DNA of 64,000 nt, taken from Cupriavidus metallidurans CH34. Lineage in GTDB: Bacteria; Pseudomonadota; Gammaproteobacteria; Burkholderiales; Burkholderiaceae. Shown one piece after another: positions 1-64,000 of this stretch (positions are counted from its first letter, which is position 1; each line of letters starts with the position of its first letter). Under the pieces are notes generated by a model. That model was not told the origin of the DNA. It made no database searches and worked only from the letters and a program-made list of their open reading frames with translations. The stretch spans positions 2,108,001 to 2,172,000 of the forward strand of contig NC_007973.1 of NCBI RefSeq assembly GCF_000196015.1. The letters are read 5' to 3'. The translations under genes and the position numbers were made by a program.

Positions 1-633
1 GTAGCTGAGCCCGCCCCGCTCCGGGTGCGGCAGCGAGACAAACGGCATCTCTCGCAAGGCACTCAGCGTCAGCGATTCCCGTCGCGACATCGGATGATCG
101 GCGCAGACAGCCACGACCAGCCGCTCCCCGGCCATCGGATCGATCTGGATGTTCGGGTAGCGGCGCAGTACCGGATCACGCGCCAACCCGAGGTCGGCAC
201 GGCCCTCCTCGATGTCGACCGATTGCTGCTCCGACGATGCCTGGGCAACTTCAAAGCGGGCGGCGGGATGGTCGGACTGCCAGCGATGCAACCAGCCGCA
301 ACGCTGCGGCGTCAGCACGACCGAACTCGAATGGAGCAGGCGTATCGCATCGGCCCCACCGCGCTGCACTTGGCGGGCCTGCACGGCTGCGCCGGCGAGG
401 TCGGACAGAATGCGGCGCGCCGATTCGTAGAATGCCTGCCCCGCCGCCGTCGGCTCCACGTGCCGAGGCTTGCGCACCAGCAGTTCCACCTGCAGCGTCG
501 CTTCCATGTCACGTATCTGCCGGCTCAGCGCCGATTGGGCGATGAACAGCCGTTCGGCCGCCAGGCTGAAATTGCCTGCGTCCACAATCTCGACGAAATA
601 GCGCAACTGCTTCAGGGAGGGCGTCATAAGCAT
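1..633 (-). CDS. LysR-family transcriptional regulator (3' end beyond window)
   Basis: The first 211 codons of a LysR-type regulator are present; the C-terminal end lies beyond base 1. The N-terminus carries the classic winged helix-turn-helix (LKQLRYFVEIVDAGNFS, then LAAERLFIAQSALSRQIRD), and the rest is the start of the periplasmic-binding-like effector domain. Two in-frame ATGs two codons apart (633 and 627) could start it. It diverges from the sulfite-exporter-type gene at 761, so by the usual LysR arrangement it may control that transporter; this is inference from gene order. The effector cannot be told from the sequence. Confidence 0.9.
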   Translation of the reverse strand, partial: MLMTPSLKQLRYFVEIVDAGNFSLAAERLFIAQSALSRQIRDMEATLQVELLVRKPRHVEPTAAGQAFYESARRILSDLAGAAVQARQVQRGGADAIRLLHSSSVVLTPQRCGWLHRWQSDHPAARFEVAQASSEQQSVDIEEGRADLGLARDPVLRRYPNIQIDPMAGERLVVAVCADHPMSRRESLTLSALREMPFVSLPHPERGGLSY

Positions 634-760
634 GAGTGTGCCACGCGCTTCATTGACTTTGGCTGCCATGCCGATTTGCGATGGCAGCGCACGGCATTTG
701 CGATCGCTCGGCCCGTCGCGCGGCGCTACGCTGAATCCTCTCCCAATCCCCGCCTCGCCG

Positions 761-1522
761 ATGGACCTGTCCGCCCTGCTTCCCGACGTTTCCCTGCCCG
801 CCTATGCCACCATGAGCGCCGCGTTGGCCGTGGCGTACGTCATCTTCGGCATCGCCGGATTCGGCACGGCGCTGATGGCAGCACCTGTGCTGGCCTATGT
901 GATGCCCGTCGCGCAGATCGTGCCACTTCTGGCGTTAATGGACTGCTCGGCGGCACTTCTAAACCTGGCACGCGACGGACACGCCGCCGATCGTACCGAG
1001 TTGCGGCGGCTGGTGCCGTGCCTGCTCATTGGCAGCCTGATCGGCGCGGCACTGCTGCTGCGGATACGCGCCGACCTGCTGCCCGCCGTGCTGGGTGTCT
1101 TCGTCACGGCGTATGCGATCTGGTCGTTGCTCGGCAAGCGGCCGGCCACGCGACTTCCCTCATCCGCCGCCGTGCCGTTCGGGTTGGTCGGTGGCATCTG
1201 CTCCGCAATGTTCGGTAGCGGTGGCTTTCTGTACGCGATCTATCTGTCGAGCCGGCTCGACAAGGACGCCATGCGTGTCACCCAATCGACCTTGATTGGT
1301 TTGTCCACGCTGACGCGGTTGGTGCTGTTCCTGCTGGCGGGCGTTTACGCGCGCGCGGAACTGCTGAAGCTTGCGGTGGCACTGGCGCCGGCGATGATCG
1401 CTGGGCTGTGGGCCGGGCGCCAGATTACGCTGCGCATGTCGCGCGAGCAGTTCCTTCGCGTGGTGAACGTGATCGTATTGCTTTCAGGCAGCGCACTGGT
1501 CATTCGCACCTGGCTGGCCTGA
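761..1522 (+). CDS. TauE/SafE-family membrane transporter
   Basis: Predicted 253-residue integral membrane protein with about eight hydrophobic segments and the family's repeated architecture: a glycine-rich first half (VIFGIAGFGTALMAAPVLAY) and a matching second half (VGGICSAMFGSGGFLYAIYL). TauE/SafE proteins export sulfite, sulfoacetate or related anions across the inner membrane, but the substrate here is unknown. A longer reading from 632 exists, but its first 43 residues are not membrane-like and would overlap the start of the divergent LysR gene, so ATG 761 is chosen. The Shine-Dalgarno sequence is weak. Confidence 0.8.
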   Translation: MDLSALLPDVSLPAYATMSAALAVAYVIFGIAGFGTALMAAPVLAYVMPVAQIVPLLALMDCSAALLNLARDGHAADRTELRRLVPCLLIGSLIGAALLLRIRADLLPAVLGVFVTAYAIWSLLGKRPATRLPSSAAVPFGLVGGICSAMFGSGGFLYAIYLSSRLDKDAMRVTQSTLIGLSTLTRLVLFLLAGVYARAELLKLAVALAPAMIAGLWAGRQITLRMSREQFLRVVNVIVLLSGSALVIRTWLA

Positions 1523-1628
1523 TCGGGCTCCTCGTGCATTAGCGCCTCGCGCCCTATCTCCTCGCGCGCTAACATGCCGGCATCGCGGTCCCACTGTCGG
1601 GCCCACCCAAGCTGGAGATGCTCCCCGT

Positions 1629-1865
1629 ATGTACATGATCTACTGGACCGAGGCCACCGCCGACGGTCTGGCGCCGCACGCGCAATCGTTCCCCGGCGAT
1701 GCACTCAAGGATGCACTGCAGTTCGCGGAGGCGCTGCGACGTCGCCAGTTTGCCGGCGAGCCGGTCAGCTTTGTCACGCTCTGCTCGGAGAATCCGAACT
1801 CGGTCGGCAAGCCGGGCGCGGCTGACCCGCCGCCCGACTACGAATGGAAGAAGCGCAGGCCGTAG
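1629..1865 (+). CDS. Small conserved-type hypothetical protein
   Basis: A 78-residue soluble protein, aromatic at the start (MYMIYWTEATADG) and basic at the end (YEWKKRRP). A GGAG motif about 12 bases upstream and GC-rich third codon positions support translation. It contains a helix-forming stretch in the middle (DALKDALQFAEALRRRQFAG) and a short cysteine-bearing strand. No signal peptide or membrane segment is seen. It lies between the TauE/SafE gene and the convergent RND operon. I do not recognise a function. Confidence 0.6.
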   Translation: MYMIYWTEATADGLAPHAQSFPGDALKDALQFAEALRRRQFAGEPVSFVTLCSENPNSVGKPGAADPPPDYEWKKRRP

Positions 1866-1891
1866 CGGCCTGCTGCCAGCCCCCCAAACCC

Positions 1892-4800
1892 TCAGTTCGT
1901 CATCACCCCTTGCCCGCCTTCCGGGGCCCGGACACGGAACCACGCCGCGTACAGCGCGGGCAGGAACAACAGCGTCAGCACCGTGGCGACGATCAGGCCA
2001 CCCATGATCGCGGCGGCCATTGGCCCCCAGAACGTCGAACGCGACAGGGGAATCATCGCCAGCACCGCCGCTGCGGCGGTCAGCATGATCGGGCGGGCCC
2101 GACGCACCGCTGACTCGACGATGGCCTGCCACGGCGGAATGCCCGCCTTGATGTCCTGCTCGATCTGATCAACCAGAATCACCGAGTTGCGGATAATCAT
2201 ACCCAGCAGCGCGGTAATGCCCAACTGGGCGACAAACCCCATCGGCGCGTGCAGGAGCAACAGCGTCGCCGCCGCGCCAATCAGGCCCAGCGGGCCGGTC
2301 AGGAACACCATCACCGAACGCGAGAAGCTGTGCAACTGCAGCATCAGCAACGTGAAGATCAGGAAAATGCACAGCGGCAGTTGCGCGGCGATCGACGCGC
2401 CGGCCTTGCCGCTTTCCTCCTGCGCGCCCGCGATCGTGATGCGGTAACCGGGCGGCAGGCTGGCGCGGATCGCGTCGAGCTTCGGATCGATCTGCGCGGT
2501 CACGGTCGGCCCCTGGATGCCATCGACGATGTCGGACTGCACGGTAACGCCGAAGTCACGATTCTCGCGCCAGAGCACGCCGGGCTCTGATTTCAGCGTC
2601 ACGCGCGCCACCTGCGTCAGCGGCACGGCGCGGCCCGTGCTGGTCGGCACCAGGATGTTGTTCAGGTCCGACATCGTGTCGCGCTCGCTTTTCGGCGTGC
2701 GCATGACGATATCGATCAGCTTGTCCGCGTCGCGATACTGGCCAACCGGCACGCCAGTCAGCACCGCCTGCGTGGCGCGGGCAATCGCGTTGGTGGTCAC
2801 ACCGAGCGCACGTGCCTTGTCCTGGTCAAGCTCGAGACGCAGCATCTTCACGTTCTCGTTCCAGTTGTCGTTGACGCCGACCGTGTTCGGATTGGCTGCC
2901 ATGATGGCCCGCACCTGATCCGCCGCCTTGCGCACCCCGGCGGCATCCGGACCAATCACCCGGAACTGCACCGGGTAGGCAACGGGTGGCCCGTTTGGCA
3001 GCAGCTTCACACGGCCCCGGAGTTGTGGGAACTCCGCGGCCAGCACCTGCTCGATGCGCTTGCGCAGCACGTCGCGTTGCTCCGCGTCCGCCGGCATCAC
3101 GATCAGCTGCGCCACGTTCGACTGCGGCAGGATCTGGTCCAGCGGCAGGTAGAAGCGCGGCGCGCCAGTACCTATGAACGTGGTCAGGCTGCCCACGGCC
3201 TTGTCGCGCCGCATCGCCACTTCGAAGCGCTTGGCTTCGGCTTCGGTCTGCACAAAGCTCGTGCCTTCCGGCATCCAGAGTTCGACCATCAACTCGGGGC
3301 GGCTCGAATCGGGAAAGAACTGCTTCTCAACGAACTTGAACGCGAACAGCCCCAGCGCGAACGCCGCCAGCGTGACCACGATCACGGTCTTGCGCCACGT
3401 GACACACCAGTTCACCAGCGCACGGAAGCGCGCGTAGAACGGCGTATCGAACACCTCATGATGGCCGCCGTCGCTCGGGCGCGTCTTGAGCAGCAGATAG
3501 CCCAGGTACGGTGTGAAGTAGACCGCCGCCAGCCAGGACAACACCAATGCCAGCGCCGTCACGGCGAAGATCGCGAACGTGTATTCGCCAACGGTCGAGC
3601 GCGCCAGCCCCACGGGCAGGAAGCCCGCCGCCGTAATCAGCGTGCCGGTCAGCATCGGCATTGCCGTGGACGTGTAGGCAAACGTGGCGGCCTCCATCTT
3701 GGAGAAGCCTTCCTCCAGCTTGCGCACCATCATTTCGACGGCGATGATCGCGTCGTCCACCAGCAGGCCCAGCGCGATGATCAGCGCGCCAAGCGATATC
3801 TTGTGGAGCCCGATGCCGAATATGTTCATGAACAGGAACGTCACGGCCAGCACCAGCGGAATCGTCAGCGCCACCACGAGTCCGGGACGTACGTCGAGCC
3901 GTAACGGCCGCGTATGGAGCCCGAGCGAGACGAAGCTCACACCCAGCACGATCACAACGGCCTCGATCAGCACCCGCACGAACTCCCCCACCGAGTGCTT
4001 CACGGCCTGCGGCTGATCCTGGACCTGATCCATCTCGATACCGACCGGCAACTGGTTGCGCAGGCCATCGACCACGCGGCGCAGTTCCTTGCCCAGCGCG
4101 ATGATGTCCCCGCCCTTCTCCATCGAAATACCCAGGCCGATCACATCCTTGCCGTTGAAACGCATCCGGCTCACCGGAGGATCGACATACCCGCGATAGA
4201 CGTGCGCGATGTCGCCCAGCCGAATGTTGGCGATGCCGTTCGGCCCGCGCAGGACCAGGTTTTTCAGGTCTTCCACCCCGCCAAGCTGCCCGGTGATGCG
4301 GATCTGCAGGTTGTCGGTTGGCGTCACGAGGACACCACTACCGGTGGGATTGTTCTGCTCGGCAATCTGGTTGGCGATCGCATTGATGTCCAGCCCAAGC
4401 TGCGCGAAGCGTGCCTGATTGAACTCGACATAGAGCTTCTCGTCCTGCAGCCCCAGCAGGGACACCTTGGCCACGGCGGGGATGCGCAGCATCTCCTGCC
4501 GCACGAGATCCGCATACTCGCGCAGTTCCTTGTAAGTGAAGCCGTCGGCCGACAGCGCATAGATCGAGCCGTACACATCGCCGAACTCATCATTGAAGAA
4601 CGGCCCACGCACGCCCTGTGGCAGCGTCGGCTGGATGTCGCCAATCTTCTTGCGCACCGTGTACCAGATCTGCGCAGTGTCCTTGGCCGGCGCGTTGTCG
4701 GCCAGCTGGAAGATCACCGTGGTCTCGCCCGGCTTCGAGAAGCTGCGGATCTTGTCCGCGTATGGCACTTCCTGAAGCTGCCGTTCGATCTTGTCGGTCA

Positions 4801-5002
4801 CCTGCACGGCGATCTGCTCGGCGGTAGCGCCGGGCCAGAGCGCCTGCACGACCATCACGCGGAACGTGAACGGCGGATCTTCGTCCTGCCCGAGCTGGAA
4901 GAAGGCCAACAGGCCGCCCAGCAGCAGCACAACGAGCAGGTAGCGGGTCAGCGGCTGGTGCTCAAGCGCCCAGCGCGACAGGTTGAAGCGGGAATGGTCC
5001 AT
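1892..5002 (-). CDS. RND efflux permease (AcrB/HAE-type inner-membrane pump)
   Basis: At 1036 residues this is the usual length of an AcrB-type proton-driven drug exporter. The first membrane helix is at about residues 21-38; the large periplasmic loop follows; the proton-relay aspartate pair sits in the fourth helix (VDDAIIAVE, D416 and D417), as in AcrB. The second half repeats the architecture and ends with LPALYAAWF. It pumps substrates from the periplasm or membrane through a tripartite complex. The fusion-protein gene lies upstream with a 9-base gap, so the two are one operon. No outer-membrane channel gene is adjacent, so a channel from elsewhere must be shared. Substrate unknown. Confidence 0.93.
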   Translation of the reverse strand: MDHSRFNLSRWALEHQPLTRYLLVVLLLGGLLAFFQLGQDEDPPFTFRVMVVQALWPGATAEQIAVQVTDKIERQLQEVPYADKIRSFSKPGETTVIFQLADNAPAKDTAQIWYTVRKKIGDIQPTLPQGVRGPFFNDEFGDVYGSIYALSADGFTYKELREYADLVRQEMLRIPAVAKVSLLGLQDEKLYVEFNQARFAQLGLDINAIANQIAEQNNPTGSGVLVTPTDNLQIRITGQLGGVEDLKNLVLRGPNGIANIRLGDIAHVYRGYVDPPVSRMRFNGKDVIGLGISMEKGGDIIALGKELRRVVDGLRNQLPVGIEMDQVQDQPQAVKHSVGEFVRVLIEAVVIVLGVSFVSLGLHTRPLRLDVRPGLVVALTIPLVLAVTFLFMNIFGIGLHKISLGALIIALGLLVDDAIIAVEMMVRKLEEGFSKMEAATFAYTSTAMPMLTGTLITAAGFLPVGLARSTVGEYTFAIFAVTALALVLSWLAAVYFTPYLGYLLLKTRPSDGGHHEVFDTPFYARFRALVNWCVTWRKTVIVVTLAAFALGLFAFKFVEKQFFPDSSRPELMVELWMPEGTSFVQTEAEAKRFEVAMRRDKAVGSLTTFIGTGAPRFYLPLDQILPQSNVAQLIVMPADAEQRDVLRKRIEQVLAAEFPQLRGRVKLLPNGPPVAYPVQFRVIGPDAAGVRKAADQVRAIMAANPNTVGVNDNWNENVKMLRLELDQDKARALGVTTNAIARATQAVLTGVPVGQYRDADKLIDIVMRTPKSERDTMSDLNNILVPTSTGRAVPLTQVARVTLKSEPGVLWRENRDFGVTVQSDIVDGIQGPTVTAQIDPKLDAIRASLPPGYRITIAGAQEESGKAGASIAAQLPLCIFLIFTLLMLQLHSFSRSVMVFLTGPLGLIGAAATLLLLHAPMGFVAQLGITALLGMIIRNSVILVDQIEQDIKAGIPPWQAIVESAVRRARPIMLTAAAAVLAMIPLSRSTFWGPMAAAIMGGLIVATVLTLLFLPALYAAWFRVRAPEGGQGVMTN

Positions 5003-5011
5003 GCGCCGCCC

Positions 5012-6271
5012 TCAGCCCAGGCGCCTATCCAGCGCGGCCAGCGGCGCGCCAGGATTCGAGGCCGGCTGCGCCGGAGCGATGCTCTGCATCGGCCTGACCT
5101 TCTGCCCCGGCCTGAGCAGGTGCACACCCGCCGTGACGATGACCTGACCCGGCTTCAGACCGCTTCGCACTTCTATCAGGTTGCCGTCGGCGTTGCCGAG
5201 CATCACCGGCACCGGGTTGACCGTGCCACCCGTGCCCTTGCCGCCGGAATCCGGTTGATAGACCCAGACCTGATTGCTGCCGTTGTTCTGCAGCAGGGCC
5301 GTCAGCGGAATGCGAATCGCGGCACTGTCGCCAGATCGGACAAAGGTCACCACGGCGGTCATGCCGATGCGCAGGTCAGCCGGCGGATTGGGCACGCTGA
5401 CACGCGTCGGGTACGTCCGCGTCACCGTATCGGCAGCTGCGGAAATCTCGCGAACCCGTCCCGGCAGCACGCGATCCGGTTCCGACCAGGTGCGAATCGT
5501 GACTTCGGTAATGCCACGCAGCATGTCGACCTGATCTTCCGGCAGGCCGATCGCCACTTCCTTCTCGGCCGTCTGCGCCACACGGATCACCGGCTGGCCC
5601 GGTGTAACGACCTGCCCCACCTCGGTGTCGATCGCGGTCACCACGCCATCGGCGTCGGCGGTCAGCACCGCATAGCCGGTCTGGTTCGCCTGATTGCGCA
5701 GATTGGCCTGGGCCTGCTCCAGCTTCGAAGCGGCCGAATCGTAGGTGGCCTGGCGGCGGTGCTGCTCGGCGGCACTGATAAATCCCTTGGCCGCGAGTTC
5801 GTTGTAGCGCTTGAGATCGGACGCCGCGAGATCGCGGTCGGTCTTGGCCGCGTCGTACTGGGCACGCGCGCCGGCTTCCGCCAGCCCCAGGTCGGTCGGA
5901 TCAAGGCGGGCCAGCGGCTGACCCTTGCGCACAGTGGCACCCACGTCCACCAGACGGGCGGCGATCTTTCCGCCCACGCGGAAACCCAGGCGCGACTCCA
6001 CGCGCGGGCGCACCTCGCCGGAGAATTCAAAGGCCGTCTTGCCCCCTGCCGGGTTCAGTTGCAGCAACCGCACCGGCCGCACGTATTCGACCGATTCCGC
6101 CTGCTTGCCGCAGCCAGCCAGCATCAAGGCAGTCGAAAGCGCAAGCATGGCCAGCCCCGCGGCGATGGGCCGGGCGGCACGGCGTCCGCGCCGACGTTCC
6201 GGCAGCGGCGCGAGAGAACGAACTTCAGCGTCTACGGCCGCAACTTCCGGCCCGGCGTAATGCACTGGCAT
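5012..6271 (-). CDS. RND efflux periplasmic adaptor (membrane fusion lipoprotein)
   Basis: A 419-residue periplasmic adaptor of the HlyD/AcrA family. An unusually long basic N-terminal stretch precedes a lipoprotein signal with lipobox LAGC (cysteine 54). It then has the barrel-sandwich half motif (GEVRPRVESRLGFRVGGK), a lipoyl region (GATVRKGQPLARLDP), a coiled-coil hairpin with repeated alanine/glutamine heptads, and a beta-barrel/membrane-proximal domain. ATG 6271 is chosen over an in-frame start 104 codons further upstream, which would run through the operator region. It couples the permease at 1892 to an outer-membrane channel. Confidence 0.9.
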   Translation of the reverse strand: MPVHYAGPEVAAVDAEVRSLAPLPERRRGRRAARPIAAGLAMLALSTALMLAGCGKQAESVEYVRPVRLLQLNPAGGKTAFEFSGEVRPRVESRLGFRVGGKIAARLVDVGATVRKGQPLARLDPTDLGLAEAGARAQYDAAKTDRDLAASDLKRYNELAAKGFISAAEQHRRQATYDSAASKLEQAQANLRNQANQTGYAVLTADADGVVTAIDTEVGQVVTPGQPVIRVAQTAEKEVAIGLPEDQVDMLRGITEVTIRTWSEPDRVLPGRVREISAAADTVTRTYPTRVSVPNPPADLRIGMTAVVTFVRSGDSAAIRIPLTALLQNNGSNQVWVYQPDSGGKGTGGTVNPVPVMLGNADGNLIEVRSGLKPGQVIVTAGVHLLRPGQKVRPMQSIAPAQPASNPGAPLAALDRRLG

Positions 6272-6408
6272 GGACAAGCGATATCTGGTCGGTGGAACGG
6301 GTGCAGCCGGTGGCCCTCGCCTGACGGCGAGCGACTCTCTGGAATGCGTCTTTGGGATAACTTTCAGGCATCTGCGCGGATGCCTGGGGCCAAGGGAAGA
6401 AATTAATA

Positions 6409-6432
6409 ACTGGCCGGTCAGTAATATACTGA
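6409..6432. promoter_or_regulatory. Putative TetR-type operator in the RND promoter region
   Basis: The 326-base gap between the RND operon and the divergent gene at 6598 holds an AT-rich patch with two overlapping dyads. ACTGGCCGGTCAGT (6409-6422) resembles operators of TetR/AcrR regulators of efflux pumps, with one mismatched base pair beside the CCGG centre. TCAGTA-ATA-TACTGA (6418-6432) is a perfect inverted repeat. Their position about 140 bases upstream of the adaptor start fits repressor control of the pump. No TetR gene is encoded in the window, so the regulator is inferred. Nothing else gene-like was seen in this gap. Confidence 0.5.
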
Positions 6433-6597
6433 TCACCCTCGAGTGCGTCAAACGGCGGATGACGAACAGGAGTATCGTGCGACGAAAGGTCCGCAGGCGA
6501 GCGTCAGCGGGCGCCTGAAGGCGCCGGCGGCTTCGCCCGGTGCTACAATCCGCGCCTTTGGCGCCGCCCCCGCCGCCCCACATTCAAAGAGATTGGC

Positions 6598-7428
6598 GTG
6601 ACGCCCGATCAGTATTGCCAGGACAAGGCCGCCCAGAGCGGCTCCAGCTTCTACTACAGTAGCCTGCTTCTCCCCTCCGACCGCCGCAACGCCCTGACCG
6701 CGCTGCAAGCCTGGCGCCAGGAACTCGATGCCATCGTCAACGAGAACCATGACGCCGGCGTAGCCCATCAGCGCCTGGACTGGTGGCGCGCGGAATTGCG
6801 CCGCCTGTACGACGGGGGGGCAGCCCACCCGGTCAGCCAGGCGCTGCAGCCGCATCTGGATGCGCTGCCGCAGGCCGAAATGGCCGAGATGCTCGCCGCC
6901 ACCGAGATGGATTTGGCGCAATCGCGCTATCTGGACGAGATCGGCCTGCTTCGATACTGCCGCGCCTCGGGCGGCACGTTCGGCAAGCTGACGGCCCGCG
7001 TGCTTGGCCACACCGACCCACGCACGCTCGACGCCGCGGAACAGCTTGGGCTGTCCTTGCAGCGGGTGCGCATTGTGAAGGATATCGGTGGCGATGCGCG
7101 CCACGGCCGCATTTATATTCCCGTCGATACGCTGCAACGCTTGGAAGTGCCCGCCGCGGACATCCTCCAGTCGCGCCATTCGGACCGCTTTGTCGCGCTG
7201 ATGCGGGAACAGGCCACGCAAGCCCGCGCGCTGTATGGCGAGGCACTGGCCGCACTGCCACGCGCCGATCGTCGGTCTCAGCGTGCCCAGCTGGCCTTCG
7301 CGGCCATTCAGCACGCTCTTCTGGACGAAATCGAAGCCAGCGACTTCCAGGTCCTGAACCAGCGCATCGATCTGACGCCGATGCGCAAGCTCTGGATTGC
7401 CTGGAAAACCTGGCTGAAGAATGGCTAA
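6598..7428 (+). CDS. Squalene/phytoene synthase-family protein (HpnD-like)
   Basis: A 276-residue all-helical protein starting at GTG. The second Asp-rich region is recognisable (RIVKDIGGDARHGRIYIPVD, D162 and D166) and matches HpnD/presqualene-diphosphate synthase-type enzymes that join two farnesyl diphosphates. The first motif, normally of the DDxxD/E type, reads QELDAIVNE (residues 41-49), so one usual acidic pair is weakened. No other hopanoid genes are beside it. It may be a true synthase or a diverged family member such as the assembly-factor-like relatives; catalysis is not proven. It is followed after 59 bases by the amidohydrolase gene, possibly as one transcript. Confidence 0.7.
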   Translation: MTPDQYCQDKAAQSGSSFYYSSLLLPSDRRNALTALQAWRQELDAIVNENHDAGVAHQRLDWWRAELRRLYDGGAAHPVSQALQPHLDALPQAEMAEMLAATEMDLAQSRYLDEIGLLRYCRASGGTFGKLTARVLGHTDPRTLDAAEQLGLSLQRVRIVKDIGGDARHGRIYIPVDTLQRLEVPAADILQSRHSDRFVALMREQATQARALYGEALAALPRADRRSQRAQLAFAAIQHALLDEIEASDFQVLNQRIDLTPMRKLWIAWKTWLKNG

Positions 7429-7487
7429 CCCCCGGCTTCGTTCTGCTTTTCTGCCTTTCTGCTTTCTGCCCTACTGTCGTTGACGCC

Positions 7488-8750
7488 ATGACCATCGCCA
7501 CCCCTTCCCTCGGCCAGTCGATCCTCGAACGCGCCGAAGCCCTTGCCCGCTTCTCGGATATGGAGGATGGCCTGACCTGCGCCTTTCTGACGCCCGCCCA
7601 CCGCCAGGCACAAGCGCAGTTGGCACGGTGGATGGAGGATGCCGGCATGACGGTAAGGATCGACGCGATCGGCAACGTGATTGGCCGTTACGCCGCCGAT
7701 TCGGCCACGGCCAATCCGAAGGTGCTGATGACGGGCTCGCACTTCGACACGGTGCGCAATGGCGGCCGCTATGACGGCAGGCTCGGCATCCTGCTGCCAA
7801 TTGCCGTCGTTGGCGCGCTGCGCGATGCCGGCATCCGCCTGCCCTATCACTTCGAAGTGGTTGGATTTGCCGAGGAAGAAGGCCTGCGTTTCAAGACCAG
7901 CTTTCTGGCCAGTAGCGTGCTGGCGGGACGCTTCGACCCCGCGCTGCTCGACCGCGCTGACGTGGATGGCGTGACGATGCGCGAGGCGCTGGCCGACTCC
8001 GGCCTGCCCGGCGCCGGCGACATCGACGCCTTGCGCGCTGCGGCGGTCGATCCGTCGACATTGGCTGGCTTTGTCGAAGTCCATATCGAACAGGGCCCGG
8101 TGCTGCTCAATCGCGGATTGCCGCTCGGCATCGTGACCCAGATTGCCGGAAGCAGCCGCTTCCAGGTACGCGCGGAGGGCCTGGCCAGCCACGCTGGCAC
8201 CACGCCGATGGATATGCGCCGCGATGCCGCGACGGGTGCCGCCGAAATGATCCTGCTCGTGGAGTCTCGCTGCGCCCAGGTGCCGACGCTGGTGGGAACG
8301 GTGGGCCAGCTTCAGGTGCCGAACGGGTCAAGCAACGTGATTCCGGCCGCGTGCGTGTTCTCGATGGACATTCGCGCCGGCGAAGACGGCATCCGCGAGG
8401 CCGCCATCGCCGATATCGTCGCCGGGATCGAGCGGATTGCCGCAAAGCGCAGCCTGAAGGCCAGCGTGGAGCGCGTGACGCCGGTCAACAATGCGCCTTG
8501 CGCGCGCTGGCTGATGGATCAATTCGGCGCGGTGCTGAAAAAGCGTGGCCATGAAGTGTTCGAACTGCCTTCAGGCGCAGGCCACGATGCGATGATGATG
8601 CACCGCATCATCGATGTGGCGATGCTGTTCGTCCGATGCGGCAATGGCGGTATCAGCCACAACCCGCTCGAGACGATCACCGAGGAAGACGCGCAACAGG
8701 CAGCCGAAGTCTTCGTGGACTTCCTGCGGCATTTCCGGGTGAAAGACTGA
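7488..8750 (+). CDS. Zn-dependent M20-family amidohydrolase (allantoate amidohydrolase / N-carbamoyl-amino-acid hydrolase type)
   Basis: A 420-residue member of the AllC/HyuC family, which hydrolyses ureido or carbamoyl groups using two metal ions. Metal-binding motifs are intact: GSHFDTVRNGGRYDG (H85, D87, D96), the catalytic glutamate cluster FAEEEGLRF (about 128-136), HIEQGPVL and the C-terminal histidine in GGISHNPLE. The middle lid domain carries the family motif SSRFQVRAEGLASHAGTTPM. Substrate could be allantoate, N-carbamoyl-L-amino acids or beta-ureidopropionate; no purine or pyrimidine degradation genes are adjacent to decide. ATG 7488 fits the family N-terminus. Confidence 0.87.
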   Translation: MTIATPSLGQSILERAEALARFSDMEDGLTCAFLTPAHRQAQAQLARWMEDAGMTVRIDAIGNVIGRYAADSATANPKVLMTGSHFDTVRNGGRYDGRLGILLPIAVVGALRDAGIRLPYHFEVVGFAEEEGLRFKTSFLASSVLAGRFDPALLDRADVDGVTMREALADSGLPGAGDIDALRAAAVDPSTLAGFVEVHIEQGPVLLNRGLPLGIVTQIAGSSRFQVRAEGLASHAGTTPMDMRRDAATGAAEMILLVESRCAQVPTLVGTVGQLQVPNGSSNVIPAACVFSMDIRAGEDGIREAAIADIVAGIERIAAKRSLKASVERVTPVNNAPCARWLMDQFGAVLKKRGHEVFELPSGAGHDAMMMHRIIDVAMLFVRCGNGGISHNPLETITEEDAQQAAEVFVDFLRHFRVKD

Positions 8751-8760
8751 GCGGACTGGG

Positions 8761-8793
8761 CCTGGGGGGGGCCTGGGGGGGGCCTGGGGGGGG
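8761..8793 (+). repeat. Three tandem 11-bp G-rich repeats
   Basis: CCTGGGGGGGG is repeated three times without interruption, directly after the amidohydrolase stop codon. Each unit carries a run of eight G residues, so the + strand could form a G-quadruplex. It lies between two convergent genes. A slippage-prone simple repeat is the plain reading. Confidence 0.85.
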
Positions 8794-8843
8794 CGGTACG
8801 GCAAAGCCGCGCAACCACGCCAGGATCACTCTGAAGCGGTTGC

Positions 8844-9221
8844 TCAGCCGCCTTGGTACATCTCGCGGCTGAGATCGTAGAGATTCTTGCGTAACGTCTT
8901 GCGCTCGTCGGGCGACAGGCGTGGATTGCCACCGCGCTGCCCCTGCCGCGTGGCGCGGTCCGCCATGTCCCGTTCGGACTCGGCCTTGTCTGACCGCCGG
9001 CCGGACGGGCGACCTCGCTCCGAGGCCTGGCCGTTGCCGCCCTGGGCGCTGGATGAGGACTGGCTTTTCGATGTATGAAGCAGATGTGCCATACCCGCCG
9101 ACTGGGCCAGCGCCACGCCGGATGCAGCCGTAATCAGCAGGGTCAGGCCAGCCAGACATGCTGCTCGCGCGTACGTCGCGCGCCGCAGGGTATGCCCAGG
9201 CCGGATTCGCTTCACTTTCAT
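8844..9221 (-). CDS. Small secreted hypothetical protein
   Basis: A 125-residue protein with a clear Sec signal peptide (hydrophobic core AACLAGLTLLITAASGVALA, likely cleaved after ALAQ). The mature part is very polar, rich in Ser, Gly, Arg and Gln, and ends with a charged motif (LSPDERKTLRKNLYDLSREM) of the kind seen in small periplasmic proteins of Burkholderiales. ATG 9221 is chosen because upstream codons do not resemble protein and would enter the ompR promoter. It diverges from ompR, with about 260 bases between. Function unknown. Confidence 0.65.
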   Translation of the reverse strand: MKVKRIRPGHTLRRATYARAACLAGLTLLITAASGVALAQSAGMAHLLHTSKSQSSSSAQGGNGQASERGRPSGRRSDKAESERDMADRATRQGQRGGNPRLSPDERKTLRKNLYDLSREMYQGG

Positions 9222-9447
9222 TGGATAATGGCGGTTTCGACGGCACCCCGACCGCCTGCCATCCAGCATCAACTGGGGGGAGGCTGCGTGGCCCCTGCCG
9301 TCGACAAGGGGCGCGGGATGCCCGTGGTGGCCGTTCCTGAAATTGGACCAAAAATCGGCATCAGGAATACGGTTTGCGGAGTGTAAATGCACAAAAGGTG
9401 CACGCCGCCATACCACAGGGTAAAGTATGTAACGTTTTGTTAAGCCA

Positions 9448-9476
9448 TTTTGAGCGAAAGCGATAGTCGCTAAGAT
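9448..9476 (+). promoter_or_regulatory. Candidate ompR promoter
   Basis: TTTTGA (9448-9453) and TAAGAT (9471-9476) are separated by 17 bases. Transcription would start at or next to ATG 9483, and no Shine-Dalgarno sequence precedes that ATG, so a leaderless transcript is possible. The match to sigma-70 is moderate. Confidence 0.3.
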
Positions 9477-9482
9477 ACCGCC

Positions 9483-10205
9483 ATGGAAAATACCAGCCAC
9501 AAGATTCTCGTCGTGGACGACGACCCGCGCCTGCGCGATCTTCTACGCCGCTATCTCGGCGAGCAGGGCTTCACGGTCCTCGTGGCGGAAAACGCCACGG
9601 CCATGAATAAGCTCTGGCTGCGCGAGCGTTTCGACCTGCTGGTGCTGGACCTGATGATGCCGGGCGAGGACGGCCTTTCCATCTGCCGCCGCCTGCGAGG
9701 CGCCAACGACCAGACCCCGATCATCATGCTCACCGCCAAGGGTGAGGACGTGGACCGTATCGTCGGCCTGGAAATGGGCGCGGACGACTATCTGCCCAAG
9801 CCCTTCAACCCGCGTGAACTGATCGCGCGGATTCACGCCGTGCTGCGCCGCAAGGGTCCCGCCGAAGTGCCTGGCGCCCCGTCGGAAACCCCGGAAACGT
9901 TCGCCTTCGGCGATTTCGTACTCAACCTGGCCACGCGTACGCTGACCAAGAACGACGAGGAAATCACGCTCACCACGGGCGAGTTCTCGGTGCTCAAGGT
10001 TTTCGCGCGCCACCCACGCCAGCCGCTCTCGCGCGAAAAGCTCATGGAAATGGCACGCGGCCGCGAGTACGAAGTCTTCGACCGCAGCCTGGACGTGCAG
10101 ATTTCTCGCCTGCGCAAGCTGATCGAGCCGGATCCGGGTAACCCGCGCTTCATCCAGACGGTCTGGGGCCTGGGTTATGTCTTTATCCCCGATGGCGTGA
10201 AGTAA
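9483..10205 (+). CDS. ompR: OmpR-family two-component response regulator
   Basis: A 240-residue response regulator with receiver domain (residues 1-125) and winged-helix DNA-binding domain (about 140-236). Phosphoacceptor is D56 in LLVLDLMMPG; the acidic pocket is VVDDDPR (about 11-17) and the conserved lysine is in YLPKPFNP. The output domain has the OmpR signature EVFDRSLDVQISRLRKLIE and the GLGYVF ending. It pairs with the kinase gene 26 bases downstream. Sequence features match OmpR and the Bordetella RisA orthologue. It likely controls envelope, osmotic or porin genes. Confidence 0.93.
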   Translation: MENTSHKILVVDDDPRLRDLLRRYLGEQGFTVLVAENATAMNKLWLRERFDLLVLDLMMPGEDGLSICRRLRGANDQTPIIMLTAKGEDVDRIVGLEMGADDYLPKPFNPRELIARIHAVLRRKGPAEVPGAPSETPETFAFGDFVLNLATRTLTKNDEEITLTTGEFSVLKVFARHPRQPLSREKLMEMARGREYEVFDRSLDVQISRLRKLIEPDPGNPRFIQTVWGLGYVFIPDGVK

Positions 10206-10231
10206 TTCCGGTCGCACCTCACAGCTTCATC

Positions 10232-11581
10232 GTGGCGACCGCTCTCGGCCGTACCGCAACGCGGTTCTTTGGTTCGCTCTTCTGGCGAACCTTCATGCTG
10301 ATCGCCCTGTTGCTGGCGATCTCGCTGGGTATCTGGTTCCAGAGCTACCGGCTCTTCGAACGCGCGCCGCGTGCCCAGCAGATCGCCATGCAGGTAGTCA
10401 GCGTGGTCAAGCTCACCCGCGCGGCCCTGCTCTACTCGGACCCGGCTCGTCGCCGGTTCCTTCTGCTCGACCTCGTCCAGAACGAGGGCATCAAGGTCTA
10501 TCCGCGCGAGAAGGACGATGACTTCGCCGCGCCCACGGCCAACCCGTTCCTGACACAACTCGTGCAACAGGAGATTCGCGGCCGCCTGGGCGAAGACACG
10601 GTCATCGCGACCACGGTCAACGACATTCCCGGCGTGTGGGTCAGCTTCGAAATCGAAGGCGACGACTACTGGGTCGCCATCAGCCCAGAACGATTCGAGC
10701 GCGTGCCAGGCATCCAGTGGCTCTGGTGGAGTATCGCGGCGCTGATGCTGTCGATCATCGGCGCGGCATTCATCACCGCGCGCGTCAACTATCCGCTCAA
10801 ACGACTGGCCAACGCCGCGCGCCAGATCGGGTCCGGTGGCGATCCGCCGCCGCTGCGCGAACAGGGCGCAAGCGAAGTGGCGCAGGCCAACCGCAGCTTC
10901 AACCAGATGGTGCACGACCTGCGTCAGCTCGATGACGACCGTGTAGTGATGCTGGCAGGTATCTCGCACGATCTGCGCACGCCGCTCACCCGCCTGCGGC
11001 TGGAAACCGAAATGTCCCCCGTGGACAACGTCACCCGCGACGCGATGATCGCCGACATCGAACAGATGGACGCGATCATCGGCCAGTTCCTGAACTATGC
11101 CCGGCCAGGGCAGGAAGTCGTGGAACCGGTCGATCTGTCGACGCTCGTGCAAGAGTCCGTCGGCGTCTATGCCGCGCATGACGACGTGCGCATCCACGTG
11201 CGATCGAACGGCCCGGTGATGGCCATGGCCAACCGCATGGAAATCCAGCGCATTCTCGACAACCTCGTGGAGAACGCGCGGCGCTACGCCAAGGACGAAG
11301 AGACCGGCATGGCCGAAGTGGAGATCTCCACGCGCGTCGAGGACAAGGATGCGTTGCTGGTAGTGGCGGACAACGGCATGGGCGTGCCAGACGAAGAACT
11401 GTCGCTGCTGACGCGCCCGTTCTACCGGCTCGACGCCGCCCGCAGCGAGGCCAAGGGGGCCGGCCTGGGCATGTCCATCGTCAACCGCATCCTGCAGCGC
11501 AACGGCGGCAGGCTGGTCCTTGCCAACCGTCCGGCGCCCAAGTCCGGGCTGGTGGTCAGCGCAATCTTCCGGCGCGCCTGA
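10232..11581 (+). CDS. envZ: EnvZ/RisS-type sensor histidine kinase
   Basis: A 449-residue membrane histidine kinase. Two transmembrane helices (about 21-37 and 163-181) flank a periplasmic sensor of about 125 residues; HAMP, dimerisation and ATPase domains follow. Autophosphorylation site is H246 in LAGISHDLRTPLTRLRLETE; the N box (NLVENARRYA), G1 box (VADNGMGVP) and G2 box (GAGLGMSIV) are intact. It should phosphorylate the OmpR-like regulator encoded just upstream. Annotated start is GTG 10232 and no strong Shine-Dalgarno sequence is seen. Confidence 0.92.
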   Translation: MATALGRTATRFFGSLFWRTFMLIALLLAISLGIWFQSYRLFERAPRAQQIAMQVVSVVKLTRAALLYSDPARRRFLLLDLVQNEGIKVYPREKDDDFAAPTANPFLTQLVQQEIRGRLGEDTVIATTVNDIPGVWVSFEIEGDDYWVAISPERFERVPGIQWLWWSIAALMLSIIGAAFITARVNYPLKRLANAARQIGSGGDPPPLREQGASEVAQANRSFNQMVHDLRQLDDDRVVMLAGISHDLRTPLTRLRLETEMSPVDNVTRDAMIADIEQMDAIIGQFLNYARPGQEVVEPVDLSTLVQESVGVYAAHDDVRIHVRSNGPVMAMANRMEIQRILDNLVENARRYAKDEETGMAEVEISTRVEDKDALLVVADNGMGVPDEELSLLTRPFYRLDAARSEAKGAGLGMSIVNRILQRNGGRLVLANRPAPKSGLVVSAIFRRA

Positions 11582-11835
11582 GCGCCATCTCGCGAAAATC
11601 GCCGCGAATGTATTCGATGCGGCGCATTGACAGGTTTTCGACAGCAAACGATAGGGTTTTGTAAGCTCGCTGACAGGCGATTGACAGCGATTCAGCGCAC
11701 ACTTCCGCCCATCGACAGGTCCGATGCATACCGTTGCATCCCTAGCCATGGCACCACCTGCCGCAACCCCAAACGCCCTGGCTGCCCACACCGAAAACAT
11801 ACCGCCGGTCAACCGGCGGTGATCGAGAGACAGCC

Positions 11836-13125
11836 ATGTCCAGCACTACCCAGTCACAACACGGATTCCGCACCGTGTTCCGCGTTGTCAGCGGCAACTT
11901 CCTGGAAATGTACGACTTCATGGTCTATGGCTTTTACGCTGCAGCCATCGCCCGTACGTTCTTTCCTTCGGATAATGAATTCGCATCGCTGATGCTCTCG
12001 CTGGCCACGTTCGGCGCGGGCTTCCTGATGCGACCATTGGGCGCCATCATCCTGGGCGCCTATATCGATCACCACGGGCGTCGCAAAGGCCTGATCCTCA
12101 CGCTGATCCTGATGGCGGCCGGCACGCTGCTCATTGCGGTAGTGCCAGGGTACGCGGCGATCGGCGTGGCCGCGCCGCTGCTAGTCCTGTTCGGACGACT
12201 GCTGCAGGGCTTCTCCGCAGGCGTGGAACTGGGCGGTGTATCGGTGTATCTGTCCGAGATCGCCAAGCCCGGCAAGAAGGGCTTCTACGTGGCATGGCAA
12301 TCGGCCAGCCAGCAGGTAGCCGTGATCTTCGCGGGCCTGCTCGGCGTGATCCTGCACGCCACACTGGCGCCGGCGCAGATGGATAGCTGGGGCTGGCGTG
12401 TGCCGTTCCTGATCGGCTGCCTGATCGTGCCGTTCCTGTTCATCATCCGCCGCTCGCTCGAGGAGACCGAGGAGTTCCGCACGCGCAAGCATCGTCCGAG
12501 CGTGAACGAGATCTATCGTTCGATGCTCGACAACTGGGGCATCATCATCGCCGGCTGCATGATGGTGGTGATGACCACGGTGTCGTTCTACATGATCACC
12601 GCCTACACGCCGACCTTCGGCAAGACCGTGCTGAAGCTCGACGACGTGGACAACCTGATCGTCACGATGTGCGTCGGCCTGTCGAACTTTATCTGGCTGC
12701 CGCTGATGGGCGCGGTGTCCGACCGCATTGGCCGCAAGCCGCTGCTGGTGTTCTTCACGATCGCCACGCTGGTGACCGCCTACCCCGCCGTTTCGTGGCT
12801 GGTGGCCGCCCCGTCGTTCGAACGCCTGCTGATGGTGGAGCTGTGGCTCTCCTTCCTGTACGGCAGCTATAACGGCGCAATGGTCGTCACGCTGACCGAA
12901 GTCATGCCGCCCGCCGTGCGCACCGCCGGCTTCTCGCTGGCATACAGCCTGGCCACGGCACTGTTCGGCGGCTTTACGCCAGCGATCTCGACCTACCTGA
13001 TCCACGCCACGGGCAACAAGGCCGCGCCGGGTCTGTGGCTGATGTTCGCCGCCGCATGCGGTCTGGTTGCCACGATCATCATCTTCCGCACACGTCGCGA
13101 GCAGTCCGCGCTGAGCGCCGCATAA
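11836..13125 (+). CDS. MFS metabolite:H+ symporter (citrate/tricarballylate type)
   Basis: A 429-residue twelve-helix transporter of the MHS subfamily, which imports carboxylates with protons. The signature [16 protein letters not shown] opens the protein; the loop 2-3 motif ([17 protein letters not shown]) and the glycine-rich [19 protein letters not shown] follow, then the second-half repeat [12 protein letters not shown]. The closest family reading is CitA/TcuC-like citrate or tricarballylate uptake; the exact substrate is inferred only. It stands alone, about 250 bases after the kinase gene, in a stretch where I saw no other gene. Confidence 0.85.
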
Positions 13126-13161
13126 CATCACGTGGCACGTATCGCGCGTCACCTGACGCCA

Positions 13162-13218
13162 CACGCCGCCTTCACATTCCTGCCAAATCGCATAGCAGGC
13201 AAGCGTGAAGGCGGCGTG
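13162..13218. other. Long intergenic hairpin
   Basis: CACGCCGCCTTCAC and its perfect 14-base complement enclose an inner CCTGC/GCAGG pair. It lies 36 bases after the MFS stop codon without a following T-run, so it may end transcription weakly, protect the 3' end, or be a REP-like unit. Apart from this and the ahpC promoter, nothing was seen in 13126-13471. Confidence 0.6.
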
Positions 13219-13341
13219 ACCCGTTTCAGATCCCTCTGAATTTCTACGGTGTCCCCGTCAGGCGCGTCCGCGCATGGCATACTCCCCCGTGCTTCGTCTC
13301 TCCCCCTAGGCGCTGCCTATCGGGCTGTTTGAGAATATCAA

Positions 13342-13371
13342 TTGGCCGCAGCGCCTCCGACGACGCATAAT
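13342..13371 (+). promoter_or_regulatory. Candidate ahpC promoter
   Basis: TTGGCC (13342-13347) and CATAAT (13366-13371) are 18 bases apart, about 100 bases before ahpC. Peroxiredoxin genes of this type are often OxyR-activated, but I could not define a convincing OxyR site by eye. Confidence 0.35.
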
Positions 13372-13471
13372 CCCCCTTTGTTGCACTCGCACAAGTGACA
13401 TTTCCATTGCATCAGGGAACTCGCCATGCGAATGCGCGCCTCATTCTGTTCAACCGTATCAGGAGAAGTGT

Positions 13472-14020
13472 ATGAAGACCGTTGGTGACAAGCTCGAAGC
13501 CTTCCACGTCGTTGGCGTCAAGCCCGGTTTCAACAACCACGAAGAGAACGGCCAGTCGGCGTTTGAAGACATCACCGAAAAGTCGTTCGAAGGCAAGTGG
13601 AAGGTCATCTACTTCTACCCGAAGGACTTCACGTTCGTGTGCCCGACCGAAATCGTGGCCTTCGCGAAGCTGAACGGCGACTTCGCCGATCGTGACGCGA
13701 TCGTGCTGGGTGGCTCGACCGACAACGAGTTCGTGAAGCTGGCATGGCGTCGCGAACACAAGGACCTGAACAAGCTGAACCAGTGGCAATTCGCCGACGT
13801 GACCGGTTCGCTGGTGGATCAACTGGGCGTGCGCGACCAGGCCGCCGGTGTTGCGCTGCGCGCCACGTTCATCGTCGACCCGGACAACACGATCCAGCAC
13901 GTTTCGGTGAACAACCTGAACGTCGGCCGTAACCCGGAAGAAGTCCTGCGTATCCTGGACGGTCTGCAAACGGACGAACTCTGCCCGTGCAACCGTGCAG
14001 TTGGTGGCGCCACGCTGTAA
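13472..14020 (+). CDS. ahpC: Alkyl hydroperoxide reductase AhpC (2-Cys peroxiredoxin)
   Basis: A 182-residue typical peroxiredoxin that reduces H2O2 and organic peroxides in the cytosol. The peroxidatic cysteine is C57 in DFTFVCPTEIVAF; C-terminal cysteines C171 and C173 (DELCPCNRAVGG) provide the resolving thiol. An AGGAG Shine-Dalgarno sequence precedes ATG 13472. Its partner ahpD follows, so electrons probably come from the AhpD/dihydrolipoamide route rather than AhpF; that is known for AhpC-AhpD pairs and inferred here from gene order. Confidence 0.95.
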   Translation: MKTVGDKLEAFHVVGVKPGFNNHEENGQSAFEDITEKSFEGKWKVIYFYPKDFTFVCPTEIVAFAKLNGDFADRDAIVLGGSTDNEFVKLAWRREHKDLNKLNQWQFADVTGSLVDQLGVRDQAAGVALRATFIVDPDNTIQHVSVNNLNVGRNPEEVLRILDGLQTDELCPCNRAVGGATL

Positions 14021-14064
14021 TCGGCCTGCCTGCCAGTCGCCTCGAGCAAACTGGCGTATCAAGC

Positions 14065-14116
14065 GTGAAAGGGCCAGCGCCCTTTCACGTCGAAACCCGC
14101 TCCGTGCGGGTTTTTT
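14065..14116 (+). terminator. Double hairpin terminator between ahpC and ahpD
   Basis: A 10-bp stem (GTGAAAGGGC/GCCCTTTCAC, 14065-14088) is followed by AAACCCGC/GCGGGTTT and a T6 run (14093-14116). The second hairpin is a standard Rho-independent terminator. It should reduce read-through from ahpC into ahpD. Confidence 0.8.
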
Positions 14117-14141
14117 GAGCCCTCGACGATAGGAGAAATAA

Positions 14142-14663
14142 ATGGAATTCCTCAGCACGATCAAGAATTTGATCCCTGACTATGCAAAGGACATCCGTCT
14201 GAACGTGGACGGCACGATTGCACGCTCGTCGCTGGAAGGCAACGACGCGGTTGGCGTGGCGCTTGCGGCCGCTTTTGCCGCCAAGAGCAAGGTCCTGGTC
14301 GATGCCATCCGCAATGCGAACGTGCTGTCGCCGGAAGAAGTCAACGGCGCGCTGACGGCCGCCGCGCTGATGGGGATGAACAACCTCTGGTATCCCTATG
14401 TCGAGATGGCCGAGGACCCCGATCTGGCCAGCCAGCCCGCAGGCCTGCGCATGAACGCCTATGCCACCCATGGTGGCGTGGACAAGCGGCGCTTCGAGAT
14501 GTACGCGCTGGCCGCATCGGTCATCGGCAAGTGCCATTTCTGCATCAAGTCGCACTACCAACTACTGAAGACCGAGCAAGGCATGACTGCTCAGCAACTG
14601 CGCGACGTAGGCCGCATCGCCGCGGTGATCGGCGCTGCTGCGAATGTGATCGCTGCCGAGTAA
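14142..14663 (+). CDS. ahpD: Alkylhydroperoxidase AhpD
   Basis: A 173-residue helical protein of the AhpD/CMD family, which passes electrons from lipoylated dihydrolipoamide succinyltransferase to AhpC. The redox motif is CHFC (C131, C134) followed by H138 in the KCHFCIKSH context; upstream acidic residues of the proton relay are present (VEMAEDPDL). AGGAG lies about 9 bases before ATG 14142. The terminator before it suggests that it is expressed at a lower level than ahpC or from its own promoter. Confidence 0.93.
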   Translation: MEFLSTIKNLIPDYAKDIRLNVDGTIARSSLEGNDAVGVALAAAFAAKSKVLVDAIRNANVLSPEEVNGALTAAALMGMNNLWYPYVEMAEDPDLASQPAGLRMNAYATHGGVDKRRFEMYALAASVIGKCHFCIKSHYQLLKTEQGMTAQQLRDVGRIAAVIGAAANVIAAE

Positions 14664-14703
14664 TCCGGGAGGTACGCGGGTAAATCACCTGCGTGACGGA
14701 TGC

Positions 14704-14742
14704 AAGCCGGCGCGCGCCCTCACGGGTGCCGCCGGCTTTTCC
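14704..14742 (+). terminator. Terminator after ahpD
   Basis: Stem AAGCCGGCG / CGCCGGCTT with a GC-rich loop, followed by TTTTCCTTT, 40 bases after the ahpD stop codon. Confidence 0.75.
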
Positions 14743-14868
14743 TTTGCTGCGCGGCGAACGTGAATACGCACGCATCGTGGAAATGTCACACATCAGACAT
14801 CGTTGTACCGATGCATTTGTGCACCGGACGGCCTACAATCCACCCAAGGCCACGTCATCGTTACCGCC

Positions 14869-15447
14869 ATGAGCACCCTGCCTTCGCAAAATTCGCCCCG
14901 CTTCCGGTTTCGCCTGGCCGCGACCTACGACTGGGGCGATATCGCCGCCGTCACGCAACATGCCTACGGGCAATATGAGCTCGAAATCATGGAGGACTGT
15001 CGCGCATCGTTCCAGCGCGGCATGCAATCCGTGCTGGCCGCCAAGGACAACCCGGATATGGAATGGTGGGTCGCGGAGACCGACCATGGCATCAGCGGCG
15101 CGGTGCTGTTCTGCCACCCCGACGCAACTGTGCCGGCCCTCGACGGCAGTATGGTCACGCTCACGCAGCCCGAAGCGCGCCTGCTATCGGTCAGCCCGCA
15201 GGCACGGGGACTTGGACTGGGGCACCGGCTGATGCAGATCTGCATCCAGCGTGCGCGCGACATCGGGTCGAAGACGCTGGTCTGCCGCACCATGCCGGAA
15301 ATGGATTCCGCCAACCGTCTGTGCCAGCAGATGGGATTCGAGAAACGCACGGAAGCTGGCGCGCGTCACGGCGCGATGGCGCGGCTGATCGACTACGTCT
15401 ATCCGATCACCGCCGAAACGGCGGAAGCTACAGCGCCGAAGGCCTGA
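14869..15447 (+). CDS. GNAT-family N-acetyltransferase
   Basis: A 192-residue acetyltransferase with the acetyl-CoA pyrophosphate loop SPQARGLGLGHRL (motif A, Q/RxxGxG/A form) at about 115-127 and a central GNAT fold. The N-terminal part (AAVTQHAYGQYELEIMEDCR) likely forms the acceptor site. ATG 14869 is chosen because the longer in-frame reading begins with residues that do not fit the family. Acceptor substrate is unknown. It converges with ispF. Confidence 0.8.
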   Translation: MSTLPSQNSPRFRFRLAATYDWGDIAAVTQHAYGQYELEIMEDCRASFQRGMQSVLAAKDNPDMEWWVAETDHGISGAVLFCHPDATVPALDGSMVTLTQPEARLLSVSPQARGLGLGHRLMQICIQRARDIGSKTLVCRTMPEMDSANRLCQQMGFEKRTEAGARHGAMARLIDYVYPITAETAEATAPKA

Positions 15448-15484
15448 CGGCCAACGGCGCGATTTCAGACTTCAGGCGACAAGC

Positions 15485-15991
15485 TCAGTCCTGGGCGTCG
15501 CCGTTGCGGCGGTAGATCAGTACCGCCGCCTGCGCCACGATCCCCTCCTCCTTTCCTTCGAAGCCCAGTTTCTCGTTGGTCTTCGCCTTCACGTTGCAGC
15601 GCGTGACGGGCAGGCCGAGATCTTCCGCGAGATTGGCCACCATGCCGCTGATATGCGGCGCCAGCTTGGGCTTCTGCGCGATGACCGTGGCGTCGACGTT
15701 GCCGATCTCGTAACCGGCTTCGCGCACACGACGGACCGCCTCACGCAGCAATACCCGGCTGTCGGCGCCAGCGAAATTCGGATCGGTATCGGGAAAGTGG
15801 CGACCAATATCGCCCAGCGCCGCGGCACCGAACAACGCATCTGTCACGGCATGCAGCAGCGCGTCGGCATCGGAATGACCGAGCAGTCCGCGATCGTGTG
15901 GAATGTCCACGCCACCGAGGATCAGCTTGCGGCCCGGCACCAGGGCGTGAACGTCATAGCCTTGGCCAATGCGGATATCGAACGGGTTCAA
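15485..15991 (-). CDS. ispF: 2-C-methyl-D-erythritol 2,4-cyclodiphosphate synthase
   Basis: A 168-residue enzyme of the non-mevalonate isoprenoid pathway, releasing CMP to form the cyclic diphosphate. The zinc site GQGYDVHAL (D13, H15), the signature [18 protein letters not shown] and the C-terminal [13 protein letters not shown] are intact. The start is TTG 15991: it is preceded at correct spacing by AGGAG, and the protein then begins [13 protein letters not shown] as in relatives; longer readings run back into ispD. It lies 32 bases after ispD in the same operon, the common arrangement for this pair. Confidence 0.93.
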
Positions 15992-16023
15992 TGCGGCTCC
16001 TTTGTCTGGATGGATCACGTTTG

Positions 16024-16764
16024 TCACGTGTTGGAAGTCGGTGTGCCAGTGCGCAACAGTACGTCCGCCAGCGCGAAATCCTCGGGGTATGTCACCTTGA
16101 AGTTGCGCAGCGAACCATTCACCAGGCGCGGATGCAGTCCAAGCCGCTCGATCGCACTCGCCTCGTCGGTCACCACCGCGCCCGCGGCCAGCGCATCCTC
16201 CAGCGCATGGCGCAGCACGCCGATTCGGAACATCTGCGGTGTCTGGGCTTGCCACAGTCCTTCGCGCGGCACGGTGGCGCCGATGCGGGCAGCGGCGTCG
16301 GCACGCTTGAGCGTGTCCGGCACCGGCACGGCAAGAATGCCGCCGATCGGCTCGCTGGCGGCATCGTCGGACTCGACAGCGCGCACAAGTGTGTCGATCA
16401 TCGCGGGCGTCAGGCCGGGCCGGGCCGCATCGTGCACGAGCACCCAGTCGGTATCCACTGCGCCCATGGTCCCAAGATGATGGAGACCGGCGAGTACCGA
16501 GGCATGGCGGGAATCACCGCCGACGAACGCTGTATCGAAGCGGAGCCCGGCAAAGGCGGCGGCGCCGAAACGGGACTCGAGCGGCATGTCGTCGGGGGCC
16601 AGCACCAGCGCGGTGGCGCTGATGGCATCGCAAGCGGAAAAGGCGGCCAGCGCATACCAAAGCATCGGCCGTCCGGCCACGGTCTGGTACTGCTTCTGGA
16701 TGGGGCCTCCGGCACGACTGCCGGTACCGGCACAGGGAATCAGGGCGAAGCGGCGATCTGACAC
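16024..16764 (-). CDS. ispD: 2-C-methyl-D-erythritol 4-phosphate cytidylyltransferase
   Basis: About 246 residues, the enzyme that joins CTP to MEP in isoprenoid synthesis. The nucleotide-binding motif is [10 protein letters not shown] followed by QKQYQ, and the substrate-site motif [10 protein letters not shown] and [10 protein letters not shown] are present. I chose GTG 16764, which gives the family-like beginning [13 protein letters not shown]; an in-frame ATG at 16848 would add 28 residues that do not resemble the family. No strong Shine-Dalgarno sequence is visible at either. It is upstream of ispF in one operon and diverges from mfd. Confidence 0.9.
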
Positions 16765-16982
16765 GGATTTGCGGGAGATGGAATATCGGAAACCGGCCGG
16801 CAAACCGGCCGGGGTGCATTCTATAATACGGCCCTCGCCCGCCGCCATCTGGCACTGCCGATGCAGTGGGCATGAACCATGATCCTCGCCCGTGAACAGC
16901 CCGGGCCCAGCCCGTCACAGGGCAACAACGGGCCCTCGCAAACGCCGGCGGGGTGTTGTCGTTTCAAGCGCCTCTGCTGCCA

Positions 16983-19900
16983 ATGCCTGACAACCACGCC
17001 GCTTTTCCGTTCGCCAGCTTCCCCTTGATCAAACCGGGTCTGCGTCATGCCGTCAACGGCCTGACCGGTTCCGCCGACGCGCTCGCGGTTGCCGCCTATG
17101 CGCGGCAGCATCGCCGCAGCGCGCCGATGGTGGCCGTCGTCTGTGCCCATGCCGTCGATGCGCAGCGTCTGGCCGAAGAGATCCCCTGGTTCGCCCCGGA
17201 ACTGCGCGTGCGTCTGCTGCCGGACTGGGAAACGCTGCCGTACGACAGCTTCTCGCCGCACCAGGACCTGGTCTCCGAGCGTCTGGCGACCCTGCACGAC
17301 ATCCAGGGTGGTCAGTGCGACGTGATGCTCGTGCCCGCGTCGACCGCCCTCTATCGGCTGGCGCCACCCGCGTTTCTGGCGGCCTACACGTTCTTCTTCA
17401 AGCAGGGGGCCAAGCTCGACGAAGCGGCCTTGAAGGCGCAATTCACGCTGGCCGGCTATGAGCACGTGAGCGCCGTGATGCGCCCCGGCGAATACAGCGT
17501 GCGCGGCGGCCTGATCGACCTGTATCCGATGGGGTCGGCCCTGCCGTACCGGATCGACCTGTTCGGCGACGAGATCGAAACCATCCGGGCATTCGATCCC
17601 GACTCGCAGCGCAGCCTGTATCCGGTCAAGGAAGTCCGCCTGCTGCCCGGCCGCGAGTTCCCGCTCGATGAAACCGCGCGCACCGCCTTCCGGGGCCGTT
17701 GGCGCGAACTATTCGAGGGCGACCCGACCAAATCGCCGATTTACAAGGACATCGGCAATGGCGTGCCGTCGGCCGGTATCGAGTACTACCTTCCGCTGTT
17801 CTTCGAGCAAAGCGCGACGCTGTTCGACTATCTGCCCGAAGGCACCCAGCTTGCCTTCTCGGGCAATGTGGACGAGGCCATTCGCCGCTTCTGGGCCGAC
17901 ACCACCCAGCGCTACAACTTCATGCGTCATGACCGCGAGCGGCCGCTACTGCCGCCAGCGGACCTGTTCCTGTCAGAAGAACAGTTCTTCGTCGGCGCAA
18001 AGCCGCTGGCGCGACTGGTACTGCAGCGGGATGCCGCGCCTGCCGACGCGCCCGCCTTCGCCGGACACCTGCCCGATGTATCGGTCAATCGACGCGCTGA
18101 AGATCCGCTGGTCAACCTGGAATCGCTGCTGCTCAACAAGGCCACGCGCGTGCTGATGTGCGCCGACTCGGCTGGCCGACGCGAGACGCTGTTGCAGTTG
18201 TTCGCGGAAAGCGGCCTGCGTCCGATGATCGTCGACGACTTCGCCGCCTTCCTGGCGGGCGATTCGCATTTCTCGATCGCGGTGGCACCGCTGCAGACCG
18301 GCTTCGCGCTGCCGTCGGCGCAGATGGCATTCGTGACCGAGGCCGAACTCTACGCCGGCACGGCACGCCGCTCGGGCCGGCGCAAGCAGGAACAGGCGAG
18401 TACTGTCGATGCGATGGTGCGCGACTTGGCCGAACTCAAGATCGGCGACCCCGTCGTGCATAGCGAGCATGGCATTGGCCGCTACCAGGGTCTGGTCACG
18501 CTGGACATGGGCCAGGGCGACGAGGAATTCCTGCACCTGGACTACGACAAAGGCAGCAAGCTCTATGTGCCCGTGCATCAGTTGCATGTGATTTCGCGCT
18601 ATTCGGGCGCCGATCCGGAGACGGCCCCGCTGCATTCGCTGGGCACGGGCCAGTGGGACAAGGCCAAACGCCGAGCCGCGCAGCAGATCCGCGATACGGC
18701 CGCCGAACTGCTGAACCTGTACGCGCGCCGCGCCCTGCGTGAGGGCTTTGCCTTCCCGTTGCAGCCCAAGGACTACGAGGCATTTGCCGAGAGCTTCGGC
18801 TTCGAGGAAACGCCTGACCAGGCCGCGGCCATCGCCGCCGTGATCGCCGACATGACGTCGGGCAAGCCGATGGACCGGCTGGTCTGCGGCGACGTCGGCT
18901 TCGGCAAGACTGAAGTCGCGCTGCGCGCGGCGTTCGTGGCGGTGCTGGGCGGCAAGCAGGTCGCCATGCTCGCGCCGACCACGCTGCTGGCCGAGCAGCA
19001 TTTCCAGACGCTGTCCGACCGTTTTGCCGAATGGCCAGTGCGTATCGTCGAGTTGTCACGTTTCAAGACGAAGAAGGAAATCGACGCCGCGATCAAGCAG
19101 ATCAACGAAGGCACCGTCGATATCGTGATTGGCACGCACAAGCTGCTGTCCGATGAGGTGAAGTTCCAGCGCCTGGGGCTCGTGATCATCGACGAGGAAC
19201 ACCGCTTTGGTGTACGCCAGAAGGAAGCGCTGAAGACACTGCGCGCCGAGGTCGACGTGCTGACGCTGACCGCCACGCCGATCCCGCGCACGCTGGGCAT
19301 GGCACTGGAGGGCCTGCGCGATTTTTCTGTGATCGCCACCGCGCCGCAGAAGCGACTGGCCATCAAGACCTTCGTCCGACGCGAGGAAGACGGCGTGATC
19401 CGCGAAGCCATCCTGCGCGAGCTGAAGCGCGGTGGTCAGGTCTACTTCCTGCACAACGAAGTGGAGACGATCGAGAACAAGCGCGCCAAGCTGGCCGAAC
19501 TGGTGCCGGAGGCCCGTATCGCCGTGGCCCATGGCCAGATGCACGAGCGCGAACTCGAACGCGTGATGCGAGACTTCGTCTCGCGTCGCGACAACATCCT
19601 GCTCTGCACGACGATTATCGAAACCGGTATCGACGTGCCGACGGCCAACACCATCCTGATCCATCGCGCCGACAAGTTCGGTCTGGCCCAGCTTCATCAG
19701 TTGCGCGGCCGTGTGGGCCGTTCGCACCACCAGGCCTACGCATATCTGCTCGTGCATGATGTCGAGGGGCTGACGCGCCAGGCGCAACGCCGGCTCGAGG
19801 CCATCCAGCAGATGGAGGAACTGGGTTCCGGCTTCTATCTGGCCATGCACGATCTTGAAATCCGTGGCGCCGGCGAGGTGCTGGGCGACAAGCAGTCAGG

Positions 19901-20435
19901 CGAAATCCACGAAATCGGATTCCAGCTCTATACGGACATGCTCAATGCCGCCGTGAAATCGCTGAAGGCCGGCAAGGAGCCGGACCTGATGGCACCGCTG
20001 GCCGCCACTACAGAGATCAACCTCGGCACGCCTGCCCTGCTGCCGAATGATTACTGCGCGGATGTCCACGAACGCCTGTCGATCTACAAGCGCCTGGCCA
20101 ACTGCGAGGCCGGCGAGCGCGTCGACGACATCCAGGAGGAGCTGATCGACCGCTTCGGCCGGCTGCCCTCGCAGGCGCAGGCATTGATCGAGACGCACCG
20201 GCTACGTATCGCCGCGGCGCCGCTGGGCGTACGCAAGATCGACGCGGGCGAAGCCACGGTCAGCATGCAGTTCGTGCCGAATCCGCCGATCGACGCCATC
20301 CGCATCATCGACCTCGTGCAGAAGAATCGGCATATCAAGCTGGCCGGCCAGGACAAGCTGCGTATCGAGGCAAAGATGCCCGACGTGGCTACCCGCGCGC
20401 AAACCATCAAGCACACGCTGCGCCAGTTGGCCTGA
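16983..20435 (+). CDS. mfd: Transcription-repair coupling factor Mfd
   Basis: About 1150 residues, full family length. Domain order: UvrB-homology region (to about 350), degenerate middle domain, the RNA-polymerase-interacting domain starting at VHSEHGIGRYQG, RecG-like helicase core with Walker A GDVGFGKTEVA, DEEH box (IIDEEHRFGV), TATPIPRT and motif VI GRVGRS, then the C-terminal TRCF domain (MPDVATRAQTIKHTLRQL). It removes stalled RNA polymerase and recruits UvrA to damage. ATG 16983 gives the usual start; a GTG 10 codons earlier is also possible. Confidence 0.96.
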   Translation: MPDNHAAFPFASFPLIKPGLRHAVNGLTGSADALAVAAYARQHRRSAPMVAVVCAHAVDAQRLAEEIPWFAPELRVRLLPDWETLPYDSFSPHQDLVSERLATLHDIQGGQCDVMLVPASTALYRLAPPAFLAAYTFFFKQGAKLDEAALKAQFTLAGYEHVSAVMRPGEYSVRGGLIDLYPMGSALPYRIDLFGDEIETIRAFDPDSQRSLYPVKEVRLLPGREFPLDETARTAFRGRWRELFEGDPTKSPIYKDIGNGVPSAGIEYYLPLFFEQSATLFDYLPEGTQLAFSGNVDEAIRRFWADTTQRYNFMRHDRERPLLPPADLFLSEEQFFVGAKPLARLVLQRDAAPADAPAFAGHLPDVSVNRRAEDPLVNLESLLLNKATRVLMCADSAGRRETLLQLFAESGLRPMIVDDFAAFLAGDSHFSIAVAPLQTGFALPSAQMAFVTEAELYAGTARRSGRRKQEQASTVDAMVRDLAELKIGDPVVHSEHGIGRYQGLVTLDMGQGDEEFLHLDYDKGSKLYVPVHQLHVISRYSGADPETAPLHSLGTGQWDKAKRRAAQQIRDTAAELLNLYARRALREGFAFPLQPKDYEAFAESFGFEETPDQAAAIAAVIADMTSGKPMDRLVCGDVGFGKTEVALRAAFVAVLGGKQVAMLAPTTLLAEQHFQTLSDRFAEWPVRIVELSRFKTKKEIDAAIKQINEGTVDIVIGTHKLLSDEVKFQRLGLVIIDEEHRFGVRQKEALKTLRAEVDVLTLTATPIPRTLGMALEGLRDFSVIATAPQKRLAIKTFVRREEDGVIREAILRELKRGGQVYFLHNEVETIENKRAKLAELVPEARIAVAHGQMHERELERVMRDFVSRRDNILLCTTIIETGIDVPTANTILIHRADKFGLAQLHQLRGRVGRSHHQAYAYLLVHDVEGLTRQAQRRLEAIQQMEELGSGFYLAMHDLEIRGAGEVLGDKQSGEIHEIGFQLYTDMLNAAVKSLKAGKEPDLMAPLAATTEINLGTPALLPNDYCADVHERLSIYKRLANCEAGERVDDIQEELIDRFGRLPSQAQALIETHRLRIAAAPLGVRKIDAGEATVSMQFVPNPPIDAIRIIDLVQKNRHIKLAGQDKLRIEAKMPDVATRAQTIKHTLRQLA

Positions 20436-20465
20436 TGCCGGGCCAGGTGTACGATCAAACCCCCA

Positions 20466-21701
20466 ATGAATCAGACGTTTCAACGCCCCATGCCAGCCCA
20501 ACCCGACAACCGATCCGCCGCCACCAATGCCCCCGCGCGTGGCAGCGCGCTCGAATGGACCGAGCGCCTGGTATCGATGGATACCACTTCCCGCCATTCG
20601 AATCTGGGCCTGATCGAGTCCGTGCGCGACCACTTCCTGGCCAAGGGCCTGCGCCCCCATCTGAGCTACAACCCGCAGGGCGACAAGGCCAACCTGTTCG
20701 TGACGATTCCCGCAGCCGATGGCGCCACCAATGGTGGCATCGTGCTGTCCGGGCACACGGACGTGGTGCCCGTCGACGGGCAGAACTGGAGCACCGACCC
20801 GTTCAAGCCGGTGGTGCGCGACGGCAAGCTCTACGGTCGCGGCACCTGTGACATGAAGGGGTTCATCGGCACGAGCCTGGCGCTGCTGCCGACCATCCTT
20901 GATGCCAGGCTGCGCGAGCCAGTGCACTACGCACTGTCGTTCGACGAAGAGATCGGCTGCATGGGCGCGCCGTACCTGCTGGCCGAACTGCGTGACCGTG
21001 GCGTGCGCCCGGCGGGCTGCATCGTCGGCGAGCCGACCAGCATGCGCGTGATCGTGGCGCACAAGGGCATCAATGCCTACCGGTGCTGCGTTAAGGGCCA
21101 GGCGGCGCACTCGTCGCTGACCCCTAAGGGCGTCAATGCGATCGAGTACGCCGCGCGCCTGATCTGTTTCATTCGCGATATTGCCGACGAGTTCAAGGCC
21201 AATGGCCCTTACGACCGGGCCTTCGACGTGCCGTTTACGACCGCTTCGACCGGCACGATCCAGGGTGGCATCGCGCTAAACACCATTCCCGCCGAGTGCG
21301 AATTCGTCTTCGAGTTCCGGAATCTTCCTGGCGTTGATCCGGAAGCGATCCTGGCGCGCATCCAGGCCTACGCGAACGATGTGCTGTTGCCGAAGATGCG
21401 CAACGAGCATCCGGATGCCGGCATGGCCATCAGCAAGATCGCCGCCGCGCCTTCGCTCGATGCCGCCGAGACCGATGCCATTACCCAGCTCGTACGCGCG
21501 CTGACCGCCGACCGCGATACCAACAAGGTGGCCTACGGCACCGAGGCTGGCCTGTTCCAGCGCGCAGGCATTCCGGCTGTGGTGTGCGGCCCCGGCGATA
21601 TCCAGCAGGCGCACAAGCCCGACGAGTTCGTCTCGCTGGATCAGCTTGCCGCGTGCGAGACCTTCCTGCACAAGGTGGTGGATAGCCTGCGCGTCGCCTG
21701 A
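20466..21701 (+). CDS. argE: Acetylornithine deacetylase
   Basis: A 411-residue M20-family dizinc hydrolase that releases ornithine from N-acetylornithine in arginine synthesis. Metal motifs: LSGHTDVVPVDG, GRGTCDMKGF and the catalytic/metal glutamates in LSFDEEIGCMG; the dimerisation domain begins at AHKGINAYRCCVKGQAAHS, and the C-terminal histidine is in QQAHKPDEF. The first 20 or so residues are less conserved and a later start is possible. The gene lies 30 bases after mfd, so it may be co-transcribed, although there is no functional link. Confidence 0.9.
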   Translation: MNQTFQRPMPAQPDNRSAATNAPARGSALEWTERLVSMDTTSRHSNLGLIESVRDHFLAKGLRPHLSYNPQGDKANLFVTIPAADGATNGGIVLSGHTDVVPVDGQNWSTDPFKPVVRDGKLYGRGTCDMKGFIGTSLALLPTILDARLREPVHYALSFDEEIGCMGAPYLLAELRDRGVRPAGCIVGEPTSMRVIVAHKGINAYRCCVKGQAAHSSLTPKGVNAIEYAARLICFIRDIADEFKANGPYDRAFDVPFTTASTGTIQGGIALNTIPAECEFVFEFRNLPGVDPEAILARIQAYANDVLLPKMRNEHPDAGMAISKIAAAPSLDAAETDAITQLVRALTADRDTNKVAYGTEAGLFQRAGIPAVVCGPGDIQQAHKPDEFVSLDQLAACETFLHKVVDSLRVA

Positions 21702-21782
21702 TTCGGCCCCGTGAAAGCGGGGCCACGGACAGGGCAAAGACCAAGACCAAAAAACGGGGTCACCAACGCCGGCCCGCAAAAA

Positions 21783-21817
21783 GAAAAAACCCGCGGCACC
21801 GGGAGGTGCAGCGGGTT
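21783..21817 (-). terminator. Terminator downstream of the gamma-glutamyltransferase gene
   Basis: Read on the minus strand, AACCCGC ... GCGGGTT with an inner GCACC/GGTGC pair is followed by a T-rich run (TTTTTTCTTTTT). It is 170 bases beyond the ggt stop codon. The rest of 21702-21988 shows no gene. Confidence 0.7.
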
Positions 21818-21988
21818 AAGTTTCCATTCCGGAAACGGGTAGACAAGTCATGAAGAGCGCCCCCGCATCTCCATGACGGTTTGAATAGTAGCCACCGAAT
21901 CGCCCCCTCGGCTTGACACAAGTCAAGCGCCAGACAATGGCGAAGCTGGTGTCACAGATTAGTACAATCCCCCTCCTTCCCGCCCGCT

Positions 21989-23968
21989 TCAAGGCCGGAT
22001 AGTGTCGCCCAGCACCACACCCTCGCGCCGTGGATCGGTACCGCCTTCCAGCAGGTCGTCATCCCCCGTCCGGGTACGCAGTATCGTGTTCACGCCACTT
22101 GGCTGGGCCCGTAGCGAGATGCGGTGGCCAAGTGCCTTGAGTCCCTGGACCAGCGGGTCGCTGGCGCCGTCGTTCGTCGTGTTGATATGCGGATGCTCGC
22201 CACCGAGCGTCGTGACTGGGCTGTTGCTGGCGCCGAAGTCGACCAGACCGGCCGACTGCTGCGCGTTGAGCCCCCAGTCGAGCACCCCGACCAGCGTCTT
22301 TATCACGTACTGCGGTATCGCCCCGCCGCCCGGCGAACCCGTCGCCATCAGGAAATCTCCGATCGAGCCATCCGCACCCTTGCGGAATACCAGCGTCGGC
22401 GCCATCGAACTGCGCGGACGCTTGCCCGGCTCCACGCGATTGGCGACGGGCTGGCCTCTGGCGTCCACCGGCGTCGCGCTGAAATCGGTCAACTGGTTGT
22501 TGAGCAGGAATCCGTGGGTCATATGAAACGACCCCATGCTGGCTTCCACCGATGTGGTGGCGCTGACCGCACTCCCCTGCGCATCGACGATCGAAAAGTG
22601 GTTCGTTCCATGTTCCGCCTGCGGCACAACGCCCAGCAGCGCGCCGCCCAGGCTGCCGGCCATGGCGGTGCCCATGGAGCGATGCCGATCGATCAGCGCC
22701 GCTCGTCCGCGCAGGTATCGTTTGCCCAGCAGCGCATCCGCGCTACCACCCGGCAGCGGCACGAAATCGGGATCGGCCACGTACTTGTCACGATCTGCAT
22801 AGGCCAGCCGCTCGGCCTCGCTGACGAGGTGCACACCGTGTACGGATGGCTTGCCGCCCTCCCCGTCGACGGCGGTCGGTCCAAGTTCGGCCAGGTCGAA
22901 GTTCTCCAGAATCCCCATCACGGATGCCACCGTGATACCGCCGGCGGGTGGCGGCGCACCGCAGATCCAGAACGCGCGGTAGGCCATGCAGACCGGTTCG
23001 TGCCGCTTCACCGTGTAAGCCGCCAGATCGGCCAACGTCGTCTTGCCTGGCGTGATGGGCCGGCCATCGGCACCCGTCGTGGCCGCGATCGACACCACGA
23101 TGCCTTCCGCGATCGGCCCCGTATAGAACGCATCGGCACCCTGGCTGGCCAGGGCCTGCAGCGTCCGCGCGTAGGCGGGATTCCTGAGAACCGTACCGAT
23201 TGCCTTCGGCTTGCCGTCGGGATCGAGAAAGTACGCGCGCGCCTCGGCATCGCGCTTGAGACCATTGGCGTTCGTGGCAATCGCCTGCGCCAATCTGCCG
23301 CCGATCGGGAAGCCGTTCGTCGCCAGTGTCACGGCGTCGTCGAACAGCCCCGGCCAGGGCAGCTTGCCATGCTCCCGCTGTACGCGCTCGATCAATCGGG
23401 GCACGCCGGGTGTGCCAATGGAGCGGCCGCTGGATCGAAGATCGGGCTTTGGCGAACGCCGGTCCCTGGCATCGTCGATGTGAACCAGATAGTTCGCACC
23501 AGCCGACGCCGGCGCAGTCTCCCGGCCATCGTAGGCCTGCACGGTCCGCGTGGTGGCGTCGTAATAGAGCAGGAAGCCGCCCGAACCCAGTCCAGTGGCC
23601 TCCGGCACCGTGAGCCCCAGCACCGCCTGCACCGCGACGGCGGCGTCCGCAGCGGTGCCGCCCCGACTGAGCACCGCGCAACCCGCCGCACTGGCGTACG
23701 CGTTCGAGGTCGACACCATATACGACCGGGCATGGATCGGCCGCATTCCCTTGCGGTAGCCGCTGGCGGGCTCCGGCGCGGCAGGATCGCCCGGCAAGTT
23801 CGAGCCGACCACCACGGTGCCGCCATCATCGGCAAGCACCTGGCAGACGCCTTCGGCGTGTGTCGACGTAGGTGGCGTAGGTGGCGCCGATGGCGGCGCA
23901 ACGCTAGAACAGCCCCCGACGAGCAGCGCGCCTGCGAGAATCAGCCCGAAACGATGACGGGTTCGCAC
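21989..23968 (-). CDS. ggt: Gamma-glutamyltransferase lipoprotein
   Basis: About 659 residues, longer than E. coli Ggt (580). A lipoprotein signal (RHRFGLILAGALLVGGC) precedes a proline-rich spacer, so the enzyme is probably membrane-anchored on the periplasmic side. The proenzyme is cut before the catalytic threonine in EHGTNHFSIVDAQ (about T455), and the small subunit contains the family's SMAPTLVF and TGSPGG motifs. GTG 23968 is preferred because it gives a compact signal peptide; GTG 24004 would lengthen it by 12 residues and increase overlap with the osmC-like gene. Role: glutathione and gamma-glutamyl peptide breakdown. Confidence 0.88.
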   Translation of the reverse strand: MRTRHRFGLILAGALLVGGCSSVAPPSAPPTPPTSTHAEGVCQVLADDGGTVVVGSNLPGDPAAPEPASGYRKGMRPIHARSYMVSTSNAYASAAGCAVLSRGGTAADAAVAVQAVLGLTVPEATGLGSGGFLLYYDATTRTVQAYDGRETAPASAGANYLVHIDDARDRRSPKPDLRSSGRSIGTPGVPRLIERVQREHGKLPWPGLFDDAVTLATNGFPIGGRLAQAIATNANGLKRDAEARAYFLDPDGKPKAIGTVLRNPAYARTLQALASQGADAFYTGPIAEGIVVSIAATTGADGRPITPGKTTLADLAAYTVKRHEPVCMAYRAFWICGAPPPAGGITVASVMGILENFDLAELGPTAVDGEGGKPSVHGVHLVSEAERLAYADRDKYVADPDFVPLPGGSADALLGKRYLRGRAALIDRHRSMGTAMAGSLGGALLGVVPQAEHGTNHFSIVDAQGSAVSATTSVEASMGSFHMTHGFLLNNQLTDFSATPVDARGQPVANRVEPGKRPRSSMAPTLVFRKGADGSIGDFLMATGSPGGGAIPQYVIKTLVGVLDWGLNAQQSAGLVDFGASNSPVTTLGGEHPHINTTNDGASDPLVQGLKALGHRISLRAQPSGVNTILRTRTGDDDLLEGGTDPRREGVVLGDTIRP

Positions 23969-24411
23969 AGGATCGGAAAATTGACGGAATTGGCGATGTA
24001 GCACTTCTCGTGTGCCACGTGATGCAGGTGTTCGGCCTTGGCCGCGTCATCACCGGCGCGGATGGTGACCTGCGGGCGCAGCACGATCTCGGTGAATTTG
24101 GCCGGCGAGGCTCTGTCCGTCATCGTGCCTTCGGCCTGATCGACATAGGCCAGCACAGCGATGCCGGCGTCGGCGCACAGGTGCAGGTACCAGAGCTTGT
24201 GGCAGGCCGACACCGATGCCAGCAGCAGTTCCTCCGGATTCCAGCGGCTGGGGTCGCCCAGGAACGCGGGATCGGAGGAACCCGGGATCTCGGGCTTGTT
24301 GCCGGACCGGATCACGTGTTCGCGTCCGTAGGCGCGGTATCCCGACGTTCCGGTGCCGTGGTTGCCTGTCCATTCGACCGTCGTCTGGTACTTGTGCTCG
24401 CCGTGAGCCAT
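23941..24411 (-). CDS. OsmC/Ohr-family protein
   Basis: A 156-residue OsmC-type thiol peroxidase-fold protein. Two family cysteines are present, in VSACHKLWYLHL and HHVAHEKCYIANS, consistent with reduction of organic hydroperoxides. AGGAG is seven bases before ATG 24411, which fixes the start; an upstream ATG is unnecessary. It overlaps the beginning of the ggt gene by 28 bases and is probably co-transcribed with it, which would link peroxide and glutathione metabolism (inference). Confidence 0.85.
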   Translation of the reverse strand: MAHGEHKYQTTVEWTGNHGTGTSGYRAYGREHVIRSGNKPEIPGSSDPAFLGDPSRWNPEELLLASVSACHKLWYLHLCADAGIAVLAYVDQAEGTMTDRASPAKFTEIVLRPQVTIRAGDDAAKAEHLHHVAHEKCYIANSVNFPILCEPVIVSG

Positions 24412-24462
24412 GGAATTGCTCCTGAAGTGGGAGAAAAGCTGCAAGGAGCCACCATTGTGGCG

Positions 24463-24491
24463 AAAAAAAGGGACCTCCGCAGAGGTCCCTT
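24463..24491 (-). terminator. clpB terminator
   Basis: On the minus strand AAGGGACCTC/GAGGTCCCTT forms a perfect 10-bp stem with a four-base loop followed by seven T residues, 56 bases after the clpB stop codon. Confidence 0.88.
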
Positions 24492-24546
24492 GCTCAACCC
24501 GGCCAGACTGCCCGGGCTGGAGATCGGCCGATGCAGCCGGCGCGTC

Positions 24547-27135
<2,589 letters not shown>

Positions 27136-27235
27136 TAGGAGCCCTCTCTCTCTCTAGGAAAGTGTGTCCTGATGCGAGGCCCGCGGCGGCATCGGCTGCC
27201 GCCACATATGCCCAGCCGGACACGTTACTTCCGAA

Positions 27236-27263
27236 AGATAGGGCTTGGGAATGACATTTCAAG
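27236..27263 (-). promoter_or_regulatory. Sigma-32 heat-shock promoter of clpB
   Basis: On the minus strand, CTTGAAA (27263-27257) and CCCTATCT (27243-27236) are 13 bases apart, closely matching the heat-shock consensus CTTGAAA-N(13-15)-CCCCATnT. Confidence 0.85.
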
Positions 27264-27351
27264 ACATCGGCGATACACCCGTCATACATTGACCAAGTAT
27301 CGGCCAAGTGCATGACGGGTAACCCGCATCGCCGGGCCTGGCGGCCACGTC

Positions 27352-29520
27352 TCAGTTGGGCACGTCCACGGTCGAGCCGGTGACCGTGATCGCGTCGCCG
27401 GCCGCGGGTGTGGCGGCAATCGGCGGCACGTTCGACGGCTGGATCCTGGGGCCGACCGTGTCGGTGTCGGCACCTCCGCGCGGCGTGGTGCGCACCACCT
27501 GCGACGGCGGCAGCGGCGTACCGTCGCGCAGGTTGGCGTAGACCGCGTCGAGCGCCCGGTTCACGTAAACGTGCATCGGGATATAGCGCTTGGCATATCC
27601 GGGAATCACGTCGATGAACCCGTCGAAATGCTGGCCGTTGGTCACCTCGATGTACGAGAGCCGGCTGCTGGCGCCCTCGACGTGCTTGTTCAGCCCGAGA
27701 TATGGCCGCGACGTGTGGTTCACCGGCAGCAGGCCATCGCTGCGGCCCTGCACGATGACCGACGGTCGGCCGCCAAGGTTGCCCGTGCGATAGGTCTGGC
27801 CGATACCGGTCATCAGCGCCGGGTTGCGGGTATCCAGCAGGCCACGCAGGCAGAGCGCGCCGTCGACATTGCCGTCGGCCAGCTTGGTCGAGGGCGATAT
27901 CGACGTGAAGTCACGCATCGCGCCGGACGGGTTGGCATCGTTCATCAGCGTCACCGCCGTAGTGGGCGGAATGCCATTGCCAGTCGAGAACAGCCCCGCC
28001 AGCGCGGCCGCCGGGGCCGTGACGGGATTGGCCTGCGGCGGGCTGCCCGGCGAGGAAAAACTGTAGTGGCAGAGCCGGTCCGTCACGCTGGCGCGTGCAT
28101 AGGCATTGGCATAGGTCACCGAAATGGAACTGCCGACCTCCAGCGCCGAAAGCGACGCGAACAGGTCATCCGACTCCGGCTCCCAGCCGGCGCGGTGCAA
28201 CGCATCCAGCGCGGAGGTTGCCTGGGCGGATGTGCTGCCTCCGGCAATCATTTTCTTGGCGGCCAGTGACGCGCATCGGTTGAGCGCGGCCTGCCCGGCC
28301 GTTTTGGCAAATGGCGCATTGCCCAGGCTGGCATCCTGGCTGGCGCAGAGCTGGTACAGGTTGGCAATCGTCGTGTAGTCATAAAGATGCTTGCCCGACG
28401 CCGCCACCGGTACGCCACCGCGCTTGACGACCACGCCTGCCGTCGGTGGCAGGTTCACATTCGGCTCCCCGACGGCCACGCCGTCGATCAACCCGCCGGT
28501 GTCCTGTTCCGCCGCTGCAATGGCCGCCCCGCCGCCATTCGAGATGGCCGACGCGATCACCAGCACATTGGCCGGCGTGAACGTCGCCTGCCGCATGCCA
28601 TCGGTATTGGTCCTGCCGAACTTGTCGTTGACCGCCCAGAGCGTGAACTGGATCGCCTGCAACGTGTTGGCGCCCCAGTTCGCCTCCGGGTTCTGCTGCG
28701 AGTGCGCGTGCTTGAACGCAAGCCGGTGCGGGGTGCTGGAATTGAAGCCCGCCAGCGTTTCCGAGGCACCGGGCTGTGCCGCGAACTGGGCCTGCGTGCC
28801 GGCACCGGCCCGGGTCTGCCGGGTGCCGTCGATCAGCGGCACGGTGTCGCTACCCAAGTCATGCGGCGCCGCGCCGGTGCCCTTGTCCGTATAGGCCACC
28901 GCGCAGTTGTGCTTGAGCCCCCACTCCCCCACGGCAATTCCGCCATAGACACCACGCGAGCCGGACGAAGTGGCGGAAATGATGCAGGGATGTTTCACAT
29001 CGAACCCATCCGGAACCTGGGCCATGACCGTCACGTTTTGCCGGCCCGAGCCGTCGTCGGTAAATGCGATGTACTCGGTACCCGGGACCTTGCCCTGGCC
29101 GGTCGTCACATTCCCCTTGGCGTCGACGTTGGGGCCGTAGAGCGAGCCATAGCCGCCTGCGGCCTGGACATCCACGATCGCGCGGTAGTTGGCCCAGATC
29201 GCGTTACGGCGCAATTCCACGGCCGTCGGCGCGTTCGGATTGGCAAACGCCGGCGCTGCGGCCGCCAGTCCGTCCTTGCCCAGCCCCGCCGTCAGCAGGT
29301 CATCCGTGTTGCCGTCGTAGGATTTGACTCCGACGGGGCCGGATATGAACGCCGGCTTGACGTTGGGACCGGTGTTCCCGCCGCTCCCATTTGTGCCAAA
29401 CCCGCCGCACGCAGCGACGGCAAGCGTGGCGACGGCGATGGCGATCGTGTTTCGGCGGTGCGCACGCCGGGTGCCATGGCCGTGCGAATGGGCGGACTGC
29501 GAGAGGTGGCGCTGCTGCAT
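27352..29520 (-). CDS. D-(-)-3-hydroxybutyrate oligomer hydrolase
   Basis: A 722-residue hydrolase of the PhaY/PhaZ2 family known from Cupriavidus, which splits 3-hydroxybutyrate oligomers released from polyhydroxybutyrate. The N-terminus has a Sec/lipoprotein-like signal (IAIAVATLAVAACGG) after a histidine-rich start. The probable nucleophile region is ASAISNGGGAA, and other family blocks (DVKHPCIISATSSGSRGVYG, GLLPVNHTSRPY) are present. Paralogues in the genus are called PhaY1 and PhaY2; I cannot say which this is. It stands alone downstream of clpB's promoter region; 29521-29797 contains no gene that I can support. Confidence 0.9.
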   Translation of the reverse strand: MQQRHLSQSAHSHGHGTRRAHRRNTIAIAVATLAVAACGGFGTNGSGGNTGPNVKPAFISGPVGVKSYDGNTDDLLTAGLGKDGLAAAAPAFANPNAPTAVELRRNAIWANYRAIVDVQAAGGYGSLYGPNVDAKGNVTTGQGKVPGTEYIAFTDDGSGRQNVTVMAQVPDGFDVKHPCIISATSSGSRGVYGGIAVGEWGLKHNCAVAYTDKGTGAAPHDLGSDTVPLIDGTRQTRAGAGTQAQFAAQPGASETLAGFNSSTPHRLAFKHAHSQQNPEANWGANTLQAIQFTLWAVNDKFGRTNTDGMRQATFTPANVLVIASAISNGGGAAIAAAEQDTGGLIDGVAVGEPNVNLPPTAGVVVKRGGVPVAASGKHLYDYTTIANLYQLCASQDASLGNAPFAKTAGQAALNRCASLAAKKMIAGGSTSAQATSALDALHRAGWEPESDDLFASLSALEVGSSISVTYANAYARASVTDRLCHYSFSSPGSPPQANPVTAPAAALAGLFSTGNGIPPTTAVTLMNDANPSGAMRDFTSISPSTKLADGNVDGALCLRGLLDTRNPALMTGIGQTYRTGNLGGRPSVIVQGRSDGLLPVNHTSRPYLGLNKHVEGASSRLSYIEVTNGQHFDGFIDVIPGYAKRYIPMHVYVNRALDAVYANLRDGTPLPPSQVVRTTPRGGADTDTVGPRIQPSNVPPIAATPAAGDAITVTGSTVDVPN

Positions 29521-29797
29521 GGGTATGTCTCCTTGTTGTTATCGGCGGGATGGCGCGAACGCCATCCCGTCCAGGACTCGGTGAGACAACTGCAAACTGC
29601 GAAACAGGGGGAATTGCGGAGTGGCGCGGACCATGGTGAGGCGCTGGGAGGTGCGGCTTCATGCGAAGCCGCGCGCACCCGGCGATCCGGCCCGGCAATG
29701 TTATACGGTCTTGCGCCGCAGGAGGACGGCCTGGCGGTACGTAGTGTTACCTAAGGTCTACCCCGAAGCCCCTGTACAGAGCCTAGGGGACACCGCC

Positions 29798-30181
29798 TCA
29801 GGCCAGCGCGCGGTACGACCAGATGCCGAACGCGGTCAGCAGGAGCGATCCACCCAGATGCATCGCGAGGTGGAGCATGGCCCAACGATAGTCACCGGCC
29901 ATCAGATTGGCGATGACTTCGCTCGAGAACGTCGAGAACGTGGTCAGGCCGCCAAGAAAACCCGTGACGGCCAGCAGGCGCCACTCAGGCGGCAAAGACG
30001 GGTGGGTTTCGAAGAACGCGACGGCCAGGCCGATCAGGTAGCCCCCGACCAGGTTCGATGCCAGCGTGCCATACGGCAGTGCCGGATTGATAGCGTTCCA
30101 CGTGACCGAGAAAAACCAGCGCAGCCAGGCGCCGACGGCGGCACCGACGCCGACCGCCACGAAACCCATCGGGCCCATCAT
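29798..30181 (-). CDS. crcB: Fluoride channel CrcB/Fluc
   Basis: A 127-residue four-helix protein that forms antiparallel dimers exporting fluoride. The family signatures GTLASNLVGGYLIG (helix 2) and GFLGGLTTFSTFSSE (broken helix 3, with the sodium and phenylalanine-track residues) are intact. It overlaps the end of moaE by four bases (ATGA), so it is the last gene of the molybdopterin operon. No fluoride riboswitch is adjacent; expression probably follows the operon. Confidence 0.92.
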   Translation of the reverse strand: MMGPMGFVAVGVGAAVGAWLRWFFSVTWNAINPALPYGTLASNLVGGYLIGLAVAFFETHPSLPPEWRLLAVTGFLGGLTTFSTFSSEVIANLMAGDYRWAMLHLAMHLGGSLLLTAFGIWSYRALA

Positions 30182-30669
30182 TCTTCCTTGTTATTGGCGG
30201 GATCCGCGTTGAACGATTCGATACCCCAGCGGCGCAGCGCGGCATCGTCCGAGACCCGCGCGTCGACCCAGCGCGCGCCTTCCGGCGTGTCTTCTTTCTT
30301 CCAGAACGGTGCCTCGGACTTCAGATAGTCCATGATGAACTCGCACGCCGCAAACGCGGCCCCACGGTGGGCCGAGGACACGGCAACCAGCACGATCTGG
30401 TCCAGCGGCTGCAGCAGGCCCACGCGATGCACGATGGTCACGCCAAGCAGCGGCCAGCGTTCGCGCGCCGCCGCCTCGATCGTCTCCAGCGCCTTCTCGG
30501 TCATGCCGGGATAGTGCTCGAGCTCCATCGTACTGACGCGCGTGCCTTCGCTGACATCGCGCACCGTTCCGATGAAGCTGGCCACCGCCCCAACGCCCGG
30601 ATTGCCGGCGCGCAGCGCCGCCACTTCCGCGCCGAGATCGAAATCCTCGTGCTGAACGCGCACCGCCAT
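30178..30669 (-). CDS. moaE: Molybdopterin synthase catalytic subunit MoaE
   Basis: A 163-residue large subunit that converts precursor Z to molybdopterin with MoaD. Conserved residues appear in VGAVASFIGTVRD, YPGMTEKALE, HRVGLL and the active-site lysine region LKSEAPFWKKE. It begins one base after moaD stops and overlaps crcB at its end, indicating translational coupling in the order moeA-moaD-moaE-crcB. Confidence 0.94.
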   Translation of the reverse strand: MAVRVQHEDFDLGAEVAALRAGNPGVGAVASFIGTVRDVSEGTRVSTMELEHYPGMTEKALETIEAAARERWPLLGVTIVHRVGLLQPLDQIVLVAVSSAHRGAAFAACEFIMDYLKSEAPFWKKEDTPEGARWVDARVSDDAALRRWGIESFNADPANNKEE

Positions 30670-30670
30670 C

Positions 30671-30928
30671 TCAGCCTCCGGTCACGGGAGGGAAAAAGGC
30701 CACCTCGCAGCCGTCGGCCAGCGGGGTGTCGGCACGTGCCACGGCGTGGTCCACGGCCATGCGCAGCGCGCGGCCATCGGCCAAAGCCTCGGTCCAGGCG
30801 CCGCCGCGTCCGCGCAGCCATGCGCGCAGGTCGCCAACCGTGCGAACCTCGGCGGGCACCTCGGCGCGTTCGGCGCCCTGCCCCACCTGTTCGCGCACGC
30901 TGGCGAAGTATCGGAGTTCTAGTTGCAT
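30671..30928 (-). CDS. moaD: Molybdopterin synthase sulfur carrier subunit MoaD
   Basis: An 85-residue ubiquitin-fold protein ending in the essential di-glycine (FFPPVTGG), which is thiocarboxylated and donates sulfur in molybdopterin synthesis. ATG 30928 gives the typical start MQLELRYFASVREQVG; a longer in-frame reading would overlap moeA. It lies two bases after the moeA stop codon and one base before moaE. Confidence 0.93.
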   Translation of the reverse strand: MQLELRYFASVREQVGQGAERAEVPAEVRTVGDLRAWLRGRGGAWTEALADGRALRMAVDHAVARADTPLADGCEVAFFPPVTGG

Positions 30929-30930
30929 GA

Positions 30931-32166
30931 TCAGGCCAGCAAACTGGCAAATGGAATGAACTGCACAACGTCGCCGCGCTGGATGGTCTGGTTCGGCGGA
31001 TTGTCGATCAGGCCATCGCCCCACACGGTGGACGTCAGCACGCCCGAGCTCTGGTTCGGAAACAAGTCGAGGCCGCCAGCATCGTTGATGCGCGCGCGCA
31101 GGAATTCGTTGCGGCGGTCGCCGCGCGGCAGATCGAAATCCGCACGCAGCGGCAGACGACGCGGCGTCACATCCGCGACGCCCTGCAGACGCAGGATGAA
31201 CGGGCGCACGAACAGCAGGAATGTGACGAAGCTCGACACGGGATTGCCCGGCAGGCCCAGGAAAAACGCGGGCAGCTCGGTGCCGTTGGCCACCTGCCCG
31301 AAGGCCAGCGGCTTGCCCGGCTTGATCGCAATCTGCCAGAGGTCCAGCCGACCTTCCGCCGTGACGGCCGGACGGATATGGTCTTCCTCGCCTACCGATA
31401 CGCCGCCCGACGTGATGATCAGGTCGTTGCCCTCGGCGGCGCGGCGCAACGTGTCGCGCGTGGCTGCCAGCGTGTCCGGGACGATACCGAAGTCAGTCAC
31501 TTCGCAGCCGAGGTTCTCCAGCAGACCGCGCAGCGTGAACCGGTTCGAGTTGTAGATCGCGCCGGGCTTGAGCGGCTCGCCGGGCATTGCCAGTTCGTCG
31601 CCGGTAAAGAACACGGCCACGCGCACGCGGCGGACCACGTCGAGCTTTGCCTGTCCCACCGACGCGGCCAGGCCCAGCGCTTGCGGCGACAGGCGCGTGC
31701 CGGCGGGCAGGATCTCGCTGCCGGCCTCGATATCCTCGCCGGCACGGCGAATCCACTCGCCCGATGCCGGTGCATGATTGACGATCACCGCGTCGCCATC
31801 GGCCTGGCACTGCTCCTGCATCACCACCGCATCGGCGCCAGGCGGAATCAGGCCGCCGGTGAAGATGCGCGCGGCGGTACCCGGGGCCAGTTCGGTACCC
31901 ACGTGGCCCGCCGGTATCCGTTGCGAGACTGGCAGCCGCGTGCCCGGCGCGGGCACATCGGCGGCACGCATCACATAGCCGTCCATCGACGTGTTATCGG
32001 CCGGCGGCACGCGCAACGCGCTGGTGACCCCGGCCGCCAGCACCCGGCCGTTGGCCTGCAGCGTATCGACGGTTTCGGAATCGGTGATCGGGCGAACGCC
32101 GGCCATCAGGGCATCGAGCGCCTGGGCCATCGTCAGCATCGGAGGGCGCGCAGCAGTCTGGGTCAT
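30931..32166 (-). CDS. moeA: Molybdopterin molybdotransferase MoeA
   Basis: A 411-residue enzyme that inserts molybdate into adenylylated molybdopterin. It has the N-terminal domains with PPADNTSMDGYVMRA, the MoCF/MogA-like domain (about 185-325) with ITSGGVSVGEEDHI and FFLGLPGNPVSSFVTF, and the C-terminal beta domain. It is the first gene of the molybdenum-cofactor operon with moaD, moaE and crcB. The 153 bases upstream contain GC-rich inverted sequence but no clear riboswitch. Confidence 0.94.
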   Translation of the reverse strand: MTQTAARPPMLTMAQALDALMAGVRPITDSETVDTLQANGRVLAAGVTSALRVPPADNTSMDGYVMRAADVPAPGTRLPVSQRIPAGHVGTELAPGTAARIFTGGLIPPGADAVVMQEQCQADGDAVIVNHAPASGEWIRRAGEDIEAGSEILPAGTRLSPQALGLAASVGQAKLDVVRRVRVAVFFTGDELAMPGEPLKPGAIYNSNRFTLRGLLENLGCEVTDFGIVPDTLAATRDTLRRAAEGNDLIITSGGVSVGEEDHIRPAVTAEGRLDLWQIAIKPGKPLAFGQVANGTELPAFFLGLPGNPVSSFVTFLLFVRPFILRLQGVADVTPRRLPLRADFDLPRGDRRNEFLRARINDAGGLDLFPNQSSGVLTSTVWGDGLIDNPPNQTIQRGDVVQFIPFASLLA

Positions 32167-32295
32167 GGGATGCGTGTGGGATTCAGGTTGGCTCCAAATG
32201 AAACAGCCCCCGGGCCGGGAAGCCTGGGGGCCGTGGCAGCGGAGCCCGGCAAACCCGATTGTAGCGAGTTGGCGCCGGACCGGCCGATCCTGCTG

Positions 32296-32324
32296 TGATA
32301 AGGGCTATTCGCCCTTCGATCACA
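32296..32324. terminator. Hairpin at the end of thrC
   Basis: GTGATaAGGGC and GCCCTtcGATCAC can pair around TATTC, overlapping the thrC stop codon. There is no T-run, so termination is uncertain. Confidence 0.4.
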
Positions 32325-33765
32325 AACCGGTGTGCTGGGCGATATACGCCTTCACGCTGTCCGCGTCGGCCGGCATCACCTCGAAGCGTTGCGGCAGCTT
32401 CTCGATACCGTCGAACGCAGCCGGACGTTCCGGCTCATGGCCCAAAGCCTCGTGGATTGTGTCGGCGAACTTGGCCGGCAGCGCGGTTTCCAGCACCACC
32501 ATCGGCACGCCCGGCTGCAGGTACTCGCGCGCCACCTTCACGCCATCGGCGGTATGGGTGTCGATCGTCACGCCATAGCGCTGGTTCACGTCGCGGATCG
32601 TCGCCAGACGGTCCTGGTGCGAGCTGCGGCCGGAAACAAAGCCAAACTGGCCGATGCGCGCGAATTCCGGCGTGCCCGCCAGATCGAAGCCACCCTTGGT
32701 GTCGACGTCGCTGAACAGCGCCACCAGCTTGTCGGCGTCCTGGCCCAGCAGATCGAACACGAAACGCTCGAAGTTCGATGCCTTCGAGATGTCCATGCTC
32801 GGGCTCGACGTGTGGTACGTCTGGGCCGAGGTCCGCACGCGATACGTGCCGGTGCGGAAGAACTCGTCCAGCACGTCGTTCTCGTTGGTGGCCACCACGA
32901 GCTTGTCGATCGGCAGGCCCATCATGCGCGCGATGTGGCCGGCGCAGACGTTGCCGAAGTTGCCCGACGGCACGCAGAACGACACCTTCTGTCCCGGACC
33001 GCTGGTCGCCAGCAGCCAGCCCTTGAAGTAGTAGACCACCTGGGCGACCACGCGGGCCCAGTTGATCGAGTTGACCGTGCCAATGCGCTGGCGCGCCTTG
33101 AACGCATGATCGTTCGAGACGGCCTTGACGATGTCCTGAGCGTCGTCGAACACACCTTCGATCGCGATATTGAAGATGTTCGGGTCCTGCAGGCTGAACA
33201 TCTGGGCGGTCTGGAACGCGCTCATCTTGCGGTGCGGGCTCAGCATGAACACGCGAATGCCTTCCTTGCCGCGCATCGCGTACTCGGCCGCGCTACCGGT
33301 ATCGCCGGAAGTCGCGCCAAGGATGTTCAGCTTCAGACCCGCGCGCTTGAGCGCGTACTCGAACAGGTTGCCCAGCAACTGCATCGCCATGTCCTTGAAG
33401 GCCAGCGTCGGGCCGTTGGACAGGCCCAGCAGTTGCAGCTTCGTGCCGCCCTCTTCGCCCAGTGTACGCAACGGCGTAATGTCGGCAGTGTTGTCGCCGG
33501 CTCGCGCGTTGCAGTACACGTCAGCCGTGTAGGTCTTGCGCGTCAGCGCGCGCAGGTCCTCGGCGGGGATGTCGTCACAGAAGCGCGACAGCACCTCGAA
33601 CGCCAGGTCGGCGTACGGGAGCTTGCGCCAGGCTTCGAGTTCCTCGGCCGTGATCTGCGGGTACTGCTTGGGCAGATACAAGCCGCCATCGGGCGCCAGG
33701 CCACCGAGCAGGATCTCGGAGAACGATTGCGGCACGTCATGGCCGCGCGTCGACTGGTAATTCAT
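32320..33765 (-). CDS. thrC: Threonine synthase
   Basis: A 481-residue PLP enzyme converting O-phosphohomoserine to threonine. The PLP lysine lies in GPTLAFKDMAMQLLGN, and GATSGDTGSAAEYAM and PSGNFGNVCAGH form the phosphate-binding and substrate regions. It begins 28 bases after hom, so the two are co-transcribed; together they form the threonine branch from aspartate semialdehyde, lacking only thrB nearby. Confidence 0.95.
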   Translation of the reverse strand: MNYQSTRGHDVPQSFSEILLGGLAPDGGLYLPKQYPQITAEELEAWRKLPYADLAFEVLSRFCDDIPAEDLRALTRKTYTADVYCNARAGDNTADITPLRTLGEEGGTKLQLLGLSNGPTLAFKDMAMQLLGNLFEYALKRAGLKLNILGATSGDTGSAAEYAMRGKEGIRVFMLSPHRKMSAFQTAQMFSLQDPNIFNIAIEGVFDDAQDIVKAVSNDHAFKARQRIGTVNSINWARVVAQVVYYFKGWLLATSGPGQKVSFCVPSGNFGNVCAGHIARMMGLPIDKLVVATNENDVLDEFFRTGTYRVRTSAQTYHTSSPSMDISKASNFERFVFDLLGQDADKLVALFSDVDTKGGFDLAGTPEFARIGQFGFVSGRSSHQDRLATIRDVNQRYGVTIDTHTADGVKVAREYLQPGVPMVVLETALPAKFADTIHEALGHEPERPAAFDGIEKLPQRFEVMPADADSVKAYIAQHTGL

Positions 33766-33793
33766 GAGGCGAGTCAGGTCCGTCTGTCAGCTA

Positions 33794-35104
33794 TCAGTTC
33801 AGTTCTTCCATGCGCAGGCGCGTGACCGGCGACAGCACGGTCTGGAGCGCTTCGATGCTGCGAATCGCGGCATTGACGTGCTTCTCGCGCGTCAGGTGCG
33901 TCAGGATGATGATGTCGGTCTGCGGCTCGCCTTCGCGCGATTCCTTCTGCAGCATCGCGTCGATGCTGATGCCGGCTTCCGCCAGGATGCGCGTGATCTC
34001 TGCCAGCACGCCAGTTTCGTCCGACACACGCATACGCAGGTAGTACGAGCTAGTGACTTCGTCGATCGGCAGCACGGGCACGTTCGACAGCTCGTCCGGC
34101 TGGAATGCCAGGTGCGGTACGCGGTGGTTCGGATCGGCGGTGTGCAGGCGGGTCACGTCGACCAGATCGGCAATCACGGCCGAGGCGGTCGGCTCGGCGC
34201 CGGCGCCCTTGCCGTAGTACAGAGTGGCGCCCACGGCATCGCCCTGCACCAGCACGGCGTTCATCGCGCCTTCCACGTTGGCGATCAGGCGCGAGGCCGG
34301 CACCAGCGTCGGGTGCACGCGCAGTTCCACGCCTTCCTCGCGGCGGCGGGTGATGCCGAGCAGCTTGATGCGATAACCCAGTTCCTCGGCGTATTTGATA
34401 TCGATGGCCGACAGCTTGGTGATGCCTTCCACGTGGGCGCGGTCGAACTGCACCGGCATACCGAATGCGATCGCGCTCATCAGCGTGACCTTGTGCGCGG
34501 CGTCGACGCCTTCGATGTCGAAGGTCGGATCGGCCTCGGCATAGCCCAGTTGCTGCGCTTCCTTGAGCACGGTATCGAAATCCAGACCCTTGTCGCGCAT
34601 CTCGGACAGGATGAAGTTCGTCGTGCCGTTGATGATGCCGGCGATCCACTGGATGCGGTTCGCGGTCAGGCCTTCGCGCAGCGCCTTGATGATGGGGATG
34701 CCACCCGCCACTGCCGCCTCGAAGGCGACGATCACGCCCTTCTTGCGCGCGGCCTCGAAAATCTCGTTGCCATGCACGGCCAGCAGCGCCTTGTTGGCGG
34801 TGACCACGTGCTTGCCATTCTCGATCGCCTTGAGCACCAACTCGCGGGCGATGCCATAGCCGCCGATCAGCTCGATGACGATGTCGATGTCCGGACGCGT
34901 CACCACGTCGTTCGCATCGCTGACGACGTCCACCGTCCCACCGGTCAGCTCGCGGGCGCGCTCGGTGTTCAGGTCAGCCACCACCGCAATCTCGATGCCG
35001 CGGCCTGCACGGCGACGAATTTCCTCCTGATTGCGCTTGAGCACGTTGAACGTGCCGCTACCGACGGTACCGATGCCGAGAAGGCCGACTTTGATGGGAT
35101 TCAT
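33794..35104 (-). CDS. hom: Homoserine dehydrogenase
   Basis: A 436-residue enzyme with N-terminal NAD(P) domain (KVGLLGIGTVGSGTFNVL), catalytic domain (GIINGTTNFILSEM, and DIEGVDAAHKV with the key lysine) and a C-terminal ACT domain (SYYLRMRVSDETGVLAEITR), through which threonine usually inhibits. Not fused to aspartokinase. It is the middle gene of alaA-hom-thrC. Confidence 0.95.
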   Translation of the reverse strand: MNPIKVGLLGIGTVGSGTFNVLKRNQEEIRRRAGRGIEIAVVADLNTERARELTGGTVDVVSDANDVVTRPDIDIVIELIGGYGIARELVLKAIENGKHVVTANKALLAVHGNEIFEAARKKGVIVAFEAAVAGGIPIIKALREGLTANRIQWIAGIINGTTNFILSEMRDKGLDFDTVLKEAQQLGYAEADPTFDIEGVDAAHKVTLMSAIAFGMPVQFDRAHVEGITKLSAIDIKYAEELGYRIKLLGITRRREEGVELRVHPTLVPASRLIANVEGAMNAVLVQGDAVGATLYYGKGAGAEPTASAVIADLVDVTRLHTADPNHRVPHLAFQPDELSNVPVLPIDEVTSSYYLRMRVSDETGVLAEITRILAEAGISIDAMLQKESREGEPQTDIIILTHLTREKHVNAAIRSIEALQTVLSPVTRLRMEELN

Positions 35105-35154
35105 GAACGTCTGACTCTGGTTTGCTTGATTCTGAAATAGGGGCGTCCGGTGGC

Positions 35155-36384
35155 TCAGGCCGTACCGTGACGTTTGCGATAGCTTTCAAGGAAGCGGCCG
35201 ACGCGGGTGATGGCCTCACGCAGGTCTTCCTCGTGTGGCAGGAACACAATCCGGAAATGGTCCGGCGCGCCCCAGTTGAAGCCGGTACCCTGCACCAGCA
35301 GCACCTTCGATTCCTGCAGCAGTTCGTAAATGAACTCCTGATCGTCCTGGATCGGGTACATGGACAGGTCGAGCTTCGGGAACAGGTACAGCGCAGCCTT
35401 GGGCTTGACGCACGTAACGCCCGGAATCTTGGTAATCAGCTCGTAGGCCAGATCGCGCTGGCGGCGCAGGCGGCCGCCTTCGGTCACGAGGTCATTGATG
35501 CTCTGATACCCGCCCAGCGCCGTCTGGATCGCCCATTGGCCCGGCACATTGGCGCACAGGCGCATCGACGAGAGCATGTTCAGCCCTTCGATGTAGTCGA
35601 GCGCGGGACGCTTGTCGCCCGACACCACCATCCAGCCCGCGCGGTAGCCGCACGAACGGTAGTTCTTCGACAGGCCGTTGAAGGTCACGGTCAGGACGTC
35701 CGTGGACAGCGAGCCGATCGACGTATGCGTATTGCCGTCGTACAGGACCTTGTCGTAGATCTCGTCGGCGAAGATGATCAGGCCGTGCTCGCGCGCGATG
35801 GCCACGATCTCCTTCAGCAGTTCGTCCGAATACAGCGCCCCGGTGGGGTTGTTCGGGTTGATGATGACGATGCCGCGCGTGTTCGGGGTGATCTTGCGGC
35901 GGATATCATCGAGGTCCGGCATCCACTCGTTGGCCTCGTCGCACACATAGTGCACCGGCGTGCCGCCGGACAAGCTCACCGCGGCCGTCCACAACGGGTA
36001 GTCAGGCGCCGGCACCAGCATTTCGTCGCCACTGTTGAGCAGCGCATTCATCGCCATCACGATCAGCTCGGACGCGCCGTTGCCCACATAGATGTCATCC
36101 AGCCCCACGCCCTGGATCTTCTTTTCCTGGGTGTAGTGCATGATCGCCTTGCGCGCGGCGAAGATGCCCTTGGAATCCGAGTAACCCGCCGAATTGGGCA
36201 GGTTGCGCATCATGTCCTGCTGGATCTCCTCCGGCGCGTCGAAGCCGAACACCGCCAGGTTGCCGATGTTCAGCTTGATGATCTTGTGCCCCTCTTCCTC
36301 CATTTGCTTGGCCTTTTCCAGCACCGGGCCGCGGATGTCATAGCAAACGTTCTGGAGCTTGTGCGATTTCTGGATGGGTTTCAC
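35155..36384 (-). CDS. alaA: Alanine/valine-type aminotransferase AlaA-like
   Basis: A 409-residue class-I PLP aminotransferase. The PLP lysine is in FNGLSKNYRSCGYRAGW, with NPNNPTGALYS and DEIYDKVLYD also conserved. It matches glutamate-pyruvate transaminases of the AlaA type by its start (KPIQKSHKLQNVCYDIRGPV) and length. GTG 36384 is chosen for that reason; earlier codons do not look like protein. It heads an operon with hom and thrC, 50 bases before hom, which ties pyruvate/alanine and threonine synthesis to one transcript. The 307 bases to the divergent gene at 36692 hold an AT-rich patch suitable for promoters but no gene. Confidence 0.88.
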   Translation of the reverse strand: MKPIQKSHKLQNVCYDIRGPVLEKAKQMEEEGHKIIKLNIGNLAVFGFDAPEEIQQDMMRNLPNSAGYSDSKGIFAARKAIMHYTQEKKIQGVGLDDIYVGNGASELIVMAMNALLNSGDEMLVPAPDYPLWTAAVSLSGGTPVHYVCDEANEWMPDLDDIRRKITPNTRGIVIINPNNPTGALYSDELLKEIVAIAREHGLIIFADEIYDKVLYDGNTHTSIGSLSTDVLTVTFNGLSKNYRSCGYRAGWMVVSGDKRPALDYIEGLNMLSSMRLCANVPGQWAIQTALGGYQSINDLVTEGGRLRRQRDLAYELITKIPGVTCVKPKAALYLFPKLDLSMYPIQDDQEFIYELLQESKVLLVQGTGFNWGAPDHFRIVFLPHEEDLREAITRVGRFLESYRKRHGTA

Positions 36385-36691
36385 GGCGGTGTTGGCGATG
36401 TCAGGGCAAGCTGCCGGTCTCTGGCGGCAGCGGAATCTGGGAATCTCTGGATTGTCCTGCGCGTCTGGCGGCGCGTCCGCAATGAGGCTCGCGAGGCGTG
36501 GCAGACCTGGAGGCAAAAGCTATAAGATATCGGATTATGACAGACTTCGGCACGGATTCTTGCATTGCGGCGAGCGTTTTGCCCTCCCGCGCGCACGATC
36601 CTGCCACCAACCCGTCGCCAGTCTCCTGCTACGGCCACCCTTCTGCACCGGGTGGCTCGCCGGACACATCCCGACGGCATGAGGCCCCCAC

Positions 36692-37072
36692 TTGAAACTC
36701 CACGCCGACCAACCTCAAAGCCTCAATACCGTGACCGGCTACGGTCCCGGCTATATAGAAATCAATGCGATCCGGCACGAAACGGCGGTGCTCGTGATGC
36801 CCGAAGGCAACGTCGAGCCATGGCCGGTCAGCCGTTTCGAAGACCTGGAACCCGCCCATTTCGAAGCCTTACTGAAAAAATCGCCCGAAGTCGTGCTGCT
36901 AGGCACCGGCAGCACGCTGCGCTTTCCCCACCCGCGCCTGACCGCCGCCCTCTCCCGCCTGCATATCGGCGTGGATGCAATGGACTTGCAGGCCGCATGC
37001 CGCACCTACAATATCCTCATGGCCGAGGGCCGCAAGGTTGCGGCGGTGCTGCTGGTGGAGCCGGCTGCCTGA
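36692..37072 (+). CDS. Mth938/NDUFAF3-like domain protein
   Basis: A 126-residue protein of the Mth938 (DUF498) family. The fold motifs are VLVMPEGNVEPWPV, PEVVLLGTGSTLRFP and the closing IGVDAMDLQAACRTYNIL. Family members are small alpha/beta proteins; the human relative NDUFAF3 helps assemble respiratory complex I, but the bacterial role is unclear. The start is TTG 36692 with GAGG seven bases before it. It diverges from alaA. Confidence 0.8.
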   Translation: MKLHADQPQSLNTVTGYGPGYIEINAIRHETAVLVMPEGNVEPWPVSRFEDLEPAHFEALLKKSPEVVLLGTGSTLRFPHPRLTAALSRLHIGVDAMDLQAACRTYNILMAEGRKVAAVLLVEPAA

Positions 37073-37272
37073 CTTGCCGGAGCTCGGCATCGGGCAACCT
37101 GATGTGCCAGCGCGTACCGCCGGGGCCGGGATTCCCGCCGGGTTCGGTTTACGCCACGCTTGAAGTCCGTAGAACTGCCCCAATCTGCACTCGCCATGGC
37201 CGCAAAGCCCGAGGCCGACATCGGGCTGCCGCCGTCACCGATGATGCACGCCATCCCAGGAGAGCCACCAGC

Positions 37273-37734
37273 ATGACCGTCAGTCTCAACAAGGCCATTC
37301 CCGACTTCCAGGCCCCCGCCACCGGTGGGGACTTCCGTCTTGCCGACCAGCGCGGCAAGACCACCGTGCTGTACTTCTACCCGAAGGACAACACGCCGGG
37401 TTGCACCACGGAGGCGATGAACTTCCGCGATCAGTACGACGATTTCGAGAAGGCTGGCGCCGCGGTTTACGGCATCTCTCGCGACAGCATGAAGTCGCAC
37501 GAGAACTTCAAGGCCAAGCTGGAGTTGCCGTTCGAACTGATCTCGGACGCCGACGAGGCGATCTGCCAGCTCTTCGATGTCATCAAGATGAAAAAGATGT
37601 ATGGCAAGGACGTGCGCGGCATCGAGCGCAGCACGTTCATCCTTGATGCCAAGGGTGTCCTGCGCCACGAAATGCGCGGCATCAAGGTGCCGAATCACGT
37701 GGACGAAGTGCTGGAGATCGTCAAGGGGATGTGA
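37273..37734 (+). CDS. bcp: Bcp/PrxQ-type peroxiredoxin
   Basis: A 153-residue thiol peroxidase. The peroxidatic cysteine is C44 in KDNTPGCTTEAMNFRD. The position five residues later, a resolving cysteine in E. coli Bcp, is methionine here; the only other cysteine is C98 in DEAICQLFD. It is therefore either a one-Cys enzyme or resolves through C98. AGGAG precedes ATG 37273. A longer in-frame reading upstream is not protein-like. A strong terminator follows. Confidence 0.92.
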   Translation: MTVSLNKAIPDFQAPATGGDFRLADQRGKTTVLYFYPKDNTPGCTTEAMNFRDQYDDFEKAGAAVYGISRDSMKSHENFKAKLELPFELISDADEAICQLFDVIKMKKMYGKDVRGIERSTFILDAKGVLRHEMRGIKVPNHVDEVLEIVKGM

Positions 37735-37930
37735 CCGGAGACATCCTCGCGACAGCGATGCAACAGTGACGCAACGATGCGTTTTCGCCTGATTGCCAAA
37801 CCGGAATCGTTCGGGTAGATTGGGTCGTAATGCGTTCAGATCCCAGTTGCCACGCTGCCGTATCGGTCCAGCCCAGCAGGCTCAGTCCCCGGGCTGGTAG
37901 CGGACCTGCCGCGTCGCGGGTCCGCAAGCA

Positions 37931-37968
37931 AGCCGCCATCCCTGTCCACCAGGTCTGGCGGCTTTTTT
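37931..37968 (+). terminator. Terminator after bcp
   Basis: AGCCGCCA/TGGCGGCT with an inner CCTG/CAGG pair, then six T residues, about 200 bases after bcp. The remainder of 37735-38080 has no gene. Confidence 0.85.
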
Positions 37969-38080
37969 GTTTGTCCACACCCTCAACCTCACTCTACGGT
38001 TTTCCGGTTTTCTGCCGTTCGTTGGCGTTGATGCGCCAGCCATTCCGCCCCCGTCTGTTCCCCTGAAAGGAAAGCCAAGC

Positions 38081-39775
38081 ATGCCGCTGCCTACCATGCC
38101 CGCCAAGCCTGCCCAACTGCTGGACCCGAGCGAGTTCGCCCCGGTCACACTGCCCAAGGCCAAAGTCGCGCAGGGTAAGAAACCTGTGCCGGCCCTCGAG
38201 CGTGTGGCATTGCTCGAGACCGGCGACACCAATGCGCCTGCCACCGCGCGCGCTGGCAGCACCACCCGGGCCAAGACCACCGAAGCCCCGGCATCGACCA
38301 AGGCTCCGTCCGCGACGCCAGCCGTCAGCCTGGTGCAGCCCGGCGCCAGCCCCACGCGCCGCGCGCGCAAGGCCACCGGCCCGAGCAAGCTGTTCGTCCT
38401 CGACACCAACGTGCTGATGCACGATCCGTCGTCGCTGTTCCGCTTCGAAGAGCATGACATCTATCTGCCGATGATGACGCTCGAGGAACTGGACAACCAC
38501 AAGAAAGGCATGAGCGAAGTCGCGCGTAACGCGCGCACGGTCAGCCGGACGTTGGACCAGCTCGTGGGAGGTACCGACGGCGTGCTCGACGAAGGGCTGC
38601 CGCTGGCCAAGCTCGGCAATCGCGATGCCCAGGGCAAGCTGTTCTTCCAGACGCGCCTGAACGACATCAAGCTGCCGGAAGGCCTGCCGCAAGGCAAGGC
38701 GGACAACCAGATCCTTGCGGTGGTGAGCGCCCTGCAGCAGCAGTACCCGGACCGCCAGGTCGTGCTGGTGTCGAAAGACATCAACATGCGCATCAAGGCG
38801 CGCGCCCTGGGCCTGCCCGCCGAGGACTACTTCAACGACCAGGTCCTGGAAGACAAGGACCTGCTCTACTCGGGCGTGCTTCAGCTGCCCAACGATTTCT
38901 GGGCCAAGCACGGCAAAGGCGTGGAAAGCTGGCAGGATCCGAAGTCCGGCACGATGTTCTATCGCCTGACCGGGCCGCTGGTGCCGTCGTTCCTGGTCAA
39001 CCAGTTCGTCTACCTGGAGCCGATGGACGGCAGCCTGCCGCTCTATGCGCAGGTCAAGGAAATCAACGGCAAGACCGCCCTGCTGCAGACGCTGAAGGAC
39101 TACACCCACAACAAGAACAATGTGTGGAGCGTGGTAGCCCGCAATCGCGAGCAGAACTTCGCGCTGAACCTGCTGATGAGCGCGGACGTGGACTTCGTCA
39201 CGCTGCTCGGCCAGGCTGGCACCGGCAAGACGCTGCTGGCGCTTGCAGCCGGCCTCGAGCAGGTGCTGGACCAGAAACTCTACAACGAGATCATCGTCAC
39301 GCGCGCCACCGTGCCCGTGGGCGAGGATATCGGATTCCTGCCCGGTACCGAGGAAGAGAAGATGCAGCCCTGGATGGGCGCGTTCGACGACAACCTCGAG
39401 GTACTGCAGAAGAGCGACGACAGCGCAGGCGAGTGGGGCCGTGCCGCCACGCAGGAGTTGATCCGTTCGCGCATCAAGGTCAAGAGCATGAACTTCATGC
39501 GCGGCCGCACCTTCGTGAACAAGTTCGTGATCATCGATGAGGCGCAGAACCTGACACCGAAGCAGATGAAAACATTGGTCACGCGGGCGGGCCCTGGCAC
39601 GAAGATCGTCTGTCTGGGCAATATCGCGCAGATCGACACGCCTTACCTGACCGAAGGTTCGTCCGGCCTGACGTACGTGGTGGACCGCTTCAAGGGCTGG
39701 AGCCACAGCGGTCATGTGACGCTGGCACGCGGGGAACGCTCGCGCCTGGCCGACCACGCCGCTGACGTACTGTAG
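38081..39775 (+). CDS. PIN-PhoH fusion ATPase (PhoH2-type)
   Basis: A 564-residue protein. After an Ala/Pro/Thr-rich tail (about residues 1-100) comes a PIN nuclease domain (LFVLDTNVLMHDPSSLFRF; later acidic residues in ADNQILAVV and VSKDINMRIK), then a PhoH RNA helicase-like ATPase with Walker A GQAGTGKTLLALA, IIVTRATVPVGEDIGFLPG and Walker B FVIIDEAQNLTP. PhoH2 proteins unwind and cut RNA in known examples. AAGGA before ATG 38081 fixes the start over an upstream in-frame ATG. Catalytic residues look complete. Confidence 0.92.
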   Translation: MPLPTMPAKPAQLLDPSEFAPVTLPKAKVAQGKKPVPALERVALLETGDTNAPATARAGSTTRAKTTEAPASTKAPSATPAVSLVQPGASPTRRARKATGPSKLFVLDTNVLMHDPSSLFRFEEHDIYLPMMTLEELDNHKKGMSEVARNARTVSRTLDQLVGGTDGVLDEGLPLAKLGNRDAQGKLFFQTRLNDIKLPEGLPQGKADNQILAVVSALQQQYPDRQVVLVSKDINMRIKARALGLPAEDYFNDQVLEDKDLLYSGVLQLPNDFWAKHGKGVESWQDPKSGTMFYRLTGPLVPSFLVNQFVYLEPMDGSLPLYAQVKEINGKTALLQTLKDYTHNKNNVWSVVARNREQNFALNLLMSADVDFVTLLGQAGTGKTLLALAAGLEQVLDQKLYNEIIVTRATVPVGEDIGFLPGTEEEKMQPWMGAFDDNLEVLQKSDDSAGEWGRAATQELIRSRIKVKSMNFMRGRTFVNKFVIIDEAQNLTPKQMKTLVTRAGPGTKIVCLGNIAQIDTPYLTEGSSGLTYVVDRFKGWSHSGHVTLARGERSRLADHAADVL

Positions 39776-39936
39776 GATCGGAGCTTGCAACGCCGAGTCC
39801 GCGGCTCTGGCCATCCAGACCGCGGGCGGCACGCTGCCGGGCGTGGCAACGAAAAAGGCGTCGGTGTCTTGCTGACAGCCAGGACCACATGGCCCGGTTA
39901 TGATTTCCGGGTACGCATGTCAATACGGAGGCGTCG

Positions 39937-40413
39937 ATGGACAAGCAGGAAGCGTTCAATCGGTATCTCTCGAACAGCAGAACGCTGTTCTCGCGAACTG
40001 CCCGCGTAACGCGGCGCAGGCGCGTTATCGCTGCAACGCTGGTGGGCATGGCCGTGACGATTGGGGCCGCACTGTGCCCCGCATTTGCGGCCGACGAGAT
40101 GGTGATTCGCACCATGGGCCCCGTCAGCTACGTCTGTGGCGGCATTGCCGCGGATGAACGCGCGAAACTGGCGGCTCAGGAAAAGAACTTCAACATGAGT
40201 ATCCTGTTCACCCAGGGTGATGGCGAATACCTGTCCGACGTTGACGTAAAGATGACATTGGAAGGCCAGCCCGTGGCCAATTTCAAGGCCGGCGGCCCTC
40301 GCTGCCTCATACGTGCGCCCGAAGGCAGCTACAATATCGAGGCCAGTTACAAGGGTCAGACAAAGTCCATCAAGATCACCACCGGCACGCGTAACGCGCA
40401 AATGCGCTGGTAG
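39937..40413 (+). CDS. Secreted hypothetical protein
   Basis: A 158-residue protein whose arginine-rich beginning is followed by a signal-like hydrophobic segment (VIAATLVGMAVTIGAALCPA), probably cleaved after AFAA. The mature part (about 105 residues) has two cysteines (YVCGG and RCLIRAPEG) that could form a disulfide and a beta-rich pattern resembling transthyretin/carboxypeptidase-regulatory domains. GGAG precedes ATG 39937. Function unknown; it is followed by a secreted peptidase on the same strand. Confidence 0.7.
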   Translation: MDKQEAFNRYLSNSRTLFSRTARVTRRRRVIAATLVGMAVTIGAALCPAFAADEMVIRTMGPVSYVCGGIAADERAKLAAQEKNFNMSILFTQGDGEYLSDVDVKMTLEGQPVANFKAGGPRCLIRAPEGSYNIEASYKGQTKSIKITTGTRNAQMRW

Positions 40414-40461
40414 GCAATCGTGGGAATGGACGCATGACCCGGCAACCGAATCAGAAGAAGG

Positions 40462-41100
40462 ATGCCGCAGCGCCCGTTTCACTCACCCTCTCGCCGGCTT
40501 TCACTATCCGCACTGTGCGCAGCGGCACTACTGCTCGCCGCCTGCGCCGGCGGGCCGCCCGCACGTCAGGGCGCGTCGCTGCCCCGCACACCGGGCAAGC
40601 CAATCGTCGATCCCAGCGCCGGACTCGAGGAAGTCTCGATCCAGGCAATGTCCCTCGTCGGCACACCATACCGCTACGGCGGAAACACGCCTGACTCCGG
40701 ATTCGATTGCAGCGGCCTGGTCCGTTACGTGGTCCAGCGCGCCGCCAGCGTCAACCTGCCACGCACCACCGAGCAAATGGGACAGCGTGGCACGGCACTC
40801 GATCGGCGCGATGTCGCATCGGGCGATCTTGTCTTTTTCAACACCACGGGACGCGCCAACTCCCATGTCGGCATCTATGTCGGACAGAATCGCTTTGTCC
40901 ACGCCCCAGCCACCGGTGGCACCGTCCGGCTGGAAGACATGACCAAGTCGTACTGGGCGTCGCGCTACAACGGCGCGCGGCGCGTCGTGGCCGCCGGCAG
41001 CCTCGATATGACCCCGGTTCCCAGCCCAGTTCCGTCAGCCCCAATCACCCCACCCGCCCCGGACGACGACGATCCGATCGCCGCATTCGCGAACCGGTAA
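40462..41100 (+). CDS. NlpC/P60 (C40) cell-wall endopeptidase lipoprotein
   Basis: A 212-residue predicted lipoprotein (LCAAALLLAACAGG, lipobox LAAC) with a C40 peptidase domain. Catalytic cysteine is in SGFDCSGLVRYV, catalytic histidine in NSHVGIYVG, and the third polar residue is H in FVHAPATGG. Such enzymes cut peptidoglycan stem peptides. The tail is Pro/Asp rich. A purine-rich stretch lies directly against ATG 40462, closer than usual, so the exact start may differ. Confidence 0.88.
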   Translation: MPQRPFHSPSRRLSLSALCAAALLLAACAGGPPARQGASLPRTPGKPIVDPSAGLEEVSIQAMSLVGTPYRYGGNTPDSGFDCSGLVRYVVQRAASVNLPRTTEQMGQRGTALDRRDVASGDLVFFNTTGRANSHVGIYVGQNRFVHAPATGGTVRLEDMTKSYWASRYNGARRVVAAGSLDMTPVPSPVPSAPITPPAPDDDDPIAAFANR

Positions 41101-41105
41101 ACGAA

Positions 41106-41131
41106 CAAGCCAGGCACGAAGCCTGGCTTGT
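41106..41131. terminator. Bidirectional hairpin between convergent genes
   Basis: ACAAGCCAGGC and GCCTGGCTTGT form an 11-bp perfect stem with loop ACGAA, between the C40 peptidase and pit genes. Suitable to end transcription from both sides, although the T-run is short. Confidence 0.6.
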
Positions 41132-41160
41132 CATTGGGATTCCGCTCGCGCTTGCCAGCG

Positions 41161-42171
41161 TTACAGAATCTGCTTACCGATCCACCAGGCAATGGCGGAC
41201 ATAAATGCCGAGGCCGGAATCGTCAGGACCCAGGCCCACACGATGTTGCCCGCCACGCCCCAGCGCACGGCCGACATCTTCTGAGCCGAGCCAACGCCGA
41301 CGATCGCACCGGTGATCGTATGTGTGGTCGACACCGGCACACCCAGCGCGGAAGCAATGAACAGCGTGATCGCACCGCCTGTCTCCGCACAGAAGCCACC
41401 CACGGGCTTCAGCTTGGTGATCTTCTGACCCATCGTGCGCACAATCCGCCAACCGCCGAACAGCGTGCCCATGCCGATGGCCAGGTAGCAGCTCACAATC
41501 ACCCACATCGGCGGCGCGGCACCACCCACTGCGACATGACCGCTGGCAATCAACAGCATCCAGATAATGCCGATGGTCTTCTGCGCGTCATTACCGCCAT
41601 GACCCAGGCTGTAGAGCGACGCCGACACCAGTTGCAGGCGACGGAACCAGCGATCCACGCGCGACGGCGGCGTGCGGAAGAACGTCCAGCCGACGATCAC
41701 CATCATGATCGAACCCAGGATGAAGCCGAGCAGCGGCGAGATCAGGATAAACGCGACGGTCTTGAGCAGGCCGTTGCCGACCAGGGCGCCCGTGCCTGCC
41801 TTGGCCACCGCGGCACCCACCAGCCCGCCGATCAGCGCGTGCGAGGACGACGAAGGGATGCCATACAGCCAGGTAATCACGTTCCAGGCAATCGCCCCAA
41901 CCAAGGCACCGAAAATCACGTAATGATCGACGATGTTGACGTCGATGGTTCCGGTACCGACAGTGGCTGCCACCTTGAGGTGGAAAATAAAGATGGCGAT
42001 CACGTTGCACATGGCCGCCATGGCCACGGCATGGTGCGGCTTGAGCACGCCCGTGGAAACCACCGTGGCGATCGAGTTGGCCGCGTCGTGGAAGCCGTTC
42101 ATGAAGTCGAACAGCAGCGCAAGCGCGACCAACAGGCCGATCACCCACAAGCTCATTTGAACAGTATGCAT
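41161..42171 (-). CDS. Low-affinity inorganic phosphate transporter, Pit family
   Basis: A 336-residue membrane protein, about ten helices, of the PitA/PiT family, which carries metal-phosphate with protons. The duplicated signature is visible in GFHDAANSIATVVSTGVL and, later, GGNDAQKTIGIIWMLL; GIPSSSSHALIGGLVGA and VPVSTTHTITGAIVG match the repeated substrate-site motif. It follows the DUF47 gene by 13 bases, the widespread accessory/transporter arrangement. Confidence 0.94.
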   Translation of the reverse strand: MHTVQMSLWVIGLLVALALLFDFMNGFHDAANSIATVVSTGVLKPHHAVAMAAMCNVIAIFIFHLKVAATVGTGTIDVNIVDHYVIFGALVGAIAWNVITWLYGIPSSSSHALIGGLVGAAVAKAGTGALVGNGLLKTVAFILISPLLGFILGSIMMVIVGWTFFRTPPSRVDRWFRRLQLVSASLYSLGHGGNDAQKTIGIIWMLLIASGHVAVGGAAPPMWVIVSCYLAIGMGTLFGGWRIVRTMGQKITKLKPVGGFCAETGGAITLFIASALGVPVSTTHTITGAIVGVGSAQKMSAVRWGVAGNIVWAWVLTIPASAFMSAIAWWIGKQIL

Positions 42172-42184
42172 GCGAGTACGCGCC

Positions 42185-42811
42185 TCAGGCGTTTTCCAGG
42201 ACGATGCCTTCGATGATGTTGGCCACGTCCTCGCACTTGTCGGTAATGGACTCGAGCTGTTCGTAGATCGCCTTCAGCTTGATCAGACGCTTGACGTCGG
42301 TTTCCTCGCGGAACAGCTTCGACATCGCCGAGCGCATCACACGATCGGCCTCGGATTCGAGCTGGTCGATCTGCTGCGTGGTCTTCAGGATCGCACTGGC
42401 GTTGCCCATGTCTTCGAGCAGCGCAACGGCAATCTTCACCTGATCGCAGCACTGCACGCAGATCGCCGCCAGACGACGGGCCTCGTCGGTCAGGCTCGTC
42501 ACGTCGTACAGCGAAATCGTCTCGGCAACATCCTCCATCAGGTCCAGGATGTCATCCATGGTCGTGATGAGCTTGTGAATCTCGTCGCGGTCCAGCGGGG
42601 TGATGAACGTCTTGTGCAGCAGGTCGATCGTGTCATGCGTGACGCGGTCCGCCTTCTTTTCGGTGGCCTGCACGCGCCGGGCATGGGCTTCGGCGTTGGG
42701 CAGATCGTTGACCAGCGCCTCCAGCTCATGGGCTGCAGTCACCGCGCAATCGGCGTGCTGGTTGAAATATTCGAAGAACTTGCCCTCGGTGGGCATGAAT
42801 CGACCGAACAT
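42185..42811 (-). CDS. DUF47 (PhoU-like) phosphate-transport accessory protein
   Basis: A 208-residue all-helical protein related to PhoU. It contains the family's repeated acidic/His-containing motifs (EALVNDLPNAEAHARRVQAT, EKKADRVTHDTIDLLHKTF, TTMDDILDLMEDVAETI). DUF47 genes typically sit directly upstream of pit and modulate that transporter; this one does, 13 bases away. A GC-rich hairpin (42881-42908) lies between it and dnaB and may end dnaB transcription. Confidence 0.9.
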   Translation of the reverse strand: MFGRFMPTEGKFFEYFNQHADCAVTAAHELEALVNDLPNAEAHARRVQATEKKADRVTHDTIDLLHKTFITPLDRDEIHKLITTMDDILDLMEDVAETISLYDVTSLTDEARRLAAICVQCCDQVKIAVALLEDMGNASAILKTTQQIDQLESEADRVMRSAMSKLFREETDVKRLIKLKAIYEQLESITDKCEDVANIIEGIVLENA

Positions 42812-42961
42812 GAAATGTCCTTGTGGCGCGCCTCAGGGCCGCGCTTGGTTGTTTTGCAAATGGGATGCAGGGCAAATTGCATGACAGCCGCGCGAGGGCG
42901 GCTGTCATCAAAGCGCAATATTTTACAGGTATGCGTCGCCCTGCGGGGTAATCACGGCGAA

Positions 42962-44353
42962 TCAGGTGTCGTTGTCGAAGAACGCCGGACCACCGCTAAA
43001 ATTGTCAAATTTCGTGAATTGACCTAGGAACGTGAGCCTAACGGTACCGATTGGACCGTTACGCTGCTTGCCGATGATGATCTCGGCCGTGCCCTTGTCT
43101 TGCGAATCCGGGTTGTAAACTTCGTCGCGATAGATGAACAGAATCACGTCGGCATCCTGTTCGATAGCGCCCGACTCTCGCAAGTCGGACATCACGGGGC
43201 GCTTGTTCGGGCGCTGTTCCAGACTGCGGTTCAGCTGCGACAAGGCAATGACCGGGCAGTTGAGCTCCTTGGCCAACCCCTTCAGCGAACGCGAGATTTC
43301 CGAGATCTCGGTGGCACGGTTCTCGCCGCTACCCGAACCCGACATCAGTTGGAGGTAATCGATGATGATCAGGCCAAGCTGCCCACATTGCCGCGCCAGA
43401 CGGCGGGAACGGGCACGCAACTCCATGGGATTCAACGCCGGCGTCTCATCGATGAACAACTGCGCGTCGTTCATGCGCTGAATCGAGTGCGTCAAGCGCG
43501 GCCAGTCCTCGTCGAGCAGTCGACCGGTACGCAGGCGATGCTGATCGAGGCGCCCCACCGAACCCAGCATACGCATGGCCAGCTGGACGCCCGCCATTTC
43601 CATCGAGAAGACCGCTACAGGCAGCCCCTGCTCGACAGCCACGTGTTCGCCAATGTTCAGTGAGAATGCCGTCTTACCCATCGAGGGGCGCCCTGCCACG
43701 ATGATGAGATCCCCCGCCTGCATACCACTGGTCATGCGGTCGAGGTCGATGAAACCGGTGGGTACGCCGGTCACATCGGTGGTGGAGTCACGGTGGTAAA
43801 GCTCGTCGATCCGCTCGACCACCTGCGTCAGCAGCGGCTGGATTTCCTGGAAGCCCTTCTGGCCACGCGCGCCCTCTTCGGCAATGGCGAATACTTTCGA
43901 CTCGGCTTCGTCGAGCAGCTCGCGCACCTCACGCCCCTTGGGCGCGAAGGCCGCCGACGCAATGTCATCGGCGACGGTCACGAGCTTGCGCAGCACCGCA
44001 CGTTCGCGCACGATTTCCGCGTAACGACGGATATTGGCCGCACTCGGCGTGTTTTGGGCCAGCGAGTTCAGGTAGGCCAGCCCTCCGACCTCCTCGGCCT
44101 TGCCAGCTCCCTGGAGCATCTCGAAGACAGTGATCACGTCGGCCGGCTTGGTCGCCGAAATCAGACGGGCAATGCTCTGAAAGATCAGCCGATGGTCGAA
44201 ACGATAGAAATCCGCCTCAGAAATGAAGTCGGCAATCCGGTCCCAGGCGGCGTTATCCAGCAGCAACCCGCCAAGTACCGATTGCTCGGCCTCGATGGAA
44301 TGCGGTGGAACCTTGAGACTGTCTAGTTGGGGATCTGCGGCGGGCGCGTTCAT
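42962..44353 (-). CDS. dnaB: Replicative DNA helicase DnaB
   Basis: A 463-residue hexameric helicase. The N-terminal DnaB domain begins with PHSIEAEQSVLGGLLLDN; the RecA-like motor has Walker A AGRPSMGKTAFS and the block LIIIDYLQLMSG; the arginine finger region is DLRESGAIEQDAD. ATG 44353 is chosen over a TTG three codons earlier. A TATAAT box ends about nine bases before the ATG, so transcription may begin at the start codon. It lies downstream of the rpsF-priB-rpsR-rplI operon but after that operon's terminator. Confidence 0.96.
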   Translation of the reverse strand: MNAPAADPQLDSLKVPPHSIEAEQSVLGGLLLDNAAWDRIADFISEADFYRFDHRLIFQSIARLISATKPADVITVFEMLQGAGKAEEVGGLAYLNSLAQNTPSAANIRRYAEIVRERAVLRKLVTVADDIASAAFAPKGREVRELLDEAESKVFAIAEEGARGQKGFQEIQPLLTQVVERIDELYHRDSTTDVTGVPTGFIDLDRMTSGMQAGDLIIVAGRPSMGKTAFSLNIGEHVAVEQGLPVAVFSMEMAGVQLAMRMLGSVGRLDQHRLRTGRLLDEDWPRLTHSIQRMNDAQLFIDETPALNPMELRARSRRLARQCGQLGLIIIDYLQLMSGSGSGENRATEISEISRSLKGLAKELNCPVIALSQLNRSLEQRPNKRPVMSDLRESGAIEQDADVILFIYRDEVYNPDSQDKGTAEIIIGKQRNGPIGTVRLTFLGQFTKFDNFSGGPAFFDNDT

Positions 44354-44361
44354 GGGGGGCA

Positions 44362-44367
44362 ATTATA
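44362..44367 (-). promoter_or_regulatory. dnaB -10 box
   Basis: TATAAT on the minus strand, a perfect consensus -10 element, with a weak -35 (TTTGCG, 16-base spacing). The predicted start of transcription falls at or a base or two from ATG 44353, and no Shine-Dalgarno sequence fits between. Confidence 0.5.
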
Positions 44368-44390
44368 GCGGCGCTGAAGGCCGCGCAAAC

Positions 44391-44419
44391 AAAAAAGGCA
44401 GGAGCGCGGCTCCTGCCTT
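44391..44419 (-). terminator. Terminator of the rpsF-priB-rpsR-rplI operon
   Basis: On the minus strand AGGCAGGAGC/GCTCCTGCCT forms a 10-bp stem followed by a T-rich tail, 55 bases after the rplI stop codon. Confidence 0.88.
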
Positions 44420-44473
44420 TCTGTGCATCGCGTACGCCAAACCGAACTGGCGCACTGCTTCGCGGGGTACGGC

Positions 44474-44926
44474 TTAGACGTGCTCGCCCAGAACGGCCAC
44501 GGTCACATCTACCACCACGTCGGTGTGCAGAGCAACGCTGACCGGGTGGTCGCCAACAACCTTCAGCGGGCCGGACGGCATGCGAACCTGAGCCTTCTCC
44601 AGCTTGAAGCCTTGGCCAGCCAGGGCTTCAGCGATGTCAGCGTTGGTCACCGAACCGAACAGACGGCCGTCCACACCCGACTTCTGGGTGATCTGGACGG
44701 TCAGGCCATTCAGCTTCTCGCCTTCGGCTTGAGCGGCAGCCAGCTTTTCGGCGGCAACCTTTTCCAGCTCGGCGCGCTTCACCTCGAATTCGGCGATGGC
44801 GCTTTGCGTCGCGCGGCGTGCGCGCTTGGTCGGGATCAGGAAGTTACGAGCGTAACCGTCCTTCACGCGAACGATGTCACCCAGGCTACCCAGGTTGATG
44901 ACTTTTTCCAGCAGAATGACTTGCAT
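44474..44926 (-). CDS. rplI: Ribosomal protein bL9
   Basis: A 150-residue large-subunit protein. The N-terminal RNA-binding domain has the signature [20 protein letters not shown]; a long connecting helix (about 40-75) leads to the C-terminal domain. It is the last gene of rpsF-priB-rpsR-rplI, 30 bases after rpsR. Confidence 0.97.
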
Positions 44927-44956
44927 CGTGTATTTCTCCTTGCGGTCCTGGGACTA

Positions 44957-45235
44957 TCAGTTCTTGTGCAGGTCGGTGTACGGCATCAGCGCCAGGAAGC
45001 GAGCGCGCTTGATGGCCGTATCCAGCTGACGCTGATAGTGAGCCTTGGTACCGGTCAGGCGAGCCGGCGTGATCTTGCCGTTGTCGCCGATGAAGTCCTT
45101 CAGCGTGTCCAGATCCTTGTAGTCGATCTGTTCGACGCCTGCCACGGTGAAGCGGCAGAAGCGCTTGCGCTTGAACAGCGGGTTCTGTTGCTGAAAGCGC
45201 TTCTTGTTCTTGTTGTCACGTTTGACGAATGCCAT
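44957..45235 (-). CDS. rpsR: Ribosomal protein bS18
   Basis: A 92-residue small-subunit protein with the S18 signature [20 protein letters not shown] and [20 protein letters not shown]. The basic, lysine- and glutamine-rich N-terminus is longer than in E. coli (75 residues). It follows priB by three bases and assembles next to bS6, encoded upstream. Confidence 0.97.
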
Positions 45236-45238
45236 GAT

Positions 45239-45538
45239 TCAATCCTTTTCGAATGCTTTACATCGAGTGATGTGAAAGACCAGTGTCCTGCTGTTGCGGT
45301 GCTTGCGGGCCAGAAAGCCTTCGCAATCGAGCAGCGTATCGAGCGGAAACCGCTCAAGCTGCTGGCCAACGGCGCCAATGCCCATGGCCACGATTGCGAA
45401 CTCCACCTGCCGGGGCGTTTCCGCCTCCAGTGTCTCGCCGGCATGCTGCAGAATGCAGTTGACGACGGGCACTCCAGCCGGCGTATAGCGCAGCGCCTCT
45501 CGCTCGACGAGCGTGGCGGTCAGCCGAAGCTGGTTCAC
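45239..45538 (-). CDS. priB: Primosomal replication protein N (PriB)
   Basis: A 99-residue single-strand DNA-binding OB-fold protein that helps PriA restart stalled forks. The start MNQLRLTATLVEREALRYTP, followed by GVPVVNCILQHAG, and the C-terminal LDTLLDCEGFLARKHRNSR fit the family. Its place between rpsF and rpsR is conserved in beta- and gamma-proteobacteria. Confidence 0.93.
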   Translation of the reverse strand: MNQLRLTATLVEREALRYTPAGVPVVNCILQHAGETLEAETPRQVEFAIVAMGIGAVGQQLERFPLDTLLDCEGFLARKHRNSRTLVFHITRCKAFEKD

Positions 45539-45558
45539 CGCAACAATGCAGTCCGCTC

Positions 45559-45933
45559 TCAGGCGGGCTGGCCTTCCGTGGTCGTTTGCGCGGCCTTGCG
45601 GGCTTCTTCGCGCTGCACTTCCTTCATCATCGGCGAAGGAGCAGTCTCGGCCTTCTTGGTCTGAACGATCAGGTGACGCAGCACAGCGTCGTTGAACTTG
45701 AACGCGTGTTCGAGTTCAGCCAGCGTGTCCTTGCCGCATTCGATGTTCAGGCAAACGTAGTGAGCCTTGGCCAGCTTCTGGATCATGTAGGCCATTTGAC
45801 GACGGCCCCAGTCTTCCACGCGGTGAATCTGGCCGTTTTGCGACGTGACGAGCTGCTTGTAACGCTCGATCATCGCCGGCACTTGTTCGCTCTGGTCCGG
45901 ATGGACGATAAATACGATTTCGTAATGACGCAT
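45559..45933 (-). CDS. rpsF: Ribosomal protein bS6
   Basis: A 124-residue small-subunit protein with [18 protein letters not shown] at the start and the family block [27 protein letters not shown] precedes ATG 45933; a longer in-frame reading is not used. It heads the rpsF-priB-rpsR-rplI operon. Confidence 0.97.
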
Positions 45934-46050
45934 TGACGCTCCTTTTGGGATGAGCCACCCGGGCGTCACGTCCGGTGCGGCAAGGTTGAGTAGCCCGCGA
46001 GTATAGCCCGGAAAGGGGCCTTCCCGCAAGGATTCGGCACCCGGCCTGTC

Positions 46051-47052
46051 TCAGTACCGCTCGAAGAGCGCCTGAAGCCGGGCCGCATCGCGCCCCAGCG
46101 AAGGGTCGCCGGCCAACGCCAGCAGCAGCAGCACGCGCGCTTTGTAGGGATTGAGGTCGCCCGCCGAGACAAATACGCCACCTGCCGGTCGCGGCGGTGC
46201 GGGGATTGCCACATGACCAGCACCGGTACGCGAGCTTCGAGCCACCGCAACGCCACATGCCGCAGCATCGACCAGCGCGGCCGTCAGCGTTTCGTGCACG
46301 GAACCGTTGCCGGCCGCGGCCACGACAAACCCGAGCACGCCGGCGGCCACCATCGCATCGATACCCACCCTCCCCGGCTGCGCGTAGCTGGCGACGATCT
46401 CCACCAACGGCCATGCAGCGGGCACCGGCAAGCGCGGCGCCTGATCAGGACCCGGGGTGCGCGAGAAATGGACATAGGTGTCCTGCACAAAACCCAGCGG
46501 ACCGGCAACTGGCGAATGGAAAGCATCGACAGCCGACGTATGCGCCTTGACGACATCACGCGCGGCATGAATCTGCTGATTCAGCACCACGAGCGCACCT
46601 TTGCCAACTGCCACCGGGCTTGCCGCCACGCGCACCGCATCGAGCAGGTTCAGCGGCCCGTCAGCGGAAAGCGACGTCGATGGGCGCATGGCCGCCGTCA
46701 TCACGACAGGCAACGGGCAAGCCTGTGTCAGATGCAGGAACATCGCCGTCTCTTCCAGCGTGTCAGTGCCATGTGTGATCACGATCCCGGCGACATCGTC
46801 CTGCGCGGACCAATACCCGATTCGCGCGGCAAGCATCCGCCAGAGATCGAACATCATGTCCTTGCTGTCCACCTGCGCCACCTGCTCCGCCTCGACTCGC
46901 GCCACATCGGCCAGCGCGGGCACTGCCTGTACAAGTTGCGATACGGGCACTGTCGCAGCCTGATAGTGCGCGCTACTGGCAGGATTTGCGGACGAACCGG
47001 CGATGGTGCCACCAGTCGCGAGCACAACGATACGAGGCAGGAGTACGGACAT
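46051..47052 (-). CDS. L-asparaginase (type I/II family)
   Basis: A 333-residue asparaginase/glutaminase-family enzyme releasing ammonia and aspartate from asparagine. The first catalytic threonine is in VLATGGTIAGS and the second in GIVITHGTDTLEETA with the lysine region VVMTAAMRPSTSLSADG. No signal peptide is seen, so a cytoplasmic location is likely. It diverges from lexA. Its product aspartate is the substrate of the aspD-aspT pair 2 kb away, a possible functional link (inference). Confidence 0.9.
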   Translation of the reverse strand: MSVLLPRIVVLATGGTIAGSSANPASSAHYQAATVPVSQLVQAVPALADVARVEAEQVAQVDSKDMMFDLWRMLAARIGYWSAQDDVAGIVITHGTDTLEETAMFLHLTQACPLPVVMTAAMRPSTSLSADGPLNLLDAVRVAASPVAVGKGALVVLNQQIHAARDVVKAHTSAVDAFHSPVAGPLGFVQDTYVHFSRTPGPDQAPRLPVPAAWPLVEIVASYAQPGRVGIDAMVAAGVLGFVVAAAGNGSVHETLTAALVDAAACGVAVARSSRTGAGHVAIPAPPRPAGGVFVSAGDLNPYKARVLLLLALAGDPSLGRDAARLQALFERY

Positions 47053-47196
47053 GGACGGGGTTGACGGAGCTTGTAGGCGGGCCGATTGTAACTGCGCGAA
47101 CGCCTGGCCGAACCCGTGACAAACCCGTGGGCCTCACCCCACAGAACTACTCGTGTTGAGCCGGCTGCGCAAAATGTGCTTGCACTTCACCCGATA

Positions 47197-47232
47197 CTGT
47201 ATAAAATCACAGCATACTGTTTAAACATACAG
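47197..47232 (+). promoter_or_regulatory. Two LexA (SOS) boxes upstream of lexA
   Basis: CTGT-N8-ACAG occurs twice: 47197-47212 (CTGTATAAAATCACAG) and 47217-47232 (CTGTTTAAACATACAG). The centres are 20 bases apart, about two helical turns, so two LexA dimers could bind side by side on one face. They lie 26-60 bases before lexA and explain autoregulation. Confidence 0.92.
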
Positions 47233-47257
47233 TGCTTCGGCACAAGACCTGCGACCC

Positions 47258-47914
47258 ATGGCGACCCTGACACCCCGGCAGCAGCAGATTTTCGACCTGA
47301 TCCGCGACACGATCCGCAACACGGGCTTTCCGCCCACTCGTGCCGAGATCGCCGCCGAATTCGGCTTCTCCTCCCCCAATTCGGCCGAGGAACACCTGCG
47401 GGCTCTGGCGCGCAAGGGTGTGATCGAGTTGACACCGGGAGCGTCGCGAGGCATTCGCCTGAAGGTGACGCGCAGCGACTCTGAACGACCCGATCAGTTT
47501 TCGTTACCGATGCCGGGCGTGCTGCAATTGACATTGCCATTAGTCGGTCGCGTCGCAGCTGGCAGCCCGATCCTGGCTGCCGAGCATATCGACCGGCAGT
47601 ATCAAGTCGATGCCTCTGTCTTTGACGAGCGCCCCGACTATCTACTCCGCGTTCGCGGCCTGAGCATGCGCGACGCGGGCATTCTGGATGGCGACCTGCT
47701 TGCCGTGAAGAAAGCCAGCGAAGCCGCGAACGGCAAGGTTGTCGTCGCCCGCCTGGGCGATGACGTCACCGTCAAACGCTTGAAGAAACGCGGCGACACG
47801 ATCGAGTTGATCGCCGAAAACCCTGACTTCCAGAACATCGTCCTGCATGCAGGACGTGACGAGTTCTCCCTGGAGGGTATCGCAGTTGGCCTGATCAGAT
47901 CTTCAGGCTTCTGA
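47258..47914 (+). CDS. lexA: LexA repressor (self-cleaving SOS regulator)
   Basis: A 218-residue repressor with winged helix-turn-helix domain (1-70, with [20 protein letters not shown]) and an S24 peptidase domain. The cleavage bond is A101-G102 in GRVAAGSP; the catalytic dyad is S136 ([14 protein letters not shown]) and K173 (DVTVKRLKK). RecA-stimulated cleavage releases SOS genes. Two LexA boxes lie immediately upstream. Confidence 0.97.
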
Positions 47915-48037
47915 CTCTCCGGACCCAGGCAGCTGGCCACCTGCCCCGGTCACCCGCTTTTGCTTTGCCAACGCCGCCCCGTCCTTTACGGACGACGGGT
48001 GCGGACTTCTGCTGAACGCAAATTACGAGGTGTTGCC

Positions 48038-48211
48038 ATGCTGCAATCCGAATCCGTCGCATCCCGCCGTCCGGTCAAGCCGGTCCCCTTCCGCCAGATC
48101 AAGGGCGTTCGCGTCTACCAGGGCACCCATCGCCGCACCATGGTCGGCAATATGGCCGCCATCTGCCGAATGCTCGAGCTTGCGGAACCGTCCTCGAAAA
48201 CTCTTGACTGA
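48038..48211 (+). CDS. Small basic protein downstream of lexA
   Basis: A 57-residue basic protein (RRPVKPVPFRQIKGVRVYQG, then THRRTMVGNMAAICRMLELA). GAGG precedes ATG 48038 at suitable spacing and codon use is GC3-rich. It lies 120 bases after lexA on the same strand, so it could be on the SOS-controlled transcript. No recognisable domain. Confidence 0.5.
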   Translation: MLQSESVASRRPVKPVPFRQIKGVRVYQGTHRRTMVGNMAAICRMLELAEPSSKTLD

Positions 48212-48324
48212 GGCAGCCCGTTCTCTGCTGTCACCATGCACTGCAGCGTATTGCATGTACCGGCGATGATGGACCCGGGACCCGACGCTAATCGGGACCC
48301 GACCATCATCAATCTGACTCGACA

Positions 48325-48597
48325 TCAATCGGCCAGCGGCGCACCGAACCAATCGGAGGCGAGGTCTGCCTCAAAGGCAGCCAGCCAGGTCGCAGCCCCA
48401 CCGGCGCCTCCTTTGTATTTCTGTAACTGGCCGCCGACCACGCGTTCGACAGTCACCATATCCGCAGCGCTCTCCCCCGGATTGAGCACGTTCGCAACCG
48501 CGAATTCGAAATCGTCTGGGACGAATCCGTGCCTGGCGCAAATGGACTCCAAAGCCTCCCGCACATCGGGAGAGAGTTCGTGAAATCTGAGCGTCAT
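48325..48597 (-). CDS. Hypothetical 90-residue protein
   Basis: Small acidic soluble protein. The start MTLRFHELSPDVREALESIC suggests helices; a GG-rich middle (VVGGQLQKYKGGAGGAATWL) follows. A strong GGAGGAG Shine-Dalgarno motif precedes ATG 48597. It is convergent with the short gene after lexA. No recognised family. Confidence 0.6.
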   Translation of the reverse strand: MTLRFHELSPDVREALESICARHGFVPDDFEFAVANVLNPGESAADMVTVERVVGGQLQKYKGGAGGAATWLAAFEADLASDWFGAPLAD

Positions 48598-48799
48598 GCT
48601 CTCCTCCGTAGCATCTGCAATTCCTGATCTTTACAGATTACTTGCCCGATTTCGCGACGTCGCGCATTTTCCTGGCCATTCGTAGTTCTTTGGGCCAATG
48701 AAAATTTCTCGCTCTCCGGCTAGGGTAACAACCGAGAACGTCGATCGTGGCGGAAAGCGCCAACCCGGCATGGTTTTGCCCCATTCGATCCGACGATGA

Positions 48800-50482
<1,683 letters not shown>

Positions 50483-50537
50483 CCCGGTCGCGGCAAGGCA
50501 GTTCTGACTAATCAGTCTACAAATACAGGAGTAGGCT

Positions 50538-52223
50538 ATGACCTGGTTTGTCTCCACCCTCAAGGCGTACCCCGAGATCGCGATTTTTCTCGCACTGGGA
50601 ATCGGCTACTGGGTAGGCGGGAAGAGCTACAAGGGGTTCAGCCTGGGCGCCGTAACGTCGACACTGCTGGTGGCGATCGTCATCGGCATCCTCGGCGTGA
50701 AGATCTCCGCGAACGTGAAATCCGTCTTTTTCCTGATGTTTCTGTTTGCGGTGGGCTATGGCGTCGGCCCGCAGTTCGTTCGCGGCATTGCGAAGGATGG
50801 CATCCCTCAAGCCATATTTGCTGCGATAGTCTCGGTGCTGTGTCTCGCCGCACCCATCGTTGCGGCGATGGTCGCCGGCTACGATCTCGGGTCGGCTGCC
50901 GGATTATTTGCGGGTTCGCAGACAATCTCGGCGTCCATGGGCCTCGCCACTGATGCCATCAATCGCCTGGGCCGATCTCCGGAAGAAACCAAACAGCTTC
51001 TGGACGGCATGCCGATCGCCTATGCGGTCACGTATATCTTCGGTACGGTCGGCTCGGCAATTATCCTGGCGCAAATTGGCCCCAAACTGCTTGGCATCGA
51101 CCTTGTAGCTGCCTGCAAGGATTATGAGCAGCAACTTGGAGCCGGAGCAGACGGAGAAGGCACCGAATGGCATGAGTTTGAACTGCGAGCCTACGCGCTG
51201 GCCCCCCACAGCCCATACATCGGCAAGTCCGTAGCCGAACTGGAGGCCAGCACGGCCGAAGGCGTACGTGCCTTTATCGAACGCATTCGCCGAGGTGGCA
51301 AGATTATCGAGGCACAACTCGATACCGTTCTGGAGCCTGGCGATATCGTCGCAATAGGCGGAAAGCGCGATCAACTGATTGCCAGACTGGGACCAAGCGG
51401 CCGTGAAGTGGAAGACTCAGAGCTGCTCAATGTGCAGACGGAGGGTGTGGACATCTATATCACCAACAAGGAGGTTGATGGCCACACACTGCAGGAGATG
51501 GCTCGGTGGCCCGGTGCGCGTGGGATTTTCCTGAAGAAGATCAAGCGCGGACCGACGGAAACGGTCATCCCCGTACTGCCGAAAACCAAGCTCTACCGCG
51601 GTGACGTCATCACGGTGGTCGGCCGCACGCAGGACATCAATGCGACAGCGAAACATGTCGGGTATATCGACCGCCCGACAACGGTGACCGACGTGGCATT
51701 CGTGTCGCTGGCGATTACCGTCGGCGCATTGATCGGTGCCGTCGTGATCAACGTCAGCGGCATTCCCCTGACGATTTCCACGGCAGGCGGCGCGCTAATC
51801 GCAGGTATTATCTTCGGTTGGTACCGGGCCATTCACCCGACTTTCGGACGCATACCTGAGCCAACTCTTTGGTTCATGAATTCGGTTGGCCTCAATGTGT
51901 TCATTGCGGTCGTCGGTATTTCCGCGGGCCCTGGCTTTATTGCCGGCCTGCAGAAACTCGGCGTCAGCCTCTTCCTCTGGGGTATTTTCGCCACATCGAT
52001 ACCGCTAATCATCGGCATGTACCTGGCCAAGTACGTATTTCGCTTTCATCCGGCGCTCGTACTTGGAGTCTGTGCCGGCGCGCGCACAACCACTGCTGCG
52101 CTCGGCATGATCTGCGAGACCGCGAAAAGCCAAGTGCCAGGCCTTGGCTATACCGTGACCTACGCTGTGGGTAACACCCTGCTGACAATCTGGGGGATGG
52201 TCGTCATCATGATTCTTTCATGA
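50538..52223 (+). CDS. aspT: Aspartate:alanine exchanger AspT
   Basis: A 561-residue membrane protein of the AAE family: an N-terminal set of about five or six helices, a central hydrophilic region with two TrkA-C (RCK_C) domains (about 210-375), and a second helix bundle beginning at [20 protein letters not shown]. Signature [13 protein letters not shown] and the repeated [18 protein letters not shown] are present. It imports aspartate in exchange for alanine; one negative charge moves inward per cycle while AspD uses a proton inside. Confidence 0.92.
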
Positions 52224-52300
52224 GCGTTTGCGCCGCTCAGCTGCACTTGGGTGGCGCAATCCGGCTTCAAGGGATTGAAGCGATCAAATCGACCGACTGG

Positions 52301-52510
52301 TTATCCAAGCCCGGTCTTGGCTGGGGCATCGAGTTGAGGCTCGATGCCCCAATCGCCATGTAGATACCAATCTTCGCCGAGCAATTCGGCGGGATGCTGT
52401 GTGCGGCTTGAGCCATTGCCACAGCCCATTGCATCGGTCGAACAGAATTTGTCGCACCCCCAGCACACGCGCTCAGGGTGTGCGGGATGCAGGGGAAACT
52501 TCTTAGCCAT
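52301..52510 (-). CDS. DUF3079-family cysteine-rich protein
   Basis: A 69-residue protein matching the DUF3079 pattern: MAKKFPLHPAHPERVCWGCD, then a CDKFC and MGCGNG cysteine cluster, and a closing acidic/aromatic region (LGEDWYLHGDWGIEPQ). Four cysteines (CWGC, KFC, GCGNG) could bind a metal. ATG 52510 is chosen because codons before it do not fit the family. It lies between aspT (convergent) and tRNA-His. Function unknown. Confidence 0.7.
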   Translation of the reverse strand: MAKKFPLHPAHPERVCWGCDKFCSTDAMGCGNGSSRTQHPAELLGEDWYLHGDWGIEPQLDAPAKTGLG

Positions 52511-52644
52511 GACAAGCGAGAGACGCTGTTGTCTGATGGCTTGATAGTAGCCCTGGCGAATCTGGGCGAACGACTGATTCCGGGAATGCTTGATCCAACG
52601 CAAGCGCGCCTATCCCTCGCCCACAAGAAGCTTTGCCGAAATGC

Positions 52645-52670
52645 AAAACAGCGCCCGGAGGCGCTGTTTT
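52645..52670. terminator. Bidirectional terminator beside tRNA-His
   Basis: AAAACAGCGCC/GGCGCTGTTTT forms an 11-bp stem with loop CGGA. Read on the minus strand it lies 14 bases after the tRNA-His 3' end and has a T4 tail. Confidence 0.8.
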
Positions 52671-52683
52671 GACGACAATTCTT

Positions 52684-52760
52684 TGGGGTGGCTGATGGGA
52701 CTCGAACCCACGACGACAGGAATCACAATCCTGGACTCTACCAACTGAGCTACAGCCACC
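52684..52760 (-). tRNA. tRNA-His (GTG)
   Basis: The minus strand folds as a complete tRNA: acceptor GTGGCTG/CAGCCAC with the extra G(-1) opposite C73 that marks histidine tRNAs, D arm GCTC...GAGT, anticodon loop TTGTGAT (anticodon GTG), T arm GTGGG-TTCGAGT-CCCAT, and an encoded CCA end. Confidence 0.97.
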
Positions 52761-52874
52761 GTAGAGATTCTTCGCTGCCGACGTTGCCGCTCAGCGAAGA
52801 ACAAGACTATACATGCCTTTTGATTCTGTGGCTAGTATCACGCACAAAAAATTCGACAACGCTCCCAGATGGCT

Positions 52875-53135
52875 TTATCGACTTCCCTGCCACCTTGCCT
52901 CCAGCAGCACAGCTTCCTTGATGGCGGCGATTGTCTCTGCCTCGGTCGGACACAAGGCCAGTAGTCGCTTCGACTTGCCGTTAAGTACATCTCTCTGTAG
53001 CGCCCTGCCCGATTCGGCCGAAGTCCCCGCGTGCCAGCAGTAACGCGCCGTCCATTTCCCGTCCTGTAGTTGCTCGACTACCCATATCACCCGGCAGCCC
53101 TCGAAAACCTCACCGAACGGCTCTTCTGATCCCAT
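52875..53135 (-). CDS. Hypothetical 86-residue protein
   Basis: Small soluble protein beginning MGSEEPFGEVFEGCRVIWVV, with an aromatic/cysteine block (WTARYCWHAGTSAE) and a charged C-terminal half (LLALCPTEAETIAAIKEA). GGAGG lies eight bases before ATG 53135, which decides the start over an in-frame ATG 12 codons earlier. No family recognised. Confidence 0.6.
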   Translation of the reverse strand: MGSEEPFGEVFEGCRVIWVVEQLQDGKWTARYCWHAGTSAESGRALQRDVLNGKSKRLLALCPTEAETIAAIKEAVLLEARWQGSR

Positions 53136-53423
53136 TCTGAACCTCCAGGATTCGCTTCCGGACGCACTCACGGCACTTGCATGCGCAAACGCTCTTGCGA
53201 GCGACCGGCCAACCCCTACTCTTCTATTCCTCCACTGAGACCACGCCAGACATCGTCGTGGTTCAGCCCGAGCGTCACTCTCATGACACCGGTCGGCATC
53301 CTAGCATGGTGGCAGCGCCTGCTCATCAGTTCTATCACCCGAGAATCCCCCACAACCGACAAGCACGCGCGCCGAATTTCTTGAGCTTGGATTGATTGCA
53401 ATCCGCACTGGTAATGTGAACTG

Positions 53424-53547
53424 CCTGCCCCACCAATGCAGGGTACAACCTGAAGGCGGTGCTGATAGATACTCTTTCGCGAGGGACATTGACCCCCCTC
53501 GACATTCCCGTCAGGCGACCCTCAAACAAGCGTCGCCTGTTTTTTTA
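53424..53547 (+). ncRNA. Candidate small RNA
   Basis: The 920-base gap between 53136 and dusA lacks a supportable gene but contains a stack of hairpins on the + strand: CCTGC/GCAGG (53424-53442), CGAGGG/CCCTCG (about 53479-53502) and a terminator AGGCGAC/GTCGCCT followed by GTTTTTTT (53513-53547). A -10-like TAATGT (53412-53417) would start RNA at the first hairpin. No coding gene explains this + strand terminator, so an independent small RNA of about 124 nt is a reasonable reading. The promoter is weak (TTGGAT, 19-base spacing). Confidence 0.4.
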
Positions 53548-53677
53548 CCAGGCAAGGCTTATTGGAATAATTCGTTACCGACCGATTATATTGTTTCCGC
53601 CCGATAGATACGGAACTCTTTCACCACATGCGCGTCGAAGCGCTGTGTCCGAAAAGCATCTTCACAGGTATGGAGAC

Positions 53678-53703
53678 AAAAAAAGAGCCCGCAGCGCGGA
53701 CTC
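53678..53703 (-). terminator. Minus-strand terminator in the dusA downstream gap
   Basis: On the minus strand GAG-T-CCGC / GCGG-G-CTC forms a stem around a GCT loop and is followed by seven T residues. It is the second terminator after dusA. Confidence 0.7.
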
Positions 53704-53814
53704 TCAATTTGCGATCTCAATGCCCTGAAGGCGCTTTCAATGTAGTCGCTGTATGTAGCGCACACTATCCGGGCAAACCCAAGGGTCGAGATGTGACGAA
53801 ACAGGCCCAACAAG

Positions 53815-53841
53815 AAAAAACAGCCCGCACAAGGCGGGCTG
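53815..53841 (-). terminator. dusA terminator
   Basis: On the minus strand CAGCCCGC/GCGGGCTG, loop CTTGT, then six T residues, about 220 bases after the dusA stop codon. Confidence 0.8.
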
Positions 53842-54058
53842 GAAAATCAGTTGAAGAAAGCCCTGTATTCGAGGGCAGGCACAGTTTAAGAACATGAGGC
53901 GCCACTGGCGAATTAGGGGAATCCCTTTGCCGGCGCGGGTTTCGGACGGCCCGACAGGCGCAAACGCCTCAGCAGCATACATTTGCGCCCGGTCGCATGG
54001 AACGAGCGTTCGTTTTTAGAACCTTTCCTCGACATGCAGAAATCTGACTGACATCAAA

Positions 54059-55114
54059 TTACGCCGCTTCCTGGAGCCCCGGACGAAGGTGTGAGCGCGC
54101 CTCCTCGAACAGGGCATCCACATCTGCTCGGGAGCGCGCTGCGTTCATTCGACGGGCATCGGAAAGCACACGACGCCAACCACGGCCACCATAGATTCCG
54201 CGATGGAGGCCAAGCATATGGCGCGTTGCAGCCCCCATATAGCCACCCTTCTCCACGAGATCGCCAATATATGCCTGCATCGTCAGCTCGGCCATTTCGC
54301 GCGTCACGATAGGCGCAGTCCCACCATAGAAACGTGCATCCATTTCCGAGAGGAAATAGGGATCGTGATAAGCCTGACGCCCGATCATTACGCCGTCGAC
54401 GTGCCTCAGGTGTTCGTCTATTTCACCGTACGAGACAACACCACCATTAATCAGGATTTCCAGATGTGGAAATTCCCGCTTTAGTTCATAGGCGACCTCA
54501 TATCGCAGCGGTGGAATTTCGCGATTCTCCTTTGGGCTCAGCCCCTTCAGAATCGCATTACGCGCGTGGACGATGAATATGTCACAGCCGGCCTCCGCAA
54601 TGGTGCCGACAAAATCACGCACAAATCCGTAGTGCTCGATCGTATCAATGCCAATGCGGTGCTTGACCGTCACCGGCACCGACACGACATCGCGCATGGC
54701 CCTCACACAATCGGCCACAAGCTGTGGTTCGGCCATCAGGCACGCACCAAACGCACCGCGTTGCACGCGCTCGGACGGACAACCGCAGTTCAGATTGATC
54801 TCTTTGTAGCCCCACTGCTCGCCCAGTTTTGCCGCTTGGGCAAGGTCCACCGGCTCGCTGCCGCCAAGCTGCAGCGCCACAGGTTGCTCCGCCGCACTGA
54901 AATCGAGGTGCCGCGCGACATCGCCGTGCAGCAGCGCACCAGTCGTCACCATCTCCGTATAGAGCCAGGTGTGTTGACTCAGGGCGCGGTGAAACGTCCG
55001 ACAATGGCGGTCAGTCCAGTCCATCATTGGCGCCACAGAAATTCTACGGGGCCTGATATTTCCTTGGCTTCCGCCTCTGGACTCGGTTTGTGGGGTGCTA
55101 CTGGTCTGTTCCAT
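54059..55114 (-). CDS. dusA: tRNA-dihydrouridine(20/20a) synthase
   Basis: A 351-residue flavoenzyme reducing uridines in the tRNA D loop. FMN and active-site motifs: RISVAPMMDWTDRHCR (residues 24-39), INLNCGCPSERVQ with catalytic C112, VKHRIGID, FIVHARNAILKGLSPK and VDGVMIGRQAYHDP. The C-terminal helical tRNA-binding domain is complete. The 5' end of dusA is a known attachment site for genomic islands, and a relic integrase lies 85 bases upstream here. Confidence 0.95.
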   Translation of the reverse strand: MEQTSSTPQTESRGGSQGNIRPRRISVAPMMDWTDRHCRTFHRALSQHTWLYTEMVTTGALLHGDVARHLDFSAAEQPVALQLGGSEPVDLAQAAKLGEQWGYKEINLNCGCPSERVQRGAFGACLMAEPQLVADCVRAMRDVVSVPVTVKHRIGIDTIEHYGFVRDFVGTIAEAGCDIFIVHARNAILKGLSPKENREIPPLRYEVAYELKREFPHLEILINGGVVSYGEIDEHLRHVDGVMIGRQAYHDPYFLSEMDARFYGGTAPIVTREMAELTMQAYIGDLVEKGGYMGAATRHMLGLHRGIYGGRGWRRVLSDARRMNAARSRADVDALFEEARSHLRPGLQEAA

Positions 55115-55199
55115 TGCCTACTGATTCTGCCTGTTTCGTCCCTTTTTCCGAACAAAGTGCCACGATGTAGCACACAACTACTCGCGTAGCACCGGGACC

Positions 55200-55506
55200 A
55201 TGGGGACGATCACGCAACGTGTGCGAAAGGACGGAAGTATATGGCACACAGCGCAGATTCGCCTGAAGCAAGGCGGCGCTACGATGTTCACCGAGGCCAA
55301 GACGCTTGACCGGAAACAGGCGGCCAAGTCCTGGTTGAAAAAGCGGGAGCGGAAGCTCGCGCAACTTGGCCAACGACGCCCCCATGAGCTCCGCCTTTAC
55401 CCGCGCCTGCAAAATGCTTGAGATCGACGACCTGCACTTCCGTGACATGCGGCACGAGGCAGCATGTGATCCCGACACTTTCAGCCTAGGCCTATGGACT
55501 GCCTAG
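55200..55506 (+). pseudogene. Relic dusA-type phage integrase
   Basis: The first part (55200 to about 55350) encodes an integrase N-terminus: MGTITQRVRKDGSIWHTAQI, then KTLDRKQAAKSWLKKRERKL. In another frame, 55384-55506 encodes FTRACKMLEIDDLHFRDMRHE, which resembles the part of the catalytic domain holding the HxxR motif. The middle (arm-binding region, first catalytic arginine) and the tyrosine end are missing. This is an internally deleted tyrosine recombinase of the type that integrates at dusA. A second copy of the dusA attachment sequence was not found by eye in the window. Confidence 0.75.
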
Positions 55507-55561
55507 CGCGACGTAAGCAGAATCAAAATGCCACTCGCGCGCTCTACCCCGCGACCTACAT

Positions 55562-55585
55562 AGCGCCCTCGTTGGGCGCTTTTTT
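55562..55585 (+). terminator. Rho-independent terminator
   Basis: AGCGCCC/GGGCGCT stem with loop TCGTT, followed by six T residues, about 55 bases after the relic integrase. Confidence 0.85.
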
Positions 55586-55680
55586 CTGCGACTTCGACGC
55601 GGCCCGGACTACAGCGTTTCGAGAAGTGTATATACCACGACGCGTACGCACCGGAGGACTTAGGGCGCTTGATTGCAAAG

Positions 55681-56088
55681 ATGGACACCAGCATAAGAAC
55701 GACAGAATCCCTTGAACCTGCCGCGGAAGAACCAACTCTGATTGAGCTCGCTCGCATATTTGCCGAAAAGAGATCTCAAATTCCCGACATCATCCCGCCT
55801 TATATTGCATCGTCTCTTGTAGCGAACGAACGACGTTACTACTACGTAGCTGGCAAAGACCGCCAAGGCAGGCCACGCCTTTTCGAGGTGTTTCTGGTTA
55901 ATCCGACAGGCGAGTTGGATGCAGTCCCAGCATGTTTTTACCCTGGAGCCGTCCTTGAGCTATTTCCCACAGACCTCCAGATATTGGCCGCGCCAGACCC
56001 CTGGGGAGGCAAAGTCCCGGACCTGACGACCACGCAGATCGCGGACGGACTACAGTCGATTTATCTCGACGAGCAACGGAACGGCTAG
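55681..56088 (+). CDS. Hypothetical protein in the dusA-side accessory region
   Basis: About 135 residues, soluble, beginning MDTSIRTTESLEPAAEEPTL and containing helix-forming IELARIFAEKRSQIP and a beta-rich centre (RRYYYVAGKDRQGRPRLFEV). A TTG four codons earlier with GGAGG upstream is another possible start. Codon use is less GC3-biased than in the core genes. No known domain recognised. Confidence 0.55.
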   Translation: MDTSIRTTESLEPAAEEPTLIELARIFAEKRSQIPDIIPPYIASSLVANERRYYYVAGKDRQGRPRLFEVFLVNPTGELDAVPACFYPGAVLELFPTDLQILAAPDPWGGKVPDLTTTQIADGLQSIYLDEQRNG

Positions 56089-56422
56089 CTCTAGTGCGAG
56101 CGATAGGACTCATCGATGAAATCCCCTGCCCCAGCGCTGCTCCTGGTCGTCTTGGCCGTCTCAGTCTTCAACGGCGCCGTCTTCGCAGCGGAGCCCATCA
56201 ACGGGTTCCGCGGTTTGCGCTGGGGCGATCCTGTCTCGTCAATCCCGAATGCCCGGAAAACTCAGAGTCTTGCAATAGGGGAGCACTGTTATGAGCGACC
56301 AGACGACACGCTCACAATGGGTAAGGCAACTTTGAGCGACATCCGATATTGCTTCTATAAGAACTGGAGCGGCCCCTTGAATCTCAGGACACCCGGCACC
56401 TCTTACAATAAGAGGTAGTCTT

Positions 56423-56824
56423 GTGACTAGTTTCAAGCCTAGGCAAATCGTGGAAAGCATCGAAATTCTTACCGAACCTGAGCGGCGGCGGCGCCGTTCA
56501 GTCCAAGAAAAGCTCGCCATCGTTCAGGAAACGATGGAGCCGGGTGCCACGGTTTCGGCGGTTGCCCGACGGCATGGGCTCAATCCCAATCAGGTGTTCG
56601 CATGGCGCAAGCAATACCAGGAAGGAAGCCTGGCCGCTGTGAGCGCTGGCGAAGCTGTGGTCCCGGCCTCGCAGTTGGCTGCAGCGATGAAGGAGATCAG
56701 GGAACTGCAGCGGCTACTCGGAAAGAAAACGCAGGAAGCCGAGATCCTGAAGGAAGCCGTGGAGTACGGGCGCTCAAAAAACTGGATTGCGCGCTCGCCC
56801 TTACTGCCCGGGGACGACCAATGA
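56423..56824 (+). CDS. IS3-family OrfA
   Basis: A 133-residue protein with an N-terminal helix-turn-helix of the IS2/IS911 type ([20 protein letters not shown]) and a leucine-zipper-like C-terminal half ([20 protein letters not shown]). OrfA binds the terminal repeats. Near its end, the tract A6C (56776-56782) lies where a -1 shift would enter the OrfB frame. Confidence 0.88.
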
Positions 56825-57657
56825 AGACGGTCTGCGATGTCCTTGGCGTGGCGCGCTCTGCGGTGGCAGCGAAACAGGCCCGTTCGTCGGAATGGCGGGA
56901 TGGCCGCCGCGCCCGCCAATACGACGACACGGCGCTGGTGGCTGAAATCCATGAGCTGGTTGCGGGCCTGCCGACATACGGCTACCGAAGGGTCTGGGCT
57001 TTGCTACGGCGCAGTCATGAGCTGAGCGGGGCCTCGCCCGTGAACGCAAAGCGTGTTTATCGTGTGATGCACGACCACCAGTTGCTGCTTCGCCGGCCTG
57101 GGCGACGACTCGATACACGTCGCCATGACGGTCGGGTCGCTGTCGACCGTAGCAATACCCGCTGGTGTTCAGACGGCTTTGAATTCCGTTGCGACGATGG
57201 TTCGCCGCTACGCGTCACCTTTGCGCTCGATTGCCATGACCGAGAAGCCATTAGTTGGGCGGCGACCACCGGCGGGCACAGTGGGGATATTGTTCGAGAT
57301 GTCATGCTGGCGGCCGTCGAGCAGCGCTTTGGCGCCGTGCAGACCGAGCAAACCATCGAATGGCTCTCGGACAACGGCTCGGCGTACATCGACCATCGTA
57401 CGCGCAGCTTCGCGCGGGAACTGGGCCTGGAGCCACTGACCACGCCGGTGCGTTCTCCGCAGAGCAACGGTATGGCCGAATCCTTCGTCAAGACCATGAA
57501 GCGCGATTACATCGCGTTCATGAACAAGCCCGACGTGCCGACCGCGCTCTCTCAGCTAACGGTCGCGTTCGAGCAATACAATGACTGGCATCCGCATAAA
57601 GCGTTGAAGTATCGTTCGCCTCGGGAGTTCCGACGCGCCGCAACATCATCAACTTAA
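56821..57657 (+). CDS. IS3-family OrfB (DDE transposase)
   Basis: A 278-residue integrase-core transposase. Catalytic residues: D in [15 protein letters not shown] in [13 protein letters not shown] and E in [16 protein letters not shown], the IS3 DD(35)E pattern; the HTH_21-type block [14 protein letters not shown] precedes them. ATG 56821 overlaps the OrfA stop codon (ATGA). The active OrfAB fusion would come from -1 frameshifting at the upstream A6 tract. The frame looks intact. Confidence 0.9.
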
Positions 57658-58171
57658 CGGTGTTCGGGTGTCCTGAGTTACAGGGTCAACTCCAAGAACC
57701 GGTTCTCTTCCTTGATCATTACGTTCCCGAGCGAACGCGACGGCGACGCGATAAGGCTGGCGCTAATCGAAGCATACGGTGTACCCAACCAGCCCCATCC
57801 AGATCTGAAACACCATTACCGGTGGCGCACATCCAAGGCCGAAGCGATCCTGGAGTATCGGCCTGAAGGTGGGGCGTTCATCGCCAACTCGGAGGCCCTC
57901 CTCCGCGAACGCAAGAACGAAATGAAGTCTAGCGCCAAGAACCGCAGCACCGACCGCTAGGGCGGCCTCGACGCTGACATCCGGCCTGTTACTCGTCGCA
58001 AGGCCCATGGGAAAGTGCGCCTCTTCAGCATTGGCGACCTTCGTCTTGCGGCTCGCCCCCGAACAAGCCCCTCCAATGCGCCCTTTGACTCCAGCCATTT
58101 GAACTCCCATTTGAAAAAAGGGAATTCTTTGCGCGTGAGAGGGCGAGCAGCCTAGGCCTCATGGGTCACTC

Positions 58172-58348
58172 ATGGTTCTGAGACGCCTCCTTGCCCTCGG
58201 CGCGTGTGCCTTCCTCGGTCTGATATTTAGTGCCAACCTCTTTGCAGTCGGTGCCAAACCCGCTCTCTACGGGCACGTCAGGGACGGCCTGACGGTCGAA
58301 TTTTTCGCGAAGACGGTCGGACTCATCAGCAAGGAAGGTATGAGATGA
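58172..58348 (+). CDS. Small signal-peptide protein (58 residues)
   Basis: A short frame beginning MVLRRLLALGACAFLGLIFS with a good signal-peptide or membrane-anchor core, followed by about 35 polar residues (AVGAKPALYGHVRDGLTVEF). It ends in ATGA overlapping the next short frame. Resembles small exported proteins by shape only; function unknown. The 211 bases before it (57961-58171) contain no gene I can support. Confidence 0.4.
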   Translation: MVLRRLLALGACAFLGLIFSANLFAVGAKPALYGHVRDGLTVEFFAKTVGLISKEGMR

Positions 58349-58458
58349 CACCGACAATCTATGCCACCTACGCAGTCATTCTAGTCGCCGTGGTCTGCCG
58401 AGAAACGCTAGGTCAGGACGCGCTTGGCGGCACCAACTATTTGCGGACAAGTTCTTAA
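58345..58458 (+). CDS. Possible 37-residue membrane peptide
   Basis: Starts at the overlapping ATGA of the previous frame and encodes MTPTIYATYAVILVAVVCRE then a polar tail. One hydrophobic segment is visible. Translational coupling is the main support; this could be a truncated or chance frame. Confidence 0.3.
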   Translation: MTPTIYATYAVILVAVVCRETLGQDALGGTNYLRTSS

Positions 58459-58476
58459 CGAGGAGTCTCGCCGGTT

Positions 58477-58923
58477 ATGCAAGTGGAAAAGAAGATCACT
58501 GCCAAAATCACATTCTGGTTCGAACAATCCATCCTTGTGGCCGCTCAGATCCTGCTGATGGCGGTAATCTTGGCGATGGTCATTCAGCTTTGGATCATGT
58601 TCTCGTCCGATATTCTCGAGCGCGTTAGCAGCATCGATACCGTTCCGGAGCTTATGAAGTCGGTACAGACAGCCTTTTCCGGCGTACTGCTCATCATTCT
58701 CGGGCTCGAGCTTATGGAAACACTGCGCGTGTATTTCAGATCGCACCGCGTTCGGCTGGAAACCATCTTGGCCGTGGCCATCATTGCCGTCGGCCGCCAT
58801 GTGATTAATTTGGATGTGGAGCACATGTCGGGCGGTTCCCTAATGGGCGTGGCCGCAGTGGTGCTCTCGCTAACGGGTGGTTACTTTCTGGTTCGATTCA
58901 AGTCGCCACCGTCTGCAGATTGA
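58477..58923 (+). CDS. PsiE-family phosphate-starvation-inducible membrane protein
   Basis: A 148-residue integral membrane protein with four helices (about 20-42, 65-85, 97-112 and 122-140) and the PsiE-family block LELMETLRVYFRSHRVRLET followed by VAIIAVGRHVINLD. E. coli PsiE is induced by phosphate limitation; its function is unknown. GAGG lies about 15 bases before ATG 58477, which is distant. It is the last of a run of small membrane/secreted frames between the broken secreted gene and the tRNA-fMet fragment. Confidence 0.8.
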   Translation: MQVEKKITAKITFWFEQSILVAAQILLMAVILAMVIQLWIMFSSDILERVSSIDTVPELMKSVQTAFSGVLLIILGLELMETLRVYFRSHRVRLETILAVAIIAVGRHVINLDVEHMSGGSLMGVAAVVLSLTGGYFLVRFKSPPSAD

Positions 58924-59182
58924 GAGCATCAAACCCCTCCGCCGGTCGGCCTGGTGTGCCTTCAGCGCCAACGCCATAGGCCACCGACAGATCAACGTCG
59001 CTCGCGCCGCCCCGGTGCCGACGAACTACGTTGGCAACATCGCTCAGCTTGCGACGACACACCAGCATTCCCTCACCCAGCGGGTCGTGCCGAATGGAGT
59101 CCACAAATTTGTGCATGTCATACGGGCATTTTTTGGTGGCCGCGCCCACTCTAGCGAACCACACGAAAGACAACCACGCCAT
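58898..59182 (-). CDS. Possible hypothetical protein
   Basis: A minus-strand frame of about 94 residues (MAWLSFVWFARVGAATKKCP, YDMHKFVDSIRHDPLGEGM, then VCRRKLSDVANVVRRHRG) with high GC3 over its second half and a natural-looking composition. It overlaps the end of the psiE-like gene by 26 bases in convergent orientation. No family recognised and no good Shine-Dalgarno sequence seen; it may be a remnant. Confidence 0.35.
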   Translation of the reverse strand: MAWLSFVWFARVGAATKKCPYDMHKFVDSIRHDPLGEGMLVCRRKLSDVANVVRRHRGGASDVDLSVAYGVGAEGTPGRPAEGFDALNLQTVAT

Positions 59183-59281
59183 ACACCAATTGTCATTCGT
59201 GTGGACGCTGACGCCGATGCTAGCTCGCTGTGCCGAAATAATTCTGGACTTTTGACAATCACGCCAAAGACACAAAAACAA

Positions 59282-59313
59282 AAAGCCCGCGCGGCATGAA
59301 CCGAGCGGGCTTT
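59282..59313 (-). terminator. tRNA-type terminator beside the tRNA-fMet fragment
   Basis: On the minus strand AAAGCCCGC/GCGGGCTTT is followed by TTTGTTTTTGTG. It lies seven bases past the CCA of the tRNA-fMet fragment, the normal place for the tRNA gene's own terminator, so the left flank is the original downstream chromosome. Confidence 0.75.
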
Positions 59314-59319
59314 CAAATT

Positions 59320-59365
59320 TGGTTGCGGGGGCAGGACTTGAACCTGCGACCTTCGGGTTATGAGC
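59320..59365 (-). other. 3' fragment of tRNA-fMet (island attachment site)
   Basis: The minus strand reads GCTCATAACCCGAAGG, then TCGCAGGTTCAAGTCC and TGCCCCCGCAACCA: the anticodon loop (CAT), T arm and acceptor 3' end of initiator tRNA-Met. The 5' half is absent; sequence beyond the anticodon (TTTTCGC on the minus strand) is unrelated. Such 46-nt remnants are what tyrosine integrases leave at the island end away from the intact tRNA. The integrase gene begins 140 bases away. The intact tRNA-fMet should lie further right, outside the window. Confidence 0.85.
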
Positions 59366-59471
59366 GCGAAAATTGCCGTTGGCCGCTGGTGCTGGCGGGT
59401 GTTTGGTGTTTAAGAATCAAGGACTTATGTCTATAGTGGGTGTTGGGCGTTGCCCGGTGTTGCTCGCCGTG

Positions 59472-59493
59472 TTTGCCCAAAGTTTGCCCAAAT
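59472..59493 (+). repeat. Tandem 11-bp repeat before the integrase
   Basis: GTTTGCCCAAA occurs twice back to back, 12 bases before the integrase ATG and about 107 bases from the attachment site. The position suits integrase arm-binding sites; binding is inferred. Confidence 0.5.
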
Positions 59494-60398
59494 GGAGCTA
59501 TAGACATGCAGAGGGCCCGAAACCGGGTAGATATCGACCGCGACTTCCTGCGCGGCCTGAGTGCGACCGGCGCGCACCAAGAGTACGCCGACTCGACCCT
59601 GAGCGGCTTTGGCGTGCGTGTCACGCCTGCCGGCGCCATCCAATACACGCTGCGTTACCGCAAGCCTGACGGCAAGTTCGGGCGCACGAAGATAGGCACC
59701 TATCCCGCCATGACCGCCACGCAGGCGCGTAAGGCGGCAAAAGACCAACTGGAGTTGACCGACCGCAAGGGGGATGCCCTGTCGGTGCTGGCCGAGCGCC
59801 GAAAGAAGCGCGACGACGCCCACCGCATTGCCGGGGTGCCGACCTTGCGCACCTTTCTGGACGGGGACTATACGGATTGGCTGATAACCAACCGCAAGAC
59901 CGGCGCCGACTTGGCCGACCTCATCCGCATGGCGTTTGCCGGCCTGCTGGACAAGCGCCTGGACGATGTGACCCCGTGGGCGCTGGAGCGCTGGAAGCAC
60001 GACGAGGCGAAAAAAGGCAATGTCGCGGCGACGGCGGCGCGCAAGCTGACCGCGCTGCAAGGGCTCTACCGCGTCGCCATGCTGGCCGGTCACGTCTCGG
60101 AAAACCCGGTAAAGGGTGTCGAATATGACGGCACGAGCGAAGAGGTGGTGCGCTTCCTGTCGCCGGACGAGCGCGCGCGCCTATATATAGCACTCGCCGC
60201 CCGGGAAGACGAAATGCGCGACGCCCGCGACCGCGCGAACGACCACCGCAACGTGCGCCGCCGCCCGCTCATGCCGAGCCTGCGCGATGCTGCCTTTACC
60301 GACTACCTGCGCCCCGCCGTGCTGGTCAGCCTGAATTGTGCGTGAGCACGAGATTCGATGGATGCGCGAGCACGGTAATTGATGGTCGGCTGCGGCAC

Positions 60399-60409
60399 CG
60401 TCCATCACC
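60399..60409 (+). repeat. CGTCCATCACC end repeat of the transposon
   Basis: The 11-mer CGTCCATCACC occurs at 60399-60409 near the left end and again at 63791-63801 near the right end, with a third, inverted, partial copy (CTGATGGACG, 60434-60443). Multiple subterminal motifs are typical transposase-binding sites in Mu/Tn7-like ends. Confidence 0.7.
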
Positions 60410-60488
60410 AATGTTGCGTGCCGTCGGGCAACGCTGATGGACGTGGCGATCTATCGCGGTGGACCGGATGCGGAGCAGCGGCACTGAT

Positions 60489-60519
60489 GTAACAAGGGGC
60501 CCGGCGGGCCCCTTGTTAC
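60489..60519 (-). terminator. Perfect 14-bp hairpin ending the transposon operon
   Basis: GTAACAAGGGGCCC and GGGCCCCTTGTTAC form a perfect stem with a three-base loop, five bases after the stop codon of the last transposon gene. No long T-run follows. Confidence 0.75.
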
Positions 60520-60523
60520 TGGA

Positions 60524-60796
60524 TCAGAAGTCGTTATCTGCGAGATCGCCAAGGCCATCAGGATGCTCCTGCCGATCTTCGGCCAGCCACTGGGCCAAGG
60601 CCAATTGATAGTGAGCATGCAGACGGTCGCGCAGATCGTCGAGCAATTCGATCACAGCCCAGGCCTGCGCGGGCGTCCAGTTGGCATCAATGAGCAGGGG
60701 CAGCCCCTGGGCGATGCCGGATGGCTGGTGGAAGGTCATGGTGATGTCGTCGTTGTGTTGATGGACGTGGCGGCGATGGCCAACGGCGCCACTCAC
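60524..60796 (-). CDS. Small transposon protein
   Basis: A 90-residue reading from GTG 60796, which overlaps the ATPase stop codon (GTGA) and so is probably coupled. A later ATG (60739) would give 71 residues. The likely folded part is acidic and helical (NWTPAQAWAVIELLDDLRDR, then LHAHYQLALAQWLAEDRQEH). It is the last gene of the transposon operon. No known domain; a target-selection or assembly accessory role is possible but unproven. Confidence 0.65.
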   Translation of the reverse strand: MSGAVGHRRHVHQHNDDITMTFHQPSGIAQGLPLLIDANWTPAQAWAVIELLDDLRDRLHAHYQLALAQWLAEDRQEHPDGLGDLADNDF

Positions 60797-61626
60797 CGCC
60801 TGGCGCGGCGGTTCAGGGTTGCGCTGTAGGTTTCCAGATAGAGCTTCTCGTCGATCTGCGGTAGCTCCCGCTGCGCGGCCTGGGCCAGAAGCTCGCCCGC
60901 CAGGTTCATCAGGATGCGGTAATTGCCGGCGGCGTGCTCACACAGGGTCTGGCGCAATGGCATGGTCATCAGGGTGGCGTTGCCGGCGGCGGCCAGCAAG
61001 TGGTCCAGGCAGGCCTGCAGCTCGTCGATGCTCGCACTCTCCAGCGCCAGACGGCAGCGGATGCGGCTGCCCAGCGGGATCAGGTCCTCGCGGCTGAACT
61101 TCTCCGGCAGGCGAGCGTCGCCGGCAAGCACCACGCACAGCAGCAATTGCGAGTCGAAGCGTGCCTGTGCGAGCAGGCGCAGTTCCGAGAGGGCTGGCAC
61201 CGCCATCTCCTGGGCTTCATCGATGAGCAGCACGCAGCGGCGGCGGCTGGCCTCCATGTGGGTGAGCCAGCGCTCGCGCAGCGCCTTGAAGCCGCCCCAG
61301 CGATTGTGGGGCTTGAGCGGTACGGTAAAGATGTCGCTGAGCTCGCGATAGAAGTCCGCCAGATTGCTCTGTGGGTGAGCGATCGAGCCGACCATCAGAT
61401 CGGGGACGCGCATGAGGCGCTGATGGAGCAGGCGCAGCGTGACGCTCTTGCCGCAACCGGGGTCGCCATGCACCATGGCGAAGCCGCCTTCGCGGGCCAT
61501 ACCGTTCTCAATGCGCCAGCAGAAGTGATCGAGCTTGGGTGGCACGAACACGGCCTCGACGGGGATGTCCTGGGCGAAGGGGTTGAACTTCAGACCGTAC
61601 AAGGCCAGCAGGTTGGGTTGATTCAT
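60793..61626 (-). CDS. AAA+ ATPase of the transposon (GspA/ExeA-, TniB/TnsC-like)
   Basis: A 277-residue P-loop ATPase. Walker A is MVHGDPGCGKSVTLRLL and Walker B RRCVLLIDEAQEM; a sensor-like arginine region follows (GSRIRCRLALESAS). The start LLALYGLKFNPFAQDIP is characteristic of the ExeA/GspA ATPases found with transposons. In Mu and Tn7 systems such proteins choose target DNA and activate the transposase; this role is inferred. ATG 61626 overlaps the transposase stop codon by four bases. Confidence 0.88.
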   Translation of the reverse strand: MNQPNLLALYGLKFNPFAQDIPVEAVFVPPKLDHFCWRIENGMAREGGFAMVHGDPGCGKSVTLRLLHQRLMRVPDLMVGSIAHPQSNLADFYRELSDIFTVPLKPHNRWGGFKALRERWLTHMEASRRRCVLLIDEAQEMAVPALSELRLLAQARFDSQLLLCVVLAGDARLPEKFSREDLIPLGSRIRCRLALESASIDELQACLDHLLAAAGNATLMTMPLRQTLCEHAAGNYRILMNLAGELLAQAAQRELPQIDEKLYLETYSATLNRRARR

Positions 61627-63062
61627 AGCTTGGTGGGTGCGGGTGGGAGATAGGCCGGCGGCAGGCCGGTGGCGGCGTGTTCGGCGAGCAACTGACGCAG
61701 CAGCGGCGCAGTGCCAGCCTGCGCGGGTTCCTCGTTAGCAGGCGAGGCACCCTTGGCCGTGAGATGCGCGCGCCGTGCGTCGGCATTGGCAGACTTGTCC
61801 AGCGGGAACACGGCGGCCAGGATCGCGCCGATGCGCGCATCGATCAGGTCGACTTGGGAGAGATCCCAGCGCGCGTAGCTCAGGCAGACTTGCTCGAGGT
61901 GGCGGTAAGCGCCGGGGATCTCGAAGCGCACGCCGTCCAACGTGAAGGTGCCGTCGGTTCTGCGCTGGCGGCGATGCTGGCGGATACGGAAGGCCCGGCG
62001 CAAGGCCAGCGCCTCGGGACTGGGGCGCGAGACGTCGGCACAGGACAGGTAGCGCTGCAGAGGCGTCGCCTCGAGTTCGGCGTGTTCCTTGTGGTGGTAT
62101 TCCTGCTCGACCCAGGCCTGCGTGGCGAGGTTCAATTGCTCCAGGGTGAGGTGCGACTCACCTTCGAGCATGGCCATCAGCCGGGACTCGAGCTGTCCCC
62201 AGAAGCGTTCCTGCTTGGCATTCTGGTATGGGCTGTAGGGCAAGGTAGTCTGGTGCAGGATGCCCAGACTGGCCAGCCCCTCGACGAACTCGTCGGCCAT
62301 CATGGCTGCGCCGTTATCGGTCATGATGGCCCGCGGCAGCCCTCGCTTCATGATCGCCTGCGAGACGCCGTGCACCAGCGAGGCAGTGGTCTCGTCGAGG
62401 AACCACTGCAGGTGGCAGACCAGCCGCGAATGGTCGTCCATAATGCAGAGCAGCAGCGGCTTGTGCCACTGCCCATCGGGGGTGAGCACCTTGCGCGAAC
62501 CATGGTGGAAGTCCAGGTGCCAGAGCGCGGCCACGTGGTCGACCTCGTAGCTACGCACCTCGCGTGCCTCGCGGCGAGCCGCAGCAGCGATGGCCCCATC
62601 CGTGCTCGAGCGCGGGGTTGGCTTGCGCACCAGACCCTGCGCCTTCAGATACCGGCACACCGTGGTGTAGGACGGCAGCGTGTCCGGGCCATCCTTGGTC
62701 GCGACGCGCAGGTTGTCGTAATGCAACTGCATGGTCCAGCCGGGGTGCTGACGGTACTGCTCGACCAGCGCTTCGATGATGGCTGGGCTCAGACTGACGA
62801 AGTGGCCGCAATCGTCGCGCAGTCGGTTCTTGAGTTGATCGACCGGATCCTGGACGTGACGGGCCCGGTAATACCAGCGTTCGATGGAAGACGCGCCGAA
62901 CTGAACGTCGGCGCCGGTGATGGGGTGCCGCCAGACCTTGGCGGCCAGTGCCTGGAACGCTTGCTGCAATTCTCCTTTGGCAGGCGGCGAAGCCAGCAAA
63001 GGGCCAATGACCGAGAAGCGCAAGCGCGCCCATCGGTTGCGATGATCAATCGATAGTGACAT
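61623..63062 (-). CDS. DDE-type (rve/Mu-like) transposase
   Basis: A 479-residue transposase. N-terminal DNA-binding helices (to about 150) are followed by an integrase core with catalytic D in ALWHLDFHHGSRKV, D in RAIMTDNGAAMM and E in NAKQERFWGQLESRL. A beta-barrel-like C-terminal domain (GTFTLDGVRFEIPGAYRHLE) follows, as in MuA/TniA-type proteins. GGAG precedes ATG 63062. It should cut the TG...CA ends; the catalytic triad is intact, so the element may still be mobile. Confidence 0.92.
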   Translation of the reverse strand: MSLSIDHRNRWARLRFSVIGPLLASPPAKGELQQAFQALAAKVWRHPITGADVQFGASSIERWYYRARHVQDPVDQLKNRLRDDCGHFVSLSPAIIEALVEQYRQHPGWTMQLHYDNLRVATKDGPDTLPSYTTVCRYLKAQGLVRKPTPRSSTDGAIAAAARREAREVRSYEVDHVAALWHLDFHHGSRKVLTPDGQWHKPLLLCIMDDHSRLVCHLQWFLDETTASLVHGVSQAIMKRGLPRAIMTDNGAAMMADEFVEGLASLGILHQTTLPYSPYQNAKQERFWGQLESRLMAMLEGESHLTLEQLNLATQAWVEQEYHHKEHAELEATPLQRYLSCADVSRPSPEALALRRAFRIRQHRRQRRTDGTFTLDGVRFEIPGAYRHLEQVCLSYARWDLSQVDLIDARIGAILAAVFPLDKSANADARRAHLTAKGASPANEEPAQAGTAPLLRQLLAEHAATGLPPAYLPPAPTKL

Positions 63063-63173
63063 GACTCTCCGTTGGGGGGATAACGGGAGCAGGCTACGGG
63101 CAGTGCGGGTGACCCGCCATCGACATGTTCTGCGGGAGATTCCCCTATCTGGCGCATCCCTCAGCCAGCGTGG

Positions 63174-63743
63174 TCAGGCCGGGCCCAGCAGCAGAAGCAA
63201 CACCGCGGCCAGACGCTCGTCTTCGCTGTCGTGCTCGACCGATTGCAGCAGGCAGTCGGGATAGATGAACGGCTCGGGCGTTGGCGGGATGAGGCCACGC
63301 AGCCACCGACCGACGGGGGTCTTGGGGAAGGTCTCGGTCCACCACTGACGCCAGCGCTTGAGCGTGGCCCAACTGATCGCCGGCAGGCCGTCCAGGCAGG
63401 CGCCAGTGGCACGGCTCGATCGCAGTACCAGGACAATGGCCAGCCAGACACGCCGGCCGAGAAAGCGCACCGAATCGGGCGTCATGCGTTTGCGGCATCC
63501 GGCACAGCACAGGCTCAGGCGCGTATTGCAGTCCGGGTGTGCTGCCGGTGGGCATCCGCGCGGCTTACGCGGATAGTTGGCACTGTGCAGCACAGAGCCG
63601 CAATGGCAGCAGCCCCTGTCTCGCGCCACCTTCATCAAGTCTTCGTCGATCCGGCGCAACAGGGCAAAAAACGCTGGCGTTTGTAGCAAGGCATGGCACA
63701 CTGCTGAGGTCTCCTTCATTGCTCGACACAATAAAGGCGACAT
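63174..63743 (-). CDS. Zinc-ribbon protein of the transposon
   Basis: A 189-residue protein. An N-terminal helix is followed by a cysteine-rich region (RGCCHCGSVLHSANYPRKPR, then a second cluster LSLCCAGCRKRMTPDSVRFL), likely binding one or two zinc ions, then a helical part with KRWRQWWTETFPKTPVGRW. ATG 63743 has a purine-rich Shine-Dalgarno motif; ATG 63719 is an alternative. It is the first gene of the element, 111 bases before the transposase. The zinc clusters might bind end or target DNA, as TniQ/TnsD do, but this is inference. Confidence 0.75.
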   Translation of the reverse strand: MSPLLCRAMKETSAVCHALLQTPAFFALLRRIDEDLMKVARDRGCCHCGSVLHSANYPRKPRGCPPAAHPDCNTRLSLCCAGCRKRMTPDSVRFLGRRVWLAIVLVLRSSRATGACLDGLPAISWATLKRWRQWWTETFPKTPVGRWLRGLIPPTPEPFIYPDCLLQSVEHDSEDERLAAVLLLLLGPA

Positions 63744-63744
63744 C

Positions 63745-63781
63745 TTCCCTCAGGCGCGTGCATGCACGCTCCCTGAGGGAA
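63745..63781 (-). promoter_or_regulatory. Large palindrome covering the first transposon gene's ribosome-binding site
   Basis: TTCCCTCAGG ... CCTGAGGGAA with an inner GCGTGCA/TGCACGC palindrome gives arms of 17 pairs with only a small bulge. On the transcript from the minus strand, the downstream arm (CCTGAGGGAAG) contains the Shine-Dalgarno sequence for ATG 63743, so it would be locked in the stem in any RNA that includes both arms. Confidence 0.8.
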
Positions 63782-64000
63782 CCCCTCCAGCGTCCATCAC
63801 CGTTCTTGCTCAAATCCCCACGCTTTCGGCATCACGAAAGCTGCTTATGCACACTGAATACCGGCCTGCGCCGGGGCGAATTGCTGGCGCTGGAATGGAC
63901 GGACATTGATTTAGAGCACGCGGTGCTGACCGTGCGCCGCGCGACCGCGAAGGGCGACAGGACCCGCCGCGTGCCGCTGAACGCTGAAGCGCTCGATGCG

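Follow-up and report, generated by a model that had tools for sequence, protein, structure and literature searches.

A 64,000-nucleotide stretch of the Cupriavidus metallidurans CH34 genome (NC_007973.1, positions 2,108,001 to 2,172,000; hereafter the window) ends in an integrase gene that is split by a compact mobile element with its own DDE transposase and AAA+ ATPase. What this element is, how it moves, and what its insertion means for the host island are the questions raised by the locus. With high confidence, we regard it as the published Tn6049 of CH34, seated in the integrase gene of an island that is probably CMGI-6, and we propose that it transposes by an AAA+-assisted mechanism and has inactivated the integrase. 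As the element itself is already known, our addition is a testable placement of its transposition module, which a 2018 paper described as not categorizable.

Identity and Boundaries of the Element

The features of the locus, in window coordinates, are as follows.

59320..59362 (−): 43-bp copy of a tRNA-Met 3′ end, identical to 43 bp in the intact tRNA-Met gene 17.6 kb further on
59506..60336 (+): P4-type integrase gene, 5′ portion with the arm- and core-binding regions, in an open frame starting at 59440 (GTG)
60331..60336 (+): left target duplication, CTGAAT
60337..60348 (+): left terminal inverted repeat, TGTGCGTGAGCA, read directly
60339..60385 (+): two direct 23-bp repeats at the left end (60339-60361 and 60363-60385), 78% alike
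60489..60519: perfect 15-bp inverted repeat, terminator-like, 3′ of the operon
60524..60796 (−): small protein, 90 aa, found in Cupriavidus-type elements
60793..61626 (−): AAA+ ATPase (gspA in the literature), 277 aa, AAA_22, MuB-like
61623..63062 (−): DD35E transposase, 479 aa, with an IS481-like core and a conserved C-terminal tail
63174..63743 (−): zinc-ribbon-like protein, 189 aa, recognized by motif and conserved with the transposase
63842..63853 (−): right terminal inverted repeat, TGTGCATAAGCA (reverse complement), read directly
63854..63859 (+): right target duplication, CTGAAT
63860..64000 (+): first stretch of the 3′ (catalytic) integrase portion, which extends beyond the window to G000:C3:2172324

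Positions 60337..63853 (3517 bp) constitute a complete transposon with all genes on the minus strand. A sequence-only reading had ventured that it may be of the Tn6049 type; the outcome is stronger, the copy being identical to Tn6049 itself. Twelve copies of the 3517-bp element, each 100% identical, are present in the CH34 genome, so its delimitation does not reflect chance, and their distribution over the four replicons (7/3/1/1) equals the published copy number and distribution (12, 7/3/1/1; Table 3 of PMC2864759). Among 16 plasmid records matching Tn6049, 14 carry the whole element at an identity of at least 99.9%. Tn6049-related transposons are tabulated in Table S5 of PMC3414803.

The matching inverted ends and the 6-bp duplication recognized in that reading are both in place: the terminal repeats span 12 bp with two mismatches and are the same as the published ends (TGTGCATAAGCA / TGTGCGTGAGCA; PMC4739549), and CTGAAT flanks the element on either side. 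Inside the left end, the two 23-bp direct repeats are possibly transposase-binding sites, and the 15-bp inverted repeat may, judging by its form, serve as a terminator.

The Interrupted Integrase and Its Island

Once the element and one repeat are removed, the integrase frame resumes exactly (...LVSLN / TGLRRGEL...), as predicted earlier and now confirmed by frame arithmetic. The cut lies directly 5′ of the TGLRRGEL motif and therefore, by reading, leaves all catalytic motifs in the 3′ part, in keeping with the proposed separation of the DNA-binding part from the catalytic part. We conclude that this copy of the integrase has very probably lost its activity through the insertion, a loss that would leave the island unable to excise by its own enzyme and thus presumably immobilized. 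The earlier reading had advised looking for an empty-site allele in relatives. In another genome, the frame of a related integrase continues across the site without a break; no empty-site allele of the same island was found among 398 genomes of the family or in plasmids, only related integrases.

The integrase belongs to an island, as originally proposed, which lies between tRNA-Met repeats, the two 43-bp copies being the probable att sites. The 17.6 kb between them fits the published 17,639 bp of CMGI-6, and the island is probably CMGI-6. Against this fit, the published text places an IS1087 copy within CMGI-6, whereas the IS1087-like copy here (L224) lies ~1.7 kb outside the tRNA-Met repeats. 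Another copy of Tn6049 is located 2,743 bp from the one in the window.

Target Sites: Preference or Survival

The sequence-only reading had recommended that copies be collected and their duplications compared. Exact duplications of 4–6 bp flank 11 of the 12 identical CH34 copies, each with its own sequence; when flanks of different copies were paired, no match of ≥4 bp arose in 132 combinations. Across 47 sites, duplications of 4 bp (20), 5 bp (12), 6 bp (11), and 7 bp (2) were recorded, with no exact duplication at the remaining two; the length thus varies between 4 and 7 bp overall, and between 4 and 6 bp even among CH34's identical copies. CTGAAT is the duplication of the window site only, not a sequence common to the element.

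Four of the 12 CH34 copies lie inside recombinase or transposase genes, versus none of 27 control insertions of insertion sequences in the same genome (one of which is in a TniB gene), although the sample is small and was scored non-blind. Tn6049-type transposons may insert preferentially into genes that belong to other mobile elements, a pattern that is suggestive only. It is moderately likely that such clustering reflects survival without attraction, insertions persisting where they do little harm, namely, in islands, plasmids, and dead insertion sequences. The plasmid copies agree with this explanation, as none of nine lies in a recombinase or transposase gene by annotation and eye (their places are varied or unclear), as does the published description of Tn6049 as frequently island-associated; the difference between Tn6049 and the other insertion sequences of CH34 speaks against it. 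A bolder proposal, that Tn6049-like elements form a separate, widespread AAA+ transposon lineage whose zinc-ribbon protein is a target selector, analogous to TniQ, steering insertions into recombinase, transposase, or relaxase genes and so parasitizing and disabling rival mobile DNA, we consider rather improbable.

Three stricter notions of targeting fared worse. A single fixed position within integrases is rejected, as the insertion points in the two P4-type integrases differ. Recombinase genes are not the exclusive target either, since 36 of 53 sites lie outside them or could not be assigned clearly. Strong local target immunity is not supported, given the two copies 2,743 bp apart.

A Conserved Three-Gene Module

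The four minus-strand genes of the earlier description (zinc ribbon, DDE transposase, AAA+ ATPase, and small protein) are all in the sequence, with 4-bp overlaps between the transposase and AAA+ genes and between the AAA+ and small-protein genes. The catalytic residues D184, D249, and E285 of the transposase are invariant across 25 relatives. Among 80 related loci, the DD35E transposase is present in all, and the AAA+ ATPase and the zinc-ribbon gene in 78 each. The three-gene transposons to which Tn6049 belongs are widespread. The 90-aa gene, whose product matches no Pfam family at 1e-3, is found in 13 of the 80; the description of the element as being without cargo holds broadly. The ATPase gene, present in all 12 identical CH34 copies, has been described as encoding a secretion-type ATPase (PMC2864759). 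A profile of the zinc-ribbon protein matched no solved structure. HTH_23 matched 17 of 33 zinc-ribbon proteins at E values up to 1 (best 6e-5) and gave no match in the window's own protein; a helix-turn-helix-like segment in the relatives is weakly supported.

Relationship to AAA+-Assisted Transposons

The ATPase profile is closest to MuB among solved structures (E 2e-5), followed by ShTnsC (0.037), and hhalign gives 1.7e-9 against MuB. Its only NCBIfam match is a PEP-CTERM-associated ATPase, below cut-off, which also places it near non-transposon relatives. For the window-identical ATPase, the 12 listed Pfam families with E ≤ 0.1 do not include IstB, the IS21-family ATPase, and TniB matched 1 of 15 ATPases, weakly. 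The transposase matches a phage transposase PHROG (3e-39) and, by hhalign, the D3112 transposase (8e-7); by the same method, the match to MuA is not significant and that to a TniA fragment reaches E 0.0015 at a probability of 17%. Mu-transpos_C matched 3 of 25 transposase relatives weakly, and tblastn of the transposase and ATPase against a phage collection returned no match at 1e-5.

Like phages Mu and D3112, Tn6049 has a DDE transposase gene followed by a MuB-type AAA+ ATPase gene. The Mu target duplication is 5 bp, and Tn6049 differs from these phages in its 4–7-bp duplications, its extra zinc-ribbon gene, and the absence of phage genes. TniQ binds zinc, and Tn7-like transposons produce a constant 5-bp duplication. 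With Tn7, Tn5053, and Tn402, Tn6049 shares the combination of DDE transposase, AAA+ partner, and zinc-binding protein in a single element, as well as TGT/ACA ends (PMC11406308). Unlike them, it has duplications not fixed at 5 bp and two copies merely 2.7 kb apart, and TnsA and TniQ had no Pfam match in the element's four proteins or among the families listed for related zinc-ribbon proteins, ATPases (25 of 30 families), and transposases. Thus, of the initial label "Mu/Tn7-like," the Mu part stands for the ATPase and the Tn7 part as analogy only: Tn6049 is not a Tn7 member, and its mechanism is probably Mu- or Tn7-like in being AAA+-assisted DDE transposition.

In such a mechanism, the DD35E transposase would bind the repeated end sites and join the ends to target DNA at staggered nicks, the MuB-like ATPase would load onto target DNA and deliver or activate the transposase, and the zinc-ribbon protein may bind DNA and aid the choice or preparation of the target, or of the ends. 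Target selection through the ATPase, as the earlier reading had it, is likewise conjectural. Alternatively, Tn6049 could be a one-protein IS481-type insertion sequence, mobilized by the transposase alone with the ATPase and zinc-ribbon genes as accessory passengers. IS481 is the best NCBIfam model for the transposase (E 2e-37), yet the score of 129.3 bits falls short of the curated cut-off of 224; that family likewise has the rve catalytic core, ends of the TGT...ACA form, and target duplications of variable length (PMC10045372 and PMC11406308), whereas the additional ATPase and zinc-ribbon genes are conserved as above. Copies with a cut AAA+ gene at 11 loci of C. necator UYPR2.512 suggest that the element's own ATPase may be dispensable in cis, but another copy in the same genome (L043), whose ATPase frame is uncut, could act in trans. 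Further against passenger genes, the Geobacillus plasmid pGS18 has a DUF6431–DDE–AAA+ locus in the gene order of Tn6049, and its transposase and ATPase align with those of Tn6049 across nearly their full length. A DUF6431–DDE–AAA+ locus in this order is also found on pBB2 of C. necator N-1. The transposases of these loci are 29–31% identical to that of Tn6049, and the Tn6049 zinc-ribbon protein has no significant match to the two DUF6431 proteins. On balance, we judge the one-protein alternative quite unlikely. Tn552 was rejected as nearest relative, since the 271-aa ATPase of pSAS, which we take to be that of Tn552, compares weakly and has no adjoining transposase gene among the genes listed.

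Significance

The transposition module of Tn6049 can now be given a testable placement: it joins a DD35E transposase to a MuB-like ATPase and a zinc-ribbon protein that is likewise conserved, and even the identical CH34 copies differ in duplication length (4 to 6 bp). Should the zinc-ribbon protein prove to select targets, the element, with three core genes in 3.5 kb, would be a compact model for target choice by AAA+ transposons, and a possible case of a transposon disarming other mobile elements.

A Tn6049 copy inside an island integrase

The 3517-bp element at window positions 60337-63853 is an ordinary copy of the already known Tn6049, correctly spotted by the sequence-only reading as possibly of that type. 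The identical 3517 bp occur at 12 places in the CH34 genome, all at 100%, and their 7/3/1/1 distribution over the replicons equals that given for the 12 CH34 copies in Table 3 of PMC2864759; the 12-bp ends that PMC4739549 reports for Tn6049 are the same as those of the window element. Among 16 matching PLSDB records, 14 carry the whole element at 99.9% or above. Its ends, read from the sequence, are TGTGCGTGAGCA and TGTGCATAAGCA, flanked on both sides by CTGAAT, and it encodes the four minus-strand genes originally described:

63174-63743, minus strand, zinc-ribbon-like protein gene
61623-63062, minus strand, transposase gene
60793-61626, minus strand, AAA+ ATPase gene
60524-60796, minus strand, 90-aa protein gene

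The transposase gene overlaps the ATPase gene by 4 bp, as does the ATPase gene the 90-aa gene. Two 23-bp direct repeats mark the element's left end, and a perfect 15-bp inverted repeat lies past the 3' side of the operon. The 90-aa protein has no Pfam family; a large protein search returned 28 homologues, those bearing an organism name being all from Cupriavidus or Ralstonia.

The host P4-type integrase gene is cut directly before TGLRRGEL, between its arm/core-binding and catalytic parts, and its frame picks up again past the element and one CTGAAT repeat, in keeping with the separation and frame restoration proposed earlier. An empty-site allele had also been suggested as a check. When the two flanks were joined into a 338-nt query, two genomes other than CH34 among the family's 398 gave a match (72-73% identity), each match reaching 12-21 nt beyond the junction: one sits within an uninterrupted 442-aa integrase, and the other in a listed frame of 202 aa that begins shortly before the site and reads through it. 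These matches are relatives, and the same island before insertion was not among the 398 genomes.

At 59320-59362 the window has 43 bp of a tRNA-Met end that are found again in an intact tRNA-Met gene, and the two delimit a 17.6-kb island. We infer from the fit of size that this island is CMGI-6, given as 17,639 bp in PMC7019866. One misfit is that PMC2864759 assigns an IS1087 copy to CMGI-6, whereas the IS1087-like copy found here (labelled L224 in this analysis) lies ~1.7 kb outside the tRNA-Met repeats. A second identical Tn6049 copy (G000:C3:2174597-2178113, on the contig holding the window) lies just past the window, on the opposite strand, 2,743 bp away and inside the repeats.

An uncategorised transposition module

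According to PMC6210171, the transposition module of Tn6049 could not be assigned to any category, and searches of open-access papers turned up no classification of it; Tn6049-related transposons are already named in PMC3414803 and tabulated in its Table S5. The rve core is present in 25 of 25 transposase relatives, with D184, D249 and E285 invariant and the last two 35 residues apart. Tn6049 differs from the IS481 family in that its transposase scores 129 bits against that model, below the cut-off of 224. The transposase matches that of phage D3112 (8e-7) and a phage transposase PHROG (3e-39), with no significant match to MuA; the ATPase is MuB-like, MuB being its best solved relative (hhalign, 1.7e-9; D3112 B, 1.6e-4, probability 51%). 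AAA_22 is found in 15/15 ATPase members and TniB, weakly, in 1/15. Counter to the MuB reading, a PEP-CTERM-associated ATPase model matches the ATPase at E 2e-23, below its own cut-off. The zinc-ribbon protein conserves its CxxC motifs; HTH_23 appears in 17 of 33 such proteins at E <=1 (best 6e-5), the window's own protein being without a match.

A transposase profile identified relatives at 218 loci in named genomes. Among the best 80 of these, which are not independent (12 come from C. necator UYPR2.512 alone and 4 are contigs with little besides the element), the transposase is encoded in 80, the zinc-ribbon protein and the ATPase in 78 each, and the 90-aa protein in 13. Close relatives (E <=1e-120) occur in 13/398 family genomes, 9/399 of the order sample and 7/369 of the class sample, CH34 counted in each. 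Among more distant loci, those on Geobacillus pGS18 and on C. necator pBB2 share the gene order DUF6431 gene, transposase, ATPase, and that of A. caldus has no ATPase gene among those listed. For pGS18 the alignments are nearly full-length (transposase, E 6.5e-30; ATPase, E 5.6e-16); the link between zinc-ribbon and DUF6431 proteins is not significant.

Three side observations come from other loci. By eye, the island at L033 encodes a regulator of HTH/AlpA type (3035-3427) and a major capsid protein resembling that of HK97 (10074-11456), and it may be what remains of a phage satellite. At L034, Tn6049 with a 100% identical transposase is found on a contig whose MAG is assigned to a distant phylum (Candidatus Acetothermia), and its presence there is likely due to binning contamination. 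In two different hosts, one AAA+ transposon is nested within another: Tn6049-like elements (L076, 4171-8031; L097, 1506-4927) are inserted in another AAA+ transposon, a related one whose ends are TGTTACGTC, within its transposase gene.

Variable target duplications

Comparison of all copies, as earlier proposed, revealed that the duplications differ in length even among the 12 identical CH34 copies: 4 bp at one, 5 bp at seven, 6 bp at three and none at L024 (G000:C3:3403805-3407321), where a 5-bp match appears if one extra G is allowed at the right end. Mismatched CH34 flanks gave repeats of at least 4 bp in 0/132 pairings. Over 47 sites, the counts are 4 bp at 20, 5 bp at 12, 6 bp at 11, 7 bp at 2 and no exact repeat at 2; because ends at the 20 wider-family loci were picked partly by the presence of a repeat, some of the short ones may have arisen by chance, the weakest being at L057, L075, L105 and L106. 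Eight loci with plausible ends and no exact repeat were excluded (L056, L077, L081, L083, L088, L089, L093, L101), and the remaining loci examined for ends yielded no convincing pair.

In UYPR2.512, the ATPase gene is cut at the same place in 11 of 12 copies. At L039, read in detail, the cut falls at Walker B, and the insert holds three tyrosine-recombinase-like frames, by eye a RIT-like trio; the resulting 7,013-bp element (4207-11219) has ten sister loci (L040-L042, L044-L049, L065). Both ends are visible at five loci, with five different 4-bp duplications, and thus the composite of Tn6049-like element and RIT-like insert has moved. The ATPase frame is uncut in L043, which makes help in trans possible for the cut copies. 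A Walker B site in comM is likewise recognised by TnsF, a target selector related to recombinases (PMC10293859).

Insertion targets

Target genes of the 12 CH34 copies
Tyrosine recombinase genes, 3/12: L027, L029, L030
Tn3-type transposase gene, 1/12: L031 (by DUF4158, a domain linked to Tn3 transposases)
Relaxase gene, 1/12: L025 (by eye and LPD7 domain)
PIN and MmgE/PrpD genes: L021, L022
No Pfam match, 4/12: L023, L024, L026, L028
MFS gene pbrU, 1/12: L032 (taken from the published insertion, PMC3384475)

The L025 insertion is probably the relaxase insertion that PMC7019866 gives for CMGI-5. As a control, 27 other IS insertions in CH34 were used (9 IS1088, 10 ISRme3, 3 IS1086, 2 IS1087, 3 other IS3), named by published copy numbers, the L209 site not being located; recombinase or transposase genes were hit at 0/27, a TniB gene at 1/27, and no Pfam family was obtained for 11/27. 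One-sided Fisher tests of 4/12 against 0/27 give 0.006, or 0.025 with the TniB site counted, from unequal scans in which L031 received a second piece after the first gave nothing, controls received the longer piece only (both pieces being read by eye for 14 of them), and E limits were 1e-4 or 1e-3, varying by scan.

The wider set comprises 53 sites: 12 in CH34, 9 on plasmids, 12 in UYPR2.512 (6 with one end only) and 20 others. Recombinase- or transposase-type genes are hit at 17/53, a count made neither blind nor with a matched control, with pieces of 31 sites scanned and the other 22 called by annotation or eye. Pfam supports 14 (L027, L029, L030, L031, L043, L049, L054, L065, L075, L076, L086, L097, L103, L105), solely via accessory domains at L031, L065 and L076; three were judged by eye (L041, L048, L084). 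L056, in an IS256-type gene, was excluded as lacking a duplication. Of the plasmid sites, one place in each of 9 records out of 16, 0/9 lie in such genes. We treat the wider count of 17/53 as a lead and not as a result.

What makes Tn6049 worth following is its uncategorised module, its conserved zinc-ribbon protein, its variable stagger and its possible taste for the genes of other mobile elements.
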